Origin: a virus | DNA length: 30,808 bases | IMG/VR virus record: IMGVR_UViG_3300047373_000661 | Coordinates: 1-30,808 of that record | Strand: one strand, 5' to 3' | Shown: in pieces, positions 1-30,808 of the stretch | Position numbering within the stretch: position 1 is the stretch's first letter | Layout: each line of letters opens with the position of its first letter | The notes under the pieces: model-generated | Seen by the model: the letters and a program-made list of their open reading frames with translations, nothing else | Database searches by the model: none | Told to the model about the DNA's origin: nothing | Position numbers and translations under genes: made by a program

Positions 1-1030
1 GATTAACTTGCGAAACAGACCAAATAGGTATATCTAATTCCCTAGCTAATCCTTTTGTGCTTGTATAAATATCATCGATTTCGTCCTTACGCTCACGATT
101 TTTCTTTCTTGATGAAAGAAGATCTACGTAATCAATAAGTACTAAATCTGCTTTAACTCCCATATTTGCAACTTTTGCAATATGTGATTCAATAGTTGAT
201 ATAGTTGCCCTACCTGTTGGGAACTCCTTGATAATAAGTCTACCAGGTAGTTGAGGAACTATTTCTTCTGCCTTTGGTTTTAACTGATCTGTTTTATTAA
301 CTGGTATTTGGGTGAAGAAAGCATCATATCTTTTACCTACATAATCTTCACCCAATTCCAAAGTATAGTGAAGAACGTTATATCCCAATCTAACAGCATA
401 TCCCCCTAATGCTACAAGAGACCACGATTTACCACCTCCAGGATTACCAAAAATAAGACCAAAATCTCCATTTCCCAATCCACCTTGTAATAATGTGTTA
501 ATCCTTTCCCAAGGAGTAGGTATAGTCGTACGAGAATTTTCTCGATAACGTTCTTCGATATCTTTATTATATTCATGTCCTACGTTTTTATCTTGACCAG
601 CTTTAAGAGCACTATCAACGAGATGTCTGATTGCCTCAAAGTCTCCTGCTTTTAATAAGTCAACTGATGACATTAATGCTTTTTTTAATTGTTGGTTTCT
701 ACAAAAATTAGTGAATTCCTCCTGCACATATTTCAAATCTTCATCAGATGATACATAGGCTAATTTTAGTTGTTCTTTAATAGATAATTGTAATACATCA
801 TTATCTACTTTTTGTAACTCAATTTTTAATGTTTCTAAAGTAGGTGTTGTATGATACTTATCATAATATTTAAGTATCTCTTTAATTACCCATTTATGAG
901 CATTATTTTCAAAAAACTCATCAGAAATAATATCATGTATATTTGTTAAAAACTCTTTATGAGTTAACAATGATGATATTGCTTTTATCTGAAAATCTGG
1001 TCCGTAATTATTTAATGATTTTAATGTCAA
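1..1030 (-). CDS. 41: Replicative DNA helicase gp41 (DnaB-like), N-terminal part, partial at left edge
   Basis: Hexameric 5'-3' helicase of the replication fork. The frame is open from 1030 to the window edge, giving about 343 residues. Walker A is GNPGGGKSW (Lys201), Walker B is VLIDYVDL (Asp300), and the last visible residues PIWSVSQVN form the DnaB-family motif with the conserved Gln. The N-terminal region is helical as in DnaB/gp41. No ATG is available: an in-frame stop lies two codons upstream of TTG at 1028-1030, and no Met codon occurs early, so TTG in the overlap TTGA with the rnh stop is the best start. The C-terminus lies outside the window (T4 gp41 has about 475 residues). Confidence 0.9.
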   Translation of the reverse strand, partial: MTLKSLNNYGPDFQIKAISSLLTHKEFLTNIHDIISDEFFENNAHKWVIKEILKYYDKYHTTPTLETLKIELQKVDNDVLQLSIKEQLKLAYVSSDEDLKYVQEEFTNFCRNQQLKKALMSSVDLLKAGDFEAIRHLVDSALKAGQDKNVGHEYNKDIEERYRENSRTTIPTPWERINTLLQGGLGNGDFGLIFGNPGGGKSWSLVALGGYAVRLGYNVLHYTLELGEDYVGKRYDAFFTQIPVNKTDQLKPKAEEIVPQLPGRLIIKEFPTGRATISTIESHIAKVANMGVKADLVLIDYVDLLSSRKKNRERKDEIDDIYTSTKGLARELDIPIWSVSQVN

Positions 1031-2067
1031 TTCTTATAACCTTTAAAGTGTGAAAATTTATCGTTTAACCATATTTCTAGGTTTCTAATCATTCCCCCTA
1101 ATTTATCTTCATTATATATTTGAACAAATAATTTAGGTTGTAATTCAGGAAACTCTTGGTCAATAACATAATCTATATATTCTATTTGTTCTGCATCAAC
1201 CATAGGTTTACTTAAATCCATAATTTTAAAACTATTTTCTAATTTTACTCTATCATGAACTATCCTAGAATATACAACATGTTCTTTAAATTTCCTAGTA
1301 GATATGTCAAAGATATCTTCTAATGTTAATTCTTCTGTTTGTAATTCAGGGAATTTTTTAAATATACCTTTTTCACCTAATCCTTTTACTCCTGGTATTT
1401 TATCTGAATTATCTCCTAATAATGTTTTATATAAAATAAAATTTTTAGATAATACACCAAATTTTTCTAATACTGTTTGTGAATTATAATATTCTTTTTC
1501 CATTGGTCTATATAATATAATTTTGTCAGTTACTAACTGTACAAAATCTTTATCACTAGATACAATAAAACATGTAGAATTATATTTTTTAACTAATTTA
1601 TTAGATAACACTGCTATAATATCATCAGCTTCTACCTTATCTATTATAGTAGTTTTAACAGGTAATAATTTTAAATACTGGATTAGACGTACTATTTGGT
1701 CTACTTTAGCATCATGTTCATCACCTAAATCTTCAAATACCTCCCAATTAGTAATTCTTTGTAAATCTCTACCTGATTTGTACTCGGGGAGCAAATTCTT
1801 TCTATTAGTAGAAGAACCTGCTCCATCGAATACTACATAAACAGATGTTGGTTGGGTTTGATTTATTAAAGCACCCAAACTACGAAGAAATCCACCTAAC
1901 CCACCAATGTGAACTCCATCAGGATTAACCATATTTAACATTGCAAAATTCCTAAAAAATAGATTTAATCCATCTATTATAAGAACCTTATCATGTTTTT
2001 TTAAAGTTGGTTCCTCCCTTTGCTCCTGGACCTCGTCCAATAGCTTAAATAATTCTTTATGCTTCAT
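1027..2067 (-). CDS. rnh: 5'-3' exonuclease / RNase H (FEN-1 family, T4 Rnh-like)
   Basis: Flap/5'-nuclease that removes RNA primers from lagging-strand fragments. Acidic metal-site residues are visible in order: Asp32 in LIIDGLNLFFR, Asp81 in VFDGAG, EADD (146-149), SDKD (171-174), and the helix-3-turn-helix region GDNSDKIPGVKGLGEKG (218-234) that binds DNA. The conserved lysine/arginine of the arch lies in YKSGRD (96-101). The 346 residues compare with about 305 in T4 Rnh. The gene sits between uvsX and the gp41 helicase and its stop overlaps the helicase start (TTGA), suggesting coupled translation. The basic-acid split N-terminal 25 residues are a short extension of unknown role. Confidence 0.92.
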   Translation of the reverse strand: MKHKELFKLLDEVQEQREEPTLKKHDKVLIIDGLNLFFRNFAMLNMVNPDGVHIGGLGGFLRSLGALINQTQPTSVYVVFDGAGSSTNRKNLLPEYKSGRDLQRITNWEVFEDLGDEHDAKVDQIVRLIQYLKLLPVKTTIIDKVEADDIIAVLSNKLVKKYNSTCFIVSSDKDFVQLVTDKIILYRPMEKEYYNSQTVLEKFGVLSKNFILYKTLLGDNSDKIPGVKGLGEKGIFKKFPELQTEELTLEDIFDISTRKFKEHVVYSRIVHDRVKLENSFKIMDLSKPMVDAEQIEYIDYVIDQEFPELQPKLFVQIYNEDKLGGMIRNLEIWLNDKFSHFKGYKN

Positions 2068-2072
2068 AATTA

Positions 2073-3146
2073 CTATTCTGGTTCTTTCTCGAAATGAGAA
2101 ATATCTTGAATTTCTTCTCCTTCTTCAACTATATCAAAATTCATACCTCCTAATATTTCAGCCCATTCCTTAGCATTGTCCTCTTTGTATTTTTTAAGTT
2201 GATTTGGATCATCCAATATAAACCCATGAGGTGTCATTACTATTCTACCTCTAGTGGTAACACCATTAATGTGATTTTTATCAATTTGTAAGTTAGCTCG
2301 TTTAGCAAATTCTACCTGCTTACCATCTTTAATTGCTTTAATTTTAGATGTACCTGCAGACATAATATTACCAAATGTAACTACAAATGTTGAATCAAAC
2401 CACATTGCATAACCACCCTTATTCATTAATTTAGGTTTACCCATAGGTGATTCTGGTTTTAATGTCCAAACTTTATTAACACAAACTAATGTATTAGTAT
2501 AAGGTGATGACTCTTTTCTTGATAATGTAATTTTTTGGTTTACATTATTTCCAAATTGAGTTGACATAGCACCTGCATTCCATTCGTTGTTGTTTTTATT
2601 TGATTTAAGTGACATTTCACAAGGTACCGAACCAATACTATCCCATAGGAATAATAAGTCATAAGGTAAATTACCTCGTTTTTGTTCATCCATTAAATCT
2701 AAAATAAATCCAGCTACGTCTTCAATAGAATGAATAGTTTCTCTATCAACATAGATAAAATTACCATCATAATTGGTAATTTCTCCATTTTCATCTCTTT
2801 CTACTTTGATGTCTAATCCCATTTGGATTGCATGTTCCCAATTCCATTTCATCTCTGTGATAATAAAAACAGGCAGTATCCCGTTATTCTGGGCAGATAC
2901 TGCTGCTTCTATCATCGCTGTTGTTTTACCAGTGTCCGAATGACCTCTAAGTAAAACAATGTGCCCCATAGGGATACCAGGTATTGAGGTAACTTCCCTA
3001 AAGGCAGGAGAAAGGGGAATCCATTCTTGATCCTTAAATTTGATATTTTTGTCTAGTCCCTTTTTATTCTTAAAGGCATTCAGATCAAATTTACTCTGAA
3101 TTTCTTTAGAGACTGCCGCCGATAATGATTTCTTTTTTCTCGCCAT
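2073..3146 (-). CDS. uvsX: UvsX RecA-like recombinase
   Basis: ATP-dependent strand-exchange protein for recombination-dependent replication and repair. Walker A is GHSDTGKTT (68-76, Lys74), a probable catalytic glutamate lies in ITEMKW (Glu98), and Walker B is LLFLWDS (164-170, Asp169). The SMSTQFGNN-like loop region (194-201, MSTQFGNN) and VCVNKVWTLKPESPMGKPKL continue the RecA/UvsX core. The length of 357 residues is close to T4 UvsX (about 391). The C-terminus is acidic (EEGEEIQDISHFEKEPE), as common in recombinases that limit DNA binding. It is packed between gp32 and rnh with gaps of a few bases, consistent with one transcript for recombination proteins. Identification is confident. Confidence 0.95.
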   Translation of the reverse strand: MARKKKSLSAAVSKEIQSKFDLNAFKNKKGLDKNIKFKDQEWIPLSPAFREVTSIPGIPMGHIVLLRGHSDTGKTTAMIEAAVSAQNNGILPVFIITEMKWNWEHAIQMGLDIKVERDENGEITNYDGNFIYVDRETIHSIEDVAGFILDLMDEQKRGNLPYDLLFLWDSIGSVPCEMSLKSNKNNNEWNAGAMSTQFGNNVNQKITLSRKESSPYTNTLVCVNKVWTLKPESPMGKPKLMNKGGYAMWFDSTFVVTFGNIMSAGTSKIKAIKDGKQVEFAKRANLQIDKNHINGVTTRGRIVMTPHGFILDDPNQLKKYKEDNAKEWAEILGGMNFDIVEEGEEIQDISHFEKEPE

Positions 3147-3148
3147 AC

Positions 3149-3982
3149 TTAGAAGGGTAAATCATCAGCTTTTTTATCATCAAATAGGGAATCAAATTGG
3201 TCTGTTTTGTTTTGTTTAGCTTTTGAAGTATCTAAAGAAAACTTAGAACCCTCAGGTTGTGAAGTGTCCTCAAAATCATCATTTGGTTCTGAGATAATAG
3301 CACCTTCTTCTTCAGTTTCAGGAGCTAACCATTTTTCTAATGCTGATTTCATTTCATCAAAATTGAATTTCTTAAATTCAGCATTTGGATCAGGTTGTTC
3401 TTTAGTCCATTTTTCTACTAAAGCAGCATCTTCACTTAATGGGGTTTGTTTTAATCTAACCCTAACAGATGATTTGTTATATTGTGTTCCTGTAGATTCA
3501 GGTCCTACTGTTTCAATAGTAAGATCTCTACCGCTTGCAATATCAGTATAATCACCAATTTCCTCATCTACAGCTAATGAAAGTAATTCTTCATAAATTA
3601 ACTTTCCAAATTGCCATAGTCTAACACCTTTATCTTCTTCACCTCTAACAATTACAGGAACGAAAATACGTGTTTTAGGGTCTAATTTCTTAGCTAGAAC
3701 ATAATTTTCTTTATTATATTCTTCTCTAAGCTTACTAGCGAATAAAGCTATAGGATCTTTTTCACCATAATTTAGGGGAGAAAGCATAACTTTATTTGTA
3801 ATACCATAATAGAACTTAAGTTCCGTAAATGGGTTTTTGTTGTTGAACGCGCTAGGCACAATTCTAATCTGTTGTTTACCTACAGTAGGTCTCCAAAACG
3901 TCAAACTATAATCTCGTTTTTGGCCTTGGGGTTGTTTTTGTTGGAGAGTATCCAACTTCTGTTTAAGCATTGATAAATCCAT
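3149..3982 (-). CDS. 32: Single-stranded DNA-binding protein gp32
   Basis: Binds and organises single-stranded DNA for replication and recombination with UvsX and gp41. The 277-residue protein follows gp32 architecture: short basic N-terminal segment, OB-fold core (about 24-190) with RIFVPVIVRGEEDKGVRLWQ and FGKLIYEELLSLAVDEEIGD, matching the T4 region around VFKYRFGKKIWDKI, and an acidic C-terminal tail. Unlike T4 gp32 (zinc bound by His64, Cys77, Cys86, Cys90) the protein has no cysteine at all, so it lacks the zinc ribbon. Its last residues, DDLPF, resemble the DDIPF tip of bacterial SSB. The structured leader upstream suggests autoregulation. It lies two bases before the uvsX start. Confidence 0.9.
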   Translation of the reverse strand: MDLSMLKQKLDTLQQKQPQGQKRDYSLTFWRPTVGKQQIRIVPSAFNNKNPFTELKFYYGITNKVMLSPLNYGEKDPIALFASKLREEYNKENYVLAKKLDPKTRIFVPVIVRGEEDKGVRLWQFGKLIYEELLSLAVDEEIGDYTDIASGRDLTIETVGPESTGTQYNKSSVRVRLKQTPLSEDAALVEKWTKEQPDPNAEFKKFNFDEMKSALEKWLAPETEEEGAIISEPNDDFEDTSQPEGSKFSLDTSKAKQNKTDQFDSLFDDKKADDLPF

Positions 3983-4018
3983 AATTTTATAACTTTTTTT
4001 AATGTAACTACAATATAC

Positions 4019-4050
4019 GAACTAGAATTTGGGGAGCCAAACTATAGTTC
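4019..4050 (-). promoter_or_regulatory. Hairpin in the gene 32 leader (possible autoregulatory operator)
   Basis: On the coding strand a 14-pair stem with one mismatch and one G-U pair can form: outer arms GAACTA/TAGTTC, inner arms AGTTTGG/CCAAATT, loop CTCC. It overlaps the stop of the 155-aa gene, has no U-tract, and is followed by 36 A/U-rich, unstructured bases up to the gp32 ATG. In T4, gene 32 mRNA has a 5' pseudoknot followed by an unstructured leader bound cooperatively by gp32; the layout here is similar. Confidence 0.5.
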
Positions 4051-4509
4051 AATTATTTTATGTATCTTTGTATTCAATTGATTTAACTCATTATGTTGAG
4101 TCAATAGGATACAATTTCTATAGTGTTGCCAATCTACTTGGTAAGTAGAATCAACTACACCCCCATTAAGCTTTTTAATTAATTCATTTAAAGCATTAAT
4201 AGTATACAAGGTATTAGATTCCTTCTTTCTATGTACTAAAATTGTATTTTCTGGGATGGTATGAACGTTACCTTGGTCGACATTATATGTAATAACATAT
4301 TCATCTTTTCCAACTATTTCTAAAACAAATAGTTTATTGTAAATAATCGTATACTTACTTTTAATTTTTTCTAAAAGCAAATCTAGATTATCTATATCAG
4401 TAAATGTGCAGAATAGTTTATTATTCAAATCTCCAATGGTTTTGATGTCAGTTACAACATCATAATTCGCATTATACGTATTTGTTTCCCTATCTAAAGT
4501 CGTAATCAT
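4042..4509 (-). CDS. Unknown protein between the polymerase and gp32 genes (155 aa)
   Basis: A 155-residue soluble protein, not recognised. It opens with MITTLDRETNTYNANYDVVT, has a mixed alpha/beta body with LFVLEIVGKDEYVITYNVDQ (about 61-80), and a helical end, TLYTINALNELIKKLNGGVV and ILLTQHNELNQLNTKI. It overlaps the polymerase gene by 20 bases and is followed by the gp32 leader, so it is embedded in the replication operon and likely translated together with the polymerase. A polymerase accessory or regulatory function is conceivable from position, but no motif supports a specific role. Its last codons lie within the hairpin described upstream of gp32. Confidence 0.65.
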   Translation of the reverse strand: MITTLDRETNTYNANYDVVTDIKTIGDLNNKLFCTFTDIDNLDLLLEKIKSKYTIIYNKLFVLEIVGKDEYVITYNVDQGNVHTIPENTILVHRKKESNTLYTINALNELIKKLNGGVVDSTYQVDWQHYRNCILLTQHNELNQLNTKIHKIIEL

Positions 4510-5758
4510 AACCTTGTTTTATTTTTATGTTTAATTTATATTTATTAAATACACTATGAATTTCATCCATAATTTCTTTTTCATCTTCGCTATAATCAAA
4601 TAAAAATGAATCATATGTATATAATATTAATTTTGTTTTTTTACCTCTTAATATACTAAATATATCCCACAGTATACGAACATTCATTGACGTCTCCAAG
4701 TTTTGTAACAAATAATTAAATAATTTTTGCGGATTCATTTCCTTATAATAATCTCTTTGATAAACGTAATTTGAAATCGGACACACAATATCCGCTCCTT
4801 GATAAAAATCGAGCCACATATTATGTATATACTCTTTTATTTTTTTAAAGTATTCCAGATGCTCATATTGTTGGAATACACCTCCGTATAATTGTTTGAA
4901 TGTTAGTTCTTTTGATTTAGCATAACTTACCTTGTATAATTTCGCAAGATGATCGTGAATATCCACAGTGGGAAAATTATAATCAATGAGACGACAAGAC
5001 AAACTAGGATGATAAGCAGAAATATCAATTTCATAAAGAATATCATTAGTTGGTATAAAAGATTTCCTACATCCATTTTCTTTGTTAAGTGCTGCATAGT
5101 TTACTCCTTTAAATTTATTTGATGGTCTTGTTGTTAATGTTTTTAAGTTATACTGACTGTAGACTCGTTCACCATTAACGGGATGAAAATGTTGTTCGAA
5201 TCTAGGTACGTGTATTCGTAATCCACTTCGCTCGAGAGCGTTGAATACCACGGATACTCTACTGTTAAAGAATTCATCATAATTAGTTTTTTCTTTGTTA
5301 ATATTGCTTTTTAATTCTAAAAACGTGTTCTCACACATTTCATAGTGTTTAACTACCGGTACCATTACATTAACATTAGGTTTATCCTTATGTTTATAGT
5401 ACAATATTTCATGTGCTTTAGTTAATTCCGGTATATACGTATTAGGTGGTACATTTATGTCATAAAGAGCTTTTAGAGGAAAATAATGTAATATTTCCTT
5501 TTTATCCCTACAATATAATACTTCAAATTTATTTAATAATCGGTCTATACCCGTTTTTAACACACTTGATGTCTCGCTATGAGACAAGCATAACATATAG
5601 CCTTTAGGTGCGTTAATTGGTCTAATATACACCAAACTTACGGTATTTTCAACCGGGTGCACATTATGACTACTTGGTATAACTTCTATATAAGCTTTTG
5701 TATAACCACTATTTAATAAAACCTCGAGTTGGTCTCCCTTCTCTATTAACCAATACAT
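4490..5758 (-). CDS. Compact family A (PolA-type) DNA polymerase
   Basis: A 422-residue template-directed DNA polymerase. Palm/finger motifs can be read: TLTTRPSN (208-214) parallels the TGRLSS motif; FIPTNDILYEIDISAYHPSL (234-253) is motif A with Asp245; KELTFKQLYGG (283-293) is the O helix with Lys283, Phe287 and Tyr291 at the spacing of E. coli Lys758, Phe762 and Tyr766, although the position of Arg754 is occupied by Tyr279; LFNYLLQNLETS (346-357) resembles the Q-containing NxPIQ motif; and LILYTYDSFLFD (377-388) is motif C with Asp383 in YDS rather than HDE. The first 150 residues show no clear 3'-5' exonuclease acidic motif. It heads the replication cluster and overlaps the next gene by 20 bases. 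T4 itself uses a family B enzyme (gp43). Confidence 0.8.
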   Translation of the reverse strand: MYWLIEKGDQLEVLLNSGYTKAYIEVIPSSHNVHPVENTVSLVYIRPINAPKGYMLCLSHSETSSVLKTGIDRLLNKFEVLYCRDKKEILHYFPLKALYDINVPPNTYIPELTKAHEILYYKHKDKPNVNVMVPVVKHYEMCENTFLELKSNINKEKTNYDEFFNSRVSVVFNALERSGLRIHVPRFEQHFHPVNGERVYSQYNLKTLTTRPSNKFKGVNYAALNKENGCRKSFIPTNDILYEIDISAYHPSLSCRLIDYNFPTVDIHDHLAKLYKVSYAKSKELTFKQLYGGVFQQYEHLEYFKKIKEYIHNMWLDFYQGADIVCPISNYVYQRDYYKEMNPQKLFNYLLQNLETSMNVRILWDIFSILRGKKTKLILYTYDSFLFDYSEDEKEIMDEIHSVFNKYKLNIKIKQGYDYDFR

Positions 5759-5793
5759 AAAACCCTTTTATTTACCCCAATATAATAAAAGAT

Positions 5794-6447
5794 TTAGTAG
5801 CCTCCACTTGATTCTCTATTTTCCTTTACTTCTTTTACTACTTTTGGTTTTAAACAATATTGGGAAAATTGGTTTTTAAAGTAATTAGTAAACCCATAAG
5901 CTCTATTTCTAAATTCTACTAGATCTACTACATTTTGATTTATTGTATAAATATCTTCTTCTTTACCTGTTAAATTCCAATTTAATTGTAATGCTTGATA
6001 ATACTGCCATTGAACTTGGTTATTTTTACCATTAAATAAATCAAATTCTTTTTTATCAACTTCTAAAAATATTTTTTTAGTTATATCATTTAAAAAATAC
6101 CTTTGATACTCTCCTAATTTATAGTCTGATTCGGTTGGTTTTGGATATGATGATACTGGTGGTCTAGGTGATGGTGTGTTTATACCTCTTCCAATTGAAG
6201 AAAAATAAGCATCATCAATTATATAATAAGATTCAGGTAATGGTTCACTATCTTTTGATTTATCTACTGGAGCGGATTGATATAATTGTTTATTTGGTGG
6301 GTCTTGTGGGTTTTTACCTGTATAGTATTTACCATCAGATGTTTTAAAATAAGGTCCCTCATATTCTTGACCATTATCAGGATTAGTTAACCCATCACCT
6401 GGATTGGCTTTTAAATTTTCTATTATTTGTGATTTTGGATAATACAT
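5794..6447 (-). CDS. Putative virion structural protein of the baseplate module (217 aa)
   Basis: A 217-residue protein with a Pro/Gly/Asp-rich N-terminal half: MYYPKSQIIENLKANPGDGL, EYEGPYFKTSDGKYYTGKNP (about 28-47), then proline-rich linker (about 90-105) and a helical C-terminal half with LGEYQRYFLNDITKKIFLEV and WQYYQALQLNWNLTG. The N-terminal Tyr/Gly pattern resembles short repeat units seen in structural proteins of environmental phages, but I cannot name the family. It is coupled to the hub gene by TAATG, implying it acts with the hub or baseplate. It is the last gene of the tail module before the replication genes. Confidence 0.65.
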   Translation of the reverse strand: MYYPKSQIIENLKANPGDGLTNPDNGQEYEGPYFKTSDGKYYTGKNPQDPPNKQLYQSAPVDKSKDSEPLPESYYIIDDAYFSSIGRGINTPSPRPPVSSYPKPTESDYKLGEYQRYFLNDITKKIFLEVDKKEFDLFNGKNNQVQWQYYQALQLNWNLTGKEEDIYTINQNVVDLVEFRNRAYGFTNYFKNQFSQYCLKPKVVKEVKENRESSGGY

Positions 6448-9400
6448 TAACTTCCTAATATTCTTGTTATTTCTCCTTTTGCAGATAATGTTGCTTTTCT
6501 AATAGCTAAATCAATAAATCTACTTTGATTTCTATCTACTTTTTTAATTAAAGCTGAACCTGTTCCAATTGCTATACCGCCCTCCCCATCATCATAATTA
6601 ATAGTAACTCTTACTGGATCTCCTCCTTTAAGTGTACGTCTTTCTGGAGTGATGGTTTCTTTAGCAAATCGACCTTGATACGTAAATGTTTTAACTTGGC
6701 TATTTTCAAGTTCAGTATTTTGTGTATCCCAATCTTTTTGTGGTTTGCCTGGATTGTCTAATTCAGCATTTGATAGTGCTACATCTCTATTAAATTGTAC
6801 ATAAAAATGAACTGAATCAATATAACCTGAGAATGAACCACCCCATTTAATTCCAGATTTTTCAGCCATTGCAACAATACCTTGTTCAATCCATGGGTTT
6901 CTTTCTTTCTTTTTAAATGTTCTACCTTTAGGGTCTGTAACATTAAAATCAACACCTGCTGCATAATTATGTACAGATCTACCAGGTGCGGCATTTTTAG
7001 GATTTTCTGCTTTTAATTCTACTGATCTTGAGAATGGTCTAAATACTGCATTTATAGTAATAACATAATCATCGTATCCTCCATCTCTTAAACTTTCATA
7101 GAAATTTCTAAAGGCATATTGAATATTTTCATTCATGTAACTAACGGCTGTTTCTAATGAAATTTCTTTTCCATATGTTGCATCATTTACCTTTTTACCA
7201 CTTACCGTTCTATTATCAATAAATTTTAAAGGTTTATCTCTTTTTAAATTAAATGGATCAATTGGACCTTCATTAGCTGGAATGTCGTAAGCTCCCCCTT
7301 CGGTACCTACATAAGTCATATTAGTAAATGGAGATTTTGGTGTATCCTGAACATTAGGTACAGCTAAAGTACCAATACTAGTTTGCCAATTGTTATCACT
7401 AATAGAGTGATCTACTTTATCAATTATAAATTTTACTGCTTTATCATAGGCAGGAGGTAAAAAATCTTGTCTTATTTGGCAACCATTATAAATTTTAATA
7501 CCAGATAATCCTTCCATAGTCATACCTAGCTTAATTGGTATAAAACCAGCTTTGTTAGAAGGTATTCCAGTTTCAACAAATATTTTTTCATTTTGTAAAT
7601 TTACATAACCATTAAAACTTTGATGTCCTTCACTTACAAAATCATCAGCCATAGTTGTGTATAAAGTTTCATCATCATCAAATGTTATAGTTTTAAAATC
7701 ACCATTATCCATTGGAACTTTTACTGTACCACCAAAAGCTCTAACTAAATATAATTGATAATTACTATTAAATTGTTCAGACTCATCATAAAAATAAGCT
7801 TGTATAGCAGAAAATGCTTTTCCTAAAGAAGTTGCAGCAAAAGCTTTACTTATAATTTCTTTTACTTGAAGGGCAATATCAGTTGTTTTTGCTAGAGTTA
7901 AAAATGTGTAATAAGTTACATTTTCAAAAGTTACTCCCTTATAAGGTACATCTTTTCTTATAGTAAGTTCTGAATTTCTTTGTTCATTGTCTTTTTTATT
8001 ATCCCCAAAAATACCAAAACTATCTTTTTTAACATTTCTAGTAAAAACTAAGTTTAATACTTCATTTCTTGTTCTTTCTCTAAAAAGAGAAATTCCCCCA
8101 AATAAGGCAGAACCAACAGCTTCTCCAGTTGAAAATTCTGCAGATTCAGGAGCATTATCCCAAGCATTATCCTGTTCTTCAGTACCTAGGTTAGTAAAAT
8201 CAGCTCCTGGAGTGTCAACCATTGATGGGTTTGTTCTGTCCATTAAACCAATGTTCCATTTAGAAAATGCAGTTGCATCTGTATTTCTTGTTGAACTACC
8301 TTGAGCAGTAGCTCCGATTGATATTTGACTAGCTAAATCGGGTGTAATGCTGGTTTCAAAACTAAAATCAGTTATAAAATTAGATGAACCAGACATATTA
8401 TAACCAAAAATTTCAAAACTAGGAGGTGAATCTAAACCTAAATTAGGTATTGGATTTTGGTCAATAATAGTAAGTACATTATCATCTTTTACTATAACTT
8501 CTAAATCTATAACATTACCCAAAGCTTTATTAATCCCAGTAACTATCTTAGTCATAAATTCAAATAAACTTAAATCACCCTTTTTATCTGTTTGTTGTAA
8601 AACTTCAGCTATAAATTCAAAATTTAAATAAATATTCATTACCCTTCCATAATAACAAGGACCAGAATTAAAAGTAAATTGTTTTAAATCATCTAAATAT
8701 TTAGGTATTAAAAGTTCATCAATTTGACTTTCACTACCATAATAAAATTCAGGTTTAATTAAGCAAACTTTTGGATCTAATGATATTAAATTAGGATAAG
8801 TATTACATATATTAGTTATTTCATCATTTTCTATATTTAATACTAATTCTGGGTTATCTTTAATGATTAAGGGAATAATTCTATCTCTTAAAATATCTAA
8901 TAATTGTCCTAAAGTCATAAAATAGTTATAATTAGGCAAATCAATAGAAGGATAATCACCCGAAAAGAAACCATCATAATGCTCTCTAGAATGTTCCCAA
9001 GAAAAGAAAGGACCATTAGAACTAACTCCATCTTTTCTATCTTCCCATTTTAGATCTCTTACTAGTTTATACATGTAATAAGAAATTTGAGAATCACCTG
9101 CTGTACCAACAATTGCAGAATCTTTTAAATCACCTAAAGGTGTAGAACTATACCCAAAAAATGTAAATGTATCATCTTCAATTTGGTTAGCTGAAAGGGC
9201 TAAAACTTTATTTTTAGCTGAAATTGATTCTATAACATCTCCTAAAGTAATTAAATCTATAGAAATATCATACGTACCATCTGGGTTGAAAGACCAATCA
9301 AAATTAGTTACTTTCCCAAAAAAACCATCATAATTGTAACTATATAACTTTCTATAAGTTATTATTTTTTGAAGTATTGAGTTTTGAGTTACTTTAGCTG

Positions 9401-10109
9401 TTTTAAAAAATTCATCTTCAATTAATGTTGTACCAACATGTTGTAATTGACCATTAGTATCAATGTATTTATCAAAACCCCATTCTAACATCATAGTGTA
9501 ACCTAATCTAAGATAAAGTAATTCAATTAAATCAAACTGGAATTTATTATAGGCTTTTAAAGTAACTTTAGCTTTACGAATAGAACCCCTATTAATACAT
9601 TCTATACTACAATCAATTAAACCAGGAGCAGGTGAAAGACCAAAATTGGTACCACCTAAACCATAAGAACTATTATTATATAAGCTATTAGTTTTAGCAA
9701 CTCCAGATCTTGATTCATATCTATCAAAAGTCCCATCTGGTTTAAATTTAACTTCTGATAAAGTATTAAATAATACACCTTTTTGTGCTAATTGGTTACC
9801 TGTAAAATTTTCAACATCTTGAATACCTATAGCTTTTAATCTTTCAATTCCATCCGGAACCCTATCTTCATTAACATCTAAAGCTTTAGGTTCAAAACCT
9901 TTATCTTTTGTAGCAAAATCAACTCTTGTATCTTCTCCAATTACATAAACTGAAGATGCAAGTTTTAACCAAGCATTTCTATTATTTAAATATTGTATTT
10001 GAGCAGGAGTTCTTTTTTGATTAAGACCACTACCATGGATAGATTGTCTTCTTTCTATTTCTAATAGAAGTAATTCATCAAATTGTTCCCCAATTATATT
10101 TCCATTCAT
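6447..10109 (-). CDS. Baseplate hub protein with C-terminal M15 zinc peptidase (tail lysin)
   Basis: A 1220-residue central hub/spike component. The N-terminal region contains SIRKAKVTLKAYNKFQFDLI and YTMMLEWGFDKYID (about 180-215), and later GFIPIKLGMTMEGLSGIKIY (about 850-870), a pattern of gp27-like hub (tube-ring) domains. Residues about 985-1110 form an M15-type peptidase: NAVFRPFSRS, then RSVHNYAAGVDFNV with His1047 and Asp1054, and DSVHFYVQ with Asp1098 and His1101, matching the HxxxxxxD...H zinc ligands of VanY/L-Ala-D-Glu endopeptidases. It should cleave peptidoglycan peptide cross-links or stems during penetration, whereas T4 uses a lysozyme domain in gp5. Residues 1110-1220 are a beta-rich tail. 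The stop overlaps the next ATG (TAATG). Hub orthology is inferred; the peptidase call is firm. Confidence 0.82.
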   Translation of the reverse strand: MNGNIIGEQFDELLLLEIERRQSIHGSGLNQKRTPAQIQYLNNRNAWLKLASSVYVIGEDTRVDFATKDKGFEPKALDVNEDRVPDGIERLKAIGIQDVENFTGNQLAQKGVLFNTLSEVKFKPDGTFDRYESRSGVAKTNSLYNNSSYGLGGTNFGLSPAPGLIDCSIECINRGSIRKAKVTLKAYNKFQFDLIELLYLRLGYTMMLEWGFDKYIDTNGQLQHVGTTLIEDEFFKTAKVTQNSILQKIITYRKLYSYNYDGFFGKVTNFDWSFNPDGTYDISIDLITLGDVIESISAKNKVLALSANQIEDDTFTFFGYSSTPLGDLKDSAIVGTAGDSQISYYMYKLVRDLKWEDRKDGVSSNGPFFSWEHSREHYDGFFSGDYPSIDLPNYNYFMTLGQLLDILRDRIIPLIIKDNPELVLNIENDEITNICNTYPNLISLDPKVCLIKPEFYYGSESQIDELLIPKYLDDLKQFTFNSGPCYYGRVMNIYLNFEFIAEVLQQTDKKGDLSLFEFMTKIVTGINKALGNVIDLEVIVKDDNVLTIIDQNPIPNLGLDSPPSFEIFGYNMSGSSNFITDFSFETSITPDLASQISIGATAQGSSTRNTDATAFSKWNIGLMDRTNPSMVDTPGADFTNLGTEEQDNAWDNAPESAEFSTGEAVGSALFGGISLFRERTRNEVLNLVFTRNVKKDSFGIFGDNKKDNEQRNSELTIRKDVPYKGVTFENVTYYTFLTLAKTTDIALQVKEIISKAFAATSLGKAFSAIQAYFYDESEQFNSNYQLYLVRAFGGTVKVPMDNGDFKTITFDDDETLYTTMADDFVSEGHQSFNGYVNLQNEKIFVETGIPSNKAGFIPIKLGMTMEGLSGIKIYNGCQIRQDFLPPAYDKAVKFIIDKVDHSISDNNWQTSIGTLAVPNVQDTPKSPFTNMTYVGTEGGAYDIPANEGPIDPFNLKRDKPLKFIDNRTVSGKKVNDATYGKEISLETAVSYMNENIQYAFRNFYESLRDGGYDDYVITINAVFRPFSRSVELKAENPKNAAPGRSVHNYAAGVDFNVTDPKGRTFKKKERNPWIEQGIVAMAEKSGIKWGGSFSGYIDSVHFYVQFNRDVALSNAELDNPGKPQKDWDTQNTELENSQVKTFTYQGRFAKETITPERRTLKGGDPVRVTINYDDGEGGIAIGTGSALIKKVDRNQSRFIDLAIRKATLSAKGEITRILGS

Positions 10110-10114
10110 AACTT

Positions 10115-10435
10115 TTAGTATCCATTTAATTCATTATAACTAGCAATAATTGATCCTATTTGAGAAGGTATCCTTAATTGCACCCCAGGAGTAATAAAAT
10201 AAGATCCCTGGTTGAATGAATTATTAGCAATTGAAATAACCCACCATAAAGATGAATCATTATAATATTGTTGAGCTAATTGATCAAATCTATCTCCTTC
10301 TTCTGCATAAACGTAAGTATCCTCATAACTTAAAGGAATATCAGGATATTTTGCTGTACCATAATATCTTTTACCTCTAATTGTTTTATACTCATTAGAT
10401 TTTTTTAAAATTGGTATTTTACTATAACGTGCCAT
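10115..10435 (-). CDS. 53: LysM-domain baseplate protein (gp53/gpX-like)
   Basis: A 106-residue protein with a LysM-like domain at about 40-90: TYVYAEEGDRFDQLAQQYYN, DSSLWWVISIANN and FITPGVQLRIP. This is the arrangement seen in T4 gp53 (baseplate wedge) and in the short tail protein X of P2-like phages, which helps anchor the hub. It is translationally coupled to the upstream 685-residue gene (TAATG) and lies five bases before the hub gene. T4 gp53 has 196 residues, so only its LysM part is represented here. The gp53 symbol is by domain and setting; gpX-like is equally possible. Confidence 0.7.
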   Translation of the reverse strand: MARYSKIPILKKSNEYKTIRGKRYYGTAKYPDIPLSYEDTYVYAEEGDRFDQLAQQYYNDSSLWWVISIANNSFNQGSYFITPGVQLRIPSQIGSIIASYNELNGY

Positions 10436-12492
10436 TAGGTAGAAGTTGGTTTTTGTGGGATATAATTATAACCTTCTCCCGAAGAATAGTTATTATTAAA
10501 TCCATTATTTAAAGCTAAATATCTTTCTTTACCATATGAATTAATATAATTTGCTTCCGCGCCCATAAAGTCTGAATTAGCAAATGTGTTTTGTTGAACT
10601 CTTGGTACAAAATCATGTATTGGTATAAAGTTAAATCCAGATACTTTAATTATCATAGGCATTTCTTTTACTGTTGAATCAGAAGCTCCATCAGGTCCTA
10701 AAGCTATATCCCAAGGGGAATCATCAGGTACTTCTAAACTCATACCAGTTATTAAACCAGGTTGTTCATAAAACCAACCACCCATTGTCAATGTAATAAG
10801 ATTTCCTTGCATATACCCGACATCTGAATAATCTGGTGCTAATGTTGAAGCTAAATAATTTAACTTTTGATACATTGGTATTAGTTCTTGTTTTGATTGA
10901 GCTGCAACAGTCCAACCTAAAGAAACTTGTCTATCAAATCCTTGGTATTTATAAAAATTTTCTGCTCTACCCATAAATTTCTGAGACATCCAGTCAGCAG
11001 AATAACTATCACTTAAATTATCAATAAATGCTCTAAAGTGAATATATGTTTTTTCAGATGGGTTATTATTATCCATTATACCAATTCTAAACTTTACTAA
11101 ATCATTTTTGATTTCATTTTGAATTGGTCCTTCAGATTTATATAGAGGCAAACCTGTTATTTTATCTAAAGGTTCTAATAATTTATCTGTAGCATTTAAA
11201 GCATTTTTACCCCAACTATAATTTTTTAATCTACCCCTTTTTCCTGGATTACCTAAATTAACTCTTTTTTCTATATTATATTCAATATAATCAGGTGATT
11301 TAGGTATTAATTCAGTATCATTTATTAATTTTTCTTCAAAATTAGGCTTTATACCTGTATTTGTTCTAGCAAAATTACCTCCTGGTTCATAATAATCTTC
11401 TATTTGTTTTTGATTAAAAGCAGCAAATCCAGAAGAAACACCACTAATACTACCTGATAGTATTAAATTAGTAGGTTTAAAATCAAATTTAACTTGGGTT
11501 GGGGAAATTTGATTACTTTCAAAACCTTCTGGTTTAAAAATTGTATTTTGATAAACTGAAGTAAGTGCAGGTTGTAATAAACTACCTGAGGATATTATTG
11601 AATTGTTATTTAAAAATCTTGTTAAAGCAGTAACCCTTGGATTACTAATAATATTATTAAATGATTGAGCGGCTTTTGCTAAAGCTGGTAATGGGAAATT
11701 AGTTGCGAATGAACCAGAAAATTGACCAGTATTACTCATTTGATTAATACCAGTTCTATATTCACTAACCATATCAATGTTAGTTTTACCTACTCCTAAA
11801 GTTGCTCCTGGACCACCAACATAGCTATATAAATTATTATCAGTTGTTTTATTATCTATTTTAGGTAAGAATCCTACTAATCTACTTTTTATCCCCCTAT
11901 TATTCTCTGGGCTAGTATCTCCTTTTGTAATTCTTATATAAGTTGGTAGGGTTATTCCTTTTGGATCTGTTTGAACATCACCTGGTGCCATCCCTACCAT
12001 TGGATTAAATGGATTTAATCCTTGTTTATTTGGATGAATACCGATGCCTGTTCCTGCTACACTAGCTAAAGTTGATAAAGGTGTAAATACACCTTGATTC
12101 ATTGCTAAATTATCTTGTATAAATTGACCAATTGCAGTATTTCGAGTTGGAGCATCATCATCTGATCCAGCCCAATTTAAATAACCAGTAGCCGTATTTA
12201 CATTTGTTAAGGAAAGTACATTTTGTTTTGCTAAATATAAAGGACCATTAGGGGATCTAAAGTCGAATAACATTTGGGTCATTCTAGAGACATCATTAAT
12301 AACGGCTCTAGGAAATAGTGTCCCACCCCTTAATAAAAAATCTGGTCCACCAGTTCGTCCTACATCTTGAAAACTGGATGGTATTTTTTTTATTACATAT
12401 GGTTGATTACTATTACCACCGCCTAACGTATCTTTACCAAACTTAAGTTTAGTTAAGTCGGTTTGAAGATTGACTAAACCCCTACTTGCCAT
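10435..12492 (-). CDS. Baseplate/tail-tube-junction structural protein (gp48/gp54-like, tentative)
   Basis: A 685-residue protein rich in Asn, Gly and Ser. The N-terminal half includes PLYLAKQNVLSLTN (about 83-96) and many loop-like Asn/Gly stretches. The C-terminal part (about 470-650) contains KTYIHFRAFIDNLSDSYSAD, FYKYQGFDRQVSLGWTVAAQ and NLITLTMGGWFYEQPGLITG, a beta-rich pattern like the tube-fold domain of T4 gp54/gp48, which cap the baseplate and start the tube. In T4 genes 48 and 54 follow 29, and here this is the first large gene after the tape measure, so the context agrees. It overlaps the next gene in a TAATG coupling. The exact T4 counterpart is uncertain; a fusion of the two roles is possible. 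Confidence 0.6.
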   Translation of the reverse strand: MASRGLVNLQTDLTKLKFGKDTLGGGNSNQPYVIKKIPSSFQDVGRTGGPDFLLRGGTLFPRAVINDVSRMTQMLFDFRSPNGPLYLAKQNVLSLTNVNTATGYLNWAGSDDDAPTRNTAIGQFIQDNLAMNQGVFTPLSTLASVAGTGIGIHPNKQGLNPFNPMVGMAPGDVQTDPKGITLPTYIRITKGDTSPENNRGIKSRLVGFLPKIDNKTTDNNLYSYVGGPGATLGVGKTNIDMVSEYRTGINQMSNTGQFSGSFATNFPLPALAKAAQSFNNIISNPRVTALTRFLNNNSIISSGSLLQPALTSVYQNTIFKPEGFESNQISPTQVKFDFKPTNLILSGSISGVSSGFAAFNQKQIEDYYEPGGNFARTNTGIKPNFEEKLINDTELIPKSPDYIEYNIEKRVNLGNPGKRGRLKNYSWGKNALNATDKLLEPLDKITGLPLYKSEGPIQNEIKNDLVKFRIGIMDNNNPSEKTYIHFRAFIDNLSDSYSADWMSQKFMGRAENFYKYQGFDRQVSLGWTVAAQSKQELIPMYQKLNYLASTLAPDYSDVGYMQGNLITLTMGGWFYEQPGLITGMSLEVPDDSPWDIALGPDGASDSTVKEMPMIIKVSGFNFIPIHDFVPRVQQNTFANSDFMGAEANYINSYGKERYLALNNGFNNNYSSGEGYNYIPQKPTST

Positions 12493-12495
12493 TTA

Positions 12496-12705
12496 TTACT
12501 CAGGTAAGTTATTAAGATACTTATCATTTTCACTGATAGTAGCTTTTAACTGAGTAGGACTTGGTAAATTATTCATATATGGTTGCCCATCTAATGAATA
12601 TGTCTTATGAAGGGTAGATAATGCTTGATCAACAATAGCTGGAGAAGCTCCATCCAAACCTGTTAATGCTGATTCACCTGCTCTTAATTTGTCTAATAAA
12701 CTCAT
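12496..12705 (-). CDS. Small structural-module protein of unknown function (69 aa)
   Basis: A 69-residue protein starting MSLLDKLRAGESALTGLDGA and ending NDKYLNNLPE. No family recognised, no membrane segment, no cysteine. It lies three bases upstream of the 685-residue baseplate gene and after the tape measure, and a motif copy precedes it, so expression is credible. Ala/Ser-rich helical N-terminus followed by a Pro-containing segment (GQPYMNNLPSPTQLKATI). It may be an assembly helper or a small baseplate component; nothing in the sequence decides this. Confidence 0.6.
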   Translation of the reverse strand: MSLLDKLRAGESALTGLDGASPAIVDQALSTLHKTYSLDGQPYMNNLPSPTQLKATISENDKYLNNLPE

Positions 12706-12719
12706 AATTAATTATTTTA

Positions 12720-12729
12720 TTATAAATAT
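12720..12729 (-). promoter_or_regulatory. ATATTTATAA motif upstream of the 69-aa gene
   Basis: A copy of the motif followed by TAAAATAATTAATT on the coding strand, 14 bases before the ATG at 12705, between the tape measure stop and the 69-aa gene. Confidence 0.45.
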
Positions 12730-12733
12730 TGGG

Positions 12734-15136
12734 TTATTGAACACTATATAAACCTACTGGTGATATTTGAGGTTTTTTAGCGTTTTGTGTTACTAAAGTA
12801 GCTAATAAGGCATTAGTTTTACTATTATCATTCATTGCTACTGTTCCTGCTGGTGAAGAAACAACATCATTGCCCCTAGGAAATAAATTAGTTCCGGCAA
12901 TAATAGTATCTTTGTTATTTAAAGCAATTGCACCTTCGGGTCCAAATAAAGTTCTATCACCATAACCTGGTTTTTTAGTTGGGGATGAGATTAAATCATC
13001 TGCACTAGCTAATCTTTTAATCAAACCTGCCCCTGCTAATGTAGCTGCAGTTGCTAGGGCAAACCCAGCTGGTCCTGCAAATGAGAAAGTTTTATATGCA
13101 TTCGCTGCCATGTCAGCAATAGCAGTTGCAATCGATTTTGCGAACATAATTCCTAAAATTGCAACTATACCACCTAATATTGGCAATATTAAAGTTAATC
13201 CATCTAACATTAATTTTACAGCAGCTGCAATAGCATTAAAAACAGGAAGTAAAATATTAACAACTGGTTCAACAATTTCCATTACTACACCTGCAATACC
13301 CATAAAAGAATCTAGTACTTTTTTAACTGTTTTTTCAAATCTTTCTGATACACTAGCTTGGTTTTCTAAAGTCGATAGTCCATCTTTAGCAATTTCTTTT
13401 TGGGCTTGGGCTAACCCAACTTCTTCTATTCTTTTATCTAATATAGCTTGTCTTCTTTCTGCTTCTTCTCCTGTTGCTCCCGCTAATTGTTCTTGGGTAA
13501 ATAAAGTTTGAGCAATATCTTCTCTACTCATTCCTAAAGATTTAGCTAAAGCATCTTGTTGAATTCTATTCATTTTAGAAAATTCAGCTGACGTTCCAAC
13601 TTGAGATGATATTTCTTTTGCTAAAGTTGCTAAATCATTATCTAAAGCTGCTTGTCTTGCTTTTTCTAAATTAATATCTTTACCTAATAATAATTCAGCT
13701 TCTAATTCATTAGCAATAGAACTTTCAAAATCAAGTAAACTATCAGCTATTGCATCTACTTGATCTAATTCCATACCTAATGCCTTTGCTGAAGCAACAG
13801 CATCAGCAATTAAAGCTGGGTTTTTCCCAAATGACATAGTTGTTGCAGCTGAAACATTAGCTATATCTTTTAATAATTCTTTTTCATTAAGTAGTACACC
13901 ATTTTGCATTGCTGAAACTTTAGCTTGAGCTAAAAATTCTCCTGTGTTTTCTTTTAAAGATTGTCCATTTGCTAAAGTTAATTGTTGGATACCCATTAAC
14001 TCTTCATTAGTAAACCCTGCTGCTTCTCTTAATTTAGTAAATGTAACTAAATCTTCTTGATTTAACATTACATTAGTACCTAATGTTTTATTTATTTCTT
14101 GTAAGCTTTCTAATAACCCTTGAGAACTAACTAATGAACTTTTTAATTCACCAGAAGATAAGCTTGCAAAAGATCTTTGTAAATCTCTAGCTTCACTTAC
14201 AGTCATGTTCATATTTTTAGCAACTTCACCTGATGTTTTATCTAACATCGTTACTGTTTTTACAATGGCTGTAAATACTGCAGCTGCAATATTAGCTGGT
14301 TTAAAGGCATTAAGTAATTGTGCACCTAATACTTTAGCACCTGCAGCCATACCAGCTAATCCACTACCAGTTTCCATAGTAGCTTCTTTAGCTGCCTCCA
14401 AAGCTTCTTCAGCATCTATAACATCACCAAGAAGGGGTATTTTAGAAATACCTTTTAAAACACCACCAAAAATTCCTAGCTTACTTTCTGCATCTTCAAG
14501 TGCTTTCTTTTGTGCTATTCTTTTTTTATTTTCTTCTTCTAATAATTTTATGTTTTGCTCAGTAAATAAAGCTTGTTGTTGTGCAGTTGATAAACCTTCT
14601 ACTTGTCTATCTAGAGTAGCACTTCTTGTTTTTAATTCTTTTTCAATTGATGCTAATCTTTTTTCATCAAATTCTGCTCCTCCTTCAGCAGCTTCAAGAA
14701 TGGCTTCTCTTTCTTTTTGCAACTTAGACATATTAGTTAAAGTTGCTTTTACATTAGCTACCTCTGCTCTTCCCTGTTTTCCAATATTAACCCTAAGACT
14801 ACTTTTTACTTTTTCAGCTTTAAGAATTGCTTCTTCATTTGCTAAAATTTGTTTATCTAAAGATTTAATATCATTTAAACCAGTTTTTTGGTTTAAAAGT
14901 TCTTTATTAATTTTTTTATTTACACTAAGGAGATTTGAATCAAATTGGTTAACTTTAGATTTGATTCCAACAGATTCTTTTAGAACTTCAATTATACCTG
15001 AAGAAATACTAAGATCATCTTCTTTTACAGCATTACTCCTTTGACGAGCAGCAGCTAGTTCTTTTTCAAGTCTAATTTCTTCTTGTTTGGCAGCATTAAT
15101 TTGGTCCTGCCTTTTTAATTCTTCTTTTGAAGCCAT
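12734..15136 (-). CDS. 29: Tail tape measure protein (gp29-like)
   Basis: An 800-residue protein that sets tail length inside the tube. The N-terminal 250 residues are long charged coiled coil (MASKEELKRQDQINAAKQEE onward); a Gly/Ala-rich hydrophobic segment follows at about 262-300; 300-600 are helical with many Ala/Leu/Glu; and residues about 610-705 contain several consecutive hydrophobic segments (VVNILLPVFNAIAAAVKLML, ILPILGGIVAILGIMF), as usual for tape measures that later act in membrane passage. The C-terminal 90 residues are a soluble tail. The gene follows the gp26-like frameshift pair and precedes baseplate genes. T4 gp29 has 590 residues, so if length scales, this tail is probably longer than that of T4. 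Role is confident, orthology to gp29 likely. Confidence 0.88.
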   Translation of the reverse strand: MASKEELKRQDQINAAKQEEIRLEKELAAARQRSNAVKEDDLSISSGIIEVLKESVGIKSKVNQFDSNLLSVNKKINKELLNQKTGLNDIKSLDKQILANEEAILKAEKVKSSLRVNIGKQGRAEVANVKATLTNMSKLQKEREAILEAAEGGAEFDEKRLASIEKELKTRSATLDRQVEGLSTAQQQALFTEQNIKLLEEENKKRIAQKKALEDAESKLGIFGGVLKGISKIPLLGDVIDAEEALEAAKEATMETGSGLAGMAAGAKVLGAQLLNAFKPANIAAAVFTAIVKTVTMLDKTSGEVAKNMNMTVSEARDLQRSFASLSSGELKSSLVSSQGLLESLQEINKTLGTNVMLNQEDLVTFTKLREAAGFTNEELMGIQQLTLANGQSLKENTGEFLAQAKVSAMQNGVLLNEKELLKDIANVSAATTMSFGKNPALIADAVASAKALGMELDQVDAIADSLLDFESSIANELEAELLLGKDINLEKARQAALDNDLATLAKEISSQVGTSAEFSKMNRIQQDALAKSLGMSREDIAQTLFTQEQLAGATGEEAERRQAILDKRIEEVGLAQAQKEIAKDGLSTLENQASVSERFEKTVKKVLDSFMGIAGVVMEIVEPVVNILLPVFNAIAAAVKLMLDGLTLILPILGGIVAILGIMFAKSIATAIADMAANAYKTFSFAGPAGFALATAATLAGAGLIKRLASADDLISSPTKKPGYGDRTLFGPEGAIALNNKDTIIAGTNLFPRGNDVVSSPAGTVAMNDNSKTNALLATLVTQNAKKPQISPVGLYSVQ

Positions 15137-15148
15137 TAAGGTATTTTA

Positions 15149-15158
15149 TTATAAATAT
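15149..15158 (-). promoter_or_regulatory. ATATTTATAA motif upstream of the tape measure gene
   Basis: A copy of the motif followed by TAAAATACC on the coding strand, 12 bases before the ATG at 15136, in the short gap after the frameshift extension. Confidence 0.45.
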
Positions 15159-15160
15159 TA

Positions 15161-15487
15161 CTATTTAAAACTACTTTTACCTTTGAATTTTTTAAGGTTT
15201 TGTTCTGCGGTTTTGTATTGGTGGGAAGCTTTAGCAAATTCTGGGGCATTTACTTTACCATCTGAGGAAACTAATGTTTGTTTACCTTTACCTTCGTATG
15301 CTTCTTTTTGTTTTTTATTTTCTTCTTTGTAGTAATTATCAATTTCAGAAAATGTAAATTTTCTTAACCAAATCGGCATATTATAAATGGTTTCAAAATC
15401 ATAACCACCTTTACCGTGAAATAAAATATTATGGATTTGAGTAAATAAACTCTTCCTGACTAGGGGTGCTGCCTTAGGCGTCAGGCC
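15161..15487 (-). CDS. Frameshift extension of the gp26-like gene (GT-type C-terminal part)
   Basis: An open frame of 108 codons after the slippery run, starting Gly-Leu-Thr-Pro-Lys and running through HNILFHGKGGYDFETIYN to an in-frame ATG at 15379, then MPIWLRKFTFSEIDNYYKEE and a Lys/Glu-rich tail ending KFKGKSSFK. Joined to residues 1-238 of the frame-0 protein it would give about 346 (or 347) residues. It ends 24 bases before the tape measure ATG. The part upstream of the ATG looks like real coding sequence (mixed hydrophobic/charged with an aromatic pattern), which favours frameshifting over independent initiation at 15379. The alternative is a free 72-residue protein analogous in position to T4 gp28 or a small chaperone. 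Confidence 0.65.
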   Translation of the reverse strand, partial: GLTPKAAPLVRKSLFTQIHNILFHGKGGYDFETIYNMPIWLRKFTFSEIDNYYKEENKKQKEAYEGKGKQTLVSSDGKVNAPEFAKASHQYKTAEQNLKKFKGKSSFK

Positions 15488-16202
15488 AAAAAAAGTTAAG
15501 CCCTATGGGCACACTTACCTCCTCCCCACTATCAACTATATAAGTTAAGTCAATATCTGGCTGTGTGTTTTTAACATGCTCTCTAAAAGCACGAGAATCA
15601 CGAGCCAATAAATAATTATCTACAAATTCTCTAATATCTTTTTTTTCTTCATTTCCATCTATTGATAGAATCATATTTTTTAATCTAGTAGTTAATTCAG
15701 GAGATGAATCTTTATTAACTTTTTTTAATCCACTAATTTCTCTATCAATTGCTTTTTCATCTTTTCCAGTAAGTAATTTATAAGTTAATACTGAACCATT
15801 AGAAGGTAAAGTATAAGAAAACTCATTTTTACCTTGTTCTATAGAGGATTCATCAAATGGTTTATTTTCTAAAGTACTTAAATCAATAGTGTAATTACTA
15901 CCACCTATTGTTACTTCATAATCTTTTCCATATCCTAAAATTCTACATCCTACTAATAAAGCATTTTTATCACCTACTACTAAATCATCAATATTAATTT
16001 TTGAATTAACAATTAATGATTTTAATAATTTATCTAATACAATACCTTTTTGGATATATGATTGGTTAGTTAATATATCTTCTTGTTTAGCAGTCATATA
16101 TTTCATTTCTACTTTTCCAGAAGATAATGGGTTTTCTTTTGGATATACTTTTCCTTTTGAAGGTAAGTCTATCTCTTCAGTGGGGAATTTAAATTCAGCC
16201 AT
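15474..16202 (-). CDS. 26: gp26-like baseplate/tail-assembly protein (frame-0 product, probable tail-assembly chaperone)
   Basis: A 242-residue protein of the T4 gp26 (T4_baseplate) type. The N-terminal pattern IDLPSKGKVYPKENPLSSG, then VEMKYMTAKQEDILTNQSYI (about 32-51) and LDKLLKSLI, is typical; the middle has RILGYGKDYEVTIG, and the C-terminus ends PIGLNFFWPDA. In T4 gp26 is linked to hub assembly. Here the gene sits immediately upstream of the tape measure, the place of tail-assembly chaperones in other long-tailed phages, and its last codons contain a seven-T slippery run leading into an open downstream frame. I therefore infer that it makes a short product plus a frameshifted long product. 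The ATG follows an A-rich leader with no Shine-Dalgarno. Confidence 0.85.
   Translation of the reverse strand: MAEFKFPTEEIDLPSKGKVYPKENPLSSGKVEMKYMTAKQEDILTNQSYIQKGIVLDKLLKSLIVNSKINIDDLVVGDKNALLVGCRILGYGKDYEVTIGGSNYTIDLSTLENKPFDESSIEQGKNEFSYTLPSNGSVLTYKLLTGKDEKAIDREISGLKKVNKDSSPELTTRLKNMILSIDGNEEKKDIREFVDNYLLARDSRAFREHVKNTQPDIDLTYIVDSGEEVSVPIGLNFFWPDA
15488..15494 (-). other. Probable programmed frameshift site (TTTTTTT)
   Basis: In frame 0 the codons are AAC TTT TTT TGG CCT GAC GCC TAA. Seven T residues let tRNA-Phe re-pair with UUU after a +1 or a -2 shift, and the next codon is TGG (Trp). The +1/-2 frame is open for 36 codons before the first in-frame ATG and then for 72 more. The -1 frame meets TGA after two codons, so -1 slippage would be unproductive. 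Confidence 0.65.
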
Positions 16203-16241
16203 AGTCTTTATTTAATAACGTTTGTTAATACATATCAATAT

Positions 16242-16268
16242 AAAAAAAAAGCTTGGCAAAGCCAAGCT
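16242..16268 (-). terminator. Intrinsic terminator after the tube gene
   Basis: On the coding strand AGCTTGGC-TTT-GCCAAGCT forms a perfect eight-base-pair hairpin (16250-16268) followed by eight T residues. It closes the sheath-tube unit and separates it from the baseplate/tape genes. Confidence 0.92.
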
Positions 16269-16294
16269 ATTTTTAATATTTCTTTAAACTTGTA

Positions 16295-16783
16295 TTAGAA
16301 GTTTAAGATACAATAATCTGGTTGTACAGTTAATGATAATTCTTGTGCAGCATTTTCATTATCCCAGTTATAATCACCAAATCCAGCTTCTGTAATTAAA
16401 GCTCCTTTAATGATCCATTCAGATACGATATCACCTACTGGTCCTAATACATTAAATGTAAGATCTTTTTTATAGAAATCACTGTAACCATCTCTACCAG
16501 TTACTGATTCATGGTGTAATCTAACCCATTCCATTACCGCTTGAGCTCCTGACGGTGTAATAGGATCAAATAATGTCATTGAAATTGTATTCCAAAGAGT
16601 TTTTCCTTTTACGTATCTTGCAACGTTAATATGGTTTAACTGAACTGTACCTTGTGTTAGTGAAACAGCTCCAACTCCTTTAATTTGGTAAGAAGGAATT
16701 CCATCAACATATAAGATAAATCTATTTTGTTGCTTTGGCTCAAAAGCTGTGTAAAATATTTCGTTTGGGTCTAATATTGCCAT
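16295..16783 (-). CDS. 19: Tail tube protein gp19
   Basis: Subunit of the inner tail tube. The 162 residues match T4 gp19 (163) closely in length. The family pattern is visible: N-terminal FEPKQQNRFILYVDGIPSYQ, the VQLNHINVARYVKGKTLWNT strand pair (about 47-66), MTLFDPITPSGAQAVMEWVR (about 69-88), and a C-terminal AAQELSLTVQPDYCILNF. It lies directly after the sheath gene and before a strong terminator. The gene has its own upstream motif copy, consistent with the high amount of tube protein needed. Identification is confident. Confidence 0.95.
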   Translation of the reverse strand: MAILDPNEIFYTAFEPKQQNRFILYVDGIPSYQIKGVGAVSLTQGTVQLNHINVARYVKGKTLWNTISMTLFDPITPSGAQAVMEWVRLHHESVTGRDGYSDFYKKDLTFNVLGPVGDIVSEWIIKGALITEAGFGDYNWDNENAAQELSLTVQPDYCILNF

Positions 16784-16805
16784 TTTATCTAATTATTTAT
16801 TCTTG

Positions 16806-16815
16806 TTATAAATAT
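16806..16815 (-). promoter_or_regulatory. ATATTTATAA motif upstream of the tube gene
   Basis: A copy of the motif followed by CAAGAATAAATAATT on the coding strand, 22 bases before the ATG at 16783. It offers a second late start just for the tube gene. Confidence 0.5.
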
Positions 16816-16830
16816 TCTATTTTTATTTTT

Positions 16831-18615
16831 TTACGCTGGGAATTCAACTCCTGTTGGCAGTACGTTGAAATCCAAAATTATAAATTCAGCTGTTTTAGTT
16901 GGTTGTAAATAAATCGCACCTACTAATTCGTTTCTATCAATTACATCTGGTGTATTGTTAGTTTCATTCATTACAACTTTAAACGCGTATAATCCTTGTC
17001 TTTGTTGTACTGATTCTAAGTATGGATTAACTTGGCTTAAGAAATTATTTCTTGTAGCTATTGTATTTTGTTCAAATACTAAGTTATCTGATACTTGAGT
17101 TATAAAGCTTTTTAATGTGATTAATAATCTTCTAACATTTACTCTATCTAAAGCACTTGCTCTAACTTGTAATGTTTTCTGTCCAAATACTACAACTCCT
17201 CTTCCTGGGAATGTAGCTATTGGATTTATATTAGCACTATATAAAGTGTCTCTATTACCTGATGTTAATTTTCTTTCAGCTCTTATTACGTTACCTAGCG
17301 CACCTCTAATTAAACCTGCTGGAGCGAACCATGGTTCCGATGAAGCATCAGTGAATGAATATACACCCGGTATAAACGCTGAAGCTGGCGACCAAACCGT
17401 TTGGCCACTTGTCGGATCTATTGATTGTAACCAAGGCCAATAAGTAGCGGCATAACTTGAATCAAATGCTGTTGAACTATTAACTGTTGCAGATACTGTA
17501 CTTCCATATTTTGAAACATCAATTACTGCAATACAATCTTGTCTATTTTCTGCTAATGATACTAAAGAATTAACTTGAGTAATATGAGCTGCATATGTTG
17601 AATCTGCTATTAATCCTGGAGCTACTATAACATTAAAGTTATATTCGTCTTGATTATTCAATAATGAAATTGATTGTGAATAATCTGTTGCAGTTAATCC
17701 TTGAATATTAGTATTACTAATATTTTGATTAAATTTCATTGGAGATGTAGCAGCTTGTACATTATATCCAGTAGCACCAGTAAATGAACCAGAACTTGCA
17801 ACTGGGATAAAGTTTACATAAGGTATATCAGCAACCCCATTCATAGAACCACTTGATGGAGTTCCATTATTGTTAAAGAAATTTGGAGTTGGTTGTAATA
17901 CCTGTTTTACAGAAATATATTTACTTTTGTTTACATAGCTTCCTGAAGCTTGTACATAATAATCTGAACCATCTTGTCTAATATTGTATGATTGGTTTCC
18001 AATTACTTTCTCGATATAGTTGGCAGCAAACGGATCGAGTGATAATTCATTCCATGTTTCTAATATTGATTTTTGGTTTGATGTGTCATTACCTTGTCTT
18101 ACTATTAAAGAGAAAGTACCTGAACCAGTATTAACACCTGAAATTTCCCATCTAACATTATCTAATGAACCAGAATCTAATGTTCCATTAGCTGAGTCAG
18201 TAGCTTGATAGTTATTCATTATAGCACCTTCAGAAATTGTTTGAATCTGTAATGATTCTGAAGTTGCTGTATTCATTATACCTGAATTACCTGAACCTGC
18301 AGTACTTCCTGAAGTAAATGCAGCTGTAAATTCACCATGAGTAACTCTGGTAACTAAAAGTGACGTGCCTCCTTGTCTAAAATAGTTATTAGCTGCTGCG
18401 GAAGTTAAATATCCATACTCTCTAGAAGCACTTTCTACAGTTGTACCAAAAATTGCTTGGTATTCACTAAAAGAAGTAACTAAAGTAGGTATTTCAACTG
18501 GTCCTTTTACAGCCGGTCCTATAATAGCGGCACCAAATTCGACGGGATTTTGCTGGATGAATGATTGATCATTTTCTCTTGCTAATACACCTGGAGATAT
18601 TAATGTTTCTGCCAT
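16831..18615 (-). CDS. 18: Contractile tail sheath protein gp18
   Basis: Subunit of the contractile sheath. The N-terminus (LISPGVLARENDQSFIQQNP) with FGAAIIGPAVKGP, and the C-terminal signature of NINPIATFPGRGVVVFGQKT followed by LQVRASALDRVNVRRL (about 460-497), are characteristic of T4-like sheath proteins, the latter being the conserved sheath core that contacts the tube. The 594 residues compare with 659 in T4; the variable central domain (about 120-330) is Ser/Gly/Asn-rich and probably surface exposed. It is followed by the tube gene with a 47-base gap containing another motif copy. Identification is confident. Confidence 0.95.
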   Translation of the reverse strand: MAETLISPGVLARENDQSFIQQNPVEFGAAIIGPAVKGPVEIPTLVTSFSEYQAIFGTTVESASREYGYLTSAAANNYFRQGGTSLLVTRVTHGEFTAAFTSGSTAGSGNSGIMNTATSESLQIQTISEGAIMNNYQATDSANGTLDSGSLDNVRWEISGVNTGSGTFSLIVRQGNDTSNQKSILETWNELSLDPFAANYIEKVIGNQSYNIRQDGSDYYVQASGSYVNKSKYISVKQVLQPTPNFFNNNGTPSSGSMNGVADIPYVNFIPVASSGSFTGATGYNVQAATSPMKFNQNISNTNIQGLTATDYSQSISLLNNQDEYNFNVIVAPGLIADSTYAAHITQVNSLVSLAENRQDCIAVIDVSKYGSTVSATVNSSTAFDSSYAATYWPWLQSIDPTSGQTVWSPASAFIPGVYSFTDASSEPWFAPAGLIRGALGNVIRAERKLTSGNRDTLYSANINPIATFPGRGVVVFGQKTLQVRASALDRVNVRRLLITLKSFITQVSDNLVFEQNTIATRNNFLSQVNPYLESVQQRQGLYAFKVVMNETNNTPDVIDRNELVGAIYLQPTKTAEFIILDFNVLPTGVEFPA

Positions 18616-18648
18616 TTTCTTATATTAAATATTTTGTTATTTATTTTG

Positions 18649-18658
18649 TTATAAATAT
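18649..18658 (-). promoter_or_regulatory. ATATTTATAA motif upstream of the sheath gene
   Basis: A copy of the motif followed by CAAAATAAATAAC on the coding strand, 33 bases before the ATG at 18615. It is well placed to drive the sheath-tube transcript that ends at the terminator near 16245. Confidence 0.5.
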
Positions 18659-18677
18659 GAGAAATTATTTCAAAAAT

Positions 18678-18926
18678 TTACTTTATTGGAATTATTTCTC
18701 CTGTTTTTAAATCTATATTACCGCTACCGTATTTTTTTTCTAACTCTTTAGCAGTAGTATTTTGTTCTTTTTGAAGTTCTTTAAAATTTTTAAATAACTC
18801 CTCTTTTTGTTCATTTTGGATCATCTTATTTAACTCGATGTTTCCTAAACCAAATATTATCTCATTATTTTTTGCTTGATAACTATTTAATAATGAAACT
18901 TCTTCTTTTGATAACTTATTAGACAT
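18678..18926 (-). CDS. Small coiled-coil protein of unknown function (82 aa)
   Basis: A short acidic/basic helical protein; residues about 28-66 (KMIQNEQKEELFKNFKELQK onward) form a probable coiled coil, and the C-terminus reads GNIDLKTGEIIPIK. No family is recognised. It stands alone between gp15-like and sheath genes with a motif copy on both sides, suggesting it is separately transcribed. The location would fit a tail-completion accessory or sheath-assembly factor, but this is only position-based. It is too short for a composition-based judgement of origin. Confidence 0.6.
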   Translation of the reverse strand: MSNKLSKEEVSLLNSYQAKNNEIIFGLGNIELNKMIQNEQKEELFKNFKELQKEQNTTAKELEKKYGSGNIDLKTGEIIPIK

Positions 18927-18942
18927 AATATTTTATATTTGG

Positions 18943-18952
18943 TTATAAATAT
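18943..18952 (-). promoter_or_regulatory. ATATTTATAA motif upstream of the 82-aa gene
   Basis: A copy of the motif, 16 bases before the ATG at 18926, in the short gap after the gp15-like gene. Confidence 0.45.
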
Positions 18953-18970
18953 ATCAAAAATATGTTAAAA

Positions 18971-19915
18971 TTAATTTCTTTTTCTACCATCTAATGTAGG
19001 ATTTCTTATCGGATCTAAATCTCTCATATCACGTACAACTTCATTAGTTATTGTAACTTTTGCTTTAGAATTATACTTTTTTAGAGATTTTAATTCTTTT
19101 TGAATTGTATCAGGTATTATGTATCCTCTTAATCTTATTCCAAAAGTACCTTTAACTAATCTATCTTGGTTTTGTACTAATTCAGTTGCGGTAGTAAATG
19201 AATCAATAAATGCTCTAAATTTAAATCTTTCTGGATTACCCCAATATGCATCAGAGGCATATTCACATGCTTCAATTATTTTATTTAATTGAGACATATA
19301 ATAAGTTTGAATTAAACAACTATATTCTAATGTTACGTAATCAGGTTGAGCAACAGCATGAAAAACATCAACTGGTTTTCTATTATTTAATGTATAAAAA
19401 TTGTCATAGAAATTTTTAGAACTATAACTTTTTTGCCAAACACCATATAAATTAGGTTGATTAGCATCTAATTTATTTGCAACTGATCTATCTTTTGTTA
19501 TTGTGTCTCTTTTAATTACTATAATAGGTAACATAATTGCACCTTGTTTATCTCTATAATATCCATCTCTTTGAAATGATTTCCATCTTTCGGGGGCACC
19601 ATAAATAACAGGTACTTCTCTTCTTATTCCATTTTGCATTACAAAAGGTTTTATTACATTATGGAAGTAATAAAATACAGCTTCATCTAGATCTTGGATA
19701 CCAACAGAATATTGTTTGGTTGCATCATCTTTAAAACTCATTTGAGTTGATCTATTATGCTCAATACCTGTTGCCTGAGAATTAGCGTTAAAGTTATCAT
19801 CAGCAAAATTAGGATTGCCTACATCTCCTCTGTCTTCAATTCCTTTAAAAGCTTGTTGCTTTTCAATACTTAATTGTCTTTGTGTCTTCGGTACGGGTTT
19901 TCTAGGTCTTGCCAT
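18971..19915 (-). CDS. 15: Tail sheath stabiliser / tail completion protein, gp15-like
   Basis: A 314-residue protein matching the T4 gp15 pattern, which caps the tail tube and sheath and binds the neck. Visible correspondences are PVIYGAPERW (about 102-111), the QPDYVTLEYSCLIQTYYMSQ segment (about 189-208), which resembles the gp15 SPIKMIYELSIFTRY region, and a C-terminal KGTFGIRLRGYIIPDTIQKE segment, which parallels the gp15 region ending in a WMYPP-type motif. Residues 1-75 are a polar Asn/Lys-rich extension. It is translationally coupled to the gp14-like gene. In T4 the genes 16 and 17 (terminase) come between 15 and 18; here they do not, and a small gene leads directly to the sheath. Confidence 0.7.
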   Translation of the reverse strand: MARPRKPVPKTQRQLSIEKQQAFKGIEDRGDVGNPNFADDNFNANSQATGIEHNRSTQMSFKDDATKQYSVGIQDLDEAVFYYFHNVIKPFVMQNGIRREVPVIYGAPERWKSFQRDGYYRDKQGAIMLPIIVIKRDTITKDRSVANKLDANQPNLYGVWQKSYSSKNFYDNFYTLNNRKPVDVFHAVAQPDYVTLEYSCLIQTYYMSQLNKIIEACEYASDAYWGNPERFKFRAFIDSFTTATELVQNQDRLVKGTFGIRLRGYIIPDTIQKELKSLKKYNSKAKVTITNEVVRDMRDLDPIRNPTLDGRKRN

Positions 19916-20430
19916 TACATTCTTTCTTGATATGGTGATATTGCAACTTTATCAGCTGGTATATAATAAGTAGATACTAATACTGATAAATTATTACCAA
20001 AGTTTTCTAATCCTGGATTTAATGGGTTTACATTATTTGGGTAAGCAGGATTTTTTCCTCCCCAATATTGGTTAGCAACAGTACTTTGAACACCATAATA
20101 ACTTTCTTGGTATAAAATGATATCACCAACCCTAATTAATACGTCAGCATCTTTAATATCATCTCTAAAGAAATAAAATTCAATTGGTTGACCAAACTGT
20201 ACACCTTCTATATTTTCAGCATATTGTTCATTTGTTCTATTTATAAGAACATTAAAAATAAAGGGACCATCATAATATTTTTCTGCATCTGCTTCACCAT
20301 ATAAATTAACTTTTGTTTCTTCTAATTTAAATTGATAAACAGAACACTGTTGGGTAATTATATTTCCCATTAATTCTCTATTTAGTTTCCTAACTAGAGA
20401 CATATCCCTTTGGGTGGTAAACATTGCCAT
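19915..20430 (-). CDS. 14: Neck protein, gp14-like
   Basis: A 171-residue soluble protein with the pattern of T4-type neck proteins: an N-terminal RKLNRELMGNIITQQCSVYQ helix, then NLYGEADAEKYYDGPFIFNV (about 42-61) and a beta-rich body ending in an extended tail. The family joins portal-bound gp13 to the tail. It starts one base after the gp13-like stop and its stop overlaps the next ATG in a TAATG arrangement at 19915, a sign of coupled translation. Two ATGs two codons apart (20430, 20424) are both possible starts. Compared with T4 gp14 (about 256 aa) it is short. Confidence rests on the YGEA motif and gene order. Confidence 0.65.
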   Translation of the reverse strand: MAMFTTQRDMSLVRKLNRELMGNIITQQCSVYQFKLEETKVNLYGEADAEKYYDGPFIFNVLINRTNEQYAENIEGVQFGQPIEFYFFRDDIKDADVLIRVGDIILYQESYYGVQSTVANQYWGGKNPAYPNNVNPLNPGLENFGNNLSVLVSTYYIPADKVAISPYQERM

Positions 20431-20431
20431 A

Positions 20432-21913
20432 TTATCCTATATAAATTGTGTAAGGAACCTGTTGTAGCTCAGTCATTTTAGCTTCAGCTTCTGATGCCCT
20501 ACGATTTAATAATGCTTGTCTTGATGTTTCATCAAGATAATTTCTTAATCTTTCAATTAAAGCTACTTTTTCTGCAGTTGCCGCTGAAATTAAATCACCT
20601 TGATTTAAATTTACTTCAGCGTTTGGTATTGGTATACTAGCATATTTTCCTCTAACATAACCTAACATTTCTTTTGATAATGCTAAAGTCATTTCAAATA
20701 TCCATTGTCTTCCTATTGAATTAATATAATCATAATTTGGATTAGCATAAGGAGCATTTGATACATTAGTTACTCTATCAGGTAAATTTTGAACTGAACC
20801 TTTAATTCTTTCATCTCTGATAATATATTGGAACCAAATATTACCTGCACCACAAGTATATTGAATATCACTATTACTTATTTTAATTGTAATATCATTT
20901 GATACTGTTCCAAATCCAGCAGATTCAAGTGATTGTGATGTTACAGTAATAATATCATTTTTTACATAATTACTTCCAGTTGCAACAACAGTAACTTTTG
21001 AAATTTTAAGACCAGAAGATGTTATTTCAGCAGTAGCACCACTACCTGAAGCTCCAGTTAAAGCAAAAGAACCTGATGTTTGATTAACTGTTGTGGTTGG
21101 TATTGTTCCAGTTAATGTTAGATTTCTACCTTTTCTTAATTGGCCAGTATAATTTTTATCCCCATTAGCCATTGGTATAGGGAATACTCTTAATTTGTCT
21201 TTATGAATTTCGAAACTATAATTACTTCTTCTAACCATTTGATTCATCCCGATTGCTTGAATTACTTGCATATCATAATTCAACGGCATCATTAAAAATC
21301 CAAAATCACCACCAAATCCTCCAACTCCAGCTATACCAGCAGCAATCGCACCTCCAAATCCAAATCCATTATAAGGTGATAAAAATAAAGCAGATGCTGG
21401 GTATGGTGGTTGATAGAATACTCTTTTTACTTCAATACCAAATTCTGCAGCTGAACCAGTAATATCATTATCAACCATAAAAGTTGAAAAATCATAATCT
21501 TGTTTGCCAGCTTCTAAAGCAAATGAACCTGAATACCAAGGTACATTACCACCTGAACCAGCTTCAGCACCATACATTTCTGTAAGTCTAACTATTGGTT
21601 CAAAGGAAGGTGTTATTAATGATTGTGTTAATACAGAGCTAGTAGGTAATCCTTCTAAAGTTAATTGATTATCTCTAACTTTATAGGCATATAATTCATT
21701 ACCATATATAGTAACAGCTTCTTCAAAAGCCGTATAAAAAGATCCTGATTGGAGTTCTACATCAACTAAGGGATAACCTAATCTATTTGCACAAAATACT
21801 GCTACTTTGTCAGCATCACTTTGAAAATCAGTTTGTGCATCATAAAATCCAAATGGTGTATCTCCAGAACCTGAAGCAAAAGAACTTGAACCTGGCCAAA
21901 TTGGTACATTCAT
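20432..21913 (-). CDS. Neck / head-completion protein, gp13-like (tentative)
   Basis: A 493-residue structural protein. The N-terminal part (about 25-110, with ANRLGYPLVDVELQSGSFYT and AFEEAVTIYGNELYAYKVRD) is of a type I know from environmental T4-like phages in the neck-gene position. The C-terminal part (about 375-493) is helical. Residues about 269-345 are Ser/Thr/Gly-rich with a VTVVATGSNYVKNDIITVTS stretch, resembling a small beta domain inserted between the two. It is followed without gap by the gp14-like and gp15-like genes, so the order supports gp13, which together with gp14 seals the filled head. T4 gp13 has about 309 residues; the extra length is partly the insertion. The T4 name is by position and should be treated as provisional. 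Confidence 0.6.
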   Translation of the reverse strand: MNVPIWPGSSSFASGSGDTPFGFYDAQTDFQSDADKVAVFCANRLGYPLVDVELQSGSFYTAFEEAVTIYGNELYAYKVRDNQLTLEGLPTSSVLTQSLITPSFEPIVRLTEMYGAEAGSGGNVPWYSGSFALEAGKQDYDFSTFMVDNDITGSAAEFGIEVKRVFYQPPYPASALFLSPYNGFGFGGAIAAGIAGVGGFGGDFGFLMMPLNYDMQVIQAIGMNQMVRRSNYSFEIHKDKLRVFPIPMANGDKNYTGQLRKGRNLTLTGTIPTTTVNQTSGSFALTGASGSGATAEITSSGLKISKVTVVATGSNYVKNDIITVTSQSLESAGFGTVSNDITIKISNSDIQYTCGAGNIWFQYIIRDERIKGSVQNLPDRVTNVSNAPYANPNYDYINSIGRQWIFEMTLALSKEMLGYVRGKYASIPIPNAEVNLNQGDLISAATAEKVALIERLRNYLDETSRQALLNRRASEAEAKMTELQQVPYTIYIG

Positions 21914-21927
21914 ACTAAATTATTTTG

Positions 21928-21937
21928 TTATAAATAT
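21928..21937 (-). promoter_or_regulatory. ATATTTATAA motif upstream of the gp13-like gene
   Basis: Second tandem copy, 14 bases before the ATG at 21913 and 17 bases downstream of the first copy. The extended form ATATTTATAACAAAATAA matches most other copies. Confidence 0.5.
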
Positions 21938-21954
21938 TAAAAGTGTTCTTATTA

Positions 21955-21964
21955 TTATAAATAT
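21955..21964 (-). promoter_or_regulatory. ATATTTATAA motif directly after the capsid terminator
   Basis: One of two tandem copies of the motif between gp23 and the gp13-like gene. It begins where the terminator T-run ends, the expected place for a promoter that restarts transcription. Confidence 0.5.
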
Positions 21965-21991
21965 AAAAAAAAAGCCCCGCAATGCGGGGCT
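21965..21991 (-). terminator. Intrinsic terminator after the major capsid gene
   Basis: On the coding strand AGCCCCGC-ATT-GCGGGGCT forms a perfect eight-base-pair GC-rich hairpin with a three-base loop (21973-21991), followed at once by a run of nine T residues. In an AT-rich genome this is a conspicuous rho-independent terminator, located just after the gp23 stop codon. Confidence 0.92.
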
Positions 21992-22019
21992 AATTTTGTC
22001 AATCAAAGTTAACTATTGA

Positions 22020-23750
22020 TTATAGTGTGTTTAATCCACTAACTTCAATTTTACCATAGAATTCAGGACGAACCATTTTCTTAGCATATCTAGTCAATAG
22101 ACCTTTTCTAGGCACGAATGTGTCTGGATCATATACTAATGGAGTCATAATTAATGGAATGTATGGAGCAAATACTGCACCGCTTTCAAGGAATTGACCT
22201 CCTCTAAATCCTAATAAGATTACGTTAGTAGTCATATATGGATTTTTGTATACTTTATATCTACCATTTAATTGGCCGACTTTTTGTACACCGAAAGCAT
22301 AATTCATCTTAGCAGCATCACCATCTGAATCAGCAGCAAATCCTGGAATACTTTCTAGGATAGTAGCGACAGTTGGAGAACATACTAAGAAGTTAGCACC
22401 ACCTCTAAGAGTTTTCTGGTGGATGATGTTACTTAACTTTTGGATTTTAGTTCCTAATGTTTGGAACCATTGTCCTTGAGAGTTGTAAAACCCTAAGTCT
22501 GAAACAACACCGTTACCAGTTGTTGAAGTAAATGCTTCGTTATTCTTAGCAGACCATACTTCAGTTCCAGCTCCAGCTGCGTTAATCAACATACTTAAGA
22601 TTTCTAAGTCAATTTCTAATGAAATGTACTCACTTAAGATTGAAGTTAATTCAGCTTCAGCATCTAATGCATGGTAAGCGTTTAAATCTTGAGCGAACTC
22701 AGGAGTCCAAACAGCTTTTAGCTTTTTAGTTTTAGCAACGATAGCAGATGATTTCATCTGTACGTTGATTTCTGGAATAACTTGCTCTGGGCAACAACCA
22801 ACTCCACCTGATCCAGTAATAGCACCATTAGCACCGTTACCCATATCATTGTTTACGTTTGGTTTTGGATTCCCAGCTTCAAAATCACCTCTGTATTGGT
22901 CAGTAGGTTGTAATGAAGAAGATACTGTGAATAAATCAGTAGTATCGTTATTCGGTAAATAAGATGCTGAAACTACAAATGCGATTGTAGAACCACCACT
23001 ATATCTACTAAATGCAGGTAATTGCATTCCACCATCTCCTGATCCTGCTATTGTATAAGCTGAACCTGAGTATAATCCAAAAGACTTAACAGCCCATGCA
23101 TCTACGTAAGGAATTGATGAAGTGTTGAATGTTACCACTCTCCAGTCAGCAGCGATAGCTGCAGCAGAACCAGAATAATCTGAATCGAAATCGAAATCAG
23201 ACCAAGATCCTGAAGCTACATTAACTGATGTGATAATTGAACTTGTAAGCTGAGTAGAATATGAAAATCTACCTGCACCATAAAGTCCACCTGCGTTTGT
23301 ATTTCCAAAAGGATTTAGATTAGAAGCACCGTTTCCATAAAGGCTATCACCTGAATTGAAAGGAGCTTTATCATTACCATATTGGAAGTCTAAGAAGAAT
23401 ACTAGTCCAGAAGGAAGGTTCATTGGTTGAACGCTAACAAATTCCTTTGCAGCTATTTGACCAAATACTTTTCTTACTAATGGAAGAGCAACTCCAGCCC
23501 ATTGACCACCGATATTAACGGCAGTTTGGCTTTGGAAAGTACCAGAGGAAGCAGAACCTCCACCTGTTTGAGAACTCTCCACAACAAGTTGTTTAGCTTG
23601 GTTTTCAAGAATAATACCCATGTTATTTTTGTGGGCACCATCTAAACCTTCTAAAAGACCTGTTTTTTCCCATTTGCCAGCTAATTTAGCAGCATCACTC
23701 TGCATAGAGTGGTATGGGTTTGCACTTTCTAATAAAGAATTTAAACTCAT
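22020..23750 (-). CDS. 23: Major capsid protein gp23
   Basis: HK97-fold major head protein. The segment GVALPLVRKVFGQIAAKEFV and the following MNLPSGLVFFLDFQYG (about 86-125) are classical T4-type gp23 signatures, as is the C-terminal LIMTPLVYDPDTFVPRKGLL region. The protein has 576 residues (T4 gp23 has 521). The T4 form is cut by gp21 after an (I/L)xE sequence about 65 residues in; here LLE34, ILE49 and VVE58 are candidates, so the mature protein should lack roughly 34-58 N-terminal residues. The middle contains Ser/Gly-rich stretches (about 185-300) that look like surface insertions. It is followed after 28 bases by a strong intrinsic terminator, consistent with an abundant, discrete transcript. 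Confidence 0.96.
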   Translation of the reverse strand: MSLNSLLESANPYHSMQSDAAKLAGKWEKTGLLEGLDGAHKNNMGIILENQAKQLVVESSQTGGGSASSGTFQSQTAVNIGGQWAGVALPLVRKVFGQIAAKEFVSVQPMNLPSGLVFFLDFQYGNDKAPFNSGDSLYGNGASNLNPFGNTNAGGLYGAGRFSYSTQLTSSIITSVNVASGSWSDFDFDSDYSGSAAAIAADWRVVTFNTSSIPYVDAWAVKSFGLYSGSAYTIAGSGDGGMQLPAFSRYSGGSTIAFVVSASYLPNNDTTDLFTVSSSLQPTDQYRGDFEAGNPKPNVNNDMGNGANGAITGSGGVGCCPEQVIPEINVQMKSSAIVAKTKKLKAVWTPEFAQDLNAYHALDAEAELTSILSEYISLEIDLEILSMLINAAGAGTEVWSAKNNEAFTSTTGNGVVSDLGFYNSQGQWFQTLGTKIQKLSNIIHQKTLRGGANFLVCSPTVATILESIPGFAADSDGDAAKMNYAFGVQKVGQLNGRYKVYKNPYMTTNVILLGFRGGQFLESGAVFAPYIPLIMTPLVYDPDTFVPRKGLLTRYAKKMVRPEFYGKIEVSGLNTL

Positions 23751-23780
23751 CGTTTTAAATTTAATAGGTTAATAAAAATT

Positions 23781-25208
23781 TTAAATTAATCCCGCAAGCT
23801 TTCGCATACGGTTGTAAACGTCATTTGACTCAATTATTGGTTGTTTTGAAGCTTTTGGTTCTAAACCTGTAGCTTTACTCGCAGATCCTTTTATTGATTC
23901 ATTTACTGCAGATTTATCTAATAAACCTTCAGATAATGTATCAAAAATTGTTTTTGCTTGTCTAACATCCTTAGCCTTGTCAAACGCCTTTAATACCTTA
24001 ACTTTTTTACCTTCAGTTAAGTTTTTAGCTTTAAAGATTTTGTTTGTATAAAGAAGTTTAGCGTTTAATAAATTAACCTCATTAAGTTCAGATTTTAATT
24101 CATTTACTGAATTAATAGCTGCCTCAAGATCTTCTTCCATCTTACGCATTTTCTCGGTTTCACGTTCAGGCTCTGATTCAGCGGAGAATTTTCCACCTTT
24201 TCTTCTTTCAGAGTCACCTCTACGTTGTACTGGATTAGACATTTCTTCTTTTTTAACGTCGTCTTCCTCGTACTTTTTGCCGTAGCCTTCTTTCACATCC
24301 TCGTCTTCTTTGGCTTCGTCGATTTCAACGTCTACGTCAACTTCGTCTTCGACTTCTATGTCTTCAACGTCTTCGACTTCAACTTCGTCCTCAACAAATT
24401 CATCTCCTGGCTCAATTTCGCCATCGATGACCATGTCTTTAATGACATCCTCGATAAACCCTTTAAGGTCGTCTTCGGACATGTCTTCTAGATCAATATC
24501 TCTATCGTCCATGTCTTCTTTTTCGTCCTTCATTCCATCAAGGTAACCTTCTTCCTCAGCATCAGTACGAGCATCTTCTTTAACGTCGTCTTTGTCTTTA
24601 GCTTTCGCTTCATCCATTTTCTTGTCGTCTTTGTCGTCTTTTGCCTCGTTAACGTCTTTAGGTTCGTCAGCTTTTAATTTCTTAAGCTTTCTTTCGTTAT
24701 CTTTGATGTCACCTTCAAGATCTTTTATGTGATCTCTGTCATCTCTGATAGCGCCTTCCATACGTTTTTGTTCTTCTTTGTTACCTTTTTTAGAATCGTT
24801 TTTAGCTTCATCAAGTTCAGCTAATAGTTCGTCAAGATTAATTTCTTCATCCACTTCATCTTTTTCTTCTTGCACAGTAGATTGACCTACTTTTCTTGGT
24901 GCAAGATCTAAAGAATCACCGGCTGGAGAATTTTTTCTTTTCCAACTAGGAGCATCAAATTCGTCTAGTTCTTCTTTTTCCTTTTTCTCGTCTACTTTTT
25001 CTTTGTCTTTAGAATCCATTTTTTCGTCAACGACCTCTTCTTTGACATCGTCTTCTTTTTCCATTTCATCTAGCTTTGCAGCTAACATTGATTTTAAGTG
25101 AGGAGTAAAGGCTTCTTCAAGAGCTAGTTTAGCATTTGCTATTGCTACTTCTTTTACAGACTTAGCGTCAGCAATTGCTTCTGTTAACAAATCTCTGTTT
25201 GTTGCCAT
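23781..25208 (-). CDS. 22: Prohead scaffold protein gp22
   Basis: Main internal scaffold around which the gp23 shell assembles before it is degraded by gp21. The N-terminal segment (about 1-48, including AIANAKLALEEAFTPHLKSM) and the C-terminal helical segment (about 380-475, including LLYTNKIFKAKNLTEGKKVK) have the pattern of T4-like scaffold proteins. Between them, residues about 48-330 are an extreme Asp/Glu/Lys/Val low-complexity region, including alternating V-D/V-E strings. The 475 residues compare with about 270 in T4, the difference lying in this acidic insert. DNA of the insert is visibly richer in GTC/GAC-type triplets than neighbouring genes. It lies between gp21 and gp23 in the canonical order. 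Identification is firm from position plus the conserved ends. Confidence 0.88.
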   Translation of the reverse strand: MATNRDLLTEAIADAKSVKEVAIANAKLALEEAFTPHLKSMLAAKLDEMEKEDDVKEEVVDEKMDSKDKEKVDEKKEKEELDEFDAPSWKRKNSPAGDSLDLAPRKVGQSTVQEEKDEVDEEINLDELLAELDEAKNDSKKGNKEEQKRMEGAIRDDRDHIKDLEGDIKDNERKLKKLKADEPKDVNEAKDDKDDKKMDEAKAKDKDDVKEDARTDAEEEGYLDGMKDEKEDMDDRDIDLEDMSEDDLKGFIEDVIKDMVIDGEIEPGDEFVEDEVEVEDVEDIEVEDEVDVDVEIDEAKEDEDVKEGYGKKYEEDDVKKEEMSNPVQRRGDSERRKGGKFSAESEPERETEKMRKMEEDLEAAINSVNELKSELNEVNLLNAKLLYTNKIFKAKNLTEGKKVKVLKAFDKAKDVRQAKTIFDTLSEGLLDKSAVNESIKGSASKATGLEPKASKQPIIESNDVYNRMRKLAGLI

Positions 25209-25333
25209 AATCCCAAAATTTTTGTTTGTGAAATACGCTTATTCAAGAAGCGTAATAGAAAATTATACTTAATTCGACACCATATAGAATTGATGGTGTA
25301 TTACGGTCATACGTATATGAATATTTATTAAAA
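25209..25333 (-). promoter_or_regulatory. gp21-gp22 intergenic leader with two hairpins
   Basis: A 125-base non-coding stretch, the longest true gap in the window. On the coding strand it contains AATAAATATTC near its upstream end (about 25318-25330), close to the T4 late-promoter core TATAAATA. Two perfect seven-base-pair hairpins follow: ACACCAT/ATGGTGT at 25277-25299 with a nine-base loop, and TACGCTT/AAGCGTA at 25234-25254 with a seven-base loop. Neither is followed by a clean U-tract, so they look more like a structured leader or RNA-processing site for gp22-gp23 mRNA than an intrinsic terminator. The function is inference. Confidence 0.5.
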
Positions 25334-25951
25334 TTACACTATTGGGCAAGAACCTTTAGAACAAAGAATTTCTGTTACTATTTGGTTTATTCTAGTATAA
25401 TCAAATATTTGTGGTGCTTTACCTTCTTTAATTATTTCATGCATATATGAGCCTGGGTTAGAAGGTGTTGAAACAAAATCCCAACATAATAATTCAAAAT
25501 CATCTTGCACTTCCATTACCCCACCTATATCTTGTAATGAACCCATACCTCTAGAAGAAACACCAACTGTTACTCCATTTTTAATAAGTTCTTTTAAAAT
25601 ATTACCAGAAGGGGTTGGTAAAATTTCTATTTTACCTAAAATATTATCTCCATCCCACCAATAATCACTAATAAGATGAGAAACATTTTTTAAATTAACA
25701 ACCGAAGATTCTGGGTGGTCTAATTCTCCCATTGAACGTCTTTGTTCAATAAGTTCATTATACTTATCCATTTCTCTATCCCATAAATCTTTAGAATAAT
25801 AACGGCCATTACCGTTTTTTACTTCAGCAGTAGCTAAAACGCCTTCAACCATTAAATTTCCATTTTCCTTACTTATGTTTTCCGTTAGTTGGGAAGGTGA
25901 AATTTTAACAGTATGAGTTTCTATAAGTAATTGTTTGTTACTCATTTTCAT
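25334..25951 (-). CDS. 21: Prohead core protease gp21
   Basis: Serine protease (U9/S78-type, herpes-assemblin fold family) that digests the scaffold and trims capsid proteins after prohead assembly. The expected catalytic pair is visible: His79 in GELDHPE and a serine at 132/133 in GVSSRG. The segment around NGNGRYYSKDLWDREMDKY (about 46-64) is also typical of the family. The 205-residue length is close to T4 gp21 (about 212). Two candidate ATGs lie two codons apart (25951 and 25945); both overlap the end of the upstream gene, by 14 or 8 bases, so translation is probably coupled. It sits upstream of gp22 and gp23 as in T4. The C-terminus carries two cysteines of unknown meaning. Identification is confident. 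Confidence 0.93.
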   Translation of the reverse strand: MKMSNKQLLIETHTVKISPSQLTENISKENGNLMVEGVLATAEVKNGNGRYYSKDLWDREMDKYNELIEQRRSMGELDHPESSVVNLKNVSHLISDYWWDGDNILGKIEILPTPSGNILKELIKNGVTVGVSSRGMGSLQDIGGVMEVQDDFELLCWDFVSTPSNPGSYMHEIIKEGKAPQIFDYTRINQIVTEILCSKGSCPIV

Positions 25952-27320
25952 CTACCATTTCTTGTCTTTTATATGCTTTACCACAAGATTTTTCGTAAAT
26001 CTTTTCCATTTTAGCTTTTCTTTTTTCTAAAAGCTTAATTTCTCTCTGCATATCTTTCATTTTCTTTTTATCAATTAATTCTTTAAGATTATCATCTTCA
26101 TTAATTGAATCTACTCTATTGATTTTTTCATCAATATGATTATGTAAAAATTCAAGTTGAGCTTCCATCTTTGTAATTTCAGCAGCTTTTCCTATTTCAG
26201 CTAATTTGGTTTCGATATTTTCTTTTTTCATTTTTTTCTTTTTCTTGTCTTTAAGAGCTTTTTCCATTGATTCTTCTTTATCCCCATCTCCATCTACATC
26301 TGGGTAATCTGGTCTTGCTTCTTCTTCCATACCTGCTGCTTCTTGAGATGCTTCAATTGCTGCTTGTCTAGCTTCTTCTACATCTTTTTCTTTTTCTTCA
26401 GAATAGATAGTGTCATTGTATTGTGATTCTTCATCTACTGGTTGTGATTCCATACCTGCTTGAGTTTCAAAATCATCTAATCCTTCTTCTTTAAGCATTT
26501 GGTTAATTACTTCACCTGACATAGCAGCCAAACTATTAGGATTACCTGATCCTACAACATAATTTTCACTAATTAAGTTTTGAACGTGTTCTTTAACTAC
26601 TTGCCAGTTATTATCAGAATCTTTTAATTTATCACTAAATCCACTACCTCCATATGTGTTACCATCATTTACTTGAGGAGTACCTAAACCAGCTGCTTCC
26701 GTTTGATAACCTAAACCATCAACACCAAATTGACCATTTTTAACATAGTGCATTGGGTCTTTAGCTAAGTTAGCAATTACTTTAGCTTGAGCTTCTTCTA
26801 ATGTTAATTTTGGATTATTTTTTACTTCAGCATAAATACCAACTTGTAATTCTTGAGCATTAACATTGTTAATATTATCTACTTTAGGTGAATAATCATA
26901 ATTTCTTGAAGCTATATTTTCAACACCATCAGAAACATTTTTATATTGACCATAAGACCCATTTTCAATTTCAAATTTATATTTAGGATCAGCAGATACT
27001 TTTTCTTCTTGTTCCTTAGTATTAGATTTTAAATCATTATTTACTATTGGGTTTAATGATTTTTCTCCTGCTTCTGTTAAAAAATTATTAAATTTAGTTT
27101 CCCAGCTTTCTTTTTCTCTACCTTCTATTGTATTGATTGGTTTCATATCAATATAGTTTTCATTTATTACACTTCTTTTTTTCAAGATATATGTAGCTTG
27201 ATCATAAGTAGCTGCTTTATTAATCATATCAGGAAACTTTCTTTTAGCTTCCTTTAAGAATACACCTTTATGGCCTTTTCCTTCTTTGATTAAATTGTAT
27301 TGTTCTTGTAATGTTTTCAT
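25938..27320 (-). CDS. Putative prohead-core/scaffold-associated protein (460 aa)
   Basis: An acidic, coiled-coil-rich protein directly upstream of the protease gene, with which it overlaps by 14 bases. Residues 1-60 are basic and helical; 60-290 are polar with Asn/Gly-rich segments; 300-340 are Glu/Ala-rich; then a DVDGDGDKEE stretch (341-350) resembles a calcium-binding DxDGDG loop; it is followed by a lysine run and a long charged coiled coil (365-445). Its composition matches that of phage internal scaffold proteins. No enzyme motif is seen. Location and composition suggest a prohead-core component processed by gp21, but no family assignment can be made from the sequence alone. Confidence 0.75.
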   Translation of the reverse strand: MKTLQEQYNLIKEGKGHKGVFLKEAKRKFPDMINKAATYDQATYILKKRSVINENYIDMKPINTIEGREKESWETKFNNFLTEAGEKSLNPIVNNDLKSNTKEQEEKVSADPKYKFEIENGSYGQYKNVSDGVENIASRNYDYSPKVDNINNVNAQELQVGIYAEVKNNPKLTLEEAQAKVIANLAKDPMHYVKNGQFGVDGLGYQTEAAGLGTPQVNDGNTYGGSGFSDKLKDSDNNWQVVKEHVQNLISENYVVGSGNPNSLAAMSGEVINQMLKEEGLDDFETQAGMESQPVDEESQYNDTIYSEEKEKDVEEARQAAIEASQEAAGMEEEARPDYPDVDGDGDKEESMEKALKDKKKKKMKKENIETKLAEIGKAAEITKMEAQLEFLHNHIDEKINRVDSINEDDNLKELIDKKKMKDMQREIKLLEKRKAKMEKIYEKSCGKAYKRQEMVDENE

Positions 27321-27324
27321 ATTT

Positions 27325-27564
27325 TTAATTTTCTAACAATGTATCAATGTCTTTTAAATAATCTTTAATTAAATCCGTTCCAAATACTACAGAATAACTT
27401 TTTGGTTCATCCTGTCTATAATATTTTATTGTTGCAATTTTAGCTTGTCTTAATTTTTTTATAAGAACATCTAAATTGTTTTCTATTTCATCAAAGGCGT
27501 CAATACGGCTTTGTTGAAATTTTTCTAATTTGTCTTCTTCTTCCTTAATTCTCCTATTATTCAT
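27325..27564 (-). CDS. Small coiled-coil protein of the capsid cassette (79 aa)
   Basis: A small charged helical protein beginning MNNRRIKEEEDKLEKFQQSR, likely a coiled coil over residues 5-45, with no recognised family. An in-frame ATG lies further upstream at 27627, giving 100 residues, but that start would overlap the end of the 525-aa gene by 47 bases and place the conserved intergenic motif inside the coding region. The start at 27564 leaves a normal gap and removes an N-terminal extension of unlike composition, so I prefer it. The size is similar to T4 gp67 (about 80 aa), a prohead-core protein in the same neighbourhood, but no sequence match can be claimed by eye. Confidence 0.65.
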   Translation of the reverse strand: MNNRRIKEEEDKLEKFQQSRIDAFDEIENNLDVLIKKLRQAKIATIKYYRQDEPKSYSVVFGTDLIKDYLKDIDTLLEN

Positions 27565-27565
27565 G

Positions 27566-27575
27566 TTATAAATAT
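27566..27575 (-). promoter_or_regulatory. ATATTTATAA intergenic motif upstream of the small coiled-coil gene
   Basis: A copy of the nine-member motif lies only one base from the ATG at 27564 and between the stop of the 525-aa gene and that ATG. If it is a promoter, the transcript would be leaderless for this small gene or would serve the next gene (460 aa). Confidence 0.4.
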
Positions 27576-27580
27576 TAACC

Positions 27581-29158
27581 TTATTTCCAAAGTTTACGAA
27601 CTGGTAGAGTTGATGGGGGTTGAACATAAGTACCTTTTTTGTTTTTAGGTACTAATTTATATTTAAATGCTTTTACATAATAATTATCATTAACTCCATC
27701 TGGACCTGCTTTTGGACCTGGACCTAATGTTGCTCCAGGATCTTTACCTTCCTGTACTGGTACTACTCTATTACTATTAAACTTCTTAACAGTATTACCA
27801 TCAAATCTAACCCATGTTTTATCTTTTTCTACTTTTACTACTGAACCGGTTCCATATAAAGTACCATCAGGTTCTTTAACATGTACTAAGTCAATCATTT
27901 CATCAATATTAACATCATCTTCTTCATAATATCCTAATGATCTACCTCCAGCTGAAAAATTTTCATTCATATCATAATCATTAAGCTGTTTTGTGATTTT
28001 ATATAAACGACCTTCTAATTTATTTAATTGGTTACCATAATAATCAGCTATTTCACCTCCTTCTGGTTCAGCTTCTTGCTCCATGTCTCTATATAATTGA
28101 GCAATTTCATCTTCTAAATCAGCTTTCATACCTCTTAATGTTAAAGCTTCATCATAATCAATTCTTTCCTTTATAAATTCACCAAATTTATTTTCATAAC
28201 TAAAGTCTTCATCTATAAAATCATCTGATACAGCAAATAATTGAACTTTACCATTTTTCATGTCTGTAATTTCAATGTCTTCTAGATCATATCTTTTCTC
28301 TAACTGCTGACCTACTTTTTCCATAACTTCCATTGCAGCCATAGCACCTAATCTTCTAAGCTGACCTGACATTGTTTCTTTACCATATGCTATTGCTGCT
28401 CCTGGTGGTGTAGGGTACTCCATAAATACTCTTAAAAAGTTAGGATTATTTTTATCTTTAACATATCTAGGTTTTGTTAATTTATCTACTCCTCTAACAT
28501 ATGCTTTACTTTCATTTTGTGTAAATAATTTTTGCATATTTAACAAAACATCTTTTCTTACTTTATAAGGTAAATCATAGATAACCTTCATAGCAAATTC
28601 TTCTCTGCTTATAGCTTGAGCTAAGTCAGCTAATTGGTCTTCAACTTGTTGTGGACTTGGTATTGCAAGTTCATCAACTTTTTTCTTTTTCTTTTTTTTA
28701 GGTATTCTAAAAGCATATGGTGTCAAGTAAGCACCAGCTGCCCCTGACATAGATACTTCATCCATATCACCTTCACCTATTCTAGTTATATTTTTATATT
28801 CGTCTGGGTATTCGTTTCTAAGATGTGTTCTTATTTTATTTCTTAATTTACGAGCTTCATCATAAATTTCTCTGAATTTTTTATCGTCTTTAGTTTTAAC
28901 ATAAACTCTTTTAGCTACATCAACTAAATCATCCATTTCATCATAAAGTTTATCAAAGCCGGGTAATTGAGTTATTTTCCAACTTACTGCTCCTGTTTCT
29001 GGATTGATTTGAGTAATAGTAGATTTTCTTGTTCCATCATCACTGTAAGTAACTTGACCAACCTCAAATTTCTTTTTAGGTATTCCTAATTCTTTTTCTG
29101 CATCGTCAGAAGATGCAGTTTTGGACATTTCAGTAAGTTTAAACTTGTACTTTGCCAT
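27581..29158 (-). CDS. Putative prohead-core or capsid-internal protein (525 aa)
   Basis: A 525-residue soluble protein of unknown function in the portal-to-protease interval. Visible features: an N-terminal charged helical region (about 65-125); a Gly/Ala motif [13 protein letters not shown] at about 138-150, of a kind I associate with structural proteins of environmental T4-like phages; a run of seven lysines at 154-160; a mixed central domain (about 165-330); an acidic coiled stretch (about 335-400); and a small beta-rich C-terminal domain (about 420-470, with [19 protein letters not shown]). No enzymatic motif is evident. T4 gp67 and gp68 are far smaller, so if this fills their place it is greatly enlarged. 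It may be cleaved by the gp21 protease during maturation, as core proteins are in T4, but that is inference. Confidence 0.75.
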
Positions 29159-30002
29159 TTGCTACTTGAATTTCTTTTACTAGTTCATAATATTGTAACA
29201 AATCAACTAAATTATCATTATCAATTTTATCTGTTTTATCTAATTCAGTTAATAATTTTGCTACTTCATTTATTTTAATTTTAGTAGCTTTATCTTTTAT
29301 ATTTTTAGATTGTTCAGCTAAAATATCTTTTAATAAATTTACTTTTTTATTATAAAATTCTCTTAAAGCTGGAGTAGAATCAATTGAATATATAAATTCT
29401 TTAAGTATTTCTTTTTGTTCTTTACTTAAATTATCATACTTATCATTAAATTTTTCTAATAATACTCTATATGTGATTTGTCTTAAATCCTTATCGTATC
29501 CTGTAAATTCTTCAATTAACTGATCTTTAGGTTTAGATATTGGTTGTTTTGTTAGAAATTCTAATAAAGTAACTTTATTGTTATTTATTTGGTTTATATC
29601 AGTAACTTCTTTAGTATTATAACTTTCTATTAAAGTATAAACAGAAGCAATTTCTTTATAATTCTTTATTTTAGAACCAAAGAAAGATTCTAAATTATAA
29701 TATTTTTTAATTTCATTAATTAAACTATATTTTTGCCTTTTTAAGGAAGTTCTATTAAACTTTTTAGAATTTTCAAGAATTGTTGATATTAATGAATTTG
29801 CTTTACCTTCAGATATAACTTTAGATTTTAGAATTGATTCATATAACTTGTATTCTCTACCCAACCCTGTTTTTACAAAGTATTTTTTAAGTAAATCGAT
29901 TGCGGGAGAATCATCACCTTTTAAAGTATCAGCAGTTATTTGCCTAACTAGTAATTCAAATAATATACCAGTATTTTTATACTTAGAATGTTTTATTTTC
30001 AT
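29139..30002 (-). CDS. Capsid-region protein of unknown function (287 aa)
   Basis: I do not recognise a characterised family. The protein starts [20 protein letters not shown] and is almost wholly predicted alpha-helical, lysine-rich and without cysteine, signal peptide or membrane segment. It sits between the portal and protease genes, where T4 carries the small prohead-core genes 67 and 68, so a role in the prohead core or scaffold is a reasonable inference from position only. It overlaps the next gene by 20 bases, which suggests coupled translation. An intergenic ATATTTATAA motif precedes its ATG, so it may begin its own late transcript. The ATG is chosen because the upstream intergenic stretch is non-coding A/T-rich sequence after the portal stop. 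Confidence 0.75.
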
Positions 30003-30017
30003 TAAAAATATATTTAT

Positions 30018-30027
30018 TTATAAATAT
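30018..30027 (-). promoter_or_regulatory. ATATTTATAA intergenic motif upstream of the 287-aa gene
   Basis: The coding strand reads ATATTTATAA, ending 15 bases before the ATG at 30002. It is one of nine copies of a motif found between genes of the head and tail modules. It may be a late-promoter element; see the finding on this motif. Confidence 0.45.
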
Positions 30028-30034
30028 GTACAAA

Positions 30035-30808
30035 TTAGTTACTCTTCAACTGAGATTCATCTAATAGTTTAGAATCGTCTTTATCTTCTTCAAAGATTAA
30101 CTTTTTCTTATTTAAGGATTTAAAAATATCCTTATTCTTTAAGAAAGTCACTTGTGGACTCTCAAATTCTGAAAGTGGTCTACTACCCTCATTTTTGTCA
30201 GTGTCTTTCATTCTTTTAACACCTAACGGATCTTTACCAAAATTATTATCTTGTTTACCTCTATTAGTAATACTATCTACAGGTCTTCCTGCTTTGGGAT
30301 CATCATATTTTTCCGGTTCAGGTACATTACCTGGTTCAGCGTACATTCTGCCTTTACCATATAATGAAGCTAAATCATGAGGTGTACCATATGATTTACC
30401 AGTAGTAACAGGATCATTACCTTCCGCTTTAATTTGGTCTAATCTAAATTGTCGTTTAGCATCCTCTCTAGCTAAATCTCTGTATTCATCATATTGGTCT
30501 TCACTAAAGTGATAAATGTTATGATAAATCCAATCAGATGGTACTAAACCTTGTTCCAATAAAGTACCAGCTAATTCAGCTTTTGATTTCAGTAATTCAA
30601 TTCTTTCTTGATCATAAATTATCGATGGTGTAGTCATTGATAATTCAAAATTTGTCATATTTTCGGCTGTATAACCTTGAGTGTATAAATGAACTAATGC
30701 AATTTTATTTAATTCAGATAATACAATTCTTTGTATTCTATCTATTGTACGAGCAAATCTAATATCTTCAGCAGCTAGTGTAGCTTTACCTTCAACATTT
30801 TCATCATA
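30035..30808 (-). CDS. 20: Portal protein gp20, C-terminal part (partial at right edge)
   Basis: The portal forms the dodecameric ring at the capsid vertex through which DNA is packaged and to which the neck binds. The frame is open to the window edge: reading upstream of the in-frame ATG at 30658 adds 50 codons with no stop, so that ATG is internal and 257 C-terminal residues are visible (T4 gp20 has about 520). The added part reads KATLAAEDIRFARTIDRIQR, a conserved portal segment, followed by a helical region with TPSIIYDQERIELLKSKAEL typical of T4-type portals. The last 130 residues are polar, rich in K, D and G, and probably flexible. It is the first gene of the head cassette, directly upstream of capsid-region genes as in T4 (20-67-68-21-22-23). 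Identification is confident; the N-terminus lies outside the window. Confidence 0.93.
   Translation of the reverse strand, partial: YDENVEGKATLAAEDIRFARTIDRIQRIVLSELNKIALVHLYTQGYTAENMTNFELSMTTPSIIYDQERIELLKSKAELAGTLLEQGLVPSDWIYHNIYHFSEDQYDEYRDLAREDAKRQFRLDQIKAEGNDPVTTGKSYGTPHDLASLYGKGRMYAEPGNVPEPEKYDDPKAGRPVDSITNRGKQDNNFGKDPLGVKRMKDTDKNEGSRPLSEFESPQVTFLKNKDIFKSLNKKKLIFEEDKDDSKLLDESQLKSN

Follow-up and report, generated by a model that had tools for sequence, protein, structure and literature searches.

Overlapping frames upstream of the tape measure gene

The tail module of the virus analysed here raises a simple question: what is the role of a frame of 108 codons that overlaps the end of a T4 gp26-like gene and stays open almost up to the tape measure gene? 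In the window (the whole stretch of DNA that was analysed, 30,808 nucleotides) this module lies entirely on the minus strand, in the order sheath, tube, TAC-N, TAC-C and tape measure. The tail sheath protein (16831..18615, minus) was recognized by phrog_23 (E=4e-75), PF04984 and PF17482, and the gp19-like tail tube protein (16295..16783, minus) by phrog_4542 (E=1.4e-21). This is followed by TAC-N (15474..16202, minus), the T4 gp26-like short form of the putative chaperone (242 aa), which is read in frame 0 from an ATG at 16202 to a TAA at 15476-15474 and has the 3' end AAC TTT TTT TGG CCT GAC GCC TAA (C-terminus NFFWPDA*). The 800 aa product of 12734..15136 (minus) is a probable tape measure protein, named by its position and length; no family match was found for this candidate, and the equivalent slot is annotated as tape measure in Immutovirus and in Listeria phage LIS04. 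Elsewhere in the window, a 1220-aa protein (6447-10109) carries, close to the C-terminus (residues ~1042-1103), a D-Ala-D-Ala carboxypeptidase domain of the M15 type, and genes for an exonuclease, a UvsX-like recombinase and a single-strand binding protein (1027-3982) come after the structural genes on the same strand.

Near the 3' end of TAC-N there is a run of seven T's (15494-15488, minus) followed by GGC CTG ACG. Read past this run, the +1 frame gives FF-GLTPKAAPLVRKSLFTQIHNILFHGKGGYDFETIYNMPIWLRKFTF... and remains open for 108 codons (GLTPKAAPLVRKSLFTQ...KGKSSFK), with its stop at 15163-15161. This extension with its stop codon, TAC-C (15161..15487, minus), resembles the C-terminal tail of gp51 and is separated by 24 bases (15160-15137) from the tape measure ATG at 15136. 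The -1 frame is shut almost immediately past the T run. A sequence-only reading of the same DNA had described the end of the gp26-like frame, the T run, the 108-codon frame and the 24-base gap with all coordinates and counts right, leaving the minus strand unstated. Its proposal of a frameshift of the G/GT type upstream of the tape measure gene is strongly supported by the comparison of relatives.

This comparison, which establishes the frame, the site, the conservation of the site and the homology, points (with a probability of roughly 0.93) to a conserved tail-assembly-chaperone pair, in which TAC-N would come from frame 0 and TAC-NC (frame 0 plus TAC-C, 346 aa encoded) from a programmed +1 shift at a Phe-Phe site. 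The predicted shift site is TTT TTT TGG C (15485..15494, minus), where the UUU in the P site would re-pair with the overlapping UUU and the next codon would be UUU or GGC. Most ribosomes would read through to the frame-0 stop and produce TAC-N; in a minority, the peptidyl-tRNA on UUU (CUU in relatives) would slip forward by a single base to the UUU or UUC that overlaps this codon, and these ribosomes would continue in the +1 frame to give TAC-NC, with a C-terminal domain that would be the counterpart of the T4 gp51 tail. We infer both the slippage itself and its efficiency from the sequences compared. The binding roles are proposed by analogy with lambda G/GT: the N domain would coat the tape measure protein, whose gene comes next, and the C domain, present on the small number of long copies, would recruit the tube protein.

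Conservation of the extension and of the slip site

A peptide-based search, made without the FFWPD end, gave a first set of 80 relatives. Among them, the +1 frame was open for 86-106 codons beyond the frame-0 stop wherever the locus was long enough, with the exception of one truncated locus (L057, where the extension is cut after 28 codons, past 2218, by error or decay), and the frame-0 stop itself differed in type and distance. With searches started from Immutovirus, Microcystis phage Mel-JY01 and cyanophage Syn9, the loci with the gene rose to 339. At 90% identity these left 203 non-redundant relatives, of which 136 are +1 (the window clade, with the window, Immutovirus and Mel groups) and 67 are -1 (cyanophage-type, the Syn9 group), the extensions of both being joined at the same Phe-Phe codons. 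Exact DNA-pattern scans gave further sets; the sizes of those from the two patterns for the FFWPD end are lower bounds, given among the matches listed. Among the complete loci of these larger sets the +1 frame was open in 112/112 (among the matches listed) and in 32/32. No locus had an open -1 frame (0/115 among the matches listed, and 0/35). Judged from these sequences, the openness of the +1 frame is far beyond chance, even if counting over related sequences within a clade overstates the significance.

The extension is also conserved as protein from the slip codon onward. The comparison of homologues that the sequence-only reading had proposed gave an open +1 frame in all complete loci of the clade, and from the shift site on, already upstream of the internal ATG (15379 in the window), codon position 3 was more variable than positions 1 and 2. 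The downstream ORF could instead be a separate gene, starting from this ATG or by translational coupling at the frame-0 stop. Annotators of Immutovirus and of cyanophages have indeed called short downstream ORFs, and an ATG at codon 33 or 37 past the shift is frequent. However, the first ATG in the +1 clade varies in position, in some cases preceding the site, and is lacking altogether in 11/136; the type and position of the frame-0 stop differ, and the stretch separating the shift from the ATG shows protein-level conservation in the +1 frame. In the window this stretch corresponds to the 36 codons for which a homology search had been proposed, and they are conserved coding sequence; together with the unconserved position of the ATG, this makes independent initiation very unlikely. 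An assembly or sequencing error, or a decayed gene, has a negligible probability: homopolymer runs are error-prone, but isolate genomes and hundreds of metagenome contigs, independent of one another, share this layout, and no fused single frame was found among the relatives examined. Nor are separated or randomly framed downstream ORFs, which had been named as evidence against frameshifting, the pattern among the +1-clade homologues. One relative has a stop inside TAC-N (L009, 2861-3586), attributable to error or decay.

The slip site itself is informative about the direction of the proposed shift. The two codons before TGG in the 136 +1-clade sequences are TTT TTT, TTT CTT, CTT TTT or TTT CTA; Immutovirus immuto, which infects Flavobacterium sp. 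LMO8, has TTT CTT TGG C. The conservation of the poly-T run holds for TTT TTT (about 110/136), but the homopolymer is broken in the variant sites. A control scan for TTC TTT TGG CCT GAC retrieved 50 relatives at greater distance; in each of those that allowed a judgement the +1 frame was open. TTT CTA TGG was found at 4 loci. A perfect +1 re-pairing option exists at one of the two codons in 136/136. For TTT CTA it is available at the first codon only and, by the same rule applied outside the 136, for TTC TTT at the second only; a -2 shift is impossible at either. A slip confined to the first Phe codon was also considered and is ruled out by the 50 TTC TTT TGG loci, where the second codon must serve because it alone re-pairs in +1; either codon appears usable. 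The A-site codon at +1 sites is TGG or another sense codon.

These variant sites bear on two other ways of joining the frames. A -2 shift, as in Mu, would link them with one extra Phe, and at TTT TTT TGG a P-site tRNA-Phe could indeed re-pair two bases back; there is no such re-pairing at TTC TTT TGG (50 loci) or TTT CTA TGG (4 loci), and yet the same +1 frame is open there. The original suggestion of a +1 or -2 slip is thus retained in its first half and abandoned in its second, since those sites give perfect tRNA-Phe re-pairing only in +1; we consider -2 highly improbable. Alternatively, RNA polymerase could slip on the run of seven T's found in the window, as such runs can cause slippage, and give mRNAs of altered length. 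Relatives with TTTCTTT, TTTCTAT or TTCTTTT, in which no run exceeds 4, share the architecture; this breaking of the homopolymer argues against transcriptional slippage as the general mechanism, which would also leave the absence of T before TTT TTT (see below) unexplained, and we regard it as equally improbable.

The signature of the +1 shift extends to codon choice and to the preceding base. Where the slip-site column encodes Phe, the codon is TTT in 133/133 sequences, while the other conserved Phe columns all mix TTT and TTC. In the window, the base preceding the slippery run is C (15495..15495, minus). Throughout the +1 clade a T precedes the site in 0/136 sequences against about 72 expected from codon usage, and T directly before TTT TTT was seen in 0/113, and in 0/115 of a separate DNA-pattern set (among the matches listed); at TTT codons in other places of these genes, the preceding base is T in 23%. 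No -1 heptamer T TTT TTT occurs at the +1-clade site. At TTC TTT sites, where no -1 heptamer is possible, T does occur (12/35 in the DNA-pattern set). A T precedes the site in 67/67 sequences of the -1 clade, all of which (67/67) have TTC as second codon, giving the heptamer T TTT TTC, a signature that follows partly from how the sites were located, although the unfiltered list agrees. Since T plus TTT TTT would make a -1 heptamer, and the -1 frame is closed in the +1 clade, avoidance is the natural reading, and from these sequences the -1 heptamer looks avoided in the +1 clade and kept in the -1 clade. T is also missing in the 23 TTT CTT/CTA cases, where the heptamer argument does not hold; inheritance from TTT TTT ancestors may explain them.

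Upstream of the site, the window has a purine-rich tract, GGGGAGGAGG (15518..15527, minus), located 23 nt 5' of the slip run and more strongly conserved in the +1 clade than its amino acids require. An SD-like pentamer is found 20-30 nt upstream in 98/136 +1-clade sequences, versus 32 under synonymous shuffling (maximum 41 in 100 shuffles). This distance is unsuited to pairing with a ribosome at the site. There was no enrichment of a prfB-like SD pentamer at 3-8 nt upstream (6/136 versus 5.3 expected). In the -1 clade the pentamer lies 9-12 nt upstream, the classical SD position for -1 sites, in 46/67 sequences versus 21 under shuffling. A conserved downstream structure was sought by folding across the group and none was found. 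The window has a GC-rich local stem right after the shift site (CCTGAC...GTCAGG, 15450-15486), shared with the closest relatives only; as a stimulator, with a possible H-type pseudoknot involving an upstream TAGGG, it was rejected, being missing in close relatives such as L009.

The T4 gp26/gp51 family and its decoding in other lineages

TAC-N is a homologue of the N domain of the T4 gp26/gp51 family. It matches phrog_150, labelled 'baseplate hub' (E=2e-7, and down to 2e-25 for isolate relatives), and PF12322 T4_baseplate at E=5.5e-4, below the curated cutoff. The 282 positions of phrog_150 align to T4 gp26 at 14-235 and to T4 gp51 at 13-280, and the frame-0 proteins of several relatives end at position 232-234. 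The two T4 proteins are homologous to each other by BLASTP and by profile (E=1.3e-18). As for the extension, its direct profile match to T4 gp51, alone or as part of the fusion, is not significant (E=0.4 and 0.046), and a cyanophage bridge is needed. By single hhalign comparisons, the +1 fusion matches the cyanophage -1 fusion at E=2.8e-6 over 268 columns across both parts, and the latter matches T4 gp51 at E=4.2e-12; the corresponding values for the extensions are E=1.5e-5 (+1 versus -1) and E=4.7e-8 (-1 versus the gp51 tail). Profile comparison thus indicates that the extension is homologous to the T4 gp51 C-terminal tail, only via the cyanophage 'gp51' step.

The AlphaFold model of frame 0 (pLDDT 91.9) matches T4-like hub and assembly proteins, including gp26 of Aeromonas phage 25, and the model of a T4-like gp51 has extra C-terminal helices beyond the shared domain. 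Against solved structures there was no match of the frame-0 model at E<0.001; the HK97 chaperone 2OB9 was matched weakly by Foldseek (E=2.0, prob 0.25, TM 0.47 by target). In the tree, T4 gp26 and gp51 group together (98/92) and adjoin the cyanophage proteins, with the +1 clade apart, a position that fits a probable gene duplication in the T4 lineage.

Both directions appear in isolate genomes. The -1 heptamer stands at the end of the annotated gp26 of P-SSM2, Syn9 and HTVC008M, and the -1 frame leads from there into the gene annotated as gp51. Cyanophage and pelagiphage 'gp51' CDSs (L123 1218-1391, L124 1249-1392, L125 3367-3504) have arbitrary internal starts, with the -1 frame continuous from gp26, and the hypothetical KNV73_gp038 of Immutovirus (L082 4839-4949) is a truncated end of the +1 extension. 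The annotation can be corrected: these short cyanophage 'gp51' ORFs and Immutovirus hypothetical ORFs are C-terminal ends of probable frameshift products. Open +1 extensions are present in Streptococcus phage GXN1 (at TTC TTT CGT), in Listeria phage LIS04 (at TTT TTT AGT) and in the huge phage LR756508 (TTT CTA TTC). Another huge phage, LR756511 (L085, about locus 4600-4870), combines T TTT TTC with an open -1 frame and seems, from this sequence, to use -1; counted with the window group and outside the cyanophage clade, it is the sole -1 exception.

It is possible, if on balance doubtful, that within one phage superfamily the decoding of homologous chaperone genes has changed between +1, -1 and gene duplication at a shared pair of Phe codons, with a codon choice forbidding the other direction and, in the +1 lineage, a new kind of cis element, the SD-like purine tract that lies 20-30 nt before the site. 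The base preceding the site, with its opposite preference in the two clades, would provide a simple, sequence-readable test of shift direction.

Comparison with known recoding systems

Tail-chaperone frameshifting is widespread in long-tailed phages, with T4 as the textbook exception. G-T frameshifting has been reviewed as conserved except in T4, with -1, -2 and +1 cases listed (2016 review, PMC5009743). As in lambda G/GT and P2 E/E', the window has two predicted products and overlapping frames between the tube and tape measure genes (the tape measure being assigned by position and length), with the overlapping ORF at a conserved slippery site. Those systems shift -1, whereas the window is predicted to shift +1, without the usual -1 heptamer of G/GT pairs; -1 is the usual direction and not a requirement, +1 and -2 cases being known.

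Shifts of +1 in structural or tail genes have precedents in Listeria phages PSA, A118 and A500 and probably in HSTV-2, described as very likely +1 (PMC5009743). In PSA it is the capsid and tail shaft genes that shift, on CCC codons, and not a chaperone gene; HSTV-2 has an archaeal host. There is a likeness at the level of the codons to E. coli prfB (RF2), where a YUU also slips +1 onto UUU. The prfB shift sequence is CUU UGA C, which the CTT TGG C of the window clade resembles. P-site re-pairing in +1 is common to both; prfB has a stop in the A site, a close SD and autoregulation, whereas the window clade has a Trp codon, no close SD and two predicted products.

The T4-like chaperones (T4 genes 26 and 51) belong to the same family as the window pair and also have short and long forms. 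Tail assembly chaperones of T4-like phages were identified by Vladimirov, Gautam and Davidson (2022, Virology 566:9-15), as cited in PMC10274946 and PMC12846349. According to these citing papers, some T4-like phages have one short and one fused long gene (PMC10274946), and TAC-N genes in such phages can carry poly-T -1 sites (PMC12846349). The recasting of T4 gp26 as a chaperone, which the sequence-only reading had put forward as a change of role, is therefore right in substance and not new; as far as the 2022 work is represented by the papers citing it, what is new is the +1 direction, the codon signature and the purine element lying 20-30 nt before the site. T4 has two divergent genes, its cyanophage relatives probably shift -1 on T TTT TTC and the window clade probably +1 on YTT TGG C. 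With one homologous gene pair in these three states, the evolution of recoding direction would become traceable.
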